DNA from: Pseudomonas saliphila
Lineage (GTDB): Bacteria > Pseudomonadota > Gammaproteobacteria > Pseudomonadales > Pseudomonadaceae
Assembly: GCF_008638345.1 (NCBI RefSeq)
Contig: NZ_VTVA01000001.1
Coordinates: 362,844 to 426,843 of the forward strand
DNA: 64,000 bases
Reading direction: 5' to 3'
Part shown: positions 1-64,000 of the stretch, in pieces
Position numbering within the stretch: position 1 is the first letter of the stretch
How the letters are laid out: each line of letters begins with the position of its first letter
Position numbers and translations under genes: made by a program
Notes under the pieces: generated by a model
What the model was told of the DNA's origin: nothing
The model's input: the letters and a program-made list of their open reading frames with translations, nothing else
Databases searched by the model: none

Positions 1-469
1 TCACAGGTTACTCCGAGCACTGGCAATGAAACTGTGTGATTGTTCGGAGTCCAGGCACTAAACCCCTGGGAAGCGCGATCACGCCGAACCGTAGCGGCGG
101 TCGCCCCCTTCCAAAAAAGGTCGTAGCGACTTCGGAGTAATTCGTGGGAGGCGCGACCCGCGGCGATCTGGCCGATAGGCCAGCCGATTTAGAGCAAATC
201 ACCACCCAAACCCGACCTGGCCCACCAATATAGCGCGCTAACGCAGCCGCTGAAAATCGCCGTCTGTCAATTTGCCCGTTTATTTCACAAACATCACTCA
301 GGTGCTTGTGAATGTCATCTTTCCTGCGCTATACACAAATTAACCGACCGGAAGCCTGACGGTGATCCCATGATACTGACAGGCCTCCCAGAGTCGGCCC
401 TACGGACTGCCAGGCGTAGAGTTAACGTCTGATACAGCCACGTATATTCGGCCTGCGAGGTGATGGCAT
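1..469. other. Intergenic stretch upstream of the phoH-like gene
   Basis: No convincing gene is seen here. Short open frames on the minus strand have no ribosome binding site and no recognisable product. The stretch contains a REP-like repeat (annotated separately at 143-183) and, further right, the presumed promoter and leader of the PhoH-like gene. I could not pick out a good -35/-10 pair by eye. Confidence 0.5.
143..183. repeat. REP-like palindromic repeat, copy 1
   Basis: The segment starts CGTGGGAGGCGCGACC, followed by CGCGGCGAT and a short hairpin (CTGGCC/GGCCAG). The same core recurs at 10866-10908 (CGTAGGAGGTGCGCCC) and 14851-14880 (CGTGGGAGGGCCGACC), always between genes. Pseudomonas genomes carry many REP elements of the form GTGGGAG...CCCGCGGCGA, which this resembles. 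Confidence 0.6.
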
Positions 470-1852
470 ATGGAAGCGTCCGGACGAACCCGACACTCCT
501 ACTACGTCCTTGATACCAACGTCCTGATACACGACCCAAACGCGCTACTCAACTTTGAAGAACACCACGTCATCATCCCGATGACCGTTCTGGAAGAACT
601 CGACAAACTCAAGTCTGGCAAGACCAGCACAGCAGCAGATTGTCGCCAGGCCATACGCCAGATAGATCACACACTGGCAGACTCTCCCCCCGACCTGGTT
701 GAACAAGGCGTTCCCATCCAACGCGGCAAACTCGGCAACATCGGCACCCTCGCAATACTCATGGACAAGGCACCCATCCCCTCCCACTGCCTGCCCAATG
801 ACATCAACGACAACAAGATCATCAACCAGCTGTGCCAACTCCAGCAGCGCCACCCTGACAACCGCATCGTGCTGGTATCCAAGGACATTAACATGCGGCT
901 CAAGGCGCGTGCATGTGGAATCGACGCGGAGGACTATCAGACCGATCAGTTGCTCGACGACATCTCCTTGCTCGCCCGGGGATACCATGAGCTTGAAGGC
1001 TCGTTCTGGGATGGCGTGACCAAGGTCGAAACCCAGCAACGCCTGGGCAAGACGATGCACCAAGTAGAACTCAGCGCGCCGATTCCCGGGCTGCACATCA
1101 ACGACTTCATCGTTGATGGCCAGGGTTTTGTCGGCTGGGTCAGATCCCGCGAGGGCGGGCGCGTGATGCTGCAGGACCTGCATCAGGAACCGCTGCTGCA
1201 TCAGGAAGCCTGGGGCCTGCGCCCGCGTGATGTATTCCAGTCGCTGGCGCTGTTCGCCTTGCTCGATCCGGACATTCACCTGGTCAACCTGACCGGGGCG
1301 GCAGGCTCGGGTAAAACCATCCTGGCCCTGGCGGCTGCCATCGAGCAGACCATGGTCAGCAAGACCTATCGGCGCATCATCGCCACCCGCAGCACCCAGG
1401 GGCTCGACGAGGACATCGGCTTCCTGCCGGGTACCGAGCGGGAGAAAATGGAGCCCTGGCTGGGCGCTATTACCGACAACCTTGAAGCCCTGCATATGGA
1501 CGATGAATGCACCCATGGCAGCGTGGATTACATCCTCGACCGGGTGCCCCTGCAGTTCAAATCGCTGAACTACATCCGGGGTCGCAGCTTCCAGCAGAGT
1601 CTCATCATGATCGATGAGAGCCAGAACCTCACCCCGCACCAGATCAAGACCATCATCACCCGCGCCGGCGCCGGCTCCAAAGTGGTTTGCCTCGGCAACC
1701 TGGCGCAGATCGACACACCTTACCTGAACGCCACCAGTTCAGGGCTCACCTACCTGACCGAGTGCTTCAAGGACTTCCCCCACGGCGTGCACATCCACCT
1801 GCAGGGTGTACCGCGCTCGATATTGGCGGAATATGCCGAGACGCATCTCTGA
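470..1852 (+). CDS. PIN domain - PhoH family ATPase (PhoH2-type)
   Basis: This 460-aa protein joins an N-terminal PIN nuclease domain to a C-terminal PhoH ATPase. The PIN start is visible as YVLDTNVLIHDP (about residues 12-23) with further acidic residues up to about 150. The PhoH part has Walker A GAAGSGKT (about 276-283) and Walker B LIMIDESQN (about 378-386). PhoH2 proteins of this architecture are known as sequence-specific RNA helicase/RNases; the cellular role here is inferred only. The ATG at 470 is preceded by GAGGTG at a good distance. The gene stands alone, followed by yaaA about 155 bases later on the same strand. Confidence 0.9.
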   Translation: MEASGRTRHSYYVLDTNVLIHDPNALLNFEEHHVIIPMTVLEELDKLKSGKTSTAADCRQAIRQIDHTLADSPPDLVEQGVPIQRGKLGNIGTLAILMDKAPIPSHCLPNDINDNKIINQLCQLQQRHPDNRIVLVSKDINMRLKARACGIDAEDYQTDQLLDDISLLARGYHELEGSFWDGVTKVETQQRLGKTMHQVELSAPIPGLHINDFIVDGQGFVGWVRSREGGRVMLQDLHQEPLLHQEAWGLRPRDVFQSLALFALLDPDIHLVNLTGAAGSGKTILALAAAIEQTMVSKTYRRIIATRSTQGLDEDIGFLPGTEREKMEPWLGAITDNLEALHMDDECTHGSVDYILDRVPLQFKSLNYIRGRSFQQSLIMIDESQNLTPHQIKTIITRAGAGSKVVCLGNLAQIDTPYLNATSSGLTYLTECFKDFPHGVHIHLQGVPRSILAEYAETHL

Positions 1853-2007
1853 TCGGAACCACGACTGCAAGTGCCGGGACTTCCCGGCCACTTGCAGTTG
1901 GGCGCCAGCTTCAAACTTAATAGCCCAGACCTATTAACCCCATAAGCCCTGATCACCTCCTTCTTGCGGCATAATAGCCAGCACTATGCGACTAGGAGCT
2001 GTCTGTC

Positions 2008-2784
2008 ATGCTGATGGTGATTTCCCCCGCCAAGACCCTGGATTACGAAACCCCGCCCGCGGCCGAGCGCCACACACTGCCGCGGTATCTGGAGCACAGC
2101 AACGAGCTGATTGAAATCCTGCAGGACAAGTCCGTGCAGGACATCGCCGAGCTGATGAAACTGTCTGACAAGCTGGCCGCGCTGAACGTCGCCCGCTATG
2201 GCAGCTGGGCCGAGAAATTCACTGCGAAAAACAGCAAGCAGGCGCTTCTCGCCTTCAAAGGCGACGTATATACCGGACTCGCAGCCGAGGACTTCAGCAA
2301 AGCAGATTTCGAGTTTGCCCAAAAGCATCTGCGCATGCTCTCAGGCCTTTATGGTCTGCTGCGTCCGCTCGATCGGATGCAGCCCTATCGGCTGGAAATG
2401 GGCACCAAGCTGTCCAATTCGCGGGGCAAGGATCTGTACGCCTTCTGGGGCGAGCGCATCAGCGAATGGTTGAACAAGGATCTGGCCGAACAGGGCGACG
2501 ACGTGCTATTGAATCTGGCGTCCCAGGAGTATTTCGGCGCGGTAAAACCCAAAGCGCTGAATGCCCGGGTGATCGATACCGTGTTCAAGGATCGCAAGAA
2601 CGGCGAGTACAAGATCATCAGTTTCTACGCGAAAAAAGCCCGCGGCCTGATGGCCCGCTATGTGATCAAGGAACGTCTGACCGATCCGGAAGGCCTGAAG
2701 GATTTCGGTCTGGATGGATACCGCTTCAATTCCGCCAGCTCATCGCCAAACAAGCTGGTATTTCTGCGCGAAGAGCAGCGTTAA
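2008..2784 (+). CDS. yaaA: Peroxide stress protein YaaA (DUF328/UPF0246)
   Basis: A 258-aa cytoplasmic protein, the same length as E. coli YaaA. It starts [16 protein letters not shown], the hallmark of the family, and keeps the [21 protein letters not shown] and NLASQEYF segments. In E. coli YaaA limits intracellular iron during hydrogen peroxide stress and binds DNA; that role is family knowledge. AGGAG lies eight bases before the ATG. It is monocistronic and convergent with the hydrolase gene to its right; a GC-rich hairpin follows the stop. Confidence 0.92.
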
Positions 2785-2795
2785 CTAAAATGAAA

Positions 2796-2819
2796 ACGCG
2801 CCGCACGTTCGCGGCGCGT
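2796..2819. terminator. Hairpin between convergent yaaA and hydrolase genes
   Basis: A perfect 9-bp stem ACGCGCCGC / GCGGCGCGT with a 6-base loop lies 11 bases after the yaaA stop and before the converging hydrolase gene. There is an A-rich tract on its left (a U-tract when read leftward) but no T-run on the right, so it better suits the minus-strand transcript. It could serve both genes. Confidence 0.5.
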
Positions 2820-2842
2820 ACCGGCACCCTTCTAACGGTTGC

Positions 2843-3730
2843 TCAAGCGGCTTCAGCCGGTGCCGAACGAAACGCCAGATATGCCGCCAGCACCTGCTCC
2901 GGCGCTTCGACCTGTGGATAGTGGCCGATGCCGTCCAGCAGCACGGTATCGGCCCGCGCGATCACCTCACGGTAGCGGGCAACCATATGCGCCCCCGAAA
3001 CAGGATCCACCGCACCGTCTATGACGCGCATCGGTACCTGGGTCTGTTGCATGGCTGCGACCCAGCGCTCGCGGTGCACCTTGCGCTCAGACATATAGCG
3101 AATCAGCCGGTGCATCACTGCCGGCCCGTCGTTGTGGACGATCATCTCCCAGAACCCATCAAGCTCCTGCTCGGACGGCTGGGTATCCGGACCGAATACG
3201 CGTCCGAAATTCTGCTTCAGCTTGTTGCGGCTGAAGCCTTTGCTTATCAGAAACCCCAGCGGACTCATCAGCAGTGTTTGCAGCAGCACCGGACGGTGGG
3301 TTTCCGGGAACAACCCCCCGTTGAGAAAACACAGGCTGGCCAGGAACGGCGGTCCTGCCCCGTCCCGCGACAGCAATTCCTGCGCCACGCTGTCGCCGTA
3401 ATCATGCGCCAGCACGTGGTAGCGCTCGATACCGAGATGCGCCATCAATGCCTGTTGCAGCTCGGCCTGCTGGATCAGGCTATAGCGGTGACCGCGCGGC
3501 TTGGCGGAAAAACCGAAGCCGAGCATGTCACAGGCAATCACCCGGTAACGTTGGGCGAGCGGGCGCCACAGGTATTGCCAATCCCAGGAGCCGGAGGGAA
3601 ATCCGTGAATCAACAGCAGCGGCTCGCCCTCCCCCGCCGCCCAATAGCGGATCTGATGGCCGTCGAAATCGAAGATCTGGGCTTGCTCGACCCAGCTGTC
3701 CAGATCGATGCCCTCGACCGAATGGCTCAA
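2843..3730 (-). CDS. Alpha/beta hydrolase, haloalkane dehalogenase/epoxide hydrolase-like (MEST-type)
   Basis: A 295-aa alpha/beta hydrolase. The oxyanion motif LLLIHGFPSGSWDW (about 38-51) is followed by the nucleophile elbow AHDYGD (about residues 108-113), where Asp replaces Ser as in haloalkane dehalogenases and epoxide hydrolases. The acid is likely Asp in DGAVDPVSG and the base His in GIGHYPQ. HDYGD plus the C-terminal layout resembles the MEST/PEG1 group, whose substrate is unknown. The start appears to be TTG at 3730, overlapping the TGA of the upstream class II aldolase-like gene (TTGA), so the two are probably translationally coupled. No substrate can be named. Confidence 0.82.
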   Translation of the reverse strand: MSHSVEGIDLDSWVEQAQIFDFDGHQIRYWAAGEGEPLLLIHGFPSGSWDWQYLWRPLAQRYRVIACDMLGFGFSAKPRGHRYSLIQQAELQQALMAHLGIERYHVLAHDYGDSVAQELLSRDGAGPPFLASLCFLNGGLFPETHRPVLLQTLLMSPLGFLISKGFSRNKLKQNFGRVFGPDTQPSEQELDGFWEMIVHNDGPAVMHRLIRYMSERKVHRERWVAAMQQTQVPMRVIDGAVDPVSGAHMVARYREVIARADTVLLDGIGHYPQVEAPEQVLAAYLAFRSAPAEAA

Positions 3731-4500
3731 ACATCAAATCCCGGGTTAACCCGCTGGATCTTGCGCAGCAACGCCGGCCAGGCGATACCACTGCCGGCGC
3801 CGCGGGTAACCTTGCGCATGCTTTCCACGGCGCCGTCGAGAATGGTCTGGGAAATGGTGGTCAGTTCACTGCCGCCAGCCTGCGCTGCGACCTGAATTTC
3901 ACAGCAGCGCTGCAGGGTGTACATGGTCAGGAAGGCATCGGAAATACTGCGACCACAGGTCAGCAGGCCGTGATTACGCAGCACCAGGTTATTGGCGCGG
4001 CCGAGGTGAGCCTGCAGTCTGCTCTTCTCGTCCTCGTTCAACGCGACGCCTTCGTAATCGTGATACGCCAGGCTGCACAGCACGAACAGCGCCTGCTGCG
4101 AGATCGGCAGAATCCCGTCCTTCTGGCAGGATACGCCCACGCCTTCCGGGGTATGCGTATGCATCACGCAACCGGCTTCATGACGTACTTCATGCACCGC
4201 GCTATGGATGGTGAAACCGGCGGGGTTGATCTCGAACGGCGACTCCATCAGCTTGTTGCCCTGCAGATCGATCTTCACCAGGCTCGAGGCAGTTATCTCC
4301 TCGAACATCAGCCCGTACGGGTTGATCAGGAAATGCTCAGTGCCGGGTATCTTCGCCGAAACGTGGGTGAACACCACATCATCCCAGCCATACATGGCAA
4401 TCAGGCGGTAACAGGCCGCCAGGTCTACCCGCGCTTGCCATTCTTCCGCGCTGACCTGCGCCTTCACATCAAGATTCTCAAGGGACTGGATTGCGTTCAT
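3727..4500 (-). CDS. Class II aldolase/adducin family protein
   Basis: A 257-aa class II aldolase/adducin domain protein. It has the zinc-site pattern expected for the fold: MHTHTPEG (two His) in the middle and LRNHGLLTCG further on, preceded by the substrate-loop region THVSAKIPG. Members cleave or epimerise phosphorylated sugars, but many stand-alone Pseudomonas members have no known substrate. I place the start at the ATG at 4500, ten bases after AAGAGGAA, although the frame is open further upstream. It is the first gene of a two-gene operon with the hydrolase and is divergent from the Crp/Fnr regulator at 4590, which may control it. Confidence 0.85.
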   Translation of the reverse strand: MNAIQSLENLDVKAQVSAEEWQARVDLAACYRLIAMYGWDDVVFTHVSAKIPGTEHFLINPYGLMFEEITASSLVKIDLQGNKLMESPFEINPAGFTIHSAVHEVRHEAGCVMHTHTPEGVGVSCQKDGILPISQQALFVLCSLAYHDYEGVALNEDEKSRLQAHLGRANNLVLRNHGLLTCGRSISDAFLTMYTLQRCCEIQVAAQAGGSELTTISQTILDGAVESMRKVTRGAGSGIAWPALLRKIQRVNPGFDV

Positions 4501-4589
4501 GGATGTGTTCCTCTTGTTCACAGAAGCCGGGCGCCAAATGGCGTCTTGCGGCATACTCGCGATTATTCACAGTAGCAGGAGTCTAGAGA

Positions 4590-5348
4590 GTGGCAGCTAA
4601 AAGGACTGTCAAGCAGAAGACAGTGTCCAGCGGCGAGACAGGCCGATATGCAGGTTTGATACAGCGTAATCGCTGGCTGCGCGAGCTGCCGGCCGATTGT
4701 CTCGAGGATATGCTCAGCCTGGCGCGCGTGCGAGCCCTGGGCGACGGCGAGCGCCTGCATGCCAAGGATGATCCGCCCGACGGGCTGTACGGCGTGATCT
4801 CTGGCGCGGTGAGAATCAGCAATACCGGCGCCGATGGCCGTGAAGCGCTGCTGACCGTACTCAGCCCCGGAAGCTGGTTTGGCGAGATCTCATTGTTCGA
4901 TGGCCTGCCAAGAACCCACGACGCCCATGCCAGCGGCGCCACCGAACTGCTGATGATTCCGCGCCAGGGCTTTCACCAGCTGCTTGAGCGGCGCCCGGAG
5001 TTGTATCCGCACTTCATGCGCCTGCTCTGCCGGCGACTGCGCCTGTCCTTTTCCATGCTGGAGGACAGCGCGTTATTGCCCTTGCCGTCACGGCTGGCCA
5101 AACGGTTGCTGACGCACGCGCATGCCTATGGCGAGACCCGCAGTGAAGAAGCACGGCCGTCGATCCAGCTCTCCCAGGAAGCACTGGGATTGATGCTCAA
5201 CAGTTCGCGCCAGAGCATCAACAGGTTGCTCAAGCGCCTGGAGCAGGCCGGTTGGCTGCAAATCAATTATGGTGAGATCGTCATTCTCGATGAGCCAGCG
5301 CTGACCCGTCTGGCCGTTGGCAGCGCCACGCTGGAAGAGGCTGAATAG
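4590..5348 (+). CDS. Crp/Fnr family transcriptional regulator
   Basis: A 252-aa regulator with an N-terminal cyclic-nucleotide-binding-like domain (GLYGVISGAVRIS, GSWFGEISLFDG, about residues 65-115) and a C-terminal Crp-type winged helix (SQEALGLMLNSSRQSINRLL, about 192-211). No Fnr-like cysteine cluster is seen at the N-terminus, so it is not an iron-sulfur Fnr. The start is GTG at 4590 with GCAGGAG upstream. It lies divergent to the class II aldolase-like gene, 89 bases away, suggesting local control; this is inference. Confidence 0.88.
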   Translation: MAAKRTVKQKTVSSGETGRYAGLIQRNRWLRELPADCLEDMLSLARVRALGDGERLHAKDDPPDGLYGVISGAVRISNTGADGREALLTVLSPGSWFGEISLFDGLPRTHDAHASGATELLMIPRQGFHQLLERRPELYPHFMRLLCRRLRLSFSMLEDSALLPLPSRLAKRLLTHAHAYGETRSEEARPSIQLSQEALGLMLNSSRQSINRLLKRLEQAGWLQINYGEIVILDEPALTRLAVGSATLEEAE

Positions 5349-5354
5349 CGCCTG

Positions 5355-5810
5355 TCAGGCGCTTTTCAGTTGCTTGATGAACGCATCCAGCCAGGGCAAG
5401 GCATCGGTTTCCGGTGTGACGGTCTCGCTGGCATCCAGCTCCAGCATCGCGATCGCTTCGCGGCCCTGCAATTCCTGCAACAATTCCCTGACCTGCTGAC
5501 CACCCTGACAGAACGTATCGCCATAACCCGCGTCGCCCAGCGCAATCACACCGAAGGGAACGCCGGTCAGCAGCGGAAAGCGATCCTGCATCTCCAGATA
5601 AAAAGGCATCAGGGTCTCTGGGACTTCGCCCATGCCAGTCGTCGAGCATACCACCAGCAGGGCATCCACCGACGCGCCCAGCAGCGCATCGACCGTTGGC
5701 TGCTTGATGCGGGTAACCTGCAGCCCGGCCGCCTCACAGTGCGTGGCCGCTTCGTCGGCAACCAGATCAGCCGTGCCGAAAACCGAACCGCTTATTATCC
5801 CCAGATGCAT
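5355..5810 (-). CDS. Flavodoxin, MioC-like
   Basis: A 151-aa short-chain flavodoxin. The FMN phosphate loop is SGSVFGTADLVADE near the N-terminus, and the later flavin loops are STTGMGEVPE and LGDAGYGDTFCQGG. These proteins carry electrons at low potential; MioC in E. coli supports biotin synthase. The start is the ATG at 5810 directly after AGGGGGA. The gene converges tightly on the Crp/Fnr gene (6 bases between stops) and is divergent from folM. Confidence 0.87.
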   Translation of the reverse strand: MHLGIISGSVFGTADLVADEAATHCEAAGLQVTRIKQPTVDALLGASVDALLVVCSTTGMGEVPETLMPFYLEMQDRFPLLTGVPFGVIALGDAGYGDTFCQGGQQVRELLQELQGREAIAMLELDASETVTPETDALPWLDAFIKQLKSA

Positions 5811-5915
5811 TGTTCCCCCTGCCATTGTTTGGAAAACGCGCATTATGCCGTAAATACTATGCTCGGTCGCACCGGCCCTCTGCGGCACAAGGCATGTTAA
5901 TATCCCCGGCCGAGC

Positions 5916-5929
5916 GTAACGACCGTTAC
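5916..5929. promoter_or_regulatory. Small palindrome in the flavodoxin/folM divergent region
   Basis: GTAACG-AC-CGTTAC, two 6-base arms, sits 39 bases before folM in the shared upstream region. It could be an operator or chance; nothing else supports it. Confidence 0.25.
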
Positions 5930-5967
5930 ACCAGCAACGTAAGCGATGCACCGCAGGGAGAAAGGCG

Positions 5968-6666
5968 ATGAGCAACAGGCCGACTGTTGTCATTACAGGG
6001 GGCGCCCAACGGGTAGGTCTGCATTGCGCGCGGCGTCTGGTTGACGACGGTTACGATGTCATTATCACCTGTCGCCAACTGCGCCCCGAATGGGCAACAG
6101 CGCCGCTGCAGGGTATTGACGTGATCCAGGCCGACTTCTCCACGCGCGCCGGCATTCAGGCTCTGATCGGTGAGCTGACGGACCGTCAGCTTCGGCTGCG
6201 GGCCTTGATTCACAATGCCTCGCTATGGCTCGACGACGGCGAGCCCGATGCTTTCGAGCAGATGTTCATGGTGCACATGCAGGCGCCTTATATGCTCAAT
6301 GAAGCCTGCGCCGATCTGTTCGATCCCGGCAAGGCTGCCGATATCATCCACATTACCGATGATGTCGTGCGCCGCGGCAGCGCCAAGCACACCGGTTACT
6401 GCGCCAGCAAGGCAGGGCTCGAATCCTTGACGCTATCCTTCGCTGCGCGCCTGGCTCCGAATATCAAGGTCAATTCGATCGCCCCAGCGCTGATCATGTT
6501 CAACCAGCGGGACGATGCCAACTACCGCGCCAAAGCGCTGAGCAAGTCCGCTCTGGGTATCGAGCCCGGCCCCGACGTGGTGTATCAGTCCATCCGCTAT
6601 CTGATGGATTCACCCTATACAACTGGTACCTGCCTGCAGCTCAATGGCGGCAGGCACCTCAAATGA
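5968..6666 (+). CDS. folM: Dihydromonapterin reductase / dihydrofolate reductase, SDR family
   Basis: A 232-aa short-chain dehydrogenase. The NADPH loop is TGGAQRVG (about 11-18), the family NAG motif appears as HNASLWLD, and the catalytic pair is in GYCASKAG (Tyr and Lys). FolM reduces dihydromonapterin to tetrahydromonapterin, the cofactor of phenylalanine hydroxylase in Pseudomonas, and has weak dihydrofolate reductase activity. AGGGAGAAAGG precedes the ATG. folE and folX follow on the same strand, the order known from P. aeruginosa (PA3437-PA3439), which fixes the assignment over a generic SDR. Confidence 0.92.
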   Translation: MSNRPTVVITGGAQRVGLHCARRLVDDGYDVIITCRQLRPEWATAPLQGIDVIQADFSTRAGIQALIGELTDRQLRLRALIHNASLWLDDGEPDAFEQMFMVHMQAPYMLNEACADLFDPGKAADIIHITDDVVRRGSAKHTGYCASKAGLESLTLSFAARLAPNIKVNSIAPALIMFNQRDDANYRAKALSKSALGIEPGPDVVYQSIRYLMDSPYTTGTCLQLNGGRHLK

Positions 6667-6684
6667 TTGCATGAGAGCACCCCG

Positions 6685-7242
6685 ATGAGCCTGGAAAAAC
6701 TGACCCAGAATTACCACGAAATCCTCACCAACCTCGGTGAAGACCCCCTGCGCGGCGGACTGCAAGGCACGCCCCAGCGTGCAGCCAAGGCAATGCAGTT
6801 TCTCTGCCGTGGCTATGAGCAGTCGCTGGAGGAAATCGTCAACGGCGCCTTGTTCGAGTCCGACAATGACGAGATGGTCATCGTCAAGGACATCGAGCTG
6901 TACTCGATGTGCGAGCATCATATGCTGCCCTTCATCGGCAAGGCGCACGTCGCCTACATGCCCACCGGCAAGGTCATCGGCCTTTCCAAGGTAGCGCGTA
7001 TCGTCGACATGTATGCGCGCCGGCTGCAGATCCAGGAAAACCTCACCCGGGAAATCGCCGACGCCATGCAGAGTGTCACCCATGCCGCCGGCGTGGCAGT
7101 GGTGATCGAAGCCAAGCACATGTGCATGATGATGCGCGGCGTGGAGAAGCAGAATTCCTCGATGCATACGTCCGTCATGCTCGGGTCGTTCCGCACGTCC
7201 GGCTCGACCCGGCAGGAATTCCTGCAACTGATCGCAAGGTAG
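6685..7242 (+). CDS. folE: GTP cyclohydrolase I
   Basis: A 185-aa GTP cyclohydrolase I, which turns GTP into 7,8-dihydroneopterin triphosphate, the first step of pterin and folate synthesis. The zinc and active site residues are visible in [11 protein letters not shown] and [15 protein letters not shown], and the C-terminus [15 protein letters not shown] is typical. I choose the ATG at 6685 rather than the in-frame TTG at 6667 because the family starts near here and GAGAG precedes it. It sits between folM and folX; a second GTP cyclohydrolase for folate may exist elsewhere in the genome. Confidence 0.95.
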
Positions 7243-7246
7243 GATT

Positions 7247-7621
7247 ATGCATACGCTGACTCCCGGATTGGCACGCATCCGTATCAAGGACCTGCGCTTG
7301 CGCACCTTTATCGGCATCAACGACGACGAGGTGCGCAACCGGCAGGACGTGGTGATCAACGTCACCATCCTCTACCCGGCCATGGGCGCGGTGCAGGTCA
7401 ACGAGATTGACCATGCGCTGAACTACCGCACCGTCACCAAAGCGCTGATCAGCCACGTCGAAGAAAACCGCTTCGCCCTGCTGGAACGACTGACCCAGGA
7501 GCTGCTGGACATAGTCATGCGGTACCCGCAGGTACGGTATGCCGAGGTAGAGGTGGACAAGCCGCATGCGCTACGCTTTGCCGAGTCGGTTTCCATCACT
7601 CTCAGTGCCGGCAGGGAATAA
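7247..7621 (+). CDS. folX: Dihydroneopterin triphosphate 2'-epimerase
   Basis: A 124-aa tunnelling-fold protein of the FolB/FolX family. [20 protein letters not shown] near the N-terminus and the central Glu/Lys-containing strands match FolX. It epimerises dihydroneopterin triphosphate to the monapterin form, feeding FolM. It begins 4 bases after the folE stop with AAGGTAGGA as binding site, so the three genes form one operon. FolB is the alternative, but the order folM-folE-folX favours FolX. Confidence 0.9.
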
Positions 7622-7679
7622 ACAGCCAGGATGGCGCAGGCGCTGAATCAGCTCCTGAACACGAAGCGCTGGCAAGCGA

Positions 7680-7708
7680 TTGCTGGCCGGTTCTTCCCTC
7701 AGTATTAT
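7680..7708 (+). promoter_or_regulatory. Sigma-70-type promoter before the DUF1244 operon
   Basis: TTGCTG at 7680-7685 and TATTAT at 7703-7708 are separated by exactly 17 bases, and lie about 40 bases before the ATG of the DUF1244 gene. This fits a vegetative promoter; it was judged by eye only. Confidence 0.5.
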
Positions 7709-7745
7709 CCGAGCAAGCACGCCCTGACCCATCCGGAGTAGAACC

Positions 7746-8045
7746 ATGACGAAGCAAGAGCGCCTCGAAGTAGAAGCCGCAGCCTTCCGTAATCTGGTGA
7801 GCCATCTGAACAGCCGCAAGGATGTACAGAATATCGATCTGATGAACCTGGCCGGGTTCTGCCGCAACTGCCTGGCCAAGTGGTACAAGAACGCCGCAGA
7901 CGACATGGATATTGCCGTCACTCCGGACGAAGCCCGCGTAGCCATCTACGGTATGCCCTATGCGGAGTGGAAAGCCAAATATCAGAAGGACGCCACGCCT
8001 GCCCAGCAGGCCGCATTCGACCAGTCAAAGCAGGATAAGGCATGA
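7746..8045 (+). CDS. DUF1244 domain protein
   Basis: A 99-aa cytoplasmic protein of the DUF1244 family, common in Pseudomonas and alphaproteobacteria, function unknown. The conserved core AGFCRNCLAKWYKNAADD with its two cysteines and the motif YGMPYAEWKAKYQ are present. The stop overlaps the start of the hopJ-like gene by 4 bases (ATGA), so the two are cotranslated. A promoter-like sequence lies just upstream. Confidence 0.85.
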   Translation: MTKQERLEVEAAAFRNLVSHLNSRKDVQNIDLMNLAGFCRNCLAKWYKNAADDMDIAVTPDEARVAIYGMPYAEWKAKYQKDATPAQQAAFDQSKQDKA

Positions 8046-8377
8046 CTCCAGCAGGTTTTCTGGCGCAGCTCGGTACGCCGCAACATCAGTTTGTCGATAC
8101 CCTCGCATTCATCGATGAGCATTACGAATACCAACCCAGCGCATTCGATAACGGGTCTGTGCATAACAGCGCCGAGCAGAATCAGGGCTCCTGCAAGGTG
8201 TTGGCGATGGCACTGGATCTGGGCCTGACGGACGAGCAGGCCCTGCAGTGCTTCGCCGAACATTATCGATCCGTACTGGCCGACCCCGACGGTGACAGCC
8301 ATGCCAATATTCGCGCCTTGATGCAACAGGGTCTCGCCGGCGTGTCCTTCGAGCGCCAGCCATTGAGCCGGCGTTGA
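8042..8377 (+). CDS. HopJ-family protein
   Basis: A 111-aa protein of the HopJ type III effector family. Recognisable segments are FIDEHYEYQPSAFDNGSVHN and NQGSCKVLAMALDLGLTDEQ. Despite the name, members are found in many non-pathogens and in a housekeeping context like this one, so a secreted effector role is unlikely here. It overlaps the DUF1244 gene by 4 bases and runs into the RDD gene. Confidence 0.85.
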   Translation: MTPAGFLAQLGTPQHQFVDTLAFIDEHYEYQPSAFDNGSVHNSAEQNQGSCKVLAMALDLGLTDEQALQCFAEHYRSVLADPDGDSHANIRALMQQGLAGVSFERQPLSRR

Positions 8378-8400
8378 ACGTAACCGTAACCGGAGCCCGC

Positions 8401-8898
8401 ATGGCGGCCAAGCAGTTGATACCTGCCGGAGATTTTCCGGCGCCCGGCCTGATTCGTCGCCTTGCCAGCGCCTTCTATGATTTTCTGCTGAGCCTGGCGA
8501 TGATCATGGTGCTGACGCTGGCCTATCAGCAAGGGATACTGCGCCAGATATACGGTGCGCAGACCCTGCAGGGCATGTCTGAATCCGGCGCGCTCGATCA
8601 GGACCCGATCCTCAGCCTGATCATGCTGCTGAGTCTGCTGGCCTTCTTTGGCCTGTTCTGGACGCTGAGTGGCCAGACCCTCGGCATGCAGGTATGGCGA
8701 TTGCGCGTGCAACAGCCAGGCGGGCTTGCGATTACCTGGAAGCAGGCGGTGATCCGCTTTCTGGTCGCCATTCCAGCCTGGCTGTGCGGCGGCCTGGGTG
8801 TGTTGTGGGCACTCTGGGATCGTGAGGGACGCACCTGGCAGGATATCGCCTCAGGCACTCGCGTCGTACTGCTGCCCAAGCCCGTAAAAAAACCCTGA
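8401..8898 (+). CDS. RDD family membrane protein
   Basis: A 165-aa inner membrane protein of the RDD family. It begins with a soluble APGLIRRLASAFYDFLL segment holding the family Arg/Asp positions, then has about three or four membrane helices, and SGQTLGMQVWRLRVQ and DREGRTWQDIASGTRVV that are typical of RDD proteins. The function is poorly known. I place the start at the ATG at 8401, after CCGGAGCC; a TTG at 8374 would overlap the hopJ-like gene. Third gene of the DUF1244-hopJ operon. Confidence 0.83.
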   Translation: MAAKQLIPAGDFPAPGLIRRLASAFYDFLLSLAMIMVLTLAYQQGILRQIYGAQTLQGMSESGALDQDPILSLIMLLSLLAFFGLFWTLSGQTLGMQVWRLRVQQPGGLAITWKQAVIRFLVAIPAWLCGGLGVLWALWDREGRTWQDIASGTRVVLLPKPVKKP

Positions 8899-8936
8899 AG
8901 CTATGCGTTGCCCGCCTCTCCAGGAGCGGCAACCGC

Positions 8937-9680
8937 TCACTTTGCTGCCGATAACGCATCCAGCACCTGGCGCATGGCGCGCCAATGCGTACCCTCCCAG
9001 AACACCCGTTCGCACTGGTCGCAGGTAAAGAAGAGTTCGTGGCGCGCCTGCACACGGGCAGGTACCCGTTCGCGTACCTGCTGTTTTGGAATTCCGCGCA
9101 GCGGCAGGTTGCAATCCATGCACAACCTGAAAGGCTGCGCTGCAGCTGCCAGATCGAACCGTTCATACAGCTCCCGCAACTGGGCTGCCGGCTTGAGCGT
9201 ATGAACAAAGCAGCCATGGACGACTGCCTGTCGCTTGAGCAGCTCGCGATCACGGGTCAGCACGATGCGCTGCTCGGCCTGGGCCAACTCAACGATTGCT
9301 GCATCGGCGTAGTGATTGTCATACAGCGTGTCGAACCCGGCCATACGCAGCAGCCGGGCCAGTGCGCCAAGATGCGAGTCGGCCACAAACCGCGGTGGAC
9401 CGGGTGGGCGAGGCGCAGTGGCACTGATGGCAGAGACATCCAGTGACTCGAACTTGGGGTACAGGGCTATTCGGTCGCCCTCGGCGATTAACCGGTCGAG
9501 CCCCGCTGGCGTATCGTTGGCAATCACCAGGGCAACTTCGGTATGTGGCACACCCAGCGCTTCAATCATGTGCTTGACGGTCGATCGCTCGGCGCAGCTG
9601 ATATCGAATGCGCGCCCCCGCCGGTCACCCGGCAGAAAGCGGTCCAATTGGGCATAGAAGCGAAAGGTTGCACAGGTCAT
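8937..9680 (-). CDS. Mut7-C RNase domain protein with ubiquitin-like N-terminus
   Basis: A 247-aa protein with two parts: a ubiquitin/MoaD-like Mut7-C_ubi domain (about 1-85) and the Mut7-C PIN-like RNase domain (about 93-240). The nuclease part begins FVADSHLGALARLLRMAGFDT and ends with a zinc ribbon (CMDC and CDQC). Proteins with this pair occur widely in Pseudomonas; RNase activity is predicted, substrate unknown. It faces the RDD gene tail to tail and is transcribed alone. Confidence 0.85.
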   Translation of the reverse strand: MTCATFRFYAQLDRFLPGDRRGRAFDISCAERSTVKHMIEALGVPHTEVALVIANDTPAGLDRLIAEGDRIALYPKFESLDVSAISATAPRPPGPPRFVADSHLGALARLLRMAGFDTLYDNHYADAAIVELAQAEQRIVLTRDRELLKRQAVVHGCFVHTLKPAAQLRELYERFDLAAAAQPFRLCMDCNLPLRGIPKQQVRERVPARVQARHELFFTCDQCERVFWEGTHWRAMRQVLDALSAAK

Positions 9681-9878
9681 GGATCTACTATGGCAGCGTC
9701 AATTCACGCCTGCTTGCCCATCCGACGACTGCCGGTAGAGACTCAGCAGTCCAGCCAGTAGCGATACGCGGCATTGGGGCGCTACAGTGGCGCCAGCAAC
9801 ACTCATCTGCAGCACGTCATCTGATGTCGGCGAACCGAGCATTTGCGTTCGGAGCCGCTGCTGGAACGGGAGCCCCGC

Positions 9879-10841
9879 TTGGACCTGTTATTCCTCGGCA
9901 CCTCATCCGGTACGCCAACCCGCTCACGTAATGTCAGTGGATTGGCGCTGACCGAAACCACCGGCAAGGGCTGGTACCTGATCGACTGCGGCGAGGCCAC
10001 ACAGCATCAGCTGCTGCGCACCCCGCTTTCTCTGCATGCCCTGCGCGGCATATTCATCACCCATGTGCATGGTGATCATTGCTTCGGCCTGCCAGGCTTG
10101 CTGGCCAGCGCCGGCATGTCGGGCCGGACCCGGCCGCTGGATATCATTGCCCCGGCAGGCATCAGCGAATGGATCGACGCCAGCCTGCGCTTCAGCCATA
10201 GCTACCTGTCCTTCGAACTGGTCTTCCATGCGAGCGAATCCCTGGGTGAATGGCGCAACAACACTCTGCGCGCCGAATCCATTGCCCTCTCCCATCGCGT
10301 GCCCAGCTACGGCTATCGCTTCACCGAAGCCAGGCCGGACCCGCAGCTCAATATCGACAAGCTCGATGCCCAGGGCATTCCGCGCGGTCCGCTATGGGGT
10401 CAGCTGGCGCGCGGTTTTGATGTTGAATATGAGGGCCGCACGCTCTACAGCGATGAGTATCTGATCTTCAACCGCACGCCCCGGCGCATCGTGGTGGGTG
10501 GCGACAACGACAAGCCCGAGCTATTGGCGCAGGCCTGCGAAGGCGCGCAAGTATTGGTGCATGAATCCACCTACACCCAGGCCATTGCCGAAAACGACCG
10601 TGCCAATTTCGGTCACAGCACCGCCGCCGCCGTGGCCGCCTTTGCCCAGCAAACCGGCATACCGCATCTGGTGCTGACGCATTTCAGCGCCCGCTATCAG
10701 GCCCACCCCGAACGCAGCCCATCCATTGACGACATTCGCAACGAGGCCGCCGCCACCTATTCGGGCAGTTTGTTTCTGGCAGAGGATTTTGCGCGGTATC
10801 GGTTGACCACAGATGGGAGGCTGGGGTTGGTGGAGAGGTGA
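9879..10841 (+). CDS. rnz: Ribonuclease Z
   Basis: A 320-aa metallo-beta-lactamase-fold endonuclease that trims tRNA 3' ends. The start region DLLFLGTSSGTPTRSRNVSG and the metal site THVHGDHCFGLPGLL are typical of tRNase Z, with further histidines in ALSHRVPSYGY and LTHFSARY. I set the start at the TTG at 9879 after GGGAG because Pseudomonas homologues begin MDLLFLGTS; the frame is open to a TTG at 9843. The exosite region (about 175-200) is short, so this is not an arylsulfatase. Confidence 0.88.
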   Translation: MDLLFLGTSSGTPTRSRNVSGLALTETTGKGWYLIDCGEATQHQLLRTPLSLHALRGIFITHVHGDHCFGLPGLLASAGMSGRTRPLDIIAPAGISEWIDASLRFSHSYLSFELVFHASESLGEWRNNTLRAESIALSHRVPSYGYRFTEARPDPQLNIDKLDAQGIPRGPLWGQLARGFDVEYEGRTLYSDEYLIFNRTPRRIVVGGDNDKPELLAQACEGAQVLVHESTYTQAIAENDRANFGHSTAAAVAAFAQQTGIPHLVLTHFSARYQAHPERSPSIDDIRNEAAATYSGSLFLAEDFARYRLTTDGRLGLVER

Positions 10842-10865
10842 TGGTTCAGGTTGGAGGCTGGTTTT

Positions 10866-10908
10866 CGTAGGAGGTGCGCCCTCGCGGCGACGCTGTCCGC
10901 AGGACAGC
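10866..10908. repeat. REP-like palindromic repeat, copy 2
   Basis: CGTAGGAGGTGCGCCC followed by CGCGGCGA and the hairpin GCTGTCC-GC-AGGACAGC. It shares its core with copies at 143-183 and 14851-14880 and lies just after the RNase Z gene. Confidence 0.6.
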
Positions 10909-11012
10909 AGGTCTGGTTTTCGAGCGAGCGCTACCCTTAACGCGGTTGATCAGTGAAAATAGCGCCTCATCGCGCCCTACGGCCTTTCCTCCACTCCAGA
11001 TATAAGCAGCCC

Positions 11013-12374
11013 ATGTCCGACGCCATCGCCACTGCCGATACCGTGCAAGCACCAGCCAATTCCCGTTCGCGGGTGCTGTTCGCCAGCTTGATCGGCACAA
11101 CCATCGAATTCTATGACTTTTACGTGTACGCAACGGCTGCCGTTCTGGTCTTTCCGCATCTGTTTTTCCCATCAGGCAACGAGACGGCTGCACTGCTGGC
11201 GTCCTTCGCCATCTTTGGCGCCGCGATGATTGCACGTCCGCTTGGTGCGGTGTTCTTCGGGCACCTGGGTGACAAGGTCGGACGCAAAACCACGCTCATC
11301 TATGCCCTGCTGACCATGGGCATCGCCACCTTTCTGATCGGGCTGCTGCCGACCTACCACAGCATTGGCTGGCTTGCGCCGCTGGCGCTGGTCATCCTCC
11401 GTCTGGCGCAGGGTTTTGCCATTGGTGGCGAGTGGTCCGGCGCGGCGCTGGTCGCCACGGAAAACGCACCGGCGGGCAAACGCGCGTTGTTCGGTACTTT
11501 CCCGCAACTGGGCGCGCCCCTGGGCTTCATCATCGCTAACGGGCTGTTCCTGATCGTTGCAGCGATGCTGCCATCAGATGATCCATCGCGCCCATCCGAA
11601 GCTTTCCTCGATTGGGGCTGGCGGATTCCGTTCCTGTTTTCCGCGGTCATGGTGATCATCGGCTTGTGGATTCGCCTCAACCTGGTGGAAAGCACCACGT
11701 TTGCCAAGACGGTCTCCGCGGGCAAAGTCGTCAAGCTGCCACTCGGCGAAGTAGTCCGTAAAAACTGGCGCGAACTGGTTCTCGGCACCTTCTACATGCT
11801 CGCCACCTACGTACTCTTCTATCTGATGACGACCTTCTCCCTGAGCTATGGCCGCGCGCCGATTGACCCTGCACCCGGCCAGCTCTCCGGTCTTGGCTAC
11901 AGCTATAACAACTTTGTGTTGATGCTGATCTTCGGCGTTGTGTTTTTCGGCATCTTCACCCTGCTGTCTGGCGTGTTGGCGGACCGTTGGGGCAGACGCA
12001 AGACGCTGATCTGCGTGACCCTGGCGATCATTCTGTTTGCTTTGCTATGGGTGCCGCTGCTGTCGATGGGCTTTGTCGGCGTGATGCTCTGGCTGGTACT
12101 GGGGTTCAGTCTGATGGGAATGACCTTCGGCCCGATGGGCGCCCTGCTTCCGGAGCTGTTTCCGACCAACGTGCGCTACACCGGTTCTGGCATTTCCTAC
12201 AACGTATCGTCCATTCTCGGCGCCGCTGTCGCACCCTTCATCGCCGTGTGGCTATGGAGTGTGGGTGATGGCAGTCCGTTCCTGGTCGGGGTTTACCTCG
12301 CATCGATGGCCGCAATCACCCTGCTCGCACTGGTGATTGGCAAGGAAACCAGGAACATGGATATAAACAGGTAA
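11013..12374 (+). CDS. MFS transporter, metabolite:proton symporter (MHS) family
   Basis: A 453-aa inner membrane transporter with 12 predicted helices. SLIGTTIEFYDFYVYATAA (about 20-38), GHLGDKVGRKTTL after helix 2, and RLAQGFAIGGEWSGAALVA are signatures of the MHS subfamily (ShiA, ProP, KgtP relatives). The substrate is probably an organic acid or osmolyte but cannot be read from sequence. I choose the ATG at 11013 (MSDAIATAD) as start; a GTG at 10953 is also open. A hairpin GGCCTG...CAGGCC follows the stop at 12386-12408. Confidence 0.87.
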   Translation: MSDAIATADTVQAPANSRSRVLFASLIGTTIEFYDFYVYATAAVLVFPHLFFPSGNETAALLASFAIFGAAMIARPLGAVFFGHLGDKVGRKTTLIYALLTMGIATFLIGLLPTYHSIGWLAPLALVILRLAQGFAIGGEWSGAALVATENAPAGKRALFGTFPQLGAPLGFIIANGLFLIVAAMLPSDDPSRPSEAFLDWGWRIPFLFSAVMVIIGLWIRLNLVESTTFAKTVSAGKVVKLPLGEVVRKNWRELVLGTFYMLATYVLFYLMTTFSLSYGRAPIDPAPGQLSGLGYSYNNFVLMLIFGVVFFGIFTLLSGVLADRWGRRKTLICVTLAIILFALLWVPLLSMGFVGVMLWLVLGFSLMGMTFGPMGALLPELFPTNVRYTGSGISYNVSSILGAAVAPFIAVWLWSVGDGSPFLVGVYLASMAAITLLALVIGKETRNMDINR

Positions 12375-12385
12375 CAGTTGACCGT

Positions 12386-12408
12386 GGCCTGACGCCTGAA
12401 CGCAGGCC
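12386..12408 (+). terminator. Possible hairpin after the MHS transporter
   Basis: GGCCTG and CAGGCC arms, 11-base loop, 12 bases after the stop codon. No T-run, so only weak support as terminator. Confidence 0.3.
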
Positions 12409-12467
12409 TTGCCAGTGGCGCTTGTGCCCGTGCACAGCTATGGTTTATCGGTGCCTTCGCTCGTTCA

Positions 12468-12487
12468 GGTTGGCGAGTAAGCCAACC
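12468..12487 (+). promoter_or_regulatory. Leader hairpin before the peroxiredoxin gene
   Basis: A perfect 7-bp stem GGTTGGC / GCCAACC with a GAGTAA loop ends about 9 bases before the AAGGAG binding site of the next gene. It may stabilise or regulate the leader mRNA, or end upstream transcription; no T-run follows. Confidence 0.35.
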
Positions 12488-12510
12488 CGGATCGATAAGG
12501 AGAAAGTGAC

Positions 12511-13062
12511 ATGAACACATCAGTTAAAGCATTGCTGTTAGGGACTTGCCTGAGCTTGGCCGCTGCGACGGCGAGTGCATTGGAAGTGGGCGACATGGCG
12601 CCCGACTTCGAGCTGCCGGGAGCGGATGGCGAAACGTATCGCCTGGCCGACTATCGTGGCGAGCAAGCGGTGGTGCTGGCCTGGTTTCCGCGGGCCTTCA
12701 CGTCCGGCTGCACCATCGAATGCAAATCCCTGGCAGAAAACGGCCATCTGATTCGCGAATACGACGTTACCTACTTCATGGCCAGTGTCGACCCCCTGGC
12801 AAAGAACAAGGAGTTTGCCGCAGAGACCGGTGCCGATTTTCCGTTGTTGAGTGACGAGGACAAATCAGTCGCCAAGGCGTATGACGTGCTGCACATGCTC
12901 GGCTATGCAAAACGGCATACCTTCTACATCGACCAGGATGGTCGGATTCTGAAGATCGATACCGACGTTGAGCCCGCCACCTCAGCCGAGGATATGGCGG
13001 CTACGCTGGGCGAGCTTGGCGTCGCGCGCCGGGATAGCAAGACCACTGCCAGCGCCCCCTAA
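12511..13062 (+). CDS. Exported peroxiredoxin (AhpC/TSA, BCP-like)
   Basis: A 183-aa thioredoxin-fold peroxidase with a signal peptide ([23 protein letters not shown], cut probably after ASA), so it likely acts in the periplasm. The peroxidatic motif [12 protein letters not shown] (about residues 69-80) has the peroxidatic Cys and a second Cys four residues on, as in BCP/PrxQ enzymes. It reduces hydrogen peroxide or organic peroxides with a thiol partner. AAGGAG precedes the ATG. It appears monocistronic, with a hairpin after the stop. Confidence 0.88.
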
Positions 13063-13082
13063 TTCAATCGTTCAGCAGCATG

Positions 13083-13108
13083 TACCCGATCCCCCTTGGG
13101 GTCGGGTA
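13083..13108 (+). terminator. Hairpin after the peroxiredoxin gene
   Basis: TACCCGATCCCC pairs with GGGGTCGGGTA (one bulged T), about 20 bases after the stop. It lacks a T-run but is the only strong structure between this gene and the convergent glycine-zipper gene. Confidence 0.45.
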
Positions 13109-13149
13109 GCCGCTGGAGATCCGTGGATAAACATCTGAAAATCAAAATC

Positions 13150-13506
13150 TCAGTGATTCATTGCGCTCAGGTTGGAGCCGTCGCGGTTTACCGCTTCGCC
13201 TACCGCAAAACCATCGGCTGAAGAGGTTCGCACGCGGTTCAGGCTACCGTCCTCGGCCTGAATGACATAGAGCGTCTGGTCGAGCCCGGCGGCCTGCTGA
13301 GCCCCTTTGCCACCGAAGTAACCCAGGCCGCCACCCACCAGAGCGCCGATCGGACCGCCCACCGCGCCGCCGACCATAAAGCCGGTGAGCCCGCCGAATC
13401 CACCGCCCACCATACGATCTTCCTTCGCCTCTACTACCTGATCCGCCTGAACCAGGCTGCTCGATAACAACAGGATAGCGGCGACTGACACCATTGATTT
13501 TTTCAT
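13150..13506 (-). CDS. Glycine-zipper exported protein
   Basis: A 118-aa exported protein: signal peptide MKKSMVSVAAILLLSSSLVQA, then a glycine-zipper membrane segment (about residues 34-66) with repeated GG pairs every few residues. The C-terminal part ends with a short basic/Ser-rich region. Proteins of this kind (Rick_17kDa/OmpA-like glycine zipper) sit in or near the outer membrane; no precise role is known. The ATG at 13506 is chosen because it begins a clean signal peptide; the frame is open upstream. Confidence 0.7.
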   Translation of the reverse strand: MKKSMVSVAAILLLSSSLVQADQVVEAKEDRMVGGGFGGLTGFMVGGAVGGPIGALVGGGLGYFGGKGAQQAAGLDQTLYVIQAEDGSLNRVRTSSADGFAVGEAVNRDGSNLSAMNH

Positions 13507-13657
13507 GAACAACTCTGAATGATTAATGTACGGAGTTACAGTCATTAACCGTGCCAATCCTAAATTTGATATGAATCAATTAATTAGATTGCAGAGGGTC
13601 ATAGCGACCCCATCAAGACGGGTTCAATAAACCCAGCCATACGGTATTAACCACCAC

Positions 13658-13689
13658 AAAAAAGGGCTGGCCGCGAAACGGCCAGCCCC
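13658..13689 (-). terminator. Rho-independent terminator of the secreted hydrolase gene
   Basis: On the minus strand a 9-bp stem GGGCTGGCC / GGCCAGCCC is followed by six T residues, 26 bases after the stop of the hydrolase. This is a textbook intrinsic terminator. Confidence 0.8.
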
Positions 13690-13713
13690 TTTGGCATAAA
13701 CCCAGGATTCAGA

Positions 13714-14595
13714 TCACTCGATGCCCTTCTTTTGCACCTTCCATTCGCTGCTGGTGCAGAGCGTGCAATCCGGACCATAGAAGGTGCTTTCGGCATTCTT
13801 GTCGCCCATCAGCTGGTAGCGATACCAGGCGGTGGATGGCCCACGGAAACCGCCGCCGTTGAAGGCCGGCACAAAGTGGCTGGCGCCCTGCAACTCACCC
13901 CAGAACACCGGAACGTTGGCATTGCTGAATACCGGACGGCCGTTGGCTTCGGAACCCGCGAGGGTGTCAGCGCTGCCGGTCATCAGAAACATAGGACCGT
14001 TCTGGTTGGACTGCGACGCTCTGCGGTGCCCCAGACCCAGAACGAACGGCTGGAACGGTGCGGTCGCGGTAACGCGGCTGTCCTGACCGGCCATGATCGA
14101 GCCCCCTCCCCCCTGGGAGTGACCGGATGAACCGACAGCGTCCAGGTTCAGCTTGCCGGCATAGGGGCCGGAGCCGCGGCCGTTCTGCTCAACCAGATAA
14201 TCCAGACAGGCGATCATTTCCTGGCCGGAGCCGGCGTTGGTGGTATTGGCTGCGGCGACCACGAAACCATGGCTGGCCCAGTGATTAAGCAGCGCGGAAT
14301 AACCGCTTGGAGCGGTGCCCGTACCGTTACCCCAGAGGATGATCGGGTGTTTCAGATCATTCTCGCCCAGGGTACGTGGACGGTAGACAGTGCAAGAAGG
14401 TCCTTCAGACGCGCTGGTGGTCGCGAACGAGCCGGACGCTGCAAAGTTGCCCACTGACGGAAAGCCGGATTCGACGGGTTGATCACCGCCTGGGTTGCTT
14501 CCGTTCCCGGGATTGCCTGGGTTGAACGCGTAGGCGCCAGCGGCCAATACGAGACCGAGTGTCAGGGTGCTGAGTTTCAATAGGGGTGAGTGCAT
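13714..14595 (-). CDS. Secreted alpha/beta hydrolase, PETase/chlorophyllase-like fold
   Basis: A 293-aa secreted serine hydrolase. Signal peptide MHSPLLKLSTLTLGLVLAAG (cleavage near AYA) is followed by a Gly/Asn/Pro-rich linker. The nucleophile elbow is GHSQGGGG, the acid likely Asp in GSADTLAG and the base His in GASHFVPA. The order of blocks, the triple Gly after the nucleophile, and a C-terminal disulfide pair (CTLC) parallel bacterial cutinases and PET hydrolases, where the elbow is normally GWSMGG. It may be a lipase or polyester hydrolase; activity is unproven. Monocistronic, with its own intrinsic terminator. Confidence 0.75.
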   Translation of the reverse strand: MHSPLLKLSTLTLGLVLAAGAYAFNPGNPGNGSNPGGDQPVESGFPSVGNFAASGSFATTSASEGPSCTVYRPRTLGENDLKHPIILWGNGTGTAPSGYSALLNHWASHGFVVAAANTTNAGSGQEMIACLDYLVEQNGRGSGPYAGKLNLDAVGSSGHSQGGGGSIMAGQDSRVTATAPFQPFVLGLGHRRASQSNQNGPMFLMTGSADTLAGSEANGRPVFSNANVPVFWGELQGASHFVPAFNGGGFRGPSTAWYRYQLMGDKNAESTFYGPDCTLCTSSEWKVQKKGIE

Positions 14596-14909
14596 TGTCG
14601 TCTCTGTGTTGGGGTTTCTGAATTGAGCTCAATGGTCAGAACCAACAACAGCGCTCATGGCGGGGCAGAAAGTAGCGGATAACAGAGCCGGTTTATCTCA
14701 CCCGATTGGGTAAATGATAACTGGTCATGCTTTATATCATATTGATATCAAATGAGTTTTTTGGCTGGCCAACCCGGCGCTGCCTGCTATTTGCAGACTG
14801 CACCTCACTTAACTTAAAACTCGGAAATTGTCGGCTGGCACAGATTTTCCCGTGGGAGGGCCGACCCGGCGCGATAGCGGATTCTCCTGCCACGAAGAAC
14901 CCGCCAGCA
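14596..14909. other. Intergenic region with REP-like repeat
   Basis: An AT-rich stretch upstream of the secreted hydrolase (containing its presumed promoter) followed by REP-like copy 3 just downstream of lptG. No gene is supported. Confidence 0.5.
14851..14880. repeat. REP-like palindromic repeat, copy 3
   Basis: CGTGGGAGGGCCGACC followed by CGGCGCGAT. It matches the cores at 143-183 and 10866-10908 and lies 30 bases from the lptG stop. Confidence 0.55.
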
Positions 14910-15957
14910 TCACCCCGCCCGACGAATCAGCACCACACCCATCAAGACCAACACAAGGATCGGCGATAACACCGCGATCAGCGGCGAAAAACCAAACACC
15001 AGGCTGGATGGCCCGAGCAGATCCTGCACGATGCGGAAGCTGAAACCCACCAGCACCCCGGTGAACACACGCTGACCGAGAGTGACCGACCGCAGCGGGC
15101 CGAAAATGAAGGATATCGCCACAAACACCAGCGCCGCAGTGGTCACCGGCTGGAACACCTTCTTCCAGAACGACAGCCAGTAAGCGCTGCTATCGAGCTC
15201 CTGTTCGGCCAAATATTGCTGATAGCGCCACAGCCCGCTGATCGGCAGTACGTCCGGATCAAGCAGCACCACCCGCAGCAGCTCATGGGACAGGCCCACA
15301 TCCCAACGCTGCTGCTCCAGCGTATCGACCTCACTCAACCCCGTGTCCAGGAAACGCGTCAGCTTGACCTCTTCCAGGAGCCAATCCTCCTCGTGCACCG
15401 TTGCCCGGGCAGCAAAGCTGGACTCCTGCAATTCGCGGTCTTCATTGAAGCGGTAACGGGTAATGCCATACAGCTGGCCGTCAGGCTGCACGGCATTGAT
15501 ATGGATAAAATCGTTGCCTTCGCGATGCCACAAACCCTTGGACTTGATCGCCTCGCCACTGCCCACCGCAATAGCCCGGCGGCTTTCCGCCAAACTTTCA
15601 GTGTAGGGCGCGGCGTATTCGCCGAGCAGCACACCTGCCAGCATCACCACCGCCAGCGGTTTCATCACCGCACCGATGATGCGTGCAACCGATACTCCCG
15701 CAGCGCGCATGACGGTCAGCTCGGAGTTGCTGGCCAAGGTACCCAGCCCCACCAGACAGCCAACCAGTACCGCCACTGGCAACAGGTCATACAGCCGACG
15801 CGGCAGAGTGAGTACCACGTAGCCAAGCGCCTGGACAGCGCCGTAGCCGCCCTCCAGATCTTCCAGCTCACCGATGTAGGCAAACAGCACATCAAGACCC
15901 AGCACAATCAGCGATACCAGCACCACACTCGACAGCACCGAATTGCCGATATATCGA

Positions 15958-15971
<14 letters not shown>
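14910..15971 (-). CDS. lptG: LPS export ABC transporter permease LptG
   Basis: A 353-aa inner membrane permease with six predicted helices, three on each side of a periplasmic beta-jellyroll domain (about 110-260). MRRLDRYIGNSVLSSVVLVS and LYDLLPVAVLVGCLVGLGTL are typical for LptG. With LptF and the ATPase LptB it extracts lipopolysaccharide from the inner membrane and passes it to LptC/LptA. It overlaps lptF by 14 bases, and the pair is divergent from pepA, the arrangement seen in E. coli and Pseudomonas. Confidence 0.95.
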
Positions 15972-18712
<2,741 letters not shown>

Positions 18713-18753
18713 AAGCTGGAAGGCACATTGTTGATCACCGGACGGCGAGGACT

Positions 18754-19185
18754 ATGACCCGTATCGATTTTTATCTCCTGTCCAGCGACCAACCTGGCGC
18801 ACGCCTGGATTACGCCTGTCGGTTGGCCCACAAGGCGTGGGGCAAGGGGCACAAGGTGTATCTGCATTGCGCCAGCGAGGAGCAGGCCGCAGAGCTGGAT
18901 AACCTGCTCTGGTCGTTCCGCGCCGACAGCTTTGTGCCCCACGGACTGCACAGTGACCATCCAGATGAGCCCGTGGTCTGCGGCAGCGGAGACGATCCCT
19001 CGCCGCACCACGATCTGCTGATCAATGTCACCGATGCCACACCGCAGTTTTTCAGCCGTTTCAGCCGTCTGGCCGAGATAATCGTCGAGCATGATAGCGT
19101 TCGCGTTCCCGCCCGGGACCGCTTTCGCTTCTACCGCGAACGGGGCTATCCTTTAAATTCACACTCAATCCGCGTGGCACCATGA
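18754..19185 (+). CDS. holC: DNA polymerase III subunit chi
   Basis: A 143-aa HolC protein. It starts MTRIDFYLL and has the family features AHKAWGKGHKVYLHCASEEQ, LLWSFRADSFVPHG and LLINVTDATP. Chi links the clamp loader to single-strand DNA binding protein. It lies 41 bases after pepA and overlaps the next gene by 4 bases (ATGA). Confidence 0.94.
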   Translation: MTRIDFYLLSSDQPGARLDYACRLAHKAWGKGHKVYLHCASEEQAAELDNLLWSFRADSFVPHGLHSDHPDEPVVCGSGDDPSPHHDLLINVTDATPQFFSRFSRLAEIIVEHDSVRVPARDRFRFYRERGYPLNSHSIRVAP

Positions 19186-19709
19186 CCATGACGCACGATT
19201 CCGATGAACCCTCACGCCTGCTGAAGGACCTCGAGTCCATCCGTACGCTGCTGGATGAGCACCCGGAAGTGCATTCCGAGGAGGAGCTCGACCTTTCGGA
19301 ACTCGACATACCGCTGCTGCAGGATGTATTTATCGAGCCTGGGCCTGAGTCCGCAGAGCCAGCAGAGCCACCCCAAGCACCGACCGAACCCGAGTCGCCG
19401 CCCTATCAGCTGACACCGATCGCCGCCGAGCAGTCGGCCAACCCCTTCCTGCCCTACGATTCGCTTGCGCGCCTGGCTCAGGAACGCATCCATCTCGACA
19501 AGCTGATGGCCGAGTACCTGCCGCAGCCGGAAGCCACTGAAGAACCGCCTACCGGCGCCAAGGAATTTCGACTGGAGGAACGGTTGCGCTCGGAAGTGCA
19601 GATGGTGTTGCAGGATGTAATTGACGACATGATCCCTGCCATCGAAGCCGAACTGCGCAACCGGCTGCGCGGCAAGGTCGAAGAGATCGTGCGCGAACAG
19701 TTGAAGTAA
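19182..19709 (+). CDS. Hypothetical acidic protein between holC and (normally) valS
   Basis: A 175-aa acidic, Pro/Glu-rich protein corresponding by position and style to P. aeruginosa PA3833. The N-terminal part is low complexity (EPAEPPQAPTEPE); the C-terminal part (about 125-175) is a charged helix, RLRSEVQMVLQDVIDDMIPA. It is sometimes labelled as a pol III chi-associated protein; no function is known. Two ATG codons (19182 and 19188) compete. In Pseudomonas valS follows; here the next genes are unrelated. Confidence 0.8.
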   Translation: MTMTHDSDEPSRLLKDLESIRTLLDEHPEVHSEEELDLSELDIPLLQDVFIEPGPESAEPAEPPQAPTEPESPPYQLTPIAAEQSANPFLPYDSLARLAQERIHLDKLMAEYLPQPEATEEPPTGAKEFRLEERLRSEVQMVLQDVIDDMIPAIEAELRNRLRGKVEEIVREQLK

Positions 19710-19761
19710 AGAACACCCCAGGCAGGCCGCTGACGCGGGGCCTTCTGTGCAGACTGCGTGG

Positions 19762-19911
19762 TCAGTCGTCCCGTTCGTTCAAGAAGCTCAACCATCTGTC
19801 TGCAGCCGCTCTGGCCTCTTCGCTGAACGCCGCTATCTCATCGTCAGTCAAAAGCTTTTCCCCATACATCAACTGCAGCCTGGATATGGCATTTGAACGC
19901 GTCAAGGCCAA
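19762..19911 (-). CDS. Small open frame, possible gene remnant
   Basis: A 49-codon frame on the minus strand, TTG start, with coding-like composition (ends SEEARAAADRWLSFLNERDD). It directly follows the DUF1330 gene on the same strand and is closed upstream by a stop. It reads like the tail of a larger protein, so it may be a fragment left by a rearrangement at this junction. Low confidence. Confidence 0.25.
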   Translation of the reverse strand: MALTRSNAISRLQLMYGEKLLTDDEIAAFSEEARAAADRWLSFLNERDD

Positions 19912-19930
19912 TCAGTGCTCGATACACTCC

Positions 19931-20233
19931 TTAGCCGAGCTTCGGCGGCAAGCCCTCCACGAAAATCATGCTCGCGCTTGCCGCACGCTGACGCATCGGA
20001 ATCGTCTCCGCGTACTCCGGCGAGGCGTACCATTTCTTCGCCTGCGCGATCGAATCGAACGCGATGATCACCACTGTTTGCGGACGGAGTATGCCTTCCA
20101 TGACTTCAAGTTTATCCCCCGAGGCCAACAGTCGCCCGCCGTGCGGCTCGATCGTTGGGAACGCTACGGCCTGATATTCCGCAAAGGCCTCGGCGTCGGT
20201 GACGTCGAGGTAGGTGATTACATAGGCTGTCAT
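19931..20233 (-). CDS. DUF1330 domain protein
   Basis: A 100-aa dimeric alpha/beta barrel-like protein of the DUF1330 family. It begins MTAYVITYLDVTDAEAFAEY and holds FDSIAQAKKWYASPEYAE, a family signature. Function unknown. The ATG at 20233 is chosen for the family N-terminus and the AGGAAAG before it. Confidence 0.85.
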   Translation of the reverse strand: MTAYVITYLDVTDAEAFAEYQAVAFPTIEPHGGRLLASGDKLEVMEGILRPQTVVIIAFDSIAQAKKWYASPEYAETIPMRQRAASASMIFVEGLPPKLG

Positions 20234-20449
20234 GGAGCTTTCCTGTCTAGGCCAAGAACGAAGGGATTGTGATCGTCGAGGCCGGATGAGGGCACCAACG
20301 GCTGAAGAGGCCGAGCACCCTAGGCGGCTTTCGCTCACTCTCCAGCTCATTTACACCATAGTCGGAGCAGCGACGGTGAATCAATTATCTGGGATCAGCC
20401 AGCGTGCCAGGCCCCATTTGGTCCGAACTCAAAGTGATACTGCCTAATC

Positions 20450-21076
20450 CTAACCTTCCCCCGCCGCAAACGCCTCCGCGATAGTCTGCGGCGCCGTGGG
20501 GCGTGAATACATGGTCTTCAGGTAGGCGCTCAGCCTTGGTGCGCTTTCGAGCATCTTCTCTTCGTTGGCCCAGTCCAGTGTGTAGGCGGCATTGAAGTCG
20601 GCCACGGTCAGGCGGTCGGCGACGATAAATTCCCGCTGCGCCATGTGGCGCTCCAGTACTGCCACCATTTCCAGGCACTCCTCCCGCGCTTTTTCCACGT
20701 CGCCAGGAGAACGCCGCTCTTCCGGATAGATAAAGGTCTGACGGGCGATGCGCCACAGCGGCTGCTCGATTTCCGTCACCAGGAAGAAAATCCATCGATA
20801 CATCTGGGCTCTGTCTTCCAGCGTCTGCGGAATGAACCCGGCCTCTGGATATTTTTCCGCCAGATAAAGCTGTATGGCAGACGACTCAGTCAACACCAGA
20901 CTGCCGTCAACCAGTACGGGGACCTTGGCGGCAGGGTTGAGCGCCAGAAAGTCCGGCTGTAAATGCTCACCTTTCATCAGGTCAATCGGGTGCGACTCGT
21001 ATTCCAGACCCAGCTCATTAAGCAACCAGGTAACGCGTAGCAGGCGGGTTGGGGGTGTGCCGTATAGTTTGATCAT
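20450..21076 (-). CDS. Glutathione S-transferase family protein
   Basis: A 208-aa GST: thioredoxin-like N-terminal domain (MIKLYGTPPTRLLRVTWLLN) with the cis-Pro and Ser motif KVPVLVDGSLVLTESSAI, then a helical C-terminal domain. The ATG at 21076 follows AGGAG. It lies downstream of the FAD dehydrogenase gene on the same strand (88 bases) and could be cotranscribed with it. Substrate unknown. Confidence 0.88.
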   Translation of the reverse strand: MIKLYGTPPTRLLRVTWLLNELGLEYESHPIDLMKGEHLQPDFLALNPAAKVPVLVDGSLVLTESSAIQLYLAEKYPEAGFIPQTLEDRAQMYRWIFFLVTEIEQPLWRIARQTFIYPEERRSPGDVEKAREECLEMVAVLERHMAQREFIVADRLTVADFNAAYTLDWANEEKMLESAPRLSAYLKTMYSRPTAPQTIAEAFAAGEG

Positions 21077-21164
21077 TTCAGGCTCCTGTCGATTTGCGGA
21101 ACGTTGTTTCTTTTCCTGATCTGGTCGAACCCGGGACCGTGAAATCGACACACCCTCCGAAACT

Positions 21165-22406
21165 CTAGAACCGATCCGCGCGAAATGGCGTCATGTCGAT
21201 TGGCGTTTGTTCGCCATCCATCATCTGCGCCAGCAGCTCTCCGGTCGCCGGTCCCAGGGTAAAGCCCTGGTGTCCATGCCCGAAGGCCAGCCATAGCCCG
21301 GGTTTGTCCGGGGCCGGACCGATCACCGGCTTCATGTCCGGCATGCAGGGCCGTGCGCCCTTCCAGGGCTCGGCGTCGCGTCTTTTGCCGAGCGGGAACA
21401 ATTCACGCGCGGCGCGTTCAGCGGCCGCGAGCTGCCGGTACTGGGGCGGTGAATCCAGATCCGCCAGCTCGGCCCCTGTCGTCAGGCGAATCCCGGCGCG
21501 CATCGGCTCGAGCAGAAAACCTTTCTCGGCATCCATTACCCAGTGGTTGAGGCTGGCGCCCTGCTCCGTCGAGTAATGCATGTGGTAGCCGCGTTTAACG
21601 AACAACGGCACATCAATACCGATATCCGAGAGCACCTTGCCTGACCAAGGCCCCATGGCGATCACCACCTGCTCTGCCTCGATCGGCCCTTCGCTGGTCA
21701 CCACCTGCCAATCAGCGCCCTCATGACGGATTTCCTCGACACTGGCCTGTACCAGGCGACCGCCCTGCTGTTCAAAATGTCGGGCATAGGCCTGCACCAG
21801 CGCACCCGGATCCGAGACCATCCACGGCTGGGTCCAGTGAATGGCGCCCACCAGCCCCTTGCCCAGATGCGGCTCCATGGCATACAGCCCGGCGGCGTCG
21901 AGCACGTCAAACTCCACGCCGAAACGCCCCTGATCAATACGCGCTTTTTCCAGCCGCTCATCCAGCGCCTTCTGGGTGCGATACAACTCCAGCCAGCCGC
22001 CCTTGCGTACCAGTTCGCCCGCACCGGCCGCCTCGATCATCGGCGCGTGCGCGTCCTGGCACCGCATGATCAGCGATGCCCATTCCTTGACGATGCGCTC
22101 GTAACGCGCCCCGCCCGAGTTGATCCAGTATTGGAACAGCGGGCCGGCTGCGTGCAGCATGCCGAAGGGCCGATAGCGAATATCCACCTCGTGGTTGGGC
22201 AAAACCCGCAACAGCGTACTGAAGTCACGTGGAAACGCATAAGGCCGCACGGCCTCGCGCTGGATGATACCGGCGTTACCAAAAGAGGTTTCACGACCCG
22301 GCTCACGACGATCGACCAGCGTCACGCTATGACCGCGACGCACCAGATGCCAGGCCACGGAAACGCCGATCATACCGGCGCCAAGAACGATGATGTTGCG
22401 AGACAT
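21165..22406 (-). CDS. FAD-dependent D-amino acid dehydrogenase-like oxidoreductase
   Basis: A 413-aa flavoprotein of the DAO/DadA family. The FAD-binding N-terminus is IIVLGAGMIGVSVAWHLVRR followed by VDRREPGRETSFGNAG; the C-terminal FAD loop is FGHGHQGFTLGPATG. Such enzymes oxidise D-amino acids or related amines and pass electrons to the respiratory chain. Substrate is not readable; DadX or other catabolic genes are not adjacent, so dadA is not assigned. The start ATG at 22406 has GAGAG upstream. Confidence 0.87.
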   Translation of the reverse strand: MSRNIIVLGAGMIGVSVAWHLVRRGHSVTLVDRREPGRETSFGNAGIIQREAVRPYAFPRDFSTLLRVLPNHEVDIRYRPFGMLHAAGPLFQYWINSGGARYERIVKEWASLIMRCQDAHAPMIEAAGAGELVRKGGWLELYRTQKALDERLEKARIDQGRFGVEFDVLDAAGLYAMEPHLGKGLVGAIHWTQPWMVSDPGALVQAYARHFEQQGGRLVQASVEEIRHEGADWQVVTSEGPIEAEQVVIAMGPWSGKVLSDIGIDVPLFVKRGYHMHYSTEQGASLNHWVMDAEKGFLLEPMRAGIRLTTGAELADLDSPPQYRQLAAAERAARELFPLGKRRDAEPWKGARPCMPDMKPVIGPAPDKPGLWLAFGHGHQGFTLGPATGELLAQMMDGEQTPIDMTPFRADRF

Positions 22407-22562
22407 AGGTTTCTCTCTGTCGTGTAGGGAAGCCATCAACAGGACTATCATGCGAGAGAGTCTAGCAAGCCTTCGCTGCCAGGGGGCATCATCGGATACC
22501 GCCCCATTGAGCCGCCTTCAATGGTGACCTAACATGAATCCAATGACACAACGGGAGTTACT

Positions 22563-23054
22563 GTGCCTTATTCCTGGGCGGATCGCTTTCTGTCACGACG
22601 CATGCTGTTCTGGTCGTTGCTGTATGTCGCTCTATGGGGGCTGCTTGCGGGCGGCAAGGGTTGGTATATAGGCATACCCTGTGCATTGGCCGCAGCCATG
22701 CTGGCCTGCTGGCTCGGCAACCCAGTCTGGACTTTCCGCCCGCGGGCGGTACCGGGTTTCCTGCTGTTTTTTCTCCGGGCGCTGGTGGCCGGCGGCTGGG
22801 ATGTCGCTCGCCGGGCAGTGCAACCGCGCATGCCATTGGACCCCGCCTGGGTCAGTTATCCACTCACAGCGCGCGACCCGCGCTCCCGCCTGCTGCTCGC
22901 CGCGGCGGTCAGCCTGCTGCCGGGTACGCTGGCCGGCGCCATTGAAGCAGATCATCTGGCACTGCATGTACTCGACCATACGCAGCCCTGGCTAGAGAGC
23001 GTGGCTCGCCTTGAGCAACAATTGATGCACGTGCTCGGCGAGGGCCCAGCATGA
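22563..23054 (+). CDS. mrpE: Mrp-type antiporter subunit E
   Basis: A 163-aa membrane protein of the MnhE/MrpE family, with N-terminal helices and FFLRALVAGGWDVARRAV plus a C-terminal soluble part. It starts with GTG at 22563 after GGGAG. It is the first gene of an eight-gene operon in which every gene overlaps the next, so the products are surely made together for one complex. Mrp complexes exchange Na+ or K+ for protons and support pH and salt tolerance. Confidence 0.9.
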   Translation: MPYSWADRFLSRRMLFWSLLYVALWGLLAGGKGWYIGIPCALAAAMLACWLGNPVWTFRPRAVPGFLLFFLRALVAGGWDVARRAVQPRMPLDPAWVSYPLTARDPRSRLLLAAAVSLLPGTLAGAIEADHLALHVLDHTQPWLESVARLEQQLMHVLGEGPA

Positions 23055-23305
23055 CGCTACTGGCGGTCATCCTGTTACTGAGCATCCTCGCCGGTCTGTG
23101 GCGGGTCCTCCACGGACCGACCCGCGCCGATCGTCTGCTGGCCATCCAGTTATTCGGCACCGCCGGTGCCGCGCTGCTCATGCTGATGGCCCACTCCCAG
23201 GCCCAGCCGGCACTGCTCGATGCGGCGCTGGTGTTGGCATTGCTGGCAGCGGTGGTGACCGCCGCCCTGGTGCAGCTGCTGCGGAGGCCGCCGAGTGATG
23301 ACTGA
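23051..23305 (+). CDS. mrpF: Mrp-type antiporter subunit F
   Basis: An 84-aa MnhF/MrpF protein with three membrane helices. LHGPTRADRLLAIQLFGTAG is the family signature loop, with the helix residues following. It overlaps mrpE by 4 bases and mrpG by 8-11 bases. Confidence 0.88.
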   Translation: MTLLAVILLLSILAGLWRVLHGPTRADRLLAIQLFGTAGAALLMLMAHSQAQPALLDAALVLALLAAVVTAALVQLLRRPPSDD

Positions 23306-23618
23306 TCTTTTGGCCTGGCTGAGCGGCATAGCGCTGGTGTTCGGCTGCTTCTTCTTCGTCGCCGGCACCCTCGGCTTGCTGCGCTTTCCCGACGTCTACA
23401 GTCGGCTGCACGCGGTGACCAAGGCCGACACCCTGGGCCTCGGCCTCGTGGTGCTCGGTCTCAGTCTGCGTGCCGAGAGCTGGCATGCGATCGCCATCAT
23501 GTTTGCGGTCTGGCTGTTGGTGATGGCCTCGAGCACCACCGCCTGCCAACTGCTGGCGCGCTACCAGCGCGAGCAGGATCGGAACCCCGAACAGGAGGAC
23601 GATGATGCTCTCCCTTGA
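23298..23618 (+). CDS. mrpG: Mrp-type antiporter subunit G
   Basis: A 106-aa MnhG/MrpG protein with three helices and the conserved segment GTLGLLRFPDVYSRLHAVTK. Either the ATG at 23298 or a GTG three bases earlier can start it; both lie inside the end of mrpF. It overlaps the next gene by 17 bases. Confidence 0.88.
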   Translation: MTDLLAWLSGIALVFGCFFFVAGTLGLLRFPDVYSRLHAVTKADTLGLGLVVLGLSLRAESWHAIAIMFAVWLLVMASSTTACQLLARYQREQDRNPEQEDDDALP

Positions 23619-24516
23619 GCTGCTGTTCGACATTACGTTGAGCGTACTGCTGCTGATTCTCGCCGGCACCGCTCTGCACGTGCGTCACCTGTATACCGGC
23701 ATAGTTCTGTTCGTCGCCTTCGGGCTGCTGCTGGCAATCACCTGGGCCCGGCTCGGTGCGCCGGATCTGGCGCTGGCCGAGGCGGCGATTGGCGCCGGCC
23801 TGACCGGCGTCCTGCTGCTGGCCGCCCTGGCGCGCATCGGGCCGGAGCCGCCACCGCGCAGACCACCCGCTCGAGCACTGTCTGCGGGAGTGCTTGGCGT
23901 GCTGGTGCTGATCCTGTTGATCCGCGCCGTACTGCCCCTGGAGCAGGGACCCCAGCCTCTGCCCGGGCTGGTCAGCGCCCATCTCGATACCAGTGGCGTC
24001 AGCCATCCGGTGACGGCGGTGCTACTCAACTTCCGCGCCTGGGACACACTGCTGGAACTGGTGGTTTTGCTGCTGGCTGTGCTCGGCGTGCGCCAGCTGC
24101 AACCGGCGGGGTATAAACAGGCGCACGCCTGGACCCTGCTGCGCGCCTGGAGTCGGATTCTCGCGCCGTTGAGCGTGATCATCGCCGGCTACCTGTTATG
24201 GCGCGGCAGCCACGCGCCCGGCGGAGCCTTTCAGGCTGGCGCGCTGCTGGCTGCTGGAATAGTGCTGCTGCGTCTTGCCGGGCTGCTGCCGGTATTGCGC
24301 TGGGATGACTGGCCGATGCGCGCGCTGGTGCTGATGGGCATCGTGGTGTTTCTCGGAATCGCCGCGGCGGGCGCCTGGCTCGGCAGTGGCTGGCTGAACT
24401 ATCCGCCGCAGTGGTCCGGCAACCTGATCCTCTTGATTGAGGTCGCCGCCACCCTGTCGATTGCCGCCAGTCTGAGCCTGCTGGTCATCGGTGAGCGCGA
24501 GGAGCTGGGCACATGA
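23602..24516 (+). CDS. Fusion of MbhD/MbhE-like (DUF4040) segment with MrpB
   Basis: A 304-aa membrane protein combining two modules. Residues about 1-80 match the DUF4040/MbhD part usually found at the C-terminus of MrpA (TWARLGAPDLALAEAAIGAG). Residues about 130-160 match the MbhE-like segment (SHPVTAVLLNFRAWDTLLE). Residues about 175-300 are an MnhB domain (WRGSHAPGGAFQAGALLAAG). The complete MrpA is missing, so this fusion carries its C-terminal pieces. AGGAGG sits 3 or 6 bases before two successive ATG codons (23602, 23605); the second is better spaced. Confidence 0.85.
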   Translation: MMLSLELLFDITLSVLLLILAGTALHVRHLYTGIVLFVAFGLLLAITWARLGAPDLALAEAAIGAGLTGVLLLAALARIGPEPPPRRPPARALSAGVLGVLVLILLIRAVLPLEQGPQPLPGLVSAHLDTSGVSHPVTAVLLNFRAWDTLLELVVLLLAVLGVRQLQPAGYKQAHAWTLLRAWSRILAPLSVIIAGYLLWRGSHAPGGAFQAGALLAAGIVLLRLAGLLPVLRWDDWPMRALVLMGIVVFLGIAAAGAWLGSGWLNYPPQWSGNLILLIEVAATLSIAASLSLLVIGEREELGT

Positions 24517-24815
24517 GCAGCACGCTGATCTTTCTCTGTGCAGGCAGCGTCCTCTGGTTGATGGGGTTGCACGGGCTGGCACGCCTGCACCACCCCATAC
24601 GCCGCATCATGGCGATCAACATCATGGGCAGTGGCACCTTCATGGTCATGATCGCGCTTGCCAACCGCGGCGAACACAGCGACCCGGTATTACATGCGCT
24701 GGTAGTGACCGGACTGGTGGTGGCAGTCAGTGCCACCGCCTTCGCGCTGCGTCTGGCGGTGGCAATCAGTGCGCACAAGTCGGGTAAGCAGCAGGCGCCG
24801 GAGCCAAACGAATGA
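24513..24815 (+). CDS. mrpC: Mrp-type antiporter subunit C (NuoK-like)
   Basis: A 100-aa MnhC/MrpC protein with three helices, related to NuoK of complex I. RRIMAINIMGSGTFMVMIAL and LVVTGLVVAVSATAFALRL match the family, including the short loop between helices 2 and 3. It overlaps both neighbours by 4 bases. Confidence 0.88.
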   Translation: MSSTLIFLCAGSVLWLMGLHGLARLHHPIRRIMAINIMGSGTFMVMIALANRGEHSDPVLHALVVTGLVVAVSATAFALRLAVAISAHKSGKQQAPEPNE

Positions 24816-26236
24816 CCCTGGCGTTGGCAAGTCTGCTGATCCCGCTGGCCACGGCGTTACTCTTGCTTTTCCTGCGCTCGCGAGCCGGCGCCTGGGTGAT
24901 CATCGCCAGCCTGCTCAGCCTGATTGTCGCCGGTCTGGCGCTGGCCGAGGTGGTCGCACACGGTACCCAGACCCTGGCCATCGGCGGCTGGGACACGCCG
25001 CTGGGCATTCGGTTTGAACTGAACCTGCTGAGCGCCCTGCTGTTGACCTTCACCGCACTGGTTCATCTGCTGGTGGCGGTATATGCCGAGCGCAGCCGCC
25101 ATAGCCAGACCCGCGACACCGATTACTGGCCGCTGTCATGTCTGTTGCACGGCAGCCTCGCCGCGCTGTGGCTGTCCCGCGATCTGTTCAACTGGTACGT
25201 CACCCTGGAGCTGCTCGGGCTGGTGGCGGTCGCCATGATCATCATCTCCGGGCCCAAGGCCTACGGGCCGGCGCTGCGTTATCTGCTGCTGTCCCTCGCC
25301 GCGTCGCTTTGCTACCTGCTCGGCGTCGCGCTGCTCTACGGCCGGTACGGCGTACTCGACATTGACCTGCTGGCGACCATGATCGACGCCAATCACACAA
25401 CGCGCCTGGCGCTGCTGTTGATGACTCTCGGACTGATGCTCAAGGCCGCGCTCTGGCCCCTGCATCTATGGCTACCCGCCGCCCATGCGAGTGCGCCAAC
25501 AGCGGTGAGCGCGCTCCTGTCAGCCCTGGTGGTCAAGGGTCCGCTGTTCATTCTCTGGATGCTGTGGAGCCGGATGGCGCCGGTCGAGGTGGCGCAACCG
25601 GCGGGGTTGCTGTTTGCCCTGGCGGGCATCGTCGCGCTGCTGGCTGGCGGCTGGGCGGCGCTGCGTACGCCGTTCCTGAAAACCCTGGTCGCCTATTCCA
25701 CCGTCGCCCAGCTGGGTTACGCGCTGCTCGCCCTGGGATTGTTATTGCGCTGGCAACAGACCGAGCTGTCCGCGGCGCTGTGGCTGTTCGTGCTGGCCCA
25801 CGGGCTGGCCAAGGTATCGATGTTCCTCGCCGCCGGGGAAATGCAGGCCACCCTCGGCAGCAAACGGGTCTCCTCGCTCAAGGGCGCCACACAGACCATG
25901 CCGATCGCCATGTTCGCCTTCGCCGTGGCCGGTGGCAGCCTGATCGGTCTGCCGCCCAGCGGCGGTTTCGTCGCCAAATGGGTGCTGCTGCAACCGCTGC
26001 TGGCGGACCCCGTGCACTGGCCCTGGGCACTGGGCGTACTGCTTGGCACCCTGGCCAGCGCCGCCTATGTCTTTCGGGTAGTTGCCCTGGCCTTCGACAG
26101 GGCCGATCCGAATCCGCCCAACTATAACCCCGACGCCTTCGCCCAATGGTTGGCGTTGCTGCCGGCGCTGGTGGTCTGGGGCATGGCGCTGTACAGCGAG
26201 CCGCTGATCCTCTGGCTGACGGAGGTGAACCGATGA
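24812..26236 (+). CDS. mrpD: Mrp-type antiporter subunit D, first copy
   Basis: A 474-aa proton-conducting membrane transporter (NuoM/NuoN-like, about 14 helices). The TM5 glutamate is present in YVTLELLGLVAVA (about Glu133) and the TM7 lysine in MLKAALWPLHLWLPAAH. It is one of three such subunits in tandem; it overlaps the next gene by 4 bases. It should form one of the proton pathways of the complex. Confidence 0.88.
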   Translation: MTLALASLLIPLATALLLLFLRSRAGAWVIIASLLSLIVAGLALAEVVAHGTQTLAIGGWDTPLGIRFELNLLSALLLTFTALVHLLVAVYAERSRHSQTRDTDYWPLSCLLHGSLAALWLSRDLFNWYVTLELLGLVAVAMIIISGPKAYGPALRYLLLSLAASLCYLLGVALLYGRYGVLDIDLLATMIDANHTTRLALLLMTLGLMLKAALWPLHLWLPAAHASAPTAVSALLSALVVKGPLFILWMLWSRMAPVEVAQPAGLLFALAGIVALLAGGWAALRTPFLKTLVAYSTVAQLGYALLALGLLLRWQQTELSAALWLFVLAHGLAKVSMFLAAGEMQATLGSKRVSSLKGATQTMPIAMFAFAVAGGSLIGLPPSGGFVAKWVLLQPLLADPVHWPWALGVLLGTLASAAYVFRVVALAFDRADPNPPNYNPDAFAQWLALLPALVVWGMALYSEPLILWLTEVNR

Positions 26237-27750
26237 TCACCAGTTGGTCCAGCCTGCTGCCCCTGCTCATCGTGCTCAGCTCGCTGGTGCCCGGCCTGCT
26301 GATATTCACCCTGCGTGAGGACCAGAACAGGTTGCGCGTGCTGCTCAACATGACCGGCGTGTTACTCAAGCTGGCGCTGGTCGGGCTGATGCTCTGGGGC
26401 GTCGACCGTGGGCTGGAGTTTCGTTTTGCCGTGCCTTTCCTGCCTGGCGGCGGCCTGGTCTTGCAGGGCGATGCGCTGTCTCTGCAATTCGTCAGCCTGT
26501 CGTCGGTGCTATGGCTGGCGACCACCATCTATGCCATCGGCTACCTGGAGGACTCGCCGCTGCGCTCGCGCTTCTTCGGGTATTTCAGCCTGTGCGTCAG
26601 CGCCACTGTCGGCGTAGCGCTGGCCGGGAATCTGGTGACCTTTCTACTGTTCTACGAATTGCTGACGCTGACTACCTTCCCGCTGGTGGTGCACCGCGGC
26701 ACCCCGCAAGCATTGCGGGCCGGACGTGTCTATCTGACCTATACCCTGGGCGGCGGCGCCCTGTTATTGATGGGCGTGGCCTTGCTGCACAGCCTGACCG
26801 GCAGTCCGGATTTCGTTACCGGCGGCTACCTGCAACCCATGCTGGAAGCACACAGCACCAGCCTGATTGTCGCCTTTGCACTGATGATCGCCGGGCTCGG
26901 CGTCAAGGCGGCGTTACTGCCGCTGCATGGCTGGCTACCGCAGGCGATGATCGCGCCCGCACCGGTCAGCGCCTTGTTGCACGCGGTGGCGGTGGTCAAG
27001 GCCGGCGCCTTCGGCATCGTGCGGGTGGTATATGACGTCTACGGCGTGGAACCGGTGCAGGCACTGGGGTTGAACGTGCCGCTGCTGGCGCTGACGGCGG
27101 CCACCATCATCTACGGATCGCTCAAGGCCCTGCAGCAGCAGGAGCTGAAAAAACGCCTGGCCTACTCCACCATCAGCCAGGTGTCCTACATCACCATGGG
27201 GGTCGCGTTGATGGGACCAATTGCCGGTGTCGGTGCCCTGGCGCACCTGGTACATCAGGGCCTGATGAAGGTCACGCTGTTCTATTGCGCAGGCATCTTC
27301 GCCGAGACCCTGGGCGTGCACCGGATCCGGGAGATGGACGGCATTGGCCGGCGCATGCCCTTGACTATGGCCGCCTTCACCCTCTGCGCCTTGGGCATGA
27401 TTGGTGTGCCGCCGACTGCCGGCTTTATCAGCAAGTGGTATCTCGGTCTGGGCGCGCTGGAAGCTGGCTGGGACATCGCACTGCTGGTGCTGGTCATATC
27501 CGGTCTGTTGAATGCCGCCTACTTCCTGCCGCTGATCTACCGCGGCTGGTTTGCCCGCCCTCCGGCCGAATGGCCCGAGGAACGCTCGCTTGGCACCGGC
27601 CGCCCCGGCCTGGGCGAGACGCACTGGATGCTGCTGGTCCCGGTATTATTCACCGCGCTGCTGGCATTACTCGCCGGCATATTGGCCGGCACCGGCTTCA
27701 GCCCGCTGAGCTGGAGTGAGCTGATCATCAACCGCGAGTTCAACCTGTGA
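26233..27750 (+). CDS. Mrp-type antiporter subunit D, second copy
   Basis: A 505-aa NuoM/MrpD-like subunit. Key charged residues are intact: TM5 Glu in LLFYELLTLTTFPLV (about residue 142), TM7 Lys in GVKAALLPLHGWLPQ, and Lys/His positions later in MKVTLFYCAG. The ATG at 26233 follows GGAGGTGAACC and overlaps the previous stop; the longer upstream frame is a read-back into the preceding gene. It may also be called an MrpA-N-terminal-like or hydrogenase-4-type subunit. Confidence 0.87.
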   Translation: MITSWSSLLPLLIVLSSLVPGLLIFTLREDQNRLRVLLNMTGVLLKLALVGLMLWGVDRGLEFRFAVPFLPGGGLVLQGDALSLQFVSLSSVLWLATTIYAIGYLEDSPLRSRFFGYFSLCVSATVGVALAGNLVTFLLFYELLTLTTFPLVVHRGTPQALRAGRVYLTYTLGGGALLLMGVALLHSLTGSPDFVTGGYLQPMLEAHSTSLIVAFALMIAGLGVKAALLPLHGWLPQAMIAPAPVSALLHAVAVVKAGAFGIVRVVYDVYGVEPVQALGLNVPLLALTAATIIYGSLKALQQQELKKRLAYSTISQVSYITMGVALMGPIAGVGALAHLVHQGLMKVTLFYCAGIFAETLGVHRIREMDGIGRRMPLTMAAFTLCALGMIGVPPTAGFISKWYLGLGALEAGWDIALLVLVISGLLNAAYFLPLIYRGWFARPPAEWPEERSLGTGRPGLGETHWMLLVPVLFTALLALLAGILAGTGFSPLSWSELIINREFNL

Positions 27751-29402
27751 GCCCGCTGCTGTGGCTACTGGTGCCAGGCGCGCCGCTCATCGCCGCGCTG
27801 CTGGTATGGCGCCAGCCACGCCAGGCCGGCAGCTGGCTCTGGTTAAGCTGCCTGCCGGCTTTGCTGTTCAGCCTCTGGCCGCCGCAGGCACTGGCGATCT
27901 CGACCCTCTGGCCGGGGGCCGAATGGGCGCTGGATGATCAGCTCGGCCGCGCCTGGCTCGGCTTCACCGCCCTGCTCTGGGCTTGCTCGACCCGCTTTGC
28001 AGTGGGCGATCTGAGGGACGACAACCACCGGCAGCGATTCTGGATCTTTTGGCTGCTGTCGCTGGCCGGCAACCTGCAGCTGGTCATCGCTCAGGATGCA
28101 GGCAGCTTCTATGTCGGCTTTACCCTCATGAGTCTGTCTGCCTACGGCCTGGTCGTTCACCTGCGCGGCCCAGCCCCGCGCCAGGCCGGGAGGCTTTACC
28201 TGCAACTGGCGGTGCTCGGCGAGATGCTGCTCTATGCCGGCATAATGCTGCGTATTCACGAGGCCGATGGTGCGTTGGATCTGAATGCCTGGCAAAACGC
28301 GCCGACCAGCACCCTGACCGCCACGCTATTGCTGGTCGGTTTTGGTCTCAAGGCTGGCTTCTGGCCGCTGCATGTCTGGTTGCCGCTGGCCCACCCGGCC
28401 GCGCCCGCCGCAGCCAGTGCAGTGCTCTCAGGGGCAATGCTCAAGGCAGGCATCCTCGGCCTGTGGCGCTTCCTGCCAACTGAGGATCCGCTACTACAAG
28501 GCTGGGCTCCCGTTTTGCTGGCGATCGGCGCATTCAGCGCGTTTTACGGCGTGCTGCTCGGATTGCTGCAAACACGAACCAAAACCGTGCTGGCCTATTC
28601 ATCGGTCAGCCAGATGGGCTATCTGCTGGCCATACTCGCGCTGGCCTGGCAGCAACCGGAATACCGAACCGCGGCGGCCACCTTGCTCGCCATTTACGGC
28701 GTGCATCACGGCCTGGCCAAGGGCGCGCTGTTCATGGGCGCCGGACTCAGTGCCCATAACCGGCTAGGACCGGTGCATTGGCTACTGATGGCGGTGCCCG
28801 CGCTGGCCCTGGCCGGACTGCCGCTGACCAGCGGCGCGGCGGTCAAGGCGCTGCTCAAGGACGGCGTCGATGCCAGCGCCGTGGCGGATTGGATGCCGCT
28901 ACTCACCGCCGGTTCGCTCGGCACCACCTTGCTGGTACTGCGTGCCCTGTGGCTGATGCGCGCAAGTCAGCAGCAGAACGAATCGCTACCGCCAGCGCCC
29001 GCCGGCCAAATGCTTCCCTGGGCACTGCTCTGCCTGATGCCGATCACCTTGCCGTGGCTATGGCCGCCACTGCGCGGCGCCATGCTCGATAGCCTGCCGC
29101 TGTACGCCATCTGGGCGTCGCTATGGCCGGTACTGGCCGCCACCGCCCTCGCCGCTCTGATACTCAAGATCGGCTGGCAGATCCCCCCGACGCTGACCCG
29201 CCTACCGAATCCGGCACTGATCGCTTCGCTACGCCTGAAACGCCTGCTGCAACGCCCGCCTCTACCGCCCACCGAACCCCATGTGGACAGCGACCGGTGG
29301 CGTCGCTATGAGCGCCAGTGGAATCGCCTGTGGCAACCCGGCACCGTCGCCCTCAGCGCCTGGATCATTGGCGTGCTGCTGATGCTGGGTTGGCTGTGGT
29401 GA
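27747..29402 (+). CDS. Mrp-type antiporter subunit D, third copy with altered TM5
   Basis: A 551-aa NuoM/MrpD-like membrane protein with a longer C-terminus than its two paralogues. The TM7 Lys is kept (GLKAGFWPLHVWLPLAHP), as is FMGAGLSAHNR, but the usual TM5 Glu is replaced by Thr (FYVGFTLMSLSAYGLV, about residue 126). This may make it a structural or unusual ion-conducting subunit. It closes the operon; a 16-base palindrome follows at 29430-29445. Confidence 0.83.
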   Translation: MSPLLWLLVPGAPLIAALLVWRQPRQAGSWLWLSCLPALLFSLWPPQALAISTLWPGAEWALDDQLGRAWLGFTALLWACSTRFAVGDLRDDNHRQRFWIFWLLSLAGNLQLVIAQDAGSFYVGFTLMSLSAYGLVVHLRGPAPRQAGRLYLQLAVLGEMLLYAGIMLRIHEADGALDLNAWQNAPTSTLTATLLLVGFGLKAGFWPLHVWLPLAHPAAPAAASAVLSGAMLKAGILGLWRFLPTEDPLLQGWAPVLLAIGAFSAFYGVLLGLLQTRTKTVLAYSSVSQMGYLLAILALAWQQPEYRTAAATLLAIYGVHHGLAKGALFMGAGLSAHNRLGPVHWLLMAVPALALAGLPLTSGAAVKALLKDGVDASAVADWMPLLTAGSLGTTLLVLRALWLMRASQQQNESLPPAPAGQMLPWALLCLMPITLPWLWPPLRGAMLDSLPLYAIWASLWPVLAATALAALILKIGWQIPPTLTRLPNPALIASLRLKRLLQRPPLPPTEPHVDSDRWRRYERQWNRLWQPGTVALSAWIIGVLLMLGWLW

Positions 29403-29429
29403 CCTTGCGAAGGCTGATGAAACAGCCTA

Positions 29430-29445
29430 AACGGCTCGAGCCGTT
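29430..29445. terminator. Palindrome after the Mrp-like operon
   Basis: AACGGCTCGAGCCGTT is a perfect 16-base palindrome 28 bases after the last operon stop. No loop or T-run is present, so a terminator role is only possible. Confidence 0.3.
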
Positions 29446-29457
29446 AATCGTGACTTG

Positions 29458-29685
29458 CTACTGAAATTTGCGTGTATAAGCGTCCCAAACGTTAACGGAT
29501 ATGAAACCGCTGAGCCCTTTCCCCGAGCGCGCGAGACGATGCATCGTCGCAATGGCGGAAGCGCCAGCGCTGTCGTCGGTGTACTCGTATTTCCAACCGT
29601 TGTTGAATTGCACAACTATGGCCCCTGGTGAGAGCTCGTAGGCAAGCACACCTGAATTTCCACTCAGATTTTTATAGCGGTTCAT
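29458..29685 (-). CDS. Small KTSC-like conserved protein
   Basis: A 75-aa protein starting MNRYKNLSGNSGVLAYELSP with VQFNNGWKYEYTDDSAGASA and a Gly-rich end GLSGFISVNVW. It resembles small stand-alone proteins of the KTSC type found across bacteria; function unknown. The ATG at 29685 has GGGGAGA at good spacing, which decides against the longer frame upstream. Confidence 0.6.
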   Translation of the reverse strand: MNRYKNLSGNSGVLAYELSPGAIVVQFNNGWKYEYTDDSAGASAIATMHRLARSGKGLSGFISVNVWDAYTRKFQ

Positions 29686-29924
29686 TGGCGTCTCCCCGAG
29701 AGCAACAACCCATTTACCGAGGATAGGCAATTCATTGGGACAATGAAAAATCACGGCAGCTAGAAACACATAACCCACGCCCCAATCCGACGCGCACGTC
29801 TGCATCCGGAAATTGATGTTAATCTCACCCCGGTTTCAGCAGGCCAGCAGATGATAATAGCGCTGCGCTTGAAATAGGCCGTTAGCCAGTTGGTACGGAC
29901 GGTCCTCTACCAGGAAGGTATGCA

Positions 29925-30233
29925 ATGAATACACTGAAATTGGCACTGATAGTCGGGATGGCTTCGCTGTTGGCCGCGTGCGGCGATCCATCGCTGGATA
30001 CGTCTTCGCCTGCAAACGCTGAGGCGAGCATGAACAGGATGATGGAAGATCTGTCGCCGGAGGAGCGTAATAAACTCGGCAGGAATCTGGCGTCTATTAC
30101 TCTGCATTACGCACTGAATCCGCCGGACGGCTTGAGCCTCAATAGCATGATGGAAGCCGAAGCACGTATAAACAAAGAGCTGGATGGCAAGACATACAAA
30201 GAGATCGATAAGCTCGCTAGCGATCTTAGATAG
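29925..30233 (+). CDS. Small lipoprotein (DUF6694-like)
   Basis: A 102-aa lipoprotein. The signal ends in the lipobox LLAAC (Cys at about residue 19), followed by Gly-Asp, which in E. coli logic would weakly favour inner membrane retention. The mature part has DLSPEERNKLGRNLASITLH and a Lys/Asp-rich tail. It matches the small DUF6694 lipoproteins of Pseudomonas; function unknown. CCAGGAAGG precedes the ATG. Confidence 0.72.
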   Translation: MNTLKLALIVGMASLLAACGDPSLDTSSPANAEASMNRMMEDLSPEERNKLGRNLASITLHYALNPPDGLSLNSMMEAEARINKELDGKTYKEIDKLASDLR

Positions 30234-30243
30234 CCCTCCTGCT

Positions 30244-30268
30244 TACCAGGAAGCGGTGCTTCCTGGTA
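30244..30268 (+). terminator. Hairpin after the small lipoprotein gene
   Basis: A perfect 11-bp stem TACCAGGAAGC / GCTTCCTGGTA with a 3-base loop, 10 bases after the stop. No T-run; a probable terminator or mRNA end structure, placed between convergent genes. Confidence 0.55.
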
Positions 30269-30307
30269 GCGCTTGACGCTCTGCCCTCTGTTCAGCCTGC
30301 CATTTAT

Positions 30308-31300
30308 TCAGCTGAGCGCCACGTTGCCACCAGCCGTATCGCGATAACGCGCCGGCGTAACGCCCTGCCAGCGGCGGAACGCACGCACGAAGGCGCCCTC
30401 ATCCGAAAAGCCCAGTCGCTCAGCGATCTCCGCAACCCGTTGTTCTCCGCGCAGCGCCCGGCAAGCCATCTGCTGCAACACGCTTTCGCGCAGACTCTTG
30501 AACGACAGCCCTTCCTCCGCGAGACGGCGGTTGAGATGCCGGCCGCTCAGCTCCAGTTCACCTGCTACGCGCTCCTTGCCCCAGCGGGGATGCTGCCGCA
30601 CCAGGCGTTGCACCTCGGCCGTCAGACTGTGCTGGCCGAGCGCAGCCAGGGTCTGATCGGCCAGTTGGCGCAGGTGTTCACGCAGCGAACTGTTGGCCTG
30701 AATCAGTGGCAGATGGAGCTGCTGCGCCGCAAACCCGAGGCTGTTATGCGCCGCGTCAAAATGCAGCGGACAGTCGATCAGTTGCGCATAGTCATCCAGC
30801 CCGGTAAGCGGCGCATGGCTGAGCCAGAGGCCGGCGGCACGGAAGCGCCCACCGGTGGACCAGCGCGTGAGGTTGAGCTGGCTGGCAAGCACCGCCTCCA
30901 CCCGCTCGGCCTGGCGTACGGAATAGTCCGGCAGATAATCGATGAATACCCGCTCGCCGGCGTGGCGCACGCTGAACTCACCGCCGTCACCGATCACCGG
31001 GGCATATTCGACCAATTCGTCCAGCGCCTCGCCAAGCGTGTCGGAGGTCACCAGCAGCATGCCGGCACTGTCCAGATGACCAATCTGCATTTCCAGCCCC
31101 AGACGCAGCCCGGCCAGAGGGTCAGCGCTGGCGGCACAAAAGGCTTCCCACAGCGCGTCCTGCCGGACCAGTGGTACGCGCTGGTCCGGGCGCAGTTCTG
31201 CCAGCAATTCTCGGGGTAGCGTCAGACCCTGACGTTCGGCGGCCTGCACGATCGCCTGGCTGTATAGCGGCGTGACGCTGTGTTCGGAAATGTCGCCCAT
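30308..31300 (-). CDS. AraC family transcriptional regulator
   Basis: A 330-aa regulator with an Arabinose_bd/DUF4020-type N-terminal domain (about 10-190) and an AraC helix-turn-helix pair at the end (VAEIAERLGFSDEGAFVRAF and RRWQGVTPARYR). The start is the ATG at 31300; an upstream in-frame start at 31354 is possible. It is divergent from the flavin monooxygenase operon with about 100 bases between, and probably controls it. Confidence 0.88.
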   Translation of the reverse strand: MGDISEHSVTPLYSQAIVQAAERQGLTLPRELLAELRPDQRVPLVRQDALWEAFCAASADPLAGLRLGLEMQIGHLDSAGMLLVTSDTLGEALDELVEYAPVIGDGGEFSVRHAGERVFIDYLPDYSVRQAERVEAVLASQLNLTRWSTGGRFRAAGLWLSHAPLTGLDDYAQLIDCPLHFDAAHNSLGFAAQQLHLPLIQANSSLREHLRQLADQTLAALGQHSLTAEVQRLVRQHPRWGKERVAGELELSGRHLNRRLAEEGLSFKSLRESVLQQMACRALRGEQRVAEIAERLGFSDEGAFVRAFRRWQGVTPARYRDTAGGNVALS

Positions 31301-31401
31301 GGCCTGAATTGCCGGTCCTTTGTCCTGTTTGGTGCGATACGCCTCGCAGCGCATCCCTTAGACTGGCAAGCATAACAACAAAGACTTCCGAGGTAGCACC
31401 C

Positions 31402-32730
31402 ATGTACGCCGTGATTGGCGCAGGTCCGATGGGCCTGGCCGCAGCCCGTAACCTTCAGAAACTCGGCATCCCCTTCACCGGGTTCGACCTGCACAGCGAT
31501 GTGGGCGGTTTGTGGGACATCGATAACCCACACAGCACCATGTACGAGACCGCGCACCTGATCTCATCCAAGCGCATGACGGAGTTCAAAGAATTCCCGA
31601 TGGCGGATGACGTCGCGCCCTATCCACACCACCGCGCGCTGAAGACCTATTTCCAGGATTTCGCCAGCCAGTTTGATCTGCGCCGCCATTATGAATTCAG
31701 CACCCGGGTGCTCAGCGTCGAACCCGCCGGCGCGCAATGGAAGGTCACCACCGAGCATGACGGCCAACAGCAATCGCGCCTGTTCGATGGCGTACTGATT
31801 GCCAACGGTACGCTGCACAAGCCGAACATGCCGACACTGCCCGGCGAATTCAGCGGCGAGCTGATGCATTCCTGTGATTACCGCACGCCCGATGTATTCA
31901 AGGGCAAGCGAGTGTTGATTGTCGGCTGTGGCAACTCCGGCGCCGACATCGCCGTGGATGCCGTTCACCACGCGCAATCGGTGGACATCAGCCTGCGCCG
32001 CGGCTACTACTTCGTGCCCAAGTTCATCAAGGGCCGGCCGGTCGACACCCTCGGCGGTAAGGTCAAGCTGCCGCGTGCGCTCAAGCAACGCATCGATGGC
32101 GCGATGATCCGCCTGGTCATCGGCAAGCCCTCGGACTACGGCCTGCCCAATCCGGACTACCGGTTGTATGAGTCCCACCCGGTGATCAACTCGCTGATCC
32201 TGCATCACCTCGGTCACGGGGATATCCATGCGCGCCGCGATATCAGCAAGGTCAGCGGCAAACAGGTCACCTTCGCCGACGGCCAGAGCAAGGAGTACGA
32301 CCTGATCCTGATGTCCACCGGCTACCTGCTGGATTACCCTTTCATTGAGCGCCAGCACTTGAACTGGCCAGCCGAGCAGGACGCGCCGCAGCTGTATATG
32401 AATGTATTCCATCCCGAGCACGACAACCTGTTCATGATGGGCATGATCGAGGCCGCGGGGCTCGGCTGGGAGGGCCGTAATCAGCAAGCGCGCCTGGTAG
32501 CGCTGTATATCCGCCAGCGCCAGCAAAACGCGGAGGCTGCCAAAACGTTCGACAAGATTAAAAACGAGCGCGCGGGCGTGACGCTCGATGGCGGTTACGA
32601 TTACATCAAGCTGGCGCGCATGGCCTATTACGTGAACAAGGATGAATACCTGAAGACGCTGGCTGAGCACATAACCGCACTGCAAAGTGGACTCAGCGTG
32701 GACGAAGCCAAGCCGGTGCCCGCAGCGTGA
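31402..32730 (+). CDS. Flavin-containing monooxygenase family protein
   Basis: A 442-aa FMO-like flavoprotein. The FAD loop is YAVIGAGPMGLAAARNLQKL at the very N-terminus and the NADPH loop is VLIVGCGNSGADIAVDAV (about 172-189); the stretch STGYLLDYPF matches the family ATG-containing motif. Such enzymes insert oxygen at N, S or carbonyl carbon (Baeyer-Villiger). It starts at the ATG at 31402 after GAGGTAG. It heads a four-gene operon with BASS, epimerase and SDR genes. Confidence 0.85.
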   Translation: MYAVIGAGPMGLAAARNLQKLGIPFTGFDLHSDVGGLWDIDNPHSTMYETAHLISSKRMTEFKEFPMADDVAPYPHHRALKTYFQDFASQFDLRRHYEFSTRVLSVEPAGAQWKVTTEHDGQQQSRLFDGVLIANGTLHKPNMPTLPGEFSGELMHSCDYRTPDVFKGKRVLIVGCGNSGADIAVDAVHHAQSVDISLRRGYYFVPKFIKGRPVDTLGGKVKLPRALKQRIDGAMIRLVIGKPSDYGLPNPDYRLYESHPVINSLILHHLGHGDIHARRDISKVSGKQVTFADGQSKEYDLILMSTGYLLDYPFIERQHLNWPAEQDAPQLYMNVFHPEHDNLFMMGMIEAAGLGWEGRNQQARLVALYIRQRQQNAEAAKTFDKIKNERAGVTLDGGYDYIKLARMAYYVNKDEYLKTLAEHITALQSGLSVDEAKPVPAA

Positions 32731-33620
32731 GCGGTGCATTACCGATCCAGTTCGACCCGGCCAGCCTGATCCTGCTCAACGTCATCATGGCGTGCATGAT
32801 GTTCGGCGTATCCTTGAGCCTGAGGCTGGAGGATTTCAAGCGCATCGCTATGGCACCCGTCGCACCTCTGGCCGGGCTGTTCGCCCAGTTCCTGTTGCTG
32901 CCGCTGGCGACCTGCCTGTTCACCTGGGCGCTGCGGATCGATGCCGAACTGGCGCTGGGGATGATTCTGGTGGCGTCGTGCCCGGGCGGTAGTTTCTCCA
33001 ACATCATGACCTGGCTGGCCCGCGGCAACGTCGCGGTGTCGGTCAGCATGACCGCGGTGTCCAGCCTGGCCGCCACGGTGCTGACACCGCTGAATTTCGC
33101 CTTCTATGGCTGGCTCAATCCGCACACCCGCGAATACCTGACGCACATCACCCTGGAGCCAGGCGGCATTCTGTTGCTGGTGTTGCTGGTACTGGCGCTG
33201 CCCCTGGTGCTCGGGATGACGATCGGACGCCGATTGCCCGGCCTGGTCGCCCGCAGCGAAAAGCCCCTGCGCATTATCTCGTTGCTGGTGTTTCTGGGCT
33301 TCGTCGCGATCGCCTTCACCAACAATTTCGGCCTGTTCCTCGAGCGTTTCCACAGTTTCTTCTGGCTGGTAGCCGCGCATAACCTGCTGGCGCTGTCGCT
33401 GGGTTACAGCATGGGGTTGCTGCTCAAGCTACCCGTGGCCGACCGCCGGGCGGTGACCATGGAAGTCGGCATCCAGAACTCGGGGCTGGGTCTGGTCATC
33501 CTGTTCACCTTTTTCCCCGAAGCCGGCGGCATGATGCTGATCACCGCCTTCTGGGGCGTCTGGCATCTGGTGTCGGGCATCACTCTTTCACACATCTGGG
33601 CGCGGACCGCACATGACTAA
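32727..33620 (+). CDS. Bile acid:sodium symporter (BASS) family transporter
   Basis: A 297-aa inner membrane protein with about nine helices. MACMMFGVSLSLRLEDFKRI, ASCPGGSFSNIMTWLARGN and EVGIQNSGLGLVILF are BASS family signatures, the latter two lining the sodium and substrate sites. It starts GTG at 32727 overlapping the monooxygenase stop (GTGA). The substrate is likely an organic anion linked to the neighbouring oxidative pathway. Confidence 0.86.
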   Translation: MSGALPIQFDPASLILLNVIMACMMFGVSLSLRLEDFKRIAMAPVAPLAGLFAQFLLLPLATCLFTWALRIDAELALGMILVASCPGGSFSNIMTWLARGNVAVSVSMTAVSSLAATVLTPLNFAFYGWLNPHTREYLTHITLEPGGILLLVLLVLALPLVLGMTIGRRLPGLVARSEKPLRIISLLVFLGFVAIAFTNNFGLFLERFHSFFWLVAAHNLLALSLGYSMGLLLKLPVADRRAVTMEVGIQNSGLGLVILFTFFPEAGGMMLITAFWGVWHLVSGITLSHIWARTAHD

Positions 33621-34545
33621 ACGCATACTGATCACCGGCGCGGCCGGCTATATCGGTCATCAGCTGGGCAATCGCCTGGCCGAGCACTTTGCGGTGACCG
33701 GCACGGATTTACGCACACGTGACGACCTGCGCTTTGCGCTGGAAATCGCCGATGTGCGTGAACACAACCTGGCCGACCTGATGAAACGCGCACAGATCAC
33801 CCACGTGGTGCATCTGGCCTCGGTGCTCCAGGCCTCCCCGGACCGCGCCCGTGATTACGACATCGACGTCAACGGCACCCGCAACGTGCTCGAGTGCTGC
33901 ATCAAGGCCGGCGTGCAACACCTGACCGTTACCAGCTCCGGCGCCGCCTATGGTTACCACGCGGACAACCCGGCCTGGATCGACGAACAGGACGCCCTAC
34001 GCGGCAATCCCGAATTTGCCTACTCAGACCACAAGCGGCAGATAGAAGAGATGCTCGCCGATTACCGTCTGCGCCATCCACACCTGCAGCAATTGATCTT
34101 CCGCCCCGGCACCGTGCTGGGCACCGAGACGCGCAATCAGATCACCAGCCTGTTCATGGCCCCGCGCATCCTCGCGCTCAAGGGCAGCGATTCGCCCTTC
34201 GTGTTCATCTGGGATCAGGATGTGATCGGCGCGATGGAAATGGGCATCAGCCAGGACAAGACCGGCATTTTCAACATGGCCGGTGATGGCGCGCTGACCA
34301 TGCAGGAAATTGCACACCGCCTGAACAAGCCGTTATTGACCTTGCCGGTATGGCTGGTCAAAGCCGGGCTACAGATTGCAAAATGGCGCGGCAAGCCAAC
34401 CGGGCCAGAGCAGGTCAACTTCCTGCGCTACCGCCCGGTACTCAGCAATCGGCGCTTGAAGGAGGAATTCGGGTATCCGTTGGCCAAGACATCCGCCGAA
34501 ACCTTCGAGTATTTCGTCGAGTGCAATGGGTTGCGCAAACCCTGA
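33613..34545 (+). CDS. NAD-dependent epimerase/dehydratase (extended SDR)
   Basis: A 310-aa extended SDR. The NAD loop is ITGAAGYIGHQLGN, the catalytic Tyr/Lys are in FAYSDHKRQIEE, and the substrate region holds FRPGTVLGTETRNQ. It overlaps the BASS gene by 8 bases. It may reduce or epimerise an intermediate of the monooxygenase pathway; no specific substrate is visible. Confidence 0.85.
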   Translation: MTKRILITGAAGYIGHQLGNRLAEHFAVTGTDLRTRDDLRFALEIADVREHNLADLMKRAQITHVVHLASVLQASPDRARDYDIDVNGTRNVLECCIKAGVQHLTVTSSGAAYGYHADNPAWIDEQDALRGNPEFAYSDHKRQIEEMLADYRLRHPHLQQLIFRPGTVLGTETRNQITSLFMAPRILALKGSDSPFVFIWDQDVIGAMEMGISQDKTGIFNMAGDGALTMQEIAHRLNKPLLTLPVWLVKAGLQIAKWRGKPTGPEQVNFLRYRPVLSNRRLKEEFGYPLAKTSAETFEYFVECNGLRKP

Positions 34546-34562
34546 TACGGAGAGAACAGCCC

Positions 34563-35348
34563 ATGCACGTCACCCTGAACACCGGCGCCGCCTCCGGCCT
34601 CGGCTGGGCCATGGCGCGCCACTGGTTTGCCGCTGGACACAGTCTGGTGCTGGCCGACATTGACGCAGAAGGCCTGGCCGCCCGCGCCGAAGAACTGGGC
34701 GACCCGGAGCGGGTGCTAACCGTCACCGCGGATATTACCCAGGCAGCCGACATCTGCTTTCTGATCGATGAGGTACGTTATTGCTTCGGCCGGCTCGATT
34801 TGCTGGTTAACAATGCCGGCATCACCCACCGCTCCCCGGCCCATCAGACCCACCCGGACGTCTTTCGCAAGGTCATGGCGGTGGACTGGCAAGGCCCGGT
34901 GGAGCTGACCATGGCCGCGCTACCGCTACTACGCGAATCGGGCGGCTCGATCGTCTGCATCGGCTCGATGGCCGGCTGGATGCCGGTGCCCGGCCGCGCT
35001 GCCTATTGCGCCGCCAAAAGCGCGCTGACGCAGTTCTTCGAGGTGCTACGCCTGGAGCTGGAGCCTGATGGCATCCACATACTCATGGCCTACCCGAGCT
35101 TTCTCGACACGCCGATCGAACATCACGCCCTGGGGCGCGATGGCAAGGTCGCCAAGCACCCGCGCTCGATGGTCGGCGGCATGCGCAGCGCCGAATGGAT
35201 GGCCAAACTGATCGATGACGGACTACAGCGGCGCAAGCGCTGGATACTGCCTGAACCGGTCTCGCGATTCGGCAGTCTGCTCTGGCGCATCGCGCCATCG
35301 CTGTACCTGCGCCAGGTGCGTAAGCGCTTCGCCGGGGAGTTGCGCTAA
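34563..35348 (+). CDS. Short-chain dehydrogenase/reductase
   Basis: A 261-aa classical SDR. TGAASGLGWAMARHW (about 7-21) binds the nucleotide, LDLLVNNAGITHR is the NNAG motif and GRAAYCAAKSALTQFF holds the catalytic Tyr/Lys. The first strand is VTLNTGAASG, slightly unusual in lacking the common V-I-T-G. GGAGAG precedes the ATG, 17 bases after the epimerase stop. Last gene of the monooxygenase operon. Confidence 0.85.
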   Translation: MHVTLNTGAASGLGWAMARHWFAAGHSLVLADIDAEGLAARAEELGDPERVLTVTADITQAADICFLIDEVRYCFGRLDLLVNNAGITHRSPAHQTHPDVFRKVMAVDWQGPVELTMAALPLLRESGGSIVCIGSMAGWMPVPGRAAYCAAKSALTQFFEVLRLELEPDGIHILMAYPSFLDTPIEHHALGRDGKVAKHPRSMVGGMRSAEWMAKLIDDGLQRRKRWILPEPVSRFGSLLWRIAPSLYLRQVRKRFAGELR

Positions 35349-35375
35349 CGTCATGCCACGATCCAACACCCCTCC

Positions 35376-35452
35376 CTGGGAAGGTCGAGTTCCATCTCGA
35401 CCAACGGCGTCTCGGCTCACACTTTTGTCGAGATGGAACTCGACACTCCCAG
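35376..35452. repeat. Long perfect inverted repeat after the SDR gene
   Basis: GTCGAGTTCCATCTCGAC (35384-35401) and its exact reverse complement GTCGAGATGGAACTCGAC (35427-35444) are 25 bases apart; an outer CTGGGA/TCCCAG pair extends the stem. Each arm is itself a short hairpin (GTCGAG/CTCGAC). The design, a hairpin of hairpins, resembles REP pairs (BIME-like) of a family different from the other REP copies here, or serves as a terminator for the operon. Confidence 0.7.
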
Positions 35453-35530
35453 TTCACACCTCCCCTGGACGACCGGGCTCCATCTCAGCCTCCCGACTAC
35501 TATCCACTACTACTTTCAGAATAAGGCTCA

Positions 35531-36298
35531 ATGATGCTGCTTGATCCCTGGCTATGGCTCGGTGTGTTCATATTGCTGGCCTACACCGTCGAAGCCATTA
35601 CCGGTTTCGGCAGCCTGGTCATTGCACTCTCGCTGGGCGCACTGATCCTGCCGATTTCGGAAATGATGCCGGTGGTGGTGCCGCTCAACGTGCTGATGAC
35701 CAGCTATCTGGTGTGGCGCCACCGCAGGCATATTTACTGGCCGGTGCTGCTCAAACTGATCCTGCCGCTGATGGTACTGGGTACGGCCGCGGGTTATGTA
35801 CTGCGTCCTTGGCTCGGCGACAACCTGTTGAAACTGCTGTTCGGCATGCTGGTGCTCTGGTTCGCCAGCCGCGAGCTCTGGCGCATGTACCGCGGGATCG
35901 TGATCGCCCCGCACCCGCTGATACTCAGCCGCGCCCTGACCTTCGGCGCCGGCATCACCCACGGTTTGTTCGCTTCCGGCGGCCCGCTGCTGGTCTACGC
36001 TATCGGCGGCATCCAGCTCGACAAGAGCCGCATGCGCGCCACCCTGCTGGTCGTGTGGCTTACCTTGAACAGCTGCCTGACAGCACTGTTTCTGTTCGAC
36101 GGCACGCTCATCCCCAGCCTGCCGCGCCTGGCGCTCTATCTGCCACTGCTAGTGGTTGGCGTGCTGCTCGGCGAATACCTGCATCACCGCCTGAATGAAC
36201 AGCGGTTCCGTCAGGTGGTGTATGGGTTGCTGGTAATTACGGGAATATTGCTGGTTTTCAAGGCCATCGAAGGGTATTCCGGATTCATGCTGTCCTGA
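35531..36298 (+). CDS. TSUP (TauE/SafE) family permease
   Basis: A 255-aa membrane protein with about eight helices. VEAITGFGSLVIALSLGAL in the first half and GAGITHGLFASGGPLLVYAI in the second are the repeated TSUP motifs. Family members export sulfite, sulfoacetate or other organosulfur anions; the substrate is unknown here. AAGG precedes the double ATG. The stop codon lies inside a 13-bp hairpin. Confidence 0.87.
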   Translation: MMLLDPWLWLGVFILLAYTVEAITGFGSLVIALSLGALILPISEMMPVVVPLNVLMTSYLVWRHRRHIYWPVLLKLILPLMVLGTAAGYVLRPWLGDNLLKLLFGMLVLWFASRELWRMYRGIVIAPHPLILSRALTFGAGITHGLFASGGPLLVYAIGGIQLDKSRMRATLLVVWLTLNSCLTALFLFDGTLIPSLPRLALYLPLLVVGVLLGEYLHHRLNEQRFRQVVYGLLVITGILLVFKAIEGYSGFMLS

Positions 36299-36308
36299 AT
36301 CCGGAATA
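36275..36308 (+). terminator. Hairpin built into the end of the TSUP gene
   Basis: TATTCCGGATTCA and TGAATCCGGAATA form a perfect 13-bp stem with an 8-base loop; the TGA stop of the gene is in the right arm. It separates the convergent TSUP and nitroreductase genes and could end transcription from both sides. Confidence 0.65.
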
Positions 36309-36328
36309 TTGTCGTGCGGCAGATCGCG

Positions 36329-37015
36329 CTAGGAAACCGTCTCGTCGAAGCCGACAAAGGTCGCCACTTCGTCGACAGCGCGACGCTTCGACACCACTGC
36401 GTTGGCCGGAAAGTCTTCATCCGGAAAGCCCATGGCAACGCAGATCATGATCACCTGATCCTCCGGAATGCCCGCATGCTCGCGCACCACCGGTGAGTGC
36501 ATAATGCCCTGACTGTTTACCACACAGCCCAAGCCGCGGGACCAGGCGGCGTTCACCAGGCCATTGACCAGCGCCCCGCAGTCGAACTGGGCGATGTCGC
36601 CGTCGCGCAAGACGCGGTCATAGGTCACTACCACAGAGACCGGCGCATCAAACTGGCGGAAGCCGCGCAGTATCCAGTCCTGGCGCTTATTCTTGTCGTC
36701 ACGGGCGATGCCCATGGCTTTGAAGAGTTGTACCGCGATCTCCACCTGCCGGTCCCGGTGCTCGCCTTCATAGGCATCGATGCCACGGCTTTCCTTCGAT
36801 GGCGGCACGCCGCCCAGCATACGTTCGGTATTTTCCGCGCGAATCCGGTCCAGTGGCTCTCCGGTCAGCACATGCAGATGCCATGGCTGCGTATTCATCG
36901 AGGATGGCGCCCGAATGGCTAGTGCAATAACTTCCTCGATCAGGCTACGCGGAACCGCTTGCTGCTTGAACGCGCGAATGCTGCGCCGCCCGAATACGAC
37001 TTCTTCGTAATTCAC
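36329..37015 (-). CDS. Nitroreductase family protein
   Basis: A 228-aa FMN enzyme. FGRRSIRAFKQQAVPRSLIE and APSSMNTQPWHLHVLTG are the FMN-binding N-terminal motifs and VVNSQGIMHSPVVREHAGIP the later one. It reduces nitro groups or quinone-like compounds with NAD(P)H, but natural substrates are unknown. Start GTG at 37015 after AGGAGATGAC. Confidence 0.88.
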   Translation of the reverse strand: MNYEEVVFGRRSIRAFKQQAVPRSLIEEVIALAIRAPSSMNTQPWHLHVLTGEPLDRIRAENTERMLGGVPPSKESRGIDAYEGEHRDRQVEIAVQLFKAMGIARDDKNKRQDWILRGFRQFDAPVSVVVTYDRVLRDGDIAQFDCGALVNGLVNAAWSRGLGCVVNSQGIMHSPVVREHAGIPEDQVIMICVAMGFPDEDFPANAVVSKRRAVDEVATFVGFDETVS

Positions 37016-37190
37016 CCGTCATCTCCTCATACGCTATGGCAGCCAGCGATACGCCGCATTGGGCGTCCGCCTGCAATCTGGATCTGACACTAGCATATTC
37101 GCAGCGGCGCTCAGGGCGCCTATGCGTCGGCAGAGCGACACATCAGGATCGCTTATAAGCGGTGATTAATGGCGTGATAGGAAAAGGGAG

Positions 37191-37790
37191 TTACAAGCCA
37201 TCCTGCGGGTGCAATGTTCTCAGCTGCAGATCGGCCTGAGATTTGCGCTGCCAAACACGCCAATATTTCTGTTGTTTCGAGATGACGCTGTCTCTATTCG
37301 CTCCGTACCAGGAGCGGGCTTTGGGTGTCATGCCTGCGAGTTTGGTGTTCTGTGTCCAAGCTTGAAAGTCATTGCTATCGAGACGGTACTTCGAGCCTGA
37401 CTGCTTGATGGGCCACATTGAAAAACGTGCTTTCCATGCCCCCATCCTGGGCGTAACGATGCTGTAGTACGTTTTGCCGGCACTCAGATCGGCTTCCATA
37501 AAATCAGCTGCCTCTGACACCACCATGAAAGTGTGTTTACCAGGCAAAGTGTTATAGGCGACCTTTGTTCCGTTGTTCAGTATCCCGATGAAGACGGGCT
37601 CGTTACCGGAGACATCGTAAATTGAAGCGCTGATCGCACTGCCTACAAATGAATCGCGCATGAACAGTACTTGGGCCTGATCGCCAGCCGGTCGTTTCGC
37701 CGCTACACCAGAAGAAACTGACATGGGATTGGATGCGCATCCAACCAAAAACAATCCATATAGAACGACCGCAAACTTTAATATTTTCAT
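37191..37790 (-). CDS. Predicted lipoprotein, DUF2846-like
   Basis: A 199-aa lipoprotein with lipobox LVGC (Cys about residue 18). The mature domain has QVLFMRDSFVGSAISASIYD, GTKVAYNTLPGKHTFMVVSE and SAGKTYYSIVTP, the layout of DUF2846-type periplasmic proteins. Function unknown. It seems to be a single gene. Confidence 0.68.
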   Translation of the reverse strand: MKILKFAVVLYGLFLVGCASNPMSVSSGVAAKRPAGDQAQVLFMRDSFVGSAISASIYDVSGNEPVFIGILNNGTKVAYNTLPGKHTFMVVSEAADFMEADLSAGKTYYSIVTPRMGAWKARFSMWPIKQSGSKYRLDSNDFQAWTQNTKLAGMTPKARSWYGANRDSVISKQQKYWRVWQRKSQADLQLRTLHPQDGL

Positions 37791-37928
37791 TCCATCCCCC
37801 TAAGAGTTGTTTCAAGGGAATAAGACTACCCACCCCATAGAGCAGATTGGCCGCATTCCCTTGCGTCAGCCAAGGTAATGCATATTGATAGCCAGTAGCC
37901 ATAAAAAGAATCATCGGATAAAAGCGAT

Positions 37929-38168
37929 TTACGCACGTTCCGTCTCCTCGCTCAGCGGCATACCTGCCAGCGTCAGCTCGCCACCCAAGGCCTGAATCAC
38001 GGTCAACGTCAAACCCAGATGTGCAGTTGGTTTGCCTGCTTCAAGGTCCCCAATAAAGCGCACACCCACGCCTGCAGCCAATGCCAACTGCGACTGGGTG
38101 AGTCCTAGTTGTTTACGCCCCTGCTTGATTGCTGCTCCCAGCTCAATGGGGGTTCTGATCACAGACAT
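37929..38168 (-). CDS. Orphan HipB-like HTH regulator
   Basis: A 79-aa DNA-binding protein with one Cro/C1-type helix-turn-helix, LGLTQSQLALAAGVGVRFIG, and the C-terminal beta-strand GGELTLAGMP typical of HipB antitoxins. No HipA kinase gene follows on either side, so it is an orphan. Its upstream region carries three palindromes (38184-38197, 38230-38249, 38281-38298), possible operators. It could be a former antitoxin now acting as a regulator. Confidence 0.8.
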   Translation of the reverse strand: MSVIRTPIELGAAIKQGRKQLGLTQSQLALAAGVGVRFIGDLEAGKPTAHLGLTLTVIQALGGELTLAGMPLSEETERA

Positions 38169-38183
38169 GGCCGCTCCAAAAGA

Positions 38184-38197
38184 TTACCGATCGGTAA
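38184..38197. promoter_or_regulatory. Palindrome next to the HipB-like start
   Basis: TTACCGATCGGTAA, a perfect 14-base palindrome, ends 16 bases before the HipB-like start codon, where it could block transcription or ribosome access. Confidence 0.5.
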
Positions 38198-38229
38198 GAT
38201 TAAGCGCTTCCAGAGGACAACTCAATAAA

Positions 38230-38249
38230 ATATTCCCGAACGGGAATAT
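38230..38249. promoter_or_regulatory. Palindromic operator candidate 1
   Basis: ATATTCCCGAACGGGAATAT has two 9-base arms. It shares TATTCCCG-N2-CGGGAATA with the site at 38281-38298; the centres are 50 bases apart, about five helical turns, allowing loop or cooperative binding by the HipB-like protein. Confidence 0.65.
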
Positions 38250-38280
38250 GTGGTCGCCAACCAACCGTATTTATGTATTT

Positions 38281-38298
38281 TATTCCCGTACGGGAATA
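38281..38298. promoter_or_regulatory. Palindromic operator candidate 2
   Basis: TATTCCCGTACGGGAATA is a perfect 18-base palindrome matching candidate 1 in both arms. Together they resemble the paired TATCC-N8-GGATA operators known for E. coli HipB in layout though not in exact sequence. Confidence 0.65.
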
Positions 38299-38364
38299 CT
38301 GCCCTGCCGAGAGAGTTCGCAAATAGATAATCACCGTCCACGGGTATCCACTCGCGAAACAACA

Positions 38365-38721
38365 TCACGCACCCGCCAGCTCCCCACGAAAGATGAAGAA
38401 AACCGCACCCAGAATACACAGACCAGCCCAGAGATAATCCAGCCTGAGCGGTTCTTTCATGTAATACACGGCGAAGGGCACGAACACTGAGAGTGTGATG
38501 ACTTCCTGCAGGATTTTGAGCTGCCCGAGGGACAGCACGCCGTAGCCGATGCGATTCGCTGGCACCTGCAGCATGTACTCGAAAAAGGCGATGCCCCAGC
38601 TGATCAGCGCGGCGATGATCCAGGGCTTGGAGCTCAATTCCTTGAGGTGGGCGTACCAGGCAAACGTCATAAACACGTTGCTCAGGGTAAGCAGCAGTAC
38701 CGTTAAACCAATTTCGCGCAT
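38365..38721 (-). CDS. DMT family protein, DUF486
   Basis: A 118-aa membrane protein of the DUF486 family with four helices. NVFMTFAWYAHLKELSSKPW and VPANRIGYGVLSLGQLKILQ are its signatures. It is related to small multidrug-type transporters but its function is not known. The ATG at 38721 is preferred over one five codons upstream. Confidence 0.87.
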   Translation of the reverse strand: MREIGLTVLLLTLSNVFMTFAWYAHLKELSSKPWIIAALISWGIAFFEYMLQVPANRIGYGVLSLGQLKILQEVITLSVFVPFAVYYMKEPLRLDYLWAGLCILGAVFFIFRGELAGA

Positions 38722-38736
38722 GTTGCAGTTCACCAA

Positions 38737-39113
38737 TGATTAGCCGTTTGAGCGCTGGGGATGACCGTATCGATCCGGGAGTAGAAGACGGCTACCCGGA
38801 TGTGCAGGGTTGTTTAATTCCACCTCACTTGCTGTCACATCCGCTTCAGTCTGCACCAGCGCAACGCAACTCGCTCCGGCTGCACTGCCGGACCTTTCAG
38901 ACACTCGCCTGTCTGCGAGAGCCTCTCTCACCTCACTTCGGCAACAAGCCCGCTGCGCTAGAGCGGTGCAAGCCTGCGCCAGAGTATTGCATTCTTCCAT
39001 GCGCCAAGCCGGCATTGCCAGCGCCCTGCTCCGCTACAAGCCGCGGAAGCTGCGATAGTTGAAACTGGTACATATTCTGCTTAGTTATGAAAACAGGAAA
39101 AAGGAGGCAGGGA
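38737..39113. other. Intergenic stretch without a clear gene
   Basis: A minus-strand frame of about 90 codons (38740-39015) runs through it, but it is cysteine- and alanine-rich, has no binding site and no recognisable domain, so I do not call it. The right end holds the leader of the next gene. Confidence 0.4.
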
Positions 39114-39485
39114 ATGATAATAGCCGAAGCGCGCTTCGACCGATCCACATTAGGCTGCATGGTTGCACTGCGCCGACGGCTCAGACAGGCGATGGGCGTG
39201 ACAGTGAGCCTGGCCGACCCGAATGCCGTCGAGCAGATGATCGAACTCAGCATTACTTCCAGGGAGGATGACGTGCGCGAGCTGGGCTTGCGCCTTGCAG
39301 AAATGATGATGTCGCAACGGGCCCCCGAGGAGACCGCACCAGCCAGCAAAAGCCTTATCGCGGCAATGCGCGAGCGGCTCAACAGCGATTCAATGGCAGA
39401 ACCTGCGGAGACAGATTCGCGTGCTGAGGCCCGCGTCCACCGAGCCTCGGTGGGTATTTACCGAGGCCAGATTATACGTCGCTAG
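39114..39485 (+). CDS. Hypothetical protein
   Basis: A 123-aa soluble protein that I do not recognise. The N-terminal half is helical and basic (CMVALRRRLRQAMGV), followed by an acidic stretch DPNAVEQMIELSITSREDD and a Ser/Glu-rich, probably disordered tail. AAGGAGG is well placed before the ATG at 39114, so expression is likely. It lies upstream of the queC leader with no obvious link. Confidence 0.6.
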   Translation: MIIAEARFDRSTLGCMVALRRRLRQAMGVTVSLADPNAVEQMIELSITSREDDVRELGLRLAEMMMSQRAPEETAPASKSLIAAMRERLNSDSMAEPAETDSRAEARVHRASVGIYRGQIIRR

Positions 39486-39552
39486 ACGCCTGCGCAGCAG
39501 AGGTCGCGTCGGGCGAGACCATCCCACTCTGGGGCCATTTGACGGAGATCGG

Positions 39553-39580
39553 TAGACAAGATAGGTCCGTCCGTTACAAT
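39553..39580 (+). promoter_or_regulatory. Promoter of queCDE
   Basis: TAGACA at 39553-39558 and TACAAT at 39575-39580 with 16 bases between them. The predicted transcription start, about 39587, falls just before the preQ1 riboswitch, which supports both calls. Confidence 0.55.
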
Positions 39581-39591
39581 GCCCCCCGCTT

Positions 39592-39623
39592 AACCGGTCG
39601 CAGCCTACCCGGAAAAAACAAGG
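39592..39623 (+). ncRNA. preQ1-I riboswitch (type II-like), translational
   Basis: The leader just before queC reads CCGG (39594-39597), then TCGCAG, then CCTAC, then CCGG (39609-39612), then the A-rich tail AAAAAACAAGG. This matches the preQ1-I H-type pseudoknot: a P1 stem, the TCGCAG loop also seen in the Thermoanaerobacter tengcongensis aptamer, and an A-rich strand ending in AAGG. The AAGG is the ribosome binding site of queC (ATG at 39630), so ligand binding should hide it and turn translation off. P1 is only four base pairs here. Confidence 0.78.
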
Positions 39624-39629
39624 ACACCT

Positions 39630-40337
39630 ATGAATGCTTTATTGATCTGCTCCGGCGGATTCGACTCCGTGACGCTTGCCTACCGGCTGGCGGCGGAACA
39701 GTCCCTCGGCGCCCTGCTGACCTTCGACTACGGTCAGCGCCACCGCAAAGAAATCGATGCAGCCCGTCAGTGCGCTGAGCGGCTCGCAGTGCCCCATCTG
39801 GTGATGGACATCGCTCATATCGGCCGCCAACTATCTGGCTCGGCCCTGACCGATGACATCGCCGTGCCCCACGGTCACTACAGCGAAGAGAACATGAAGG
39901 TAACGGTGGTGCCCAACCGTAACGCCATCATGCTCACCATCGCCTTCGGCATCGCGGCTGCCCGCCACCTCGACACCGTGGCCCTGGCCGTGCACGGCGG
40001 TGATCACTTCATCTATCCCGACTGCCGACCCGACTTCATCCGCTTGTTCGGCGAGATGCAGGCCAAAGCGCTAGAGGGCGTAGCCGAGGTGGCGTTGCTC
40101 GCCCCCTATGTGAACCTGGACAAGACCGAGATCGCCCGTGACGCCGCGCGCTTTGCGGTGCCGGTGGCCGAGACCTGGTCCTGCTATGAGGGTGGCGACA
40201 TTCACTGCGGCCGCTGCGGCACCTGCGTGGAGCGCATCGAAGCCATGGCTCTGGCCGGCGTGACCGATCCCACCGCCTATAAAGATGAGCAGTACTGGCG
40301 CGAAGCAGTCGCGAGGGTCAAGCCATGTACACCATAA
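39630..40337 (+). CDS. queC: 7-cyano-7-deazaguanine (preQ0) synthase
   Basis: A 235-aa ATP-dependent enzyme converting 7-carboxy-7-deazaguanine to preQ0. The PP-loop is LLICSGGFDSVTLAYRL near the N-terminus (SGGFDS), with FDYGQRHRKEIDAA and VPNRNAIMLTIAFGIAA following. The zinc site is CYEGGDIHCGRCGTCVERIEA (four Cys). It heads the queC-queD-queE operon under the riboswitch and overlaps queD by 13 bases. Confidence 0.95.
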   Translation: MNALLICSGGFDSVTLAYRLAAEQSLGALLTFDYGQRHRKEIDAARQCAERLAVPHLVMDIAHIGRQLSGSALTDDIAVPHGHYSEENMKVTVVPNRNAIMLTIAFGIAAARHLDTVALAVHGGDHFIYPDCRPDFIRLFGEMQAKALEGVAEVALLAPYVNLDKTEIARDAARFAVPVAETWSCYEGGDIHCGRCGTCVERIEAMALAGVTDPTAYKDEQYWREAVARVKPCTP

Positions 40338-40681
40338 GAAAAGAGTTTCACTTTTCCGCCTCCCACCAGCTCAAGCAGATGCCCGAAGGGCACCCCTGTG
40401 CCCGCTTGCATGGCCACAACTACGTGGCAGTAATCGAGTTGCGCAGCGAGACCCTCGACCAGTACGGCTTCGTATGTGATTACCTGGAACTCAAGGCATT
40501 CAAGGAGTACATCGACGCCGAGCTGGATCACCGCCACCTCAACGAGGTGCTGGGGGACGACTGCACCACCGCCGAACGCCTTGCCCGCCACCTGTACGAC
40601 TGGGCCCGGGCTCGCTGGCCTGAAGTGAGCGCAGCGATGGTGTCGGAAACGCCCAAGACCTCGGCGGAGTACCGACCGTGA
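40325..40681 (+). CDS. queD: 6-carboxy-5,6,7,8-tetrahydropterin synthase
   Basis: A 118-aa tunnelling-fold enzyme, second step of queuosine precursor synthesis from dihydroneopterin triphosphate. Zinc histidines are in FSASHQLKQ and CARLHGHNYVAVI, and the Asp/His triad in ELDHRHLNEV. The catalytic Cys is in EGHPCARLHG. Starts at the ATG at 40325 within queC; overlaps queE by 4 bases. Confidence 0.95.
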   Translation: MYTIRKEFHFSASHQLKQMPEGHPCARLHGHNYVAVIELRSETLDQYGFVCDYLELKAFKEYIDAELDHRHLNEVLGDDCTTAERLARHLYDWARARWPEVSAAMVSETPKTSAEYRP

Positions 40682-41394
40682 TCGCCATCAGCGAAATCTT
40701 TGGTCCCACCATCCAGGGCGAAGGCGCGTTAATCGGCGTGCCCACCGTCTTCGTGCGCACCGGCGGCTGCGACTTTCGCTGTAGCTGGTGCGACACCCTT
40801 TATGCGGTGGAACCACGCTTTCGGGCAGACTGGCAGAGCATGACTGCCGAAGCGATCCTTGCCGAGGTGAACAGGCTGAGTGGCGGCGACCCGATTTTGA
40901 TAACACTCTCCGGCGGCAACCCGGCGCTGCAGCCGCTCGGTGAACTATTACAGCTCGGCCACCAGCAGGGCCACAGCTTTACCATGGAAACCCAGGGCAG
41001 CAAGGCACAAGCCTGGTTCGATATGCTCGATCACCTCACGCTCAGCCCTAAACCGCCCTCCTCGGGTATGCCCTTTCGCCAGGAGCGATTCGAGGCCTGC
41101 CTGACCGCTGCCGGAGCCGACACCCGGGTCAGCCTCAAGCTGGTGATAGCCGATGAGGCGGATTACCAATGGGCAAAAGCCCTGGCGGGCCTATACCCAC
41201 AACTGCCACTGTATCTCCAGCCCTGCAACCCCGCGCCGGCTACGCCCGAGCAACCGGACCGCGAAGCCGACATAGACGCATTGAACGCACAGTTGCGCTG
41301 GTTGGTGGAGCGGATAATTGCTGATCGCTGGTACCGGCCGCGGGTACTGCCGCAACTGCATGTGCTGATCTGGAATAACGAACGGGGGGTTTGA
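40678..41394 (+). CDS. queE: 7-carboxy-7-deazaguanine synthase
   Basis: A 238-aa radical SAM enzyme that rearranges carboxytetrahydropterin to the deazaguanine core. The cluster-binding motif is CDFRCSWC (CxxxCxxC; about residues 31-38), and EIFGPTIQGEGALIGVPTVF is the substrate-site N-terminus of the family. LSGGNPALQ matches the SAM-binding GGE-like region. Starts GTG at 40678. Confidence 0.94.
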   Translation: MIAISEIFGPTIQGEGALIGVPTVFVRTGGCDFRCSWCDTLYAVEPRFRADWQSMTAEAILAEVNRLSGGDPILITLSGGNPALQPLGELLQLGHQQGHSFTMETQGSKAQAWFDMLDHLTLSPKPPSSGMPFRQERFEACLTAAGADTRVSLKLVIADEADYQWAKALAGLYPQLPLYLQPCNPAPATPEQPDREADIDALNAQLRWLVERIIADRWYRPRVLPQLHVLIWNNERGV

Positions 41395-41429
41395 TACTTG
41401 GCGTTGGCGCGAGACCTGCCTGCGCACTT

Positions 41430-41888
41430 TCACAAAAGAAGGACCACACCTCCAGCAATGCCGGCAAACAGGACAGACAAACCGATCAGAACCTTCCAGG
41501 GAAACGATTTCGGGGGCGACTCTACCTCAAGCTGTGTGTGCAGATAATCTCTTAGCAATCGGGTATTGCGCGTGTTGGCCTTGTAGACGGCATCGAAGGC
41601 ATCCCCCACCACCGGGATCAGGCCGCCAACAAAATCGATGCCGATATTACGCAGCATGCGCCGCTTTACCTCACCGCTCGCACCCGCCCGCTGCGCCTCC
41701 AGCAGCACATAGCCGGACATCGCCAACCCGAGCAGGTCCCCGACGCCTGGGATCAGGCCAACGATGGCCTCGACCCCAATCTTGAACCGTGTAAAAGGCA
41801 GGCCGATGCTGCTGTCAGTAAAACGGCTGAACTTGTCCAGCCGCTCGAGTATCGCTCGTTGTTCGGCTTCAGTCGGTTGTCTTGGCAT
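41430..41888 (-). CDS. DUF4112 membrane protein
   Basis: A 152-aa protein of family DUF4112. It has VEAIVGLIPGVGDLLGLAMSGYV and GIDFVGGLIPVVGDAFDAVY, two GLIPxVGD hairpins typical of the family, and a C-terminal membrane helix. Function unknown. GGAGATG precedes the ATG at 41888. It converges on queE. Confidence 0.87.
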   Translation of the reverse strand: MPRQPTEAEQRAILERLDKFSRFTDSSIGLPFTRFKIGVEAIVGLIPGVGDLLGLAMSGYVLLEAQRAGASGEVKRRMLRNIGIDFVGGLIPVVGDAFDAVYKANTRNTRLLRDYLHTQLEVESPPKSFPWKVLIGLSVLFAGIAGGVVLLL

Positions 41889-42060
41889 TGCATCTCCGGG
41901 GCTATCGAGGCTCAAACACGCGGTTTTATCGTGCAACCTGAAGAGTGCCCGCGAACGTGAGAAGTTCAGAAAAGGATCTAGCGCAGCGTCAAAGCGCGCT
42001 GACGATCACCAAAGCTGCGAATCTGCATAGCAAGTAGGGTCTGGAGGGTTCTCAATACAA

Positions 42061-42504
42061 TCAATCAAGCTTATTCCAGTTCCTTTGCATCTCAAGGAAG
42101 GCAAAGGAAGCGGACCATGTAATTAGAACGAAGCCTACCAGTCCCTGTGTGCCATAGAGAAAACGAATGGGCCCCAAGGGGATCATATCGCCATATCCTA
42201 GCGTCGTGTACGTCACAGCTGACATAAATATATAGTCAAGAAATGACATGTTTTCGTAACCCGAGACCATCCCAATACTGTTCATCTCTACGAGCCACCA
42301 GGCACTCACACCAAAACTCCAGATGGCGACAACATGAACCAATAGCAAGCTGAATATGAGTAAAAGCATGCGGCGCCGATGAGCAAACTTAAACTTTCTA
42401 ACGATACGACCGAACAGGATAAATGATTCAAAGTGCAGCATGACGGCCACAATAACCGTGCTCAGGGTGACTACAAATGCCAGCACGTGGGCCTGATCTA
42501 TCAT
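42061..42504 (-). CDS. Two-pore-segment potassium channel (Ion_trans_2)
   Basis: A 147-aa membrane protein with an N-terminal helix pair and the pore-loop signature TYTTLGYGDMIPLGP, the potassium selectivity filter. This layout is a small bacterial ion channel family often found as a single gene. No cytoplasmic RCK domain is attached. Confidence 0.85.
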   Translation of the reverse strand: MIDQAHVLAFVVTLSTVIVAVMLHFESFILFGRIVRKFKFAHRRRMLLLIFSLLLVHVVAIWSFGVSAWWLVEMNSIGMVSGYENMSFLDYIFMSAVTYTTLGYGDMIPLGPIRFLYGTQGLVGFVLITWSASFAFLEMQRNWNKLD

Positions 42505-42648
42505 TTAATCTGTCGCCTCTACAGAACTCACCGTTGGAAATGCCGTTGCACCGCGCCACAACAAGGTTACACGCGGATCGCTGCAGGCGTCGCGTCGAAC
42601 GTGGGCTGGCAGCGAGGCTTGTCACCATGTGTACGATCGGTTTCCGGC

Positions 42649-43545
42649 TCACCGAGCGTGCGAATATACGCTGAGTGCAGTGACTGTAACCAGAATCAAT
42701 CCCATGCCGAGGATCTGGAGGCCAACTAACCTCTCACCCAATACCACGACCCCAAATAACGACGCCGTGACTGGCTCCACCATTGCCACAACCGAGGCCA
42801 CGCCCGGCGTTGTATGGTTAAGCCCGACGATGTAAATGATGAATGACAACCCTGCACCGAGCACTCCCAGCACTAAGAACAGCGGCCAAACCGGTGCATG
42901 CAGAACGGCAACTATCTGCTCGACATCAGCCGGCCAGGCAAGGGCAGCAACCAGTACCGCGAACGCTATTACGAGAATGGCCTGAGGACTGCCGTGCGGG
43001 GCCGCATACTTGAAGCCAAAAATGAATACGGCGTAGGACAGTCCAGCAAGCAGCCCGGCAACCACGCCAATTATCGTGACATCGCTGGCGTCGATATCGT
43101 AGATACCTGTAAGCAATACGATCCCGACCATCACCGTCGCAATCGCTGCCCACTTCAGCGGACTAGGGCTTTCGAGCCTGAGCGCAAACGACACAAGGTA
43201 GACAAACACCGGAGCGCAATACATCAATGTGGCCGCAACCGCGACGCTGCCCTCTCTGATGCTCAAAAAATAAAACACGAAATTACCCGCTACGCCCAGA
43301 CCGGCAATCGCTGACCAGAACCACAAGCGGCGACTTGCCAGCCCGCTGTCCCGCGGACGCAATGCCAGCCAGAACACAACGAACACCAGCCCGACCACAC
43401 CGCGGTATAACGCCACGACTAACGCATCCCAGCCTTCGGCAATGAGCATAGCGGCGATACCGCCGGATAACCCCCAGCATAGCGCCGCGGTTGCCACAAA
43501 GACGGTGCTCAGCCCCGCCCATTTTTCTGATGGAATTATCCCCAT
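42649..43545 (-). CDS. EamA/DMT superfamily transporter
   Basis: A 298-aa membrane protein with ten helices in two EamA repeats (about 12-140 and 155-290). ALCWGLSGGIAAMLIAEGWD and GLNHTTPGVASVVAMVEPVT are typical. Substrate likely an amino acid or metabolite for export. It stands alone on the minus strand. Confidence 0.86.
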   Translation of the reverse strand: MGIIPSEKWAGLSTVFVATAALCWGLSGGIAAMLIAEGWDALVVALYRGVVGLVFVVFWLALRPRDSGLASRRLWFWSAIAGLGVAGNFVFYFLSIREGSVAVAATLMYCAPVFVYLVSFALRLESPSPLKWAAIATVMVGIVLLTGIYDIDASDVTIIGVVAGLLAGLSYAVFIFGFKYAAPHGSPQAILVIAFAVLVAALAWPADVEQIVAVLHAPVWPLFLVLGVLGAGLSFIIYIVGLNHTTPGVASVVAMVEPVTASLFGVVVLGERLVGLQILGMGLILVTVTALSVYSHAR

Positions 43546-43810
43546 TGCAGATCAACACTCATCGAATTGTTCATTCAGAAGAGCATGCGCAATCGTGGGA
43601 AGTTCAGAAAACCATTAACCCAGCGTGGAAGGCAGATGAGAACTGTCTCGACCTTGCCCAGAAGTCTCACTGACGCGACTTATCAGTAACCGGCATGATG
43701 CATAAACAACAGCCCTAATCGAGACGAAACTGACCTTCCGCGTTGGTATTCTCCCTGTTCACGGCGGAGCGCAGCATGGGGCTGCGCCCATCGCTCAGGA
43801 GCACAGGTTT
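43546..43810. other. Intergenic region
   Basis: Divergent upstream region of the DMT transporter and the SDR gene; no repeats or structures were noticed beyond the AGGAG of the SDR gene. Confidence 0.4.
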
Positions 43811-44572
43811 ATGAGTTCAGCGTATTCGGGCAAGGTCGTATTGATAACGGGTGCCGCCGCCGGCATCGGCAAGGCAACCGCCGAAGCCTTCGCCGCGCAG
43901 GGTGCGCGCTTGATACTGGCAGATATCGACGCCAGCAACGGCGAGATAGTCGTAGCGGGCATTCGTGAGCGCGGTGGCGAAGCCGTGTTCAGCCGCTGCG
44001 ACGTAGCCGATGGCGAGCAAGTCAAAGCGCTGCTGACAATGATCGAAAACGATTTCGGCCGCTTGGACTGCGCCTTCAACAACGCCGGGGTAGAGTTCGA
44101 ACAGCACAAGCTGGCCGACGGCGACGAGGCCGTGTTCGATCGCATCATGGACGTCAACGTGAAAGGCGTCTGGCAATGCATGCGTTTTGAGATCCCGCTG
44201 ATGCTGAAAAACGGCGGCGGCGCCATCGTGAACACCGCCTCCATCGCCGCCCTGGGCGCAGCACCCAAAATGAGCATCTATGCCGCCAGCAAGCACGCCG
44301 TATTGGGCCTGACCCGCTCAGCGGCCGTCGAATACGCCAAAAAGGGCATTCGCATCAACGCCGTATGCCCAGCAGTCATCGATACCGAGATGTTCCGCCG
44401 CGCCGCCGAAATCGAGCCACGCAAAGCCGAGTTCGCCGCCGCCATGCATCCTATCGGCCGCATCGGCAAAGCCGAAGAGATTGCCGCCGCCGTACTGTAT
44501 CTATGCTCGGAAGGTGCAGGCTTTACCACCGGCATCGCACTGCCGGTCGATGGGGGGAGTACCTGTATCTGA
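43811..44572 (+). CDS. Short-chain dehydrogenase (glucose 1-dehydrogenase family type)
   Basis: A 253-aa classical SDR. TGAAAGIGKATAEAFAAQGA, FNNAGVE and the catalytic IYAASKHAVLGLTRS are present, with GIRINAVCPAVIDTEMFRR and LPVDGGSTCI at the end. Substrate unknown. AGGAGCAC precedes the ATG. It stands alone. Confidence 0.88.
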   Translation: MSSAYSGKVVLITGAAAGIGKATAEAFAAQGARLILADIDASNGEIVVAGIRERGGEAVFSRCDVADGEQVKALLTMIENDFGRLDCAFNNAGVEFEQHKLADGDEAVFDRIMDVNVKGVWQCMRFEIPLMLKNGGGAIVNTASIAALGAAPKMSIYAASKHAVLGLTRSAAVEYAKKGIRINAVCPAVIDTEMFRRAAEIEPRKAEFAAAMHPIGRIGKAEEIAAAVLYLCSEGAGFTTGIALPVDGGSTCI

Positions 44573-44594
44573 GCTGGATCGGGTTGCAGCCCAC

Positions 44595-45086
44595 CTATCC
44601 CCTCAACGTCAAAAACAACCGCAGATCCAGCTCCAACTGGTGATAGTCCGGCTCCATATGCTGGCACAGCTGGTAGAAGGCCTTGTTGTGTTCCTTCTCG
44701 CGCAGGTGTGCCAATTCATGCACGACGACCATACGCAATAAGGGTTCGGGTAGGGTTTTGAAGATGGCGGAGACTTTGATTGCGTTTTTGCGCTTGAGCT
44801 TGCCGCCCTGCACGCGGCTGACAAACTGGTGCTGGCCCAGGGCGTTATCGATGACGTGCATGCGCGTATCAAAATACACTTTGCTCACCGGGACGCTGCT
44901 GCGCATATGCTGTTGTTTCAGGCGCTGAGTGTAGTCGTACAGCGCGGCGTCGCTCTGGATCAAATGTTGGTCCGCCGGCGGGTAACGTTGCTCAAGCCAG
45001 GTGCCGAGCTTGTTAGCGTCTATCAGCTGCTGCACCTGGTTTCGCAGGTCCGGACCGTAACCGCTCAGGTATCTGAGTGCTGCCAA
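44595..45086 (-). CDS. YgjP-like metallopeptidase domain protein (M48/SprT-like)
   Basis: A 163-aa protein with the zinc motif VVVHELAHLREKEHNKAFYQ (HExxH plus a third His). This matches YgjP/DUF45 metal-dependent hydrolases, related to WLM/SprT peptidases. It starts TTG at 45086 after CGGAG. Role unknown; YgjP has been described as a UTP pyrophosphatase, which is family knowledge and not proven here. Confidence 0.8.
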   Translation of the reverse strand: MAALRYLSGYGPDLRNQVQQLIDANKLGTWLEQRYPPADQHLIQSDAALYDYTQRLKQQHMRSSVPVSKVYFDTRMHVIDNALGQHQFVSRVQGGKLKRKNAIKVSAIFKTLPEPLLRMVVVHELAHLREKEHNKAFYQLCQHMEPDYHQLELDLRLFLTLRG

Positions 45087-45144
45087 TGCTGAGCTCCGCT
45101 TTGATGACTGGGCGTACAGTTTACTGGGTTGCTGAAGATAGCGC

Positions 45145-45774
45145 TCAGACCAGCGCGTTTGACTTTACTACCTGCACACCCGGCTGTGCGGCAATAGCTG
45201 ACTCGAGCAAGGCGCGGGCAATATTATCCGCCAGGTTAACGCGCATACCACGTGGCAAAACGGGACCCAGGGCTTTCAGTACCCATTCGGCCGCGCGCTC
45301 CCCTGGCCGAAATTCCTGGCGTGGGCCGCTGATCAAGCCAGGTCGCACAAAGGTCAGCGAAGCGAACCCACAACCGGCCAGATCCTGCTCCAGCTCCCCT
45401 TTGACCCGGTTATAGAATATTCGCGACGCCGCATCAGCGCCCATCGCGGAGTTCAGGACATAACTCGGCGTGCCGTGCTGTTGCGCAAGTTTCGCCACCG
45501 CCAGCGGATAGTCGTGATCCACGCGCCTGAAGACGTCCCTGGACCCGGCCTGCTTCATGGTAGTGCCGAGGGCACATATCACCGCATCGGCCTGCCACCA
45601 GGCGGCGTTTGCCGGTAGGTGCTCGAAATCAACCACGGGCGCGGACAGCTTCGGATGTTCACTCAGCGGGCGACGGGACGGTGCCACCACCGCGCTGATT
45701 CGCTCATCGGCCAGCGCACGTCGCAGCACATGACTGCCGACCAGTCCGCTCGCCCCCACCAACAGTAACTTCAT
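45145..45774 (-). CDS. NAD(P)H-binding oxidoreductase (atypical SDR)
   Basis: A 209-aa Rossmann protein of the NAD(P)-binding/HTATIP2-like type. MKLLLVGASGLVGSHVLRRA is the nucleotide loop, VICALGTTMKQAGSRDVFRR and VLNSAMGADAASRIFYNRVK are typical of the group. The ATG at 45774 is chosen for the exact family start. Function unknown. Confidence 0.83.
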   Translation of the reverse strand: MKLLLVGASGLVGSHVLRRALADERISAVVAPSRRPLSEHPKLSAPVVDFEHLPANAAWWQADAVICALGTTMKQAGSRDVFRRVDHDYPLAVAKLAQQHGTPSYVLNSAMGADAASRIFYNRVKGELEQDLAGCGFASLTFVRPGLISGPRQEFRPGERAAEWVLKALGPVLPRGMRVNLADNIARALLESAIAAQPGVQVVKSNALV

Positions 45775-46027
45775 TCTGGACTCTCCATGCCAGTGGGAAT
45801 GTTCAGCGGATCCCAATTCTTTTTTCCCGAATTACGCTCAATAAAGCCAGCAGACAGATCAGCAGATCTACTCATTTCATTAGCGTGAACATACTGTTAT
45901 TCATGTTATTTTTCATATGCTTAGTCATATTTACTGATCCATCCGAATGCGCATAAAAATCCGCCGAGATGAGGCACGCGGGCATCCCCGCCTAAGCTTC
46001 ACTGCTCAGCTTGTTAATACAACGCCA

Positions 46028-46058
46028 GGGGCGCCCTTCTTACCCACCGAGGCGCCCC
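46028..46058 (-). terminator. Hairpin after the VOC protein gene
   Basis: GGGGCGCC / GGCGCCCC, an 8-bp stem with 15-base loop, 22 bases beyond the VOC stop codon. No T-run. It lies in a 305-base intergenic region (45775-46079), otherwise AT-rich and without genes. Confidence 0.4.
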
Positions 46059-46079
46059 CTATCTGACTGAAAAACGGTA

Positions 46080-46454
46080 CTACTGCATAGAATGCAGGCC
46101 GATCAGATTGCCCTCCGTGTCGTGCACCAGACTGATAAAGCCATGTTCGCCAATGGCCATTTTCTCGGTATGGATACTGCCACCGGCGGTTACGGCACGG
46201 CCGGCGGCGACGGCGCAATCCTCGCAACCAAAATACACCAAGGTACCGCCTTGGCCGGGTGTGACTTGCTCATTCTTGACCAACGCGCCACCGGCGCCAT
46301 GCCGGCCTGGGTCAGCCGGAAACACCCAATACTCCATATTCATGTCACCGATATTTTCCAGGCGAACCTGCAATACCTCTTCGTAGAACGCCTTGGCTCG
46401 CTCAAGCTGTTGAACATAGATTTCAGTCCAGACTACCGGGTTGTTATCGCTCAT
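46080..46454 (-). CDS. VOC (glyoxalase-like) family protein
   Basis: A 124-aa vicinal oxygen chelate protein. VVWTEIYVQQLERAKAFYEE is the usual N-terminus, GGTLVYFGCEDCAVAAGRAV the second half and ISLVHDTEGNLIGLHSM the C-terminal metal-site strand. It lies alone; many such proteins have no known substrate. GGAGG precedes the ATG. Confidence 0.87.
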   Translation of the reverse strand: MSDNNPVVWTEIYVQQLERAKAFYEEVLQVRLENIGDMNMEYWVFPADPGRHGAGGALVKNEQVTPGQGGTLVYFGCEDCAVAAGRAVTAGGSIHTEKMAIGEHGFISLVHDTEGNLIGLHSMQ

Positions 46455-46642
46455 TTGAAAGCCTCCGGGTGCCCTTACGGACCCGTCGGAGTGGGCACCT
46501 GTTGGTGAATGGACGACGGGCCAGAAGACGTCAGACAAGCAACTTGAATCGTAGAACCTGAAGAGTATAGATCGACTAAATCAGCTCAGAAAAAATCAGA
46601 TCTCGCTGCCATCGATGAAAACAGCACGGTGATCAGAGAGTG

Positions 46643-47968
46643 CTATGTGAACAGCAGCCTGCTGCGCCAGCCGCCCCAACGGTAATAGCCCAGAGAGAAC
46701 AGCGAACTGATCATGAAGCTGATACCTATCCCCAATGCCACGCCGTTATCGCCGAACAGGGCGGTCGCGCCATAGGCCAGCGGGATCCGCAGGATCCACA
46801 GAGAAATGATGTTCAGCGCCAGCACCGCAAACATGGCCCCCGCCCCACGCACCACGCTGTTGAAGACGAAGTTCAGTCCGATAAAGGGGTAGAAGAAGGC
46901 AATCGTGCGTAGATAACGGGTGCCAAAGTCGACACTGGCCTCATCCTGTATGAACAGCATGACCAGCGGTTGCGCCCAGATATAGAGCACCGCGGCCAAC
47001 AGCAGCATGATGCTGGTGGTGTAAATGACGCCCGTTCGGGTGATCTGGCTGATCCGTCGCCAGTGCCCGGCACCGATATTCTGCCCGGCCATGGCGGTAA
47101 TGGCTGTCCCGAGGGCCACCGCCGGCAGCAGTATGAGGTGATCCAGCCGCTGGGCGGCGCCAAAGCCCGCCACCGCATGCGCCCCCAGACTGTTTACTAG
47201 CGACAATATGACCGTGGTGCCGGAATGGATCACTACCATCTGCAACCCGGAGGGTATCCCTAACCGCAAAATGGTCTGCACCTCGACCCAGCGCGGCAGC
47301 TGCAAACGGAAACCATGGCCAGGATACTTGCGCGCCAGGTGCACCAGGCTGTAGAGGAAGGCTCCGCCCTGGGCCCCGACAAATGCCAACGCCGCCCCGG
47401 TGATGCCCCACTCGAATACCCCAATGAACAGGGGTGACAGCACCGTGATCAGCGCCGTGGCCAGAAGCACAAAGTACAACGGGGTGCGGCTATCACCAAA
47501 GGCACGCAGAACGGTACTGATGAAGTTGTAGCCCACCAGCAATAAAGTGGCGCCGAAGGTGATCTGCAGGTACACCCGCGCCTGGTCGAAAATTGCCGGG
47601 GGCGTATTGAGCAGCCTCAGCAGTGCATCGGCGAAGACGTAGCCAGCCACTCCGATAAACACCGATAGCAACAACAGAATGAAGACGAAGGTGCTCAGAT
47701 AGGCACGGATCGCCCCCGCGTCGCCCTTGCCACGGAGCTGGGCAAAGATGGTCAGGGTGGCCTGATTGACGCCCATGACAAACGCGAGCACGACCATCAT
47801 CAGAATGGTACCGACCGTGACCGCACCAAAAGCCGCACTGCCCAGCAGGTTACCCACCCACAGACCATTGATCAGCTGGATGGATACTTGCAGCAGGCTG
47901 GTAACGACAATCGGCAGGGAGAAGCGTCGCAGGTGTCGGGCGATTGAGCCTTCAGTAAAGTTCTTCAG
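46643..47968 (-). CDS. MATE family efflux transporter with uncertain start
   Basis: A roughly 441-aa multidrug/Na+ antiporter of the MATE family with about twelve helices. Coding similarity clearly begins upstream of the first standard start in frame (GTG at 47857): the frame reads LKNFTEGSIARHLRRFSLP, a normal MATE N-terminus, from a CTG at 47968 down. That frame has a stop at 47981-47983 and no ATG, GTG or TTG before it. An ATG at 47991 lies in another frame (MLTELVPR, then stop). So either CTG starts the gene, or a one-base indel broke the true start. Confidence 0.75.
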   Translation of the reverse strand: MKNFTEGSIARHLRRFSLPIVVTSLLQVSIQLINGLWVGNLLGSAAFGAVTVGTILMMVVLAFVMGVNQATLTIFAQLRGKGDAGAIRAYLSTFVFILLLLSVFIGVAGYVFADALLRLLNTPPAIFDQARVYLQITFGATLLLVGYNFISTVLRAFGDSRTPLYFVLLATALITVLSPLFIGVFEWGITGAALAFVGAQGGAFLYSLVHLARKYPGHGFRLQLPRWVEVQTILRLGIPSGLQMVVIHSGTTVILSLVNSLGAHAVAGFGAAQRLDHLILLPAVALGTAITAMAGQNIGAGHWRRISQITRTGVIYTTSIMLLLAAVLYIWAQPLVMLFIQDEASVDFGTRYLRTIAFFYPFIGLNFVFNSVVRGAGAMFAVLALNIISLWILRIPLAYGATALFGDNGVALGIGISFMISSLFSLGYYRWGGWRSRLLFT

Positions 47969-48008
47969 CGCGGTACCAACTCAGTCAACATGTTCATCAC
48001 TGCAAGAG

Positions 48009-48530
48009 TCATTCGTGATGATTGGTATGGCTTTTCCCCATCAGGAACAGTGAAGCCGCCAAGGCCAATACCGAAAGAGCCAGATAGATGATATCCAGCG
48101 GCGTCAGGAAGCGAATATCCATAACTGCTCTGAAGAACTCGATGATCACGGCCAGGATAACCACACGGACAATCTTGTTCTTCAGCTCGTCAAACGACTG
48201 AACATTAAAAGGATGGCTCTTGCCACTCTCCTCTGACGCCTCGATGGGCGACACAAACAGCCGGTATATGCCCAACCCGAAAATGAGCAGCACGACCGCG
48301 ATCAAATAGATATCAATTGCAATGATGATGTCAGTCACCAGGAACTCGTGGATATCTGTCGTTCCTGTGCCGAGGTAATAATTAACGGTAGCCATTGCCA
48401 GCTGGAGAATATCCATGGTTCCCACGACGAATAACGTCAGAGAGCCCAAAAGACTGGAGAGCACCGCAATGAGGACCAGAAAACGGGAGTGCCACAGGAA
48501 CTGCTCGAATTTTTTCTCTAGGGAATTCAT
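48009..48530 (-). CDS. yqhA: YqhA family membrane protein (UPF0114)
   Basis: A 173-aa inner membrane protein with four helices. KKFEQFLWHSRFLVLIAVLS, IIAIDIYLIAVVLLIFGLGI and PFNVQSFDELKNKIVRVVIL are signatures of UPF0114. Function unknown. It lies just upstream of the MATE gene on the same strand. Confidence 0.88.
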   Translation of the reverse strand: MNSLEKKFEQFLWHSRFLVLIAVLSSLLGSLTLFVVGTMDILQLAMATVNYYLGTGTTDIHEFLVTDIIIAIDIYLIAVVLLIFGLGIYRLFVSPIEASEESGKSHPFNVQSFDELKNKIVRVVILAVIIEFFRAVMDIRFLTPLDIIYLALSVLALAASLFLMGKSHTNHHE

Positions 48531-48632
48531 TAATGATAAGACCTGTAAGTGATGATTGTGCAGCTGCCGGTAGTATAGATCGATGAAATCAGCTCATAAA
48601 AAATCATCGCACCCGGGACGGTGCCCAGAGCG

Positions 48633-48935
48633 TCAGCTCTTCTTTCGCCTATAGGCAGGCTGATCGTATCGGGCGTAGTTGATCACCGAATCCTGCCAAT
48701 GCGAGACACTTTCCGTGCGCCGGGCATCGATGGTCTTACCGAACGCGGCAAAGTGCGCCCGTTCCATCAACTCGGCCATTTCCTTACCGGTAGCGAACCC
48801 CAAAAAGTCCGCGCCCTGCATGAAGCCTTCCAGGCGGTGACGGTCCTCTGCCGGGACTTTGTAGCCTTCACTCAATGCCGAGAAATACTTGCGTAACCGT
48901 CTTTCCACTTCGGATAAATAGCCGTCTTTATTCAT
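48633..48935 (-). CDS. Hypothetical protein
   Basis: A 100-aa soluble, charged protein that I do not recognise. It has LRKYFSALSEGYKVPAEDRH and GFMQGADFLGFATGKEMAEL, then a basic tail (RYDQPAYRRKKS). GAGGGA precedes the ATG. It follows the barstar gene by 20 bases on the same strand, so it may be in that operon. Confidence 0.6.
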   Translation of the reverse strand: MNKDGYLSEVERRLRKYFSALSEGYKVPAEDRHRLEGFMQGADFLGFATGKEMAELMERAHFAAFGKTIDARRTESVSHWQDSVINYARYDQPAYRRKKS

Positions 48936-48955
48936 GGTCCAATCCCTCGTCCCTG

Positions 48956-49300
48956 TTAGTCCATTATCTCCGCGTCACTGTATATCACGACTCGCACCCC
49001 GTGCTGATGGGAATCGGCATAGGCACAGACATCGGCCATCAACTGAAGCCAGGCCGCCAGATCAGCCTCATTCACCTCAGCCGCGCCATCAATTGAAAAG
49101 CGCCAGAGCGCGGGCTCGGCCAACTGATCCACCTCATCGAGCAACAGGTCATAGGCTGCATCCCAGTTCTCACCGAAGTAATCCGGAAAGCTGAAAGCCT
49201 CACGCAGCGCCTGCAGGATGGTCGCCTTGTCCAACCGGTGATCGGCATCCAGCGCGATAGCCGGTTGCTCAAGCTGGTCCCTTGGCTGCCAGGTGATCAT
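48956..49300 (-). CDS. Barstar-family ribonuclease inhibitor
   Basis: A 114-aa acidic barstar-like protein. The conserved core REAFSFPDYFGENWDAAYDL (about 33-52) contains the residues that plug the RNase active site. It starts immediately after the stop of the RNase gene (TGAATG), so the two are co-expressed. It should stay in the cytoplasm and neutralise the RNase. Confidence 0.9.
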   Translation of the reverse strand: MITWQPRDQLEQPAIALDADHRLDKATILQALREAFSFPDYFGENWDAAYDLLLDEVDQLAEPALWRFSIDGAAEVNEADLAAWLQLMADVCAYADSHQHGVRVVIYSDAEIMD

Positions 49301-49696
49301 TCAATGCCCTTCTATGCGGGTGAAGGAGCGGTAGTGATCCTCCGTGTAATAGAACTCCACAGGCGGATTACCGCCCGTCACCACCCGCCGCGGGCCACGG
49401 TGTGACAGGCCGGGCGTGTCCACCGTGTATTCCCGGTAGTACCCCCTCGGCTTGCTCGGCAACAGTCGCTCCCGATTCTCAAAGGTGATGCCATCACGCT
49501 GATAGGGAAACGGCCCATTCCGACGAATCCGCTCCAGCGTGTTGTACAGCTCCTGTTCCTGCGCCGACAGATGCGAAGCGCTGTCAGAACCGGATTGGGA
49601 AAAGCCGGCGTCATCAAGGAAGGCATCGAGATGCCCACCCTGCTGAAGCTGGAACAGGCCAAACGCAAAGGCCAGAACGATCAGAATCTTTTTCAC
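49301..49696 (-). CDS. Exported guanyl-type ribonuclease (barnase/RNase Sa family)
   Basis: A 131-aa RNase with an N-terminal signal segment (MKKILIVLAFAFGLFQLQQG). The catalytic domain (about 58-131) shows NGPFPYQRDGITFENRERLL, then Glu in YREYTVDTPG (about 89), Arg in GPRRVVTGG (about 103) and His in TEDHYRSFTRI (about 121), the Glu/Arg/His set of the family. Paired with barstar, it may be secreted to kill competitors or degrade external RNA. Starts GTG at 49696. Confidence 0.85.
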   Translation of the reverse strand: MKKILIVLAFAFGLFQLQQGGHLDAFLDDAGFSQSGSDSASHLSAQEQELYNTLERIRRNGPFPYQRDGITFENRERLLPSKPRGYYREYTVDTPGLSHRGPRRVVTGGNPPVEFYYTEDHYRSFTRIEGH

Positions 49697-49744
49697 GGAT
49701 TGGGCTCAGGCTCTCTGTGGCCGGGACACGGCGGCTATTGGCGC

Positions 49745-50227
49745 TTAATCAAACACGTCGTAGAGAATATCGGCAATCACGCCGGTTGCAACGGACACCA
49801 GAATCAACTCACTGCCCGCCGCCTGCCATTCGTAGCCAGAATGCTGCGGCAGGCGCTCAAGAAAGGCGCCGGACTGCACTTTCTTGGCAATACCCGGCGG
49901 CAACGGCTTGCCCCGTCCCAGGTTCTTGCGAATGCCGGGCGGCAATTCGGCGTACCCATCAAAACCGGCGGTGCGCGCGTACTCCCGGGCGCGCGTTGCG
50001 GTAATGCCCGCATGCACCAGCGAATCAAGGATGTCCCGATCGCGATGTTGATCCTCACGATCCCGACCGCCCTGCCCTTTGCCCGCGTTACCCTTACCGG
50101 ACTGCCACTGATGCTCGGCAGAATGTTTATGATGCGGTCCCTTGCCCTCCGGCGGAGCGGCTTGCGCGGCGATGGCGAACAGGCTGCCAGCGATCAACAG
50201 CGTCATCACGCTTTTACGTCGTTGCAT
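49745..50227 (-). CDS. Anti-virulence regulator CigR-like protein
   Basis: A 160-aa exported protein: signal peptide [20 protein letters not shown], a Gly/Lys/His/Asp-rich linker ([14 protein letters not shown]), then [20 protein letters not shown] and a C-terminal hydrophobic end. The proline repeat and layout match CigR/RcnB-like proteins. CigR was named in Salmonella as a virulence inhibitor; the role in this free-living type is unknown. Confidence 0.72.
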
Positions 50228-50387
50228 ATTCCATTACTCACTTGGGTTAATTTCATCCGAGACCGATTCTTGCACCTTTCGTCTCTCGGCTGTCGGTATT
50301 AATCGTTTTGTCGTTATCATCCGTATTGAACAGGCAATAACCGCCGGCATCAGCCTTTTGTCGGGGACGTCTGTTGAGGAGGCCCGC

Positions 50388-51410
50388 ATGAAACGTACCG
50401 ATGCTTTCAATTCCGGCTTGAGTGAGAACGATATCACCGACGAGTCGGTATTTCTCAATCGTCGTCAGCTGCTACGCCAGATGGGCTTTATCGGTGCTGG
50501 TGGCCTGCTGGCCAGTGCATCCACTCCTGCCAGCGCGGGCCTGCTGGACTTGCTGGGCCTTACCGATACGCCCGCAGAAACGGGCTTTAGCACTGAGCCG
50601 CTCACGTTTGCCGCCGCTGACCGCAGCCCCGGACAGGTGCTGACCACCGAAGACAAGGTCACTGGCTACAACAATTTTTACGAATTTGGCACCGACAAGG
50701 CCGACCCGCGACGCAACGCCCAGGCTCTGCAAGTCAAGCCCTGGACCTTGACCGTGGGCGGCGAAGTCAACCAACCGCTAACACTGGATTACGACGATCT
50801 GTTCCGCTTTGAGCTGGAAGAGCGCATTTACCGACTGCGCTGCGTCGAGGCCTGGTCGATGGTCATTCCGTGGGTGGGCTTTCCGCTGGCAGCGTTATTG
50901 AAGCGGGCCGACCCCAACTCCGATGCCCACTATGTGGCGTTTGAAACGCTGCACGACCCGGAAAACATGCCCGGCCAGCGCAACCGCTTTACCGGCGGCG
51001 GACTCGACTATCCCTACGTGGAGGGGCTGCGTCTTGATGAAGCCATGCATCCGCTGACGCTGGTGGCGGTGGGTCTGTACGGCAAGACCCTGCCTCCGCA
51101 GAACGGCGCGCCGGTGCGGCTGCTCGTACCCTGGAAATACGGATTCAAGAGCATCAAGTCGGTGGTCAACATCCGACTGGTGAAAGAGCAACCGCCCACC
51201 AGCTGGAATCTGGCTGCACCCGGCGAGTACGGCTTTTACGCCAATGTGAATCCGCAGGTGGATCACCCGCGCTGGAGCCAGGCCAGTGAGCGACGCATTA
51301 CCCGCGGCGGACTGGGCAGCGACGAGCGCATCCCCACGCAACTGTTTAACGGTTACGCAGAACAGGTGGCGCATCTGTATAAGGACATGGACCTCAAACG
51401 TGCCTTTTAA
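50388..51410 (+). CDS. msrP: Protein-methionine-sulfoxide reductase catalytic subunit MsrP
   Basis: A 340-aa molybdopterin enzyme exported folded by the Tat system; the twin-arginine signal is [20 protein letters not shown]. The molybdenum-ligating Cys is in [15 protein letters not shown]. It repairs oxidised methionines of periplasmic proteins, taking electrons from MsrQ. The ATG at 50388 follows GAGGAGG; the frame is open further left without a good start. msrQ follows, overlapping. Confidence 0.93.
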
Positions 51411-52014
51411 AGCCTTGCAGCTGCTGGTTCACGGGTTGAGCCTGGCGTGGCTGGGGTGGGTGTATTACCTGGGTTTCTCGGACCAGCTGGGCGGCGATCC
51501 GGTGGAGGCCATTATCCATTACACCGGCAAGGGCGCCCTGCATCTGTTGATGTTGACCTTGCTGGTCGCGCCCCTCAGCCGGTGGTTCAAGCAGCCACGG
51601 CTGATGCGCCTGCGACGCCCGCTCGGGCTCTACAGCGCGCTCTGGGCGGTCGCACATGTCAGTAATTATCTGACGTTTGATCTGCAGTTCGACTGGGGCC
51701 TGATCGCCTCGGAACTGGTGAAGCGACCCTATATTGTCGTCGGCCTGACAGCCTTGCTGATACTGCTGGTGCTGGCCGTCACCTCGCTACCGAAACTGGT
51801 GCGGAAACTGGGCCGCCGTTGGCGCACCCTGCACAGTGGGATTTATCTGGCGCTGGTGCTGGTGTGCGTGCATTTCTGGTGGTCAGTCAAAGGGTTCGAG
51901 CTGGAGCCGCTGATCTATGGCCTGGTCGCGCTGGTGCTGCTGTCTTTCAAGCGGCGACCATTGTGGCGGTTGGCGGGACGTGCGCAGAAGGCCAGAGCCC
52001 CTATGGTAAAATAG
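51400..52014 (+). CDS. msrQ: Heme-binding membrane subunit MsrQ
   Basis: A 204-aa inner membrane cytochrome-like protein with about six helices, of the ferric reductase-like YedZ family. [38 protein letters not shown] and [20 protein letters not shown] hold the histidines binding heme. It passes electrons from the quinone pool to MsrP. The only plausible start is GTG at 51400, inside the last codons of msrP. Confidence 0.9.
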
Positions 52015-52040
52015 CCGCTAATTCAATCCGGAAAGTCCCA

Positions 52041-52412
52041 ATGCTTATATACCTTCTGATCGCCTGCGACCGCCTTGAAGAAAAGCGAGAGAAAAAACTG
52101 AGGCAGAACCTGCCGGAGCTGCAAGCGGCTTTGCAGGCGTATGTTGATGCCAACGCAGCCAACCAGGTCACGCTGATCAATGAGTGCGAGAGCGACGATT
52201 GCGAAGACTGGCAGTTAGGAATCAGCCAGCCAGTGACGAAGAACATCCACCTCAATTTCCCCGTAGACCTGTTCAACCGCCTGGCCGACCAATATGGCAT
52301 TGATTGCGAGGTAGGTTTTATAGAAGACGATGCCCGCGAGCCGGTCAGTTATTTCGGTAAGCACGAGGGCAAGGGTGAGGCGTTTTTGATAGCAGAGTAT
52401 TTGGGGTTATAG
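52041..52412 (+). CDS. Hypothetical protein
   Basis: A 123-aa soluble acidic protein that I do not recognise: MLIYLLIACDRLEEKREKKL, then DANAANQVTLINECESDDCE with two Cys, and a C-terminal VSYFGKHEGKGEAFLIAEYL. GGAAAG precedes the ATG, and it follows msrQ by 26 bases on the same strand. No role can be assigned. Confidence 0.6.
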   Translation: MLIYLLIACDRLEEKREKKLRQNLPELQAALQAYVDANAANQVTLINECESDDCEDWQLGISQPVTKNIHLNFPVDLFNRLADQYGIDCEVGFIEDDAREPVSYFGKHEGKGEAFLIAEYLGL

Positions 52413-52477
52413 CAGCGCACCCGGCGGGGTGATGCTCCCCGAACCAATGCCAACCGACCATAGTGGCTTTAACTGCA

Positions 52478-53281
52478 TCAATCGGGTCGGGGAAACCGAG
52501 GCGCACGCTTTGCCTTGAAGGCGGCTATACCTTCCGCTGCCTCCGCCCCACCCAGAGCGATCGCCATCAGCTGCTTTTCGCGTTCAAGCTGGCGCTCGAA
52601 GACCTCCCTGACGGGTCCATCGAGCAGCTGCAAAATGGCAGTCTGCGACGCACGGGCACCTTCGGCGAGCTGGGCTCCCAGCTCCAGCGCAGTTTCCAGC
52701 GCCTTACCTGTTGCCACAATATGATTGACTACGCCTGCCTGAGCGAATCGCTCAACCGGCAGCCGGCCACCGAACAACGCAATTTCAGCGGCCAGTTGAT
52801 GGGGCAGACCGGTGGCCAGAAATACAGAACCACCGCCGTCCGGCACCAGACCGGCCTTCACATACGCCAGAGAAATGTAGCTGCCCTGCGCCGCGACAAT
52901 CAGGTCCGCCGCAAAGGCCAGCGAAGCCCCGGCGCCCGCCGCCCCGCCTTCGATCGCGGCAATCACCGGCTTGGGACAGAACTTCAGCTTGAGCACCAGA
53001 TCATGCAGACGCTGAATCAGCGCCTCGCGCTCCGCCAGAGACAACGCCGCGCGGGTCTCCAGCGAACGCAGATCGCCGCCTGAACAAAAGAAATCGCCAG
53101 CGCCGCGTAGCACTATGTTTGCGATGTCCGGATTGTCCAGCGCCGCATCAATATGGCTTTCCATCTGTATATACATGGCCGTCTCCAGAGCATTGCGCTT
53201 ATCCGGCCGGTTCAGGGTAAGCACGAGCGTAGGGCCATGGCGTTCAGCGAGTACGCTGTCGTTCGTTTGGGATGCGTTCAT
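52478..53281 (-). CDS. Enoyl-CoA hydratase/isomerase family protein
   Basis: A 267-aa crotonase-fold enzyme. LTLNRPDKRNALETAMYIQM, VLRGAGDFFCSGGDLRSLET and EGGAAGAGASLAFAADLIVA form the two halves of the CoA pocket and oxyanion hole; VKAGLVPDGGGSVFLATGLP carries the second active-site region. The usual second catalytic Glu is Asp-like here (PDGGG), so the reaction (hydratase or isomerase) is open. ATG at 53281. Confidence 0.87.
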   Translation of the reverse strand: MNASQTNDSVLAERHGPTLVLTLNRPDKRNALETAMYIQMESHIDAALDNPDIANIVLRGAGDFFCSGGDLRSLETRAALSLAEREALIQRLHDLVLKLKFCPKPVIAAIEGGAAGAGASLAFAADLIVAAQGSYISLAYVKAGLVPDGGGSVFLATGLPHQLAAEIALFGGRLPVERFAQAGVVNHIVATGKALETALELGAQLAEGARASQTAILQLLDGPVREVFERQLEREKQLMAIALGGAEAAEGIAAFKAKRAPRFPRPD

Positions 53282-53589
53282 GAAGCGAGTCCGTGTCGTA
53301 GGCGATGCGCATACAATACCGGAGGAGACCGAATCACGGGATGCGCTGATATCCGGGGTGCCGTTCTGTTTATGGTGATTAGAAAGGTAGTGGTCAATGT
53401 TCATCTGACCCCGATTTCTCCGCGACAACACCTCATCGCCGCTGATCCAGATCAAGCCGCTTCTCGCCAGAACGCCGTAGAATCAAACTACCATCATGCA
53501 AACACCAGAGAAGCCTGCATGGGTATCCGGGAGCGCAGCCCATCGGCCTGGCTGCAATCTGCCAATCACTTTTCCCCTGTGGAGTCGCC
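53282..53589. other. Intergenic region with GGTCAG-family half repeat
   Basis: Between the crotonase and the GspE-like gene. It contains the first copy of the TTGGGGTCAGATGA repeat family (53396-53417, right half only) and an untranslated leader. No gene is supported. Confidence 0.5.
53396..53417. repeat. GGTCAG-family repeat, half copy 1
   Basis: AATGTTCATCTGACCCCGAT followed by TT is nearly identical to the right arms at 55412-55426 and 60558-60572. The left arm is missing here. Confidence 0.7.
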
Positions 53590-55305
53590 ATGTTGGTAAC
53601 TGACAAGGCACAGCTCGCAACCTGCCTGAAGCGACACGGTTCGGAGCTGCCCGAGCAACGGCTCGGCGAGATCCTTCTGCAGCATAAGTTGATCACCTCC
53701 ACGCAGCTGGATGCGGCCCTCACGCTGCAGCACGAGACACCCGAGTCCGGTCGGCTCGGAGCCATTCTGCTCTCGATGGGCATCATCCAGCCTGCACAGC
53801 TCCAGCAAGCGATTGCCGAACAGTTGAACGTGGCTGAGGTAGACCTGGATACCTTTGACTTCGACCTTGACCAATTGCGCAGCCTTCCCGAGCAGGTCGC
53901 CCGGGAGTGCAAGGTGATGCCGCTAATGGAGCACAACGACTTCCTCATCGTTGCCTGCGCCGACCCCACTCAGCACGAACTGCTGCACCTGCTCAGTTTC
54001 ATTGCCGGCAAGCCGGTGGAGGCTGTCTACGCCGATGCCCGCTCGATCGAACGTGCCATCAACGAGCACTATGGCTCGGTTACAGTTGAAACCCTGCCAG
54101 AGGACGACAGAGACGATCCGGCATTGTCCCTGGAACAGATCAAGGCACTGGCTGAGCATAAACCCACAGTACGCTTTGTCGACAATCTGGTGGAAGACGC
54201 CATCAACCGTCGCGCCTCGGATATCCATCTGCGGCCCGGTGAAAAGGATGTGGTGGTACAGCTGCGCATCGACGGCCTGTTGCAGGATGTGCGGCACATC
54301 AAGCGCTCCACCCTGCCGGCCATCGTCAGCCGAATCAAGATCATCGGCGGCATGAACATAGCCGAACGGCGACTGCCACAGGATGGCCGCTACATGGTCA
54401 AAATCGCCGGACGCACCGTCGACCTGCGCCTGTCGATCATGCCGACGGTGCACGGCGAAAGCGTGGTGATGCGTATTCTGGATACCGGGCAAAGCCTGAG
54501 AAGCCTTGAGCAGCTGGGCTTCAGCGACACCGATGCCGCACGCTTTCTGCGGCTGGTCAGCCTCAACCAGGGCATAGTGTTGGTCACCGGTCCCACCGGT
54601 TGTGGCAAGAGCACCACCCTGTACGCCGCGATCAACGATATCCGCAAGAGCGGCGTGAACATCATCACCGTAGAAGATCCCGTGGAGTTCCAGATTGAAG
54701 GCATTCGCCAGATCCAGGTGAACGCCTCCATTGGCTACACCTTTTCCCGCGCCCTGCGCCACATATTGCGCCACGACCCAGACGTGATCATGGTCGGCGA
54801 GATTCGCGATCAGGAAACCGCCGTCATGGCCAGCGAAAGCGCGCTGACCGGGCACCTGGTACTCAGCACCCTGCATACCAACAGCGCGGCCAGCTCGGTG
54901 ACGCGACTACTGGAAATCGGCATCCCTCCGTACCTGGTAAACGCCACTCTGACCGGGGTGCTCGCGCAACGCCTGGCGCGACGCAATTGCCCGCACTGTC
55001 TGGTCGATGAAGAGCTGCCTGACCACGTTCGTGAGAGCCTGGGCCTGAGCAGCGACGAACGCTTCAGCGTCGGCAAAGGCTGCGACCGGTGCGACAATCG
55101 CGGCTTTGCCGGGCGGATCGCCGTATACGAATTACTGGAAGTCACGCTAGGAGTGCGCCGCCTGATCAAGGCCAATGTCGCCGCCCAGGACATCGAAGAG
55201 CAGGCCCGCCGGGACGGCATGCGCCCGCTGACCGAAGGTGCCCTGGAACTAGCGCGCAAGGGCATCATCTCCCTGGCCGAGGTCTACCGGATACGGCTCG
55301 AGTAG
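53590..55305 (+). CDS. GspE/PilB-type secretion ATPase with MshEN domain
   Basis: A 571-aa hexameric ATPase of type II secretion/type IV pilus machines. The N-terminus (24-80) carries two copies of the MshEN pattern: RLGEILLQHKLITSTQLDAA and RLGAILLSMGIIQPAQLQQA, known to bind cyclic di-GMP. The ATPase part has Walker A GPTGCGKST, the Asp box ITVEDPVEF, Walker B DPDVIMVGEIRD, and a CPHC...CDRC zinc site. No other pilus or secretion genes are near, so it is an orphan. It is flanked on both sides by GGTCAG-type repeats. Confidence 0.9.
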   Translation: MLVTDKAQLATCLKRHGSELPEQRLGEILLQHKLITSTQLDAALTLQHETPESGRLGAILLSMGIIQPAQLQQAIAEQLNVAEVDLDTFDFDLDQLRSLPEQVARECKVMPLMEHNDFLIVACADPTQHELLHLLSFIAGKPVEAVYADARSIERAINEHYGSVTVETLPEDDRDDPALSLEQIKALAEHKPTVRFVDNLVEDAINRRASDIHLRPGEKDVVVQLRIDGLLQDVRHIKRSTLPAIVSRIKIIGGMNIAERRLPQDGRYMVKIAGRTVDLRLSIMPTVHGESVVMRILDTGQSLRSLEQLGFSDTDAARFLRLVSLNQGIVLVTGPTGCGKSTTLYAAINDIRKSGVNIITVEDPVEFQIEGIRQIQVNASIGYTFSRALRHILRHDPDVIMVGEIRDQETAVMASESALTGHLVLSTLHTNSAASSVTRLLEIGIPPYLVNATLTGVLAQRLARRNCPHCLVDEELPDHVRESLGLSSDERFSVGKGCDRCDNRGFAGRIAVYELLEVTLGVRRLIKANVAAQDIEEQARRDGMRPLTEGALELARKGIISLAEVYRIRLE

Positions 55306-55380
55306 TAGTCGACGACTGACAGGGCCGGTTGCAAACAGTGCGGATGAGATGCAGCCATACCAAAAACGACGCTCAGGAAT

Positions 55381-55460
55381 TTGGGGTCAGATGAAGGTTT
55401 CTCGATTAATGTTCATCTGACCCCAATTTCATGACCCCAATTTCAAAGACCCCACTTTCG
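55381..55460. repeat. GGTCAG-family inverted repeat, full copy with degenerate tail
   Basis: TTGGGGTCAGATGAA (55381-55395) and TTCATCTGACCCCAA (55412-55426) are perfect arms with a 16-base spacer. Right after it, shortened copies of the right arm follow (ATGACCCCAATTTC, AAGACCCCACTTTC). It lies right after the GspE-like gene. Confidence 0.85.
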
Positions 55461-55491
55461 CCAATTCTGATTATTCGACGACGGCCGCCTG

Positions 55492-55791
55492 TTAACCCCT
55501 GAGTTCCAAATCTTCCCGGATGACCTCTGGGTGGCGAAACGCAATCTCGATTAGCGCTTTTGCCGGACCAGAGGGTTTACGTCGGCCCTGTTCCCATTCC
55601 TGCAACGTACGCGGAGAAATATGCAAGACTTCAGCAAACTCCTTTTGAGTCAGGCCAGTCTTGCCACGAGCCTCTGCTACCTCGTTTGGCTCCACACGCG
55701 TGATTCGCGCGACGTTGCCAGCTTTCATTTCTTTCACAGACTGTAGGAGCTTGTTGCCAAGCTCCTCACCGCTCAGAGTCTCATTGCTCAT
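55492..55791 (-). CDS. XRE-family antitoxin of a RelE-type toxin-antitoxin pair
   Basis: A 99-aa regulator with a Cro/C1 helix-turn-helix, GLTQKEFAEVLHISPRTLQE (about 47-66). The N-terminal arm GNKLLQSVKEMKAGNVARI is typical of HigA/NadS-like antitoxins. It overlaps the toxin gene by 11 bases and follows it (toxin first), as in higBA-type systems. ATG at 55791 chosen for the toxin overlap. Confidence 0.87.
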   Translation of the reverse strand: MSNETLSGEELGNKLLQSVKEMKAGNVARITRVEPNEVAEARGKTGLTQKEFAEVLHISPRTLQEWEQGRRKPSGPAKALIEIAFRHPEVIREDLELRG

Positions 55792-56098
55792 TTTCCAGCA
55801 CCTCACGAATCGACTTCAGGATATGCGCGGGTATGTTTTCCTTAACGGCCTTTTTGTAGACCACCAACAACCAGATCTCACCATTGGCCAACCTGGTGAA
55901 GTAAATGACACGTACTCCACCACGCTTCCCTGAACCCGCTATCGACCAACGAACCTTTCTACACCCGCCGCTGCCTGGAATGGGATCGCCGATTTCCGGG
56001 TTGGCTGCCAGCCAGGCGAAGAATGCACTGCGCTCCTCCTCGCTCCAGATCGTTCGGGCATCCGCTTCGAATGTAGGGGTTTCGATGATCGTAAGCAT
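55781..56098 (-). CDS. RelE/ParE-family toxin
   Basis: A 105-aa toxin of the RelE/HigB type: ETPTFEADARTIWSEEERSA, GGCRKVRWSIAGSGKRGGVR and VIYFTRLANGEIWLLVVYKK match the family core. It would cleave mRNA on the ribosome unless bound by the antitoxin. The gene lies first in a two-gene operon with its antitoxin, in the accessory part of the window. Confidence 0.85.
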   Translation of the reverse strand: MLTIIETPTFEADARTIWSEEERSAFFAWLAANPEIGDPIPGSGGCRKVRWSIAGSGKRGGVRVIYFTRLANGEIWLLVVYKKAVKENIPAHILKSIREVLENEQ

Positions 56099-56241
56099 GG
56101 GCCCAATATACGTCATTGACGGAGTTACGCAAGATGGATGGCTGGCTTTTCCTACCGCGCGATGGCATAAAGCTTTTTTTCCGCACCGAACCGTCCGTTT
56201 GGGCTGCGGTCACCGAACACCAGTACTGATGGGATGCGTAG

Positions 56242-57763
56242 ATGCGAATTGGAATTGACTTTGGAACAAGCTATACGGCGGCAGCCGCTGCCGTCGAGGG
56301 CGCTATCGAGCACATTAGCTTCCATGGCGACAGCCAATTCCGCACGGTGGTGTTCATTCCCGAAACGCCTGTCGACATGAGCCAGTTCGATGAATCCGTT
56401 TACGAGCTGGAGGTCGCGAACATCGTCAGGAGTGAGAAGAGCAGCTATCGCGCCAGGTTGAAAGAATACGAGCAGAGGGCAAGTCAGATTCGAGTGACCT
56501 ACCGAAAGCAGGCGCGCGACGGTGAGATCTCAGACGAAGCCGCACGCCGCACGCCGACAGACCGAAGTGGCGCTTTCGGCATTGAACCAGCCGGTGCTCC
56601 AGTCAGATGAAGCACTGAAAACCGCTGCGGTTGCAGCGATTCGCCGTCAGTGGGTCCAGGACCAAATCACAGCAGGCCGCGAGCGCTCGATAACAGTCGA
56701 CGAATCGGCAGTATTCGGCGAAGAGGCTATAGAGGAATTCTTTGCATACGAAGCCGGCCGATTGATCCAGTCTCCGAAATCTCTTCTTGGGTACAAGTTG
56801 GGTGAGCCGCAACGCGTTGCAATCGTACGTATCGTGGCGAATGTATTGCGCCACGTCCGCCAGGCAGCGAGCACTCAACTAGGAGTCGAGGTGACTGAAG
56901 CTACGATCGGTCGCCCCGTCACGTTTCGAAGCTCAATGGGCGACGCCGGAAGCGAACAAGCCATTGGTTTGCTGCGCGAAGCAGCGACGCAAGCCGGCTT
57001 TGACGCGGTAGAGTTTCTAGCCGAGCCGGCAGCGGCGGCGATCAATTATCACGCCCAGTCGGCTGCTGCGCATGAGGTTGTCGTTGTAGATGTCGGGGGC
57101 GGTACCACCGACATCGCACTTGGCGTCATCGGCGGCGTCGCCAACGAGCCGCAAATCGAAGCGACCTGGGGAATGGGCAAAGGAGGCACCGATGTTGACC
57201 TGGGTCTTTCCCTGACGGCCGTGATGCCGAAATTCGGCAAGGACAATTGCCGCCTGCTTGCCCCGGTCTATGTCAACGCCGCAACGGTCAGCGATCTGAA
57301 TCGGCAGCTGGATTTTCGCAAGACGCGACTGGACGGTGTACCAGAACCGTTTATGAGCCGCCTGCGTACCTTGCAGCGTAATGGCGTGGCCATTCGGCTT
57401 AATCAGGATGTCGAGCGACTCAAGATCGCACTGAGCACAGAAACCAAGGCGGCGGTGACGCTCGACTATATCGAGCCTGACCTGCGAGCTACTGCAGACC
57501 GTTCGCACCTCGAACAAGGGTACGAAGCCTTCCAACGTTCATTCTCTGACCTGTTGCGTCAAGTAAGCCAAGAGACGGCCAGCCGAAACCCCGTAGTGTT
57601 CCTCACCGGAGGCATGTCTCGCGCACCCTACATCGCTGAAGCAGTGCGCGAGCACTTCCCTGATAGCCAATTGGTCCATGGCGACGCATCCCTGGGTGTC
57701 GTGGGCGGCTTGGCCTTACACGCCGCCATGCAGCGCTCAGTGGTGGACCGGCCTTCCTCCTAG
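56242..57763 (+). pseudogene. Hsp70-like (YegD-type) chaperone gene, frameshifted
   Basis: An actin-fold ATPase gene related to DnaK/YegD. Frame 1 (56242 to about 56552) starts MRIGIDFGTSYTAAAA with the phosphate-1 loop; the rest continues in another frame to 57763 with VVVVDVGGGTTDIALGVIGG (phosphate 2) and NPVVFLTGGMSRAPYIAEAV (adenosine motif). The break lies at a 7-bp tandem duplication, GCCGCAC twice at 56539-56552; removing one copy joins the frames as DEAARRQTEVALSAL. So it is a recent frameshift or a switchable locus. C-terminal substrate domain is short, as in YegD. Confidence 0.85.
56539..56552 (+). repeat. 7-bp tandem duplication causing the frameshift
   Basis: GCCGCACGCCGCAC, two perfect copies of GCCGCAC next to each other, exactly at the point where the reading frame of the Hsp70-like gene changes. 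With one copy the two halves are in frame. Confidence 0.85.
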
Positions 57764-57801
57764 CTTCGACGCAATGAACAAAACGATTTGGGCGGGTTTC
57801 G
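57687..57801 (+). repeat. Direct repeat, copy 1 (3' end of the Hsp70-like gene)
   Basis: The last about 75 coding bases of the Hsp70-like gene plus its downstream flank. The same sequence with about eight mismatches and a 4-base insertion occurs at 59167-59285. Between the copies lie the repeats, the 344-aa gene and its flanks. Confidence 0.88.
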
Positions 57802-57875
57802 AATGGCACCCAGCTCTGCTCGTTTCCTGAAGCGAGATCCACCTGAATTCGGGTATGAGGAAAGAAAGGGGACAT

Positions 57876-57897
57876 GATGAACTGACCCCAATTTTTT
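57876..57897. repeat. GGTCAG-family repeat, degenerate half copy
   Basis: GATGAACTGACCCCAATTTT, a version of the right arm lacking the TCATC part. It lies about 75 bases after direct repeat 1, in the same relative place as the copy after direct repeat 2. Confidence 0.6.
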
Positions 57898-57935
57898 TCG
57901 TCTCCTTTCTCCACTTAGCAACATTTTCTGTGAAG

Positions 57936-58970
57936 CTATCTGTTAACTTCGCTTACTGCCTGTACCACAGGCCTAGATAATATCTCGACCATGGATTTTT
58001 GATTCGAAAAATCATTTTCGCCACTCACCGCATATCCTGTTGATTGAGGTGAAAAAATACAACTAGCTGCTTGAAGTAATACAGCATCACGCACACCTTC
58101 ATCGCCTGAAGCCTCAACTAAGGCACCATGGGTCATTAGCGCGTTTTGGCGATGTTTATTAACTATTGCATTGTGCTTATGGTTAAGGAAGTTTTTCGCA
58201 GAAAGAAACAGCATATATGCCATAACTGAGAAAATTAGGAACTTACTTATTGAGAGCTGTATTGCGTCGTAGGTTGTCTCAGGATTGAGAAATGGAATTT
58301 TATGTAAAAACAAGCTTATGACAGCAAACACGCCTAATCCAATTGCCAATTTGACTGCATAACCCTGCCAACGGTCAGCTTCGCCTGTGTGATGCTCATA
58401 TTCAGCATTGAAGTGAGCTGCTTGTTTTGTAACGCCCTCTTCCGCTGCTACACGCCGAATTTCGTCAAGAACAATTTTTGCGTCTTTTTCATGTTTGGCG
58501 AGATCTCCTGATATTTTATTAGATTTGTCTTCAATTGCTTGAAGAGTCGCCCTTGCATCAGAGTCAAGCCGCTGAAAGTCAGCAGACCTATGCAGAGAAT
58601 ACGAAATATATTGATGGAGCGCTTGAAACGCAGGTGGATAGGCCCCTACTACCTGTTTAACAAGATTTGTTCTTGCAGTACCTGGATCTTGTTGCTCGGG
58701 ACTAAACTCCATTATTTGCGTAAACAACTTGTAATGGTTGTTAGAATTGTCTCGAATTGGTGTGAGCACGTTGTCAGGGAAATCTTGTAGCGCTGTAACA
58801 GATAGCCGCTTGTATAAATCGATTAAGATTTGTGCTGGCTCAACGACCTCATTAAAGTTCAACCTGGCACCGAGATCCTCAACCCTTGGAAGACTAGCCA
58901 CATCAAAGTTCTGAATTCTGCTTAGTGATTCCTTTGCTTCCTCATAAAGCTCTTCTTTTCCGACTATCAT
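57936..58970 (-). CDS. Membrane protein with coiled coil, unknown function
   Basis: A 344-aa protein I do not recognise. Residues 1-130 are helical and soluble, 135-190 look like a coiled coil (TLQAIEDKSNKISGDLAKHE), then two membrane helices (about 205-225 AVKLAIGLGVFAVISLFLHK and 240-265 ISKFLIFSVMAYMLFLSAKN) and a C-terminal soluble tail. It is richer in A+T and Lys/Asn than its surroundings, which suggests transfer. AAGGAAAG precedes the ATG. It sits between two direct repeats of the Hsp70 gene's 3' end, on the opposite strand. Confidence 0.75.
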   Translation of the reverse strand: MIVGKEELYEEAKESLSRIQNFDVASLPRVEDLGARLNFNEVVEPAQILIDLYKRLSVTALQDFPDNVLTPIRDNSNNHYKLFTQIMEFSPEQQDPGTARTNLVKQVVGAYPPAFQALHQYISYSLHRSADFQRLDSDARATLQAIEDKSNKISGDLAKHEKDAKIVLDEIRRVAAEEGVTKQAAHFNAEYEHHTGEADRWQGYAVKLAIGLGVFAVISLFLHKIPFLNPETTYDAIQLSISKFLIFSVMAYMLFLSAKNFLNHKHNAIVNKHRQNALMTHGALVEASGDEGVRDAVLLQAASCIFSPQSTGYAVSGENDFSNQKSMVEILSRPVVQAVSEVNR

Positions 58971-59117
58971 TTTCTTTCCTTAGGCAGGTAATCGATCTAA
59001 TGTTAACGCCCGCAACAACGGAAGCTTAGGAGTGCCCGCGAGGAAGCACCCAGACTGCTTGCGCTTATTAATATTTTATATCGGGTGATTTCACCCAACT
59101 CACTTTAAAAACACATT

Positions 59118-59160
59118 TGGGTCAGATGAGCATTAATCTGAAACTTTCATACGACCCCAA
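59118..59160. repeat. GGTCAG-family inverted repeat, imperfect
   Basis: TTGGGTCAGATGA on the left and TCATACGACCCCAA on the right, with CATTAATCTGAAACT in between. Arms match the 55381 and 60513 copies with a few changes. Confidence 0.75.
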
Positions 59161-59166
59161 TTCACA

Positions 59167-59285
59167 CATCCCTGGGTGTCGTGAACGGCTTGGCCTTGCA
59201 CGCCGCCATACAGCGCTCAGTGGTGAACCGGCCTTCCTCCGAGTTAGCTTCGACTCAATGAGCAAAACGATTTGGGCAGGTTTCG
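59167..59285 (+). repeat. Direct repeat, copy 2 (Hsp70 3' end)
   Basis: About 93% identical to 57687-57801. Here the tail would encode a different ending (SSEL then stop rather than SS then stop), so it looks like a second, diverged gene end rather than a simple duplicate. It is followed by a GGTCAG half repeat as in copy 1. Confidence 0.87.
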
Positions 59286-59300
59286 TGGGAAAGAAAAGGT

Positions 59301-59324
59301 TTAATGTTCACCTGAGCCCAATTT
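59301..59324. repeat. GGTCAG-family repeat, half copy
   Basis: TTAATGTTCACCTGAGCCCA followed by ATTT matches the right arm with two substitutions. It sits 16 bases after direct repeat 2. Confidence 0.65.
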
Positions 59325-59336
59325 CTTCCCTGCATA

Positions 59337-60251
59337 TTAAGTTGATTTACGTAAGAGCGACCTGAGAAACACTGTAAATCCTAGAGCATCATCTTTCTGG
59401 TCAATAACAGCTAGGAGCGGTTCCAAATTATCAGCAGAGAGAAGCTTTTTGCCAGCAACCACTGCCAGCTCCGCCTGAGCCAGCGTCCCCTCGACAGTTC
59501 CAAGCCACTTGGCCCACTTGGCGAGCTCTTCATAGCTCATCTCATCAATATCCTTCTCTCGAAATAATTTGATATCGTTACCAAGACCTTTAACTAACAA
59601 CACCCGAAGATCATTTTCCGGATAAAGAGCTTCAAGGCCCTGTATCTCTGCTAACGGCTCCTCTATGTAATACGGCTTCTCGATCGCACGCCCCTGTATC
59701 GTCGACAGCTCGTCAACCTCCTTATCTGTGGCAAGCCGTTGCGTCGTTATAAGACCATTCCGGGACTTCGCCATCGCCTGCATGCGTCTGACCACTCCCA
59801 GTGGACAACCTTGATTTAAATTCGTAAGCGCCTGAATATTTTTATAGATCCAATCTCCGCCGAGAGACCCTCTAATGTTATCGATCTTCTCATCAAGCTC
59901 TTTCAACCTGCTTGCGAATATCCAAAGCCTCTCCCGATTTTCTTTTTCTATAACATCACGGTCGAATTTTCTCGAAAGCGTTTCGAAGTCAACACCAAAG
60001 TACTTCTTTCCGCAGTCCTGGCCAATATTCGTTTCGTATCCATCTTCAGTAACAGCTATGTAGCCTTTCGCATGCGGGGTATGGCAGTTAGAGAGGCCGC
60101 ATCTAATCCTATCTTTAAATTGGTAACTCCCTATGACGGACTTCATCTTCTTATCCTTAGGATCCAAATCCGCCATATATCCGGGCCTAGATGTAATATC
60201 TTCCCATGTAGCTACCGTGATGAGCCCTTTGTCTGTATTTAGAGTGATCAA
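59337..60251 (-). CDS. Hypothetical protein with Cys/His cluster
   Basis: A 304-aa soluble protein I do not recognise. A Cys/His cluster, RCGLSNCHTPHAKGY (about 51-65) and GQDCGKKYFG (about 77-86), could bind zinc. A long charged helical segment follows (SRKFDRDVIEKENRERLWIF). It starts TTG at 60251 after AGGGGAAA. The base composition is AT-richer than the core genes and it lies between GGTCAG repeats, so it is probably acquired. Confidence 0.65.
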   Translation of the reverse strand: MITLNTDKGLITVATWEDITSRPGYMADLDPKDKKMKSVIGSYQFKDRIRCGLSNCHTPHAKGYIAVTEDGYETNIGQDCGKKYFGVDFETLSRKFDRDVIEKENRERLWIFASRLKELDEKIDNIRGSLGGDWIYKNIQALTNLNQGCPLGVVRRMQAMAKSRNGLITTQRLATDKEVDELSTIQGRAIEKPYYIEEPLAEIQGLEALYPENDLRVLLVKGLGNDIKLFREKDIDEMSYEELAKWAKWLGTVEGTLAQAELAVVAGKKLLSADNLEPLLAVIDQKDDALGFTVFLRSLLRKST

Positions 60252-60675
60252 GGTGGTTTCCCCTATTATTTATGCGTAACGACTAGATTTATGGCCGGCG
60301 CTTCGATATGCAGCCCCCCGGGCTTTCACGAAGACTAGCTAGCGCTTCGAGATTTTGCTGTCGACCTGAGCATCTGCCTCCAGCAGGGCTACCTCTTGTC
60401 TTTTGTCCCACCACGCCTCTACCGCTCCCTGAAAAATAGGAGTTGCAAGTAAGAAAACTAAGATAACAAAAGACTGCTATCCCTGTGCTACCGCCCAAAG
60501 GATGCCGGGGAGATTGGGGTCAGATGACGGTTTCCGATTAAAACTTTCGGTTAATGTTCATCTGACCCCAATTTCTGTTTCAGTAGTCGCAATAGGCGAG
60601 CGATTAAACTCATCCCGCATGCTTTTCTTTAATGACATAGCCCTATTTCCATAATTCATACGCGTTGATTTTTCT
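60252..60675. other. Intergenic stretch with repeat before the cassette array
   Basis: Contains the GGTCAG inverted repeat at 60513-60572 and the end of the cassette array. A 69-codon frame at 60289-60498 is Gly/Ser/Arg-rich and not convincing. Confidence 0.5.
60513..60572. repeat. GGTCAG-family inverted repeat, full copy
   Basis: ATTGGGGTCAGATGA (60513-60527) and TCATCTGACCCCAAT (60558-60572), perfect 15-base arms, 30-base spacer. Same family as the copy at 55381-55426. Confidence 0.85.
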
Positions 60676-60788
60676 ACCTAACGCCTTAGTTAAGTAGACT
60701 TGCATAGCGGAGCCAACAACATGGCAAGCTTTTTCCTGCCATACTGTTGGTGTAGCGAAGCAAGTTCGGCTTTAACGAATTGTTAGAC
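60676..60788 (-). repeat. attC site of cassette C
   Basis: On the minus strand it runs from R'' GTCTAAC (60782-60788) through AATTCGTTAAAGCC to CTTAACTAAGGC and R' GTTAGGT (60676-60682), 113 bases. The TAA of the R'' box is also the stop codon of the TPR gene, as is common in cassettes. The inner boxes match Pseudomonas-type attC sites. Confidence 0.85.
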
Positions 60789-61361
60789 AGAACTTTTGAG
60801 TCGCTGCGCGTGCCGGATGATTGGACGCAGCAATAATCTAACCAGCGCCCGGATGTTGTTGTGGCTGGAGATAAATCTTGCGATAGGCGGACTAACTGAA
60901 TAGTAGGAGGATACAAAAAGCCTCCCATACGCAGATTTGCTCAAGATTTTGTCTCTCCACCAACGAAGGAGGTTAACCTCTATCGCTAGCGGCGTACCAA
61001 ATGCAGCGGTTGCCACTACGCATTGTGACGTCTTGATGGCGTTGAGATTGTTTTGAATGTCTATGTCACGCGGACTCAACTGCGCCGCTCTCTCTAACAA
61101 CGGAATTGCAGCCTCCTTATTTCCGTTCCCTTCCCACAGGAGTAGAGCTTTCAGGTTGAGGTAAATGGCGCTGTCCGGAACAAGCTCGATTGACCGGTCT
61201 ATGTACTGCAGTGCCAAGTCGATGTTTGCAGGCGCCGCACCCGTTATGGATGAATTGGACCCGTAGACCTGCTTGTTGGCCTGTAACTCATGCAGGATAA
61301 ACATTGCTTTGAGCTGGTACTGCTCGGCCTCTGTGAACTTTTCAATATCTGTTTGTTCCAC
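60783..61361 (-). CDS. TPR protein with CFI-box C-terminal domain (cassette C)
   Basis: A 192-aa protein. Residues about 45-105 form two to three TPR-like helical pairs (IDLALQYIDRSIELVPDSAI and EAAIPLLERAAQLSPRDIDI). The rest matches the CFI-box-CTERM domain: CVVATAAFGTPLAIEVNLLR followed by RDKILSKSAYGRLFVSSYYS and SPPIARFISSHNNIRALVRL. This domain occurs at the C-termini of very different bacterial proteins and has no proven function. Starts GTG at 61361 after AGGAGG. Confidence 0.83.
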   Translation of the reverse strand: MEQTDIEKFTEAEQYQLKAMFILHELQANKQVYGSNSSITGAAPANIDLALQYIDRSIELVPDSAIYLNLKALLLWEGNGNKEAAIPLLERAAQLSPRDIDIQNNLNAIKTSQCVVATAAFGTPLAIEVNLLRWWRDKILSKSAYGRLFVSSYYSVSPPIARFISSHNNIRALVRLLLRPIIRHAQRLKSSV

Positions 61362-61389
61362 TTCGCCTCCTAGTGGTGATTGGTGTGCC

Positions 61390-61439
61390 GTCTAACGCTT
61401 GAATTGAGCCACGCAGCGAAGAGGCGTCGGCTGTTAGGT
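61390..61439 (-). repeat. attC site of cassette B, short form
   Basis: On the minus strand: R'' ACCTAAC, then AGCCGACGCC, a loop TCTTCGCT, GCGTGGCTCAATTCAAGC and R' GTTAGAC, 50 bases in total. Compared with Pseudomonas-type attC sites, about ten bases are missing right after R'' (the L'' region), so it may recombine poorly. Confidence 0.78.
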
Positions 61440-61445
61440 CTCACT

Positions 61446-62186
61446 TCATAACCCTTCTGCAAACTTTCTTGGGGTGAGGCTGAAAGAGTCGGCGACTGTG
61501 ATACACAGGCGCTTATCTATGGTGTTCATGAAGAAAACTCTGCTAGAAAACTTGCCAAGATACACCCAATCTCGAGCGCCTTCAGGCTCACAGAGGTTCT
61601 TGTTTTCAAGGAAGAATGTGTTCGCAGCACCATTGAAGATGGCCTTCCCGTCTGAGTAACCGGCGGCGACAGTGCCGGCGAGTTGCATGAGGATCAGTGC
61701 ACTGGAGCAGATGAGAGCGCTCTTTTCGTGCTTGAAGATTCGATAAGTGAAGCAACAACCAGCAAAAAATAGCGCTGCAGCGAGCGCTAGGACGCTATTT
61801 TCGTCCTCGTAGTGAAAATCACTTCGAATGAATCTGGATATAGCCTGATAGTAGGCAATCCCGAAGGCGATTGAATATAGGAGGATCAGGTAAGCAGATA
61901 GATTTTTGAGGAGCTCCGAATCTGTATGATCCGACTGACTAAACAAGACGAGCGAGAAAAGCAAAGGGGCCGATATGAGTATTAGTAATCGATCAAGCGG
62001 AGCGCTTATGTAGTCGATGGAAGATGCATATGGGAAAACATCGAAACCGAATACTCTCCAGTAGCCGAATATGTATGCGGAACCCAAGAGCATCGCGTAA
62101 GCGTATATCAGCACGCCAAGGCCCAACTTGTCGGTGACAAAGGATATGCTCGATGAGTTCAAAGCACTGTGCGACGGCTTTTGCAT
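61446..62186 (-). CDS. Membrane protein of unknown function (cassette B)
   Basis: A 246-aa protein with about five membrane helices (LGVLIYAYAMLLGSAYIFGY and LLILISAPLLFSLVLFSQSD among them) and a soluble C-terminal part of about 60 residues (SSRVFFMNTIDKRLCITVAD). I do not recognise it. The ATG at 62186 lies 12 bases into the cassette, typical for cassette genes; an in-frame start at 62222 would be inside the previous cassette's attC. Confidence 0.68.
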   Translation of the reverse strand: MQKPSHSALNSSSISFVTDKLGLGVLIYAYAMLLGSAYIFGYWRVFGFDVFPYASSIDYISAPLDRLLILISAPLLFSLVLFSQSDHTDSELLKNLSAYLILLYSIAFGIAYYQAISRFIRSDFHYEDENSVLALAAALFFAGCCFTYRIFKHEKSALICSSALILMQLAGTVAAGYSDGKAIFNGAANTFFLENKNLCEPEGARDWVYLGKFSSRVFFMNTIDKRLCITVADSFSLTPRKFAEGL

Positions 62187-62191
62187 GTGAG

Positions 62192-62267
62192 ACCTAACGA
62201 TGAAGCTAAGGGGCCGCGGCACGCGGTCCCAGCGAATGAAATGAGCGATTTCAGCGCCTTGTTAGCC
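62192..62267 (-). repeat. attC site of cassette A
   Basis: 76 bases; on the minus strand R'' GGCTAAC (62261-62267), AAGGCGCTGAAATCGC and an inner palindrome GGGACCGCGTGCCGCGGCCC-like stem, ending in R' GTTAGGT (62192-62198). The stop codon of the lipoprotein gene is directly adjacent. Confidence 0.85.
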
Positions 62268-62624
62268 TTACCAGCTTCTTGGCACAATTGATGTCGTGTC
62301 CGTAGTAATTTTCCAGTTCGCAAGTTTTTCTGACGAAAAACTTAAGTACAAGGTCCTTCCCACATAATCTGGGCCGCCAACTGAAACCCACTGTTGATAC
62401 GCAATTACTTCATGCTCCGAGCTCGCTTCAACAGCTTCATATCCATAATTAAATAGAGATATCGTTTCTTTTTTGGACATTCCAATAATCAATTCGCTGA
62501 TTGGAAAGGCAGCGTAGTTTTGATCGTATTTATTAAAATCGGCTACGGCCCAGCTTGATCCTGGGGGATTCGAGGCGCACCCTGAAAGTGCCATAAAAAC
62601 TATTGGTATAGCTAAATATTTCAT
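62268..62624 (-). CDS. BamE/SmpA-like small lipoprotein (cassette A)
   Basis: A 118-aa lipoprotein: signal MKYLAIPIVFMALSG with lipobox LSGC (Cys 16), then ISELIIGMSKKETISLFNYG, EVIAYQQWVSVG and TLYLSFSSEKLANWKITTD, the strand-helix pattern of the BamE/OmlA fold. GAGGTATT precedes the ATG, 18 bases into the cassette. It may associate with the outer membrane; specific role unknown. Confidence 0.7.
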   Translation of the reverse strand: MKYLAIPIVFMALSGCASNPPGSSWAVADFNKYDQNYAAFPISELIIGMSKKETISLFNYGYEAVEASSEHEVIAYQQWVSVGGPDYVGRTLYLSFSSEKLANWKITTDTTSIVPRSW

Positions 62625-62643
62625 AATACCTCTGTGGGCTAAC

Positions 62644-63228
62644 AGTGATCATATGGAATTCCCGATATGGAATATTCGTTACTTCCCGATAACGACACAA
62701 ACCAAACCGGCCCATCCGCCAAAGCCTAAACCTTCTTCAAATCAACAACTTAACGATGGCGCTGCAGACGACCACGTAATCGCGTGAATTCCGCATTTGT
62801 CGATTTCCAGACCCCTGTCTCCACCACGCCCCACCAACCACGCTACCGCCCGACCCTCATTTGGCAGGCAAGCCGGTACGCTATCAATTCGGGTATGGAA
62901 GGTAGGCTGTCCTTGCCCCTTGGGCGGGAACTGCTGCAATCCATTGCCGAACCAGCAACATAGCGCAGGGGAGTGGCGCTTGGCCATAGCTTGAGAGCCG
63001 CGAGGCTGAATCCAAGGGCTATAAGGGGCGCGACGCGCACTGCGTCAGCGACTAATGATGCCTCCCCCGCCCCACCTCGTTATAATGCCCGTTTTGCGCC
63101 AACCGCCCATGGCATCCGCTGGTTTCTGCGCTTGCGCCCCTTCATTCACAGGGCGACCTGCAGGCTATGCGTGGCATGCTGTGGTACCGCGTTAAAGTCG
63201 CCAGCCATCACCGGACAGCCAAACACCC
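62644..63228. other. Region between the cassette array and valS
   Basis: The cassette array begins at a GTTAGCC (minus strand, 62637-62643), so this region would be the expected place for an attI site and an integrase gene. I see neither: both strands give only short, Arg/Ser-rich frames (62742-62994) with no tyrosine recombinase motifs. A TATAAT at 63081-63086 may be the valS promoter -10. Confidence 0.55.
63081..63086 (+). promoter_or_regulatory. Possible -10 box of valS
   Basis: TATAAT, 143 bases before the valS ATG. No good -35 element is visible at 16-18 bases, so the call is weak. Confidence 0.35.
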
Positions 63229-64000
63229 ATGGAAAAAACCTACCAGCCGCACGCCATCGAATCTTCCTGGTACCAGACCTGGGAGCAGAACAATTACTTT
63301 GCTCCGCAGGGCTCCGGCGAGTCGTACACCATCGCGCTGCCGCCGCCGAACGTGACCGGCAGCCTGCACATGGGCCACGGGTTCAATAACGCGATCATGG
63401 ATGCGCTGATCCGCTTCCGCCGGATGCAGGGCCGCAATACGCTGTGGCAGCCGGGCACGGATCACGCAGGTATCGCGACGCAGATGGTGGTTGAGCGCCA
63501 GCTCGCCGCTCAGGGTCAGTCCCGTCATGATCTGGGCCGCGACAAGTTTCTGGAAAAGGTCTGGGAATGGAAGGAAGAGTCCGGCGGCAACATTACTCGT
63601 CAGATTCGCCGGCTCGGCAGTTCGGTGGATTGGAGCCGTGAGCGCTTCACCATGGATGAAGGCATGTCCGAGGCGGTTCAGGAAGCCTTTGTGCGTCTGC
63701 ATGAAGACGGCCTGATCTACCGCGGCAAGCGTCTGGTGAACTGGGATCCCAAGCTGCACACCGCGATTTCCGATCTTGAAGTGGAGAACCACGACGAGAC
63801 CGGTTCGCTGTGGAATCTGCGTTACCCCCTGGCGGATGGCGCGACCACGGCCGAGGGCAAGAATTATCTGATCGTTGCCACCACGCGTCCGGAGACCATG
63901 CTGGGCGATACGGCGGTCGCGGTGAACCCGGATGACGAGCGTTATCAGGCGCTGATCGGCAAGTTTGTCGAGCTGCCTTTAGTGGGCCGGCGCATTCCGA
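63229..64000 (+). CDS. valS: Valyl-tRNA synthetase, N-terminal part (runs off the window)
   Basis: The first 257 codons of a class I aminoacyl-tRNA synthetase. The HIGH motif appears as [20 protein letters not shown], with [20 protein letters not shown] and [17 protein letters not shown], all diagnostic of ValRS; the editing domain begins at [16 protein letters not shown]. The ATG at 63229 starts [20 protein letters not shown], the family N-terminus. The gene continues beyond the window. In Pseudomonas it normally follows pepA-holC, which here lie 43.5 kb to the left. Confidence 0.97.

Follow-up and report, generated by a model that had tools for sequence, protein, structure and literature searches.

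A cassette array upstream of valS in Halopseudomonas starts at an integrase-less attI homologue and may belong to a satellite integron platform

The window, by which we mean the whole 64,000-nucleotide stretch that was analysed, comes from a draft Halopseudomonas genome (G000; 4.37 Mb in 59 contigs) whose valS product is 99% identical over its first 257 residues to that of Pseudomonas profundi M5. On the minus strand, three gene cassettes and three attC sites lead away from valS (Table 1). An integrase-less cassette array had been predicted here from the sequence alone, and re-reading the sequence returned the same positions for all three cassettes and all three attC sites.

Table 1. Features of the valS cassette array and its two flanks, in window coordinates.
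Feature	Position	Strand	Basis
Conserved leader motif GGGCGGTAGCGTG	62839..62851	-	motif comparison and sequence reading
Platform leader/former intI promoter region	62728..62853	-	HMM from six other valS copies, E 1.8e-9
attI core, 58 nt	62643..62700	-	metG attI match
attI/cassette 1 crossover G|TT	62643/62642	-	sequence reading
Cassette 1 (BamE-like lipoprotein, weakly so)	62198..62642	-	crossover points and box match
ORF of 118 aa in cassette 1, BamE/BLIP-like model	62268..62624	-	lipoprotein-type N-terminus by eye
attC1	62192..62267	-	covariance model E 7.9e-6; fold z -3.3
Cassette 2 (membrane protein)	61396..62197	-	crossover points and box match
ORF of 246 aa in cassette 2, no family	61446..62186	-	relatives in unrelated bacteria and metagenomes
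attC2, short, 50 nt	61390..61439	-	box match; missed by covariance model; z -0.9
Cassette 3 (TPR/CFI-box protein)	60682..61395	-	crossover points and box match
ORF of 192 aa in cassette 3, CFI_box_CTERM domain	60783..61361	-	E 2.1e-24
attC3, long hairpin, 113 nt	60676..60788	-	box match; z -2.7; 3' end alone fits model
Fourth cassette start (TTAGGT...), cut by repeat	60578..60681	-	sequence reading
REP-like palindrome (ATTGGGGTCAGATGA...) cutting fourth cassette	60510..60577	.	repeat matches
ORF of 304 aa upstream of fourth attC-like site	59337..60251	-	phrog_7003, E 8e-71
Fourth, degenerate attC-like site	59001..59073	-	29.4 bits, E 1.3e-4; R'' box TATTAAT; no fold signal

The cassette start is the exact complement of the R'' box of the cassette's own attC in all three cassettes (TTAGCC/GGCTAAC, TTAGGT/ACCTAAC and TTAGAC/GTCTAAC). 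The match proved diagnostic: among 16 arrays, the three variable R'' bases agreed with the start of the own cassette in 70 of 84 cases and with the following cassette's start in 6 (85 attC sites were sampled and one, with an unreadable preceding box, was omitted). Within the window the corresponding counts are 3/3 and 0/3. A scan for boxes and folds was too noisy, with 8 matches in the window and 0, 3, 1, 5 and 1 in shuffled controls, so we used a covariance model instead. This model is our own rather than the attC model of IntegronFinder, and was trained on 14 attC sites from other Halopseudomonas arrays, none of them from the window. It recovered attC1 (34.5 bits) together with the new fourth site, whose E value rises to 0.0096 when the whole genome is searched; it matched the 3' end alone of attC3 (14.3 bits, E 0.55) and gave no match in the window at attC2. 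Relative to the model, attC2 is very short and attC3 very long. Single-strand folding was better than that of shuffled sequences for attC1 and attC3, with no gain for attC2 or the fourth site (z -0.1). Rfam at gathering scores had no match in the window and so contributes no evidence on attI or attC.

A cluster of attC sites lacking an integron integrase is termed a CALIN; the class is defined without attI, and its members are read as degraded, off-target or rearranged arrays. With at least two attC sites and no intI within reach, the valS locus falls into this class, with one of the three listed sites scored well by our model. Its attC cassettes all share one orientation, as in a complete integron.

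None of the three cassette products resembles a drug-resistance protein, in keeping with the original prediction. For the lipoprotein of cassette 1, the AlphaFold model (mean pLDDT 73) has BamE as its best solved match (5wam, E 0.017, prob 1.0), with beta-lactamase inhibitor proteins next at E 0.02; the BamE-like label can be kept in a weak form. A family-model search found no family for the membrane protein of cassette 2, which has relatives at 65-70% identity in unrelated bacteria and metagenomes. The TPR/CFI-box label of cassette 3 is upheld by its CFI_box_CTERM domain. Elsewhere in the genome, a small gene that looks RelE/YoeB-like by eye, in the array on contig C9 (L011, 405-668), is common to arrays of G009 and G021 at 94-97% identity.

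The array had been thought to end at 60676. We found that it continues with a further cassette cut by a palindrome and then with the degenerate attC-like site, and the 304-aa ORF upstream of that site is possibly the cargo of an older cassette. REP-like palindromes of the form GGGGTCAGATGAAC... have four matches within 53399-60577 of the window and are repeated in G029 too. An Hsp70-like gene at 56242-57763 lies in two overlapping frames; in G029 it is a single frame of 510 aa (L133, 7425-8957).

The valS side, previously taken as plain flank, holds an attI; its homologues are the attI next to intI in platforms of the genus and an attI at metG. In blastn comparisons with 20 relatives, G000, G017 and G029 were alike on the valS side up to position 62640 of the window; the shared stretch ends three bases past the crossover, and the cassettes beyond it differ in each genome. 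In other species the native integron has the order intI, attI, cassettes, its attI ends in ...GGTCTAATCACTG|TTA, and its neighbour gene on the intI side is, by our reading, purL. This native attI sequence also lies upstream of valS without intI in six relatives (G003, G005, G007, G021, G025 and G033). An HMM trained solely on five intI-adjacent attI regions matched valS sites in six relatives, with E values from 3e-31 to 2e-38, and an HMM built from six relatives' valS sites found the window site as its sole match in 64 kb at E values up to 10. Against the HMM of intI-adjacent attI the window site scores weakly (13.9 bits, E 0.001), and the case for homology therefore rests on the intermediate sequences. 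On contig C34 of G000, metG too adjoins an attI that lacks intI, and this second attI has an attC array of its own. With this attI as the query, the valS site (62639-62693) was matched at 86% identity and E 1e-10, the sole other match in the genome. Judged by these comparisons, the array starts at an attI. A consensus scan for sigma-70-type promoters, as a candidate cassette promoter Pc, gave no match anywhere in 60500-63260, the surroundings of this attI included.

Homology of the target to attI bears on whether the cassettes were inserted off target, that is, put by an IntI encoded elsewhere into an ordinary genomic site (attG, neither attI nor attC). Such insertion is a known route to CALINs according to the excerpts of PMC8618304 and PMC12444791, and the window attI has diverged from the canonical one, but the valS site is homologous to attI plus its leader, far beyond what a short crossover motif needs. 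We regard this explanation as very improbable.

No integrase gene accompanies the array, as had been noted: none lies between valS and the cassettes, and a genome-wide search found no full intI in G000. At valS, then, the attI that a complete integron has is present by homology and the intI that should adjoin it is missing. The native intI of G000 is a 38-codon remnant on contig C9, 89% identical to IntI residues 283-320. In the window clade native intI is likewise reduced to fragments in G029 (residues 1-89) and G017 (3-103), and all three fragments adjoin pdeM (PdeM was recognized by family model in G029 and by eye in G000 and G017). Weak intI matches on contig C23 were considered as a split intI and rejected, a reading by eye having assigned them to a tyrosine recombinase with an IS91-like transposase as its neighbour. 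Since the assembly is a draft of 59 contigs, and arrays break assemblies according to the available portion of PMC9024848, an intI beside the array could in principle sit on another contig. However, a single contig holds both valS and attI, and the same layout occurs in the one-contig genomes G029 and G007, which leaves a split assembly with a negligible probability.

Uninterrupted intI frames occur elsewhere in the genomes of G005, G007, G025 and G033, and some satellite-bearing genomes are without an intact native intI. Separately, we noted IntI matches over the family cut-off at L152 (G029) and L153 (G035), in this environmental genus, with attC downstream of L152. These are likely class 1 integrons, and the class 1-type enzyme of G029 might or might not act on satellite sites.

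Traces of the lost gene can be read from the platform anatomy, which we compared in 10 intI rows and 31 intI-less platforms (33 rows minus two that keep intI remnants). Where intI is present, the conserved leader motif closely follows its stop codon and is separated from the crossover by ∼1.19 kb, compared with ∼200 nt in the window. The motif was found 1188-1195 nt from the crossover in 8 of the 10 intI rows (seven with at most one mismatch, G019 with two), the two remaining rows having deletions in intI. Among the intI-less platforms, 21 of 31 have it, with at most one mismatch, at 197-263 nt, and it is unrecognisable in the other 10. The gap between the two distances is as long as intI itself. 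An exact CTGT-N8-ACAG (LexA-type) box lies 182-187 nt from the crossover in 8/10 intI rows and in 1/31 intI-less platforms. Two intI-less platforms, L264 (G009) and L285 (G050), still hold a LexA-type box and are perhaps young intI losses.

Because this 3' flank motif of intI is kept in most platforms, intI must once have been present in them, as it would have been under plain decay, a scenario in which the intI-less platforms are relics of complete integrons, each having lost its intI at the site where it still stands. Decay would also accommodate the three different ways in which the native intI of the window clade is broken, and CALINs have been proposed as degraded integrons in the part of PMC9024848 available. 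We nonetheless consider plain decay unlikely, because cassettes at valS differ between relatives, some with an uninterrupted intI elsewhere, and because the attI core is far better kept than the adjoining DNA, as detailed below.

Cassette turnover at valS was followed by comparing the upstream region across species, the comparison suggested with the original prediction. Cassettes differ between species, and an order fixed in all relatives, the outcome that would have spoken against a cassette array, was not seen. With genes counted as shared if an alignment at E 1e-8 covered 60% or more of the shorter ORF, we found one cassette gene pair common to the nine valS platforms (G007/G005, 81%). Across species, a few cassette genes do recur at different platforms, for instance between valS of G021 and C55 of G033 (66%), and none of 225 ORFs from 39 platforms was common to platforms of one genome. 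No instance of recombination at a satellite attI was seen.

Next, we compared attI itself. Within a clade, comparisons between loci give an identity of 0.86 for the core (-58..0; n=138) and of 0.58 for the 57 nt preceding it (shuffle 0.50). The promoter part reaches 0.66 (shuffle 0.49), so the core is not the sole kept stretch. When the valS sites of the two clades are compared, the core is 0.55 identical and the DNA outside the platform 0.72. Cores that are alike across loci and unlike across clades follow the clade and not the locus, a pattern that an enzyme common to all of them and acting in trans would impose. The likeness could alternatively come from copying between loci, but the neighbouring DNA should then come along. 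At only 0.76-0.78 identity to the cores of the four other platforms in its clade, the window core has diverged as a decaying site would be expected to.

Folding of the core was also surveyed. Over 62 cores the mean z is -1.70, with 26 at or below -1.5, and in controls these values are -0.15 and 7. Several other genera have a strong hairpin in the core (z about -3 to -7.7), and the window has none (-0.2). In L275, L270, L285 and other attI cores from outside Halopseudomonas, the inverted repeats vary in sequence between species with pairing kept (z down to -7.7).

Platforms of this kind are widespread. A valS match was present in 33 genomes of the genus, of which 32 were viewed (G026 starts inside valS). 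An attI lies at valS in 9/32, spread over two clades of the valS tree, with G015, in one of these clades, lacking it. The covariance model places attC at 8 of the 9 valS platforms; by our reading, the valS array of G017 is interrupted by an IS3-like element. A degenerate attI-like sequence with 7 mismatches in 32 lies next to an IS3-like element in that genome (L022, 6902-6933), ∼2.5 kb beyond the valS site. With a 169-nt attI query, copies were found in 22 of 37 genomes, and exact matches to the 14-nt core TCTAATCACTGTTA number 59, spread over 28 of the 37, with two or more in 16 genomes and none in the reversed control. By family models, the genes flanking attI platforms include MetG, TypA, PNP, ExaC, flagellin, a histidine kinase and PdeM; dnaE2 and gdhB, ORFs without a family match, are flanks by our reading.

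Of 30 intI-less Halopseudomonas platforms, 25 have attC sites downstream by our covariance model. This tally covers part of the attI copies found, namely platforms fetched as long stretches with at least ∼500 bases upstream, and counts matches down to E 0.2, the weakest being L243 (E 0.055) and L268 (E 0.17). Its members are valS of nine genomes, metG of two and 19 further loci (L230, L231, L232, L234, L235, L236, L237, L239, L240, L243, L245, L247, L248, L262, L263, L264, L268, L288 and L289). Four loci were dropped beforehand: L233, L244 and L267, with attI near a contig end, and L238, with a partial attI and no core. The five platforms without attC by the model are valS of G017, L230, L240, L247 and L248, of which L247 ends ∼560 bases downstream. 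In a family-wide sample, the attI core occurs in 42 of 198 genomes, 15 of these outside the genus. G051, from another genus, has one platform with intI and four without intI nearby, all four with attC; of the four platforms in G075 that have no intI nearby, three have attC. Platforms that lack intI and keep attI often co-occur with an intI-bearing platform elsewhere in the genome. On one contig (L281, G174), three attI cores at 1586, 4314 and 10982, with attC downstream, lie within 10 kb.

Taken together, sequence comparison shows that the valS site is homologous to attI, that intI is missing, that attC sites are present, that valS cassettes differ between related species and that the same layout recurs at other loci in the genus. 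The original interpretation stands as regards an integrase-less cassette array whose cassettes differ between species; what it missed is that the array begins at attI. We consider it probable that the platform carrying the valS array is a satellite, derived by copying from the chromosomal integron platform, in which attI was kept and intI was lost. The presence of several spare docking sites in related bacteria suggests that one integrase can serve many arrays: IntI from the intI-bearing platform would act in trans on all attI copies of a genome, so that several arrays may be filled by one enzyme. We infer this use in trans from cassette turnover and the constraint on the core. In the window clade, where native intI persists in fragments, the arrays are probably now fixed, and any expression of them would start at internal promoters or at promoters outside.

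More broadly, we lean slightly towards the view that Pseudomonadaceae have distributed integrons, in which one IntI serves several attI ports beside different housekeeping genes, each with its own array. Such ports would derive from copies that dropped intI, their cores would be matched to the IntI of the clade, and many arrays now classed as degraded CALINs would be live ports. CALINs and complete integrons occur in similar numbers (2,961 versus 2,760 in the portion of PMC9024848 available), and CALINs are mostly taken as decay or accident. If many were attI satellites, the integron would be a network of arrays under one SOS-controlled enzyme, with first-position expression possible at several places at once. 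An attI outside class 1, which IntegronFinder does not detect according to the same portion of PMC9024848, would also become easier to define, since several copies per genome could be compared.

Among known systems, CALINs share with the valS array at least two attC sites and no intI nearby, but the valS array has a homologous attI and leader, and the same layout recurs at many loci. It resembles the sedentary chromosomal integrons of the Pseudomonas type in its attI core, its attC type and the LexA-type box before intI, and differs in that one platform has intI while others in the same genome do not. Xanthomonas has CALINs at conserved loci (lamG/secF, recD and others): several of its species carry arrays without an integrase beside the same housekeeping genes, and the excerpt of PMC12444791 reports no attI for these arrays; they are candidates for the same attI-satellite layout. 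Mobile integrons with delta-attI-type cassettes likewise place attI away from its intI-proximal position, although there, in the accessible part of PMC12901181, attI is within a cassette, whereas here it starts the array. Integrase-less attI copies were undescribed in the titles and abstract openings of the matches listed, and earlier reports, for example on P. stutzeri integrons, are possible. By its sequence features, the valS locus would be classed as an integron variant, an integrase-less attI platform that is one of several per genome.
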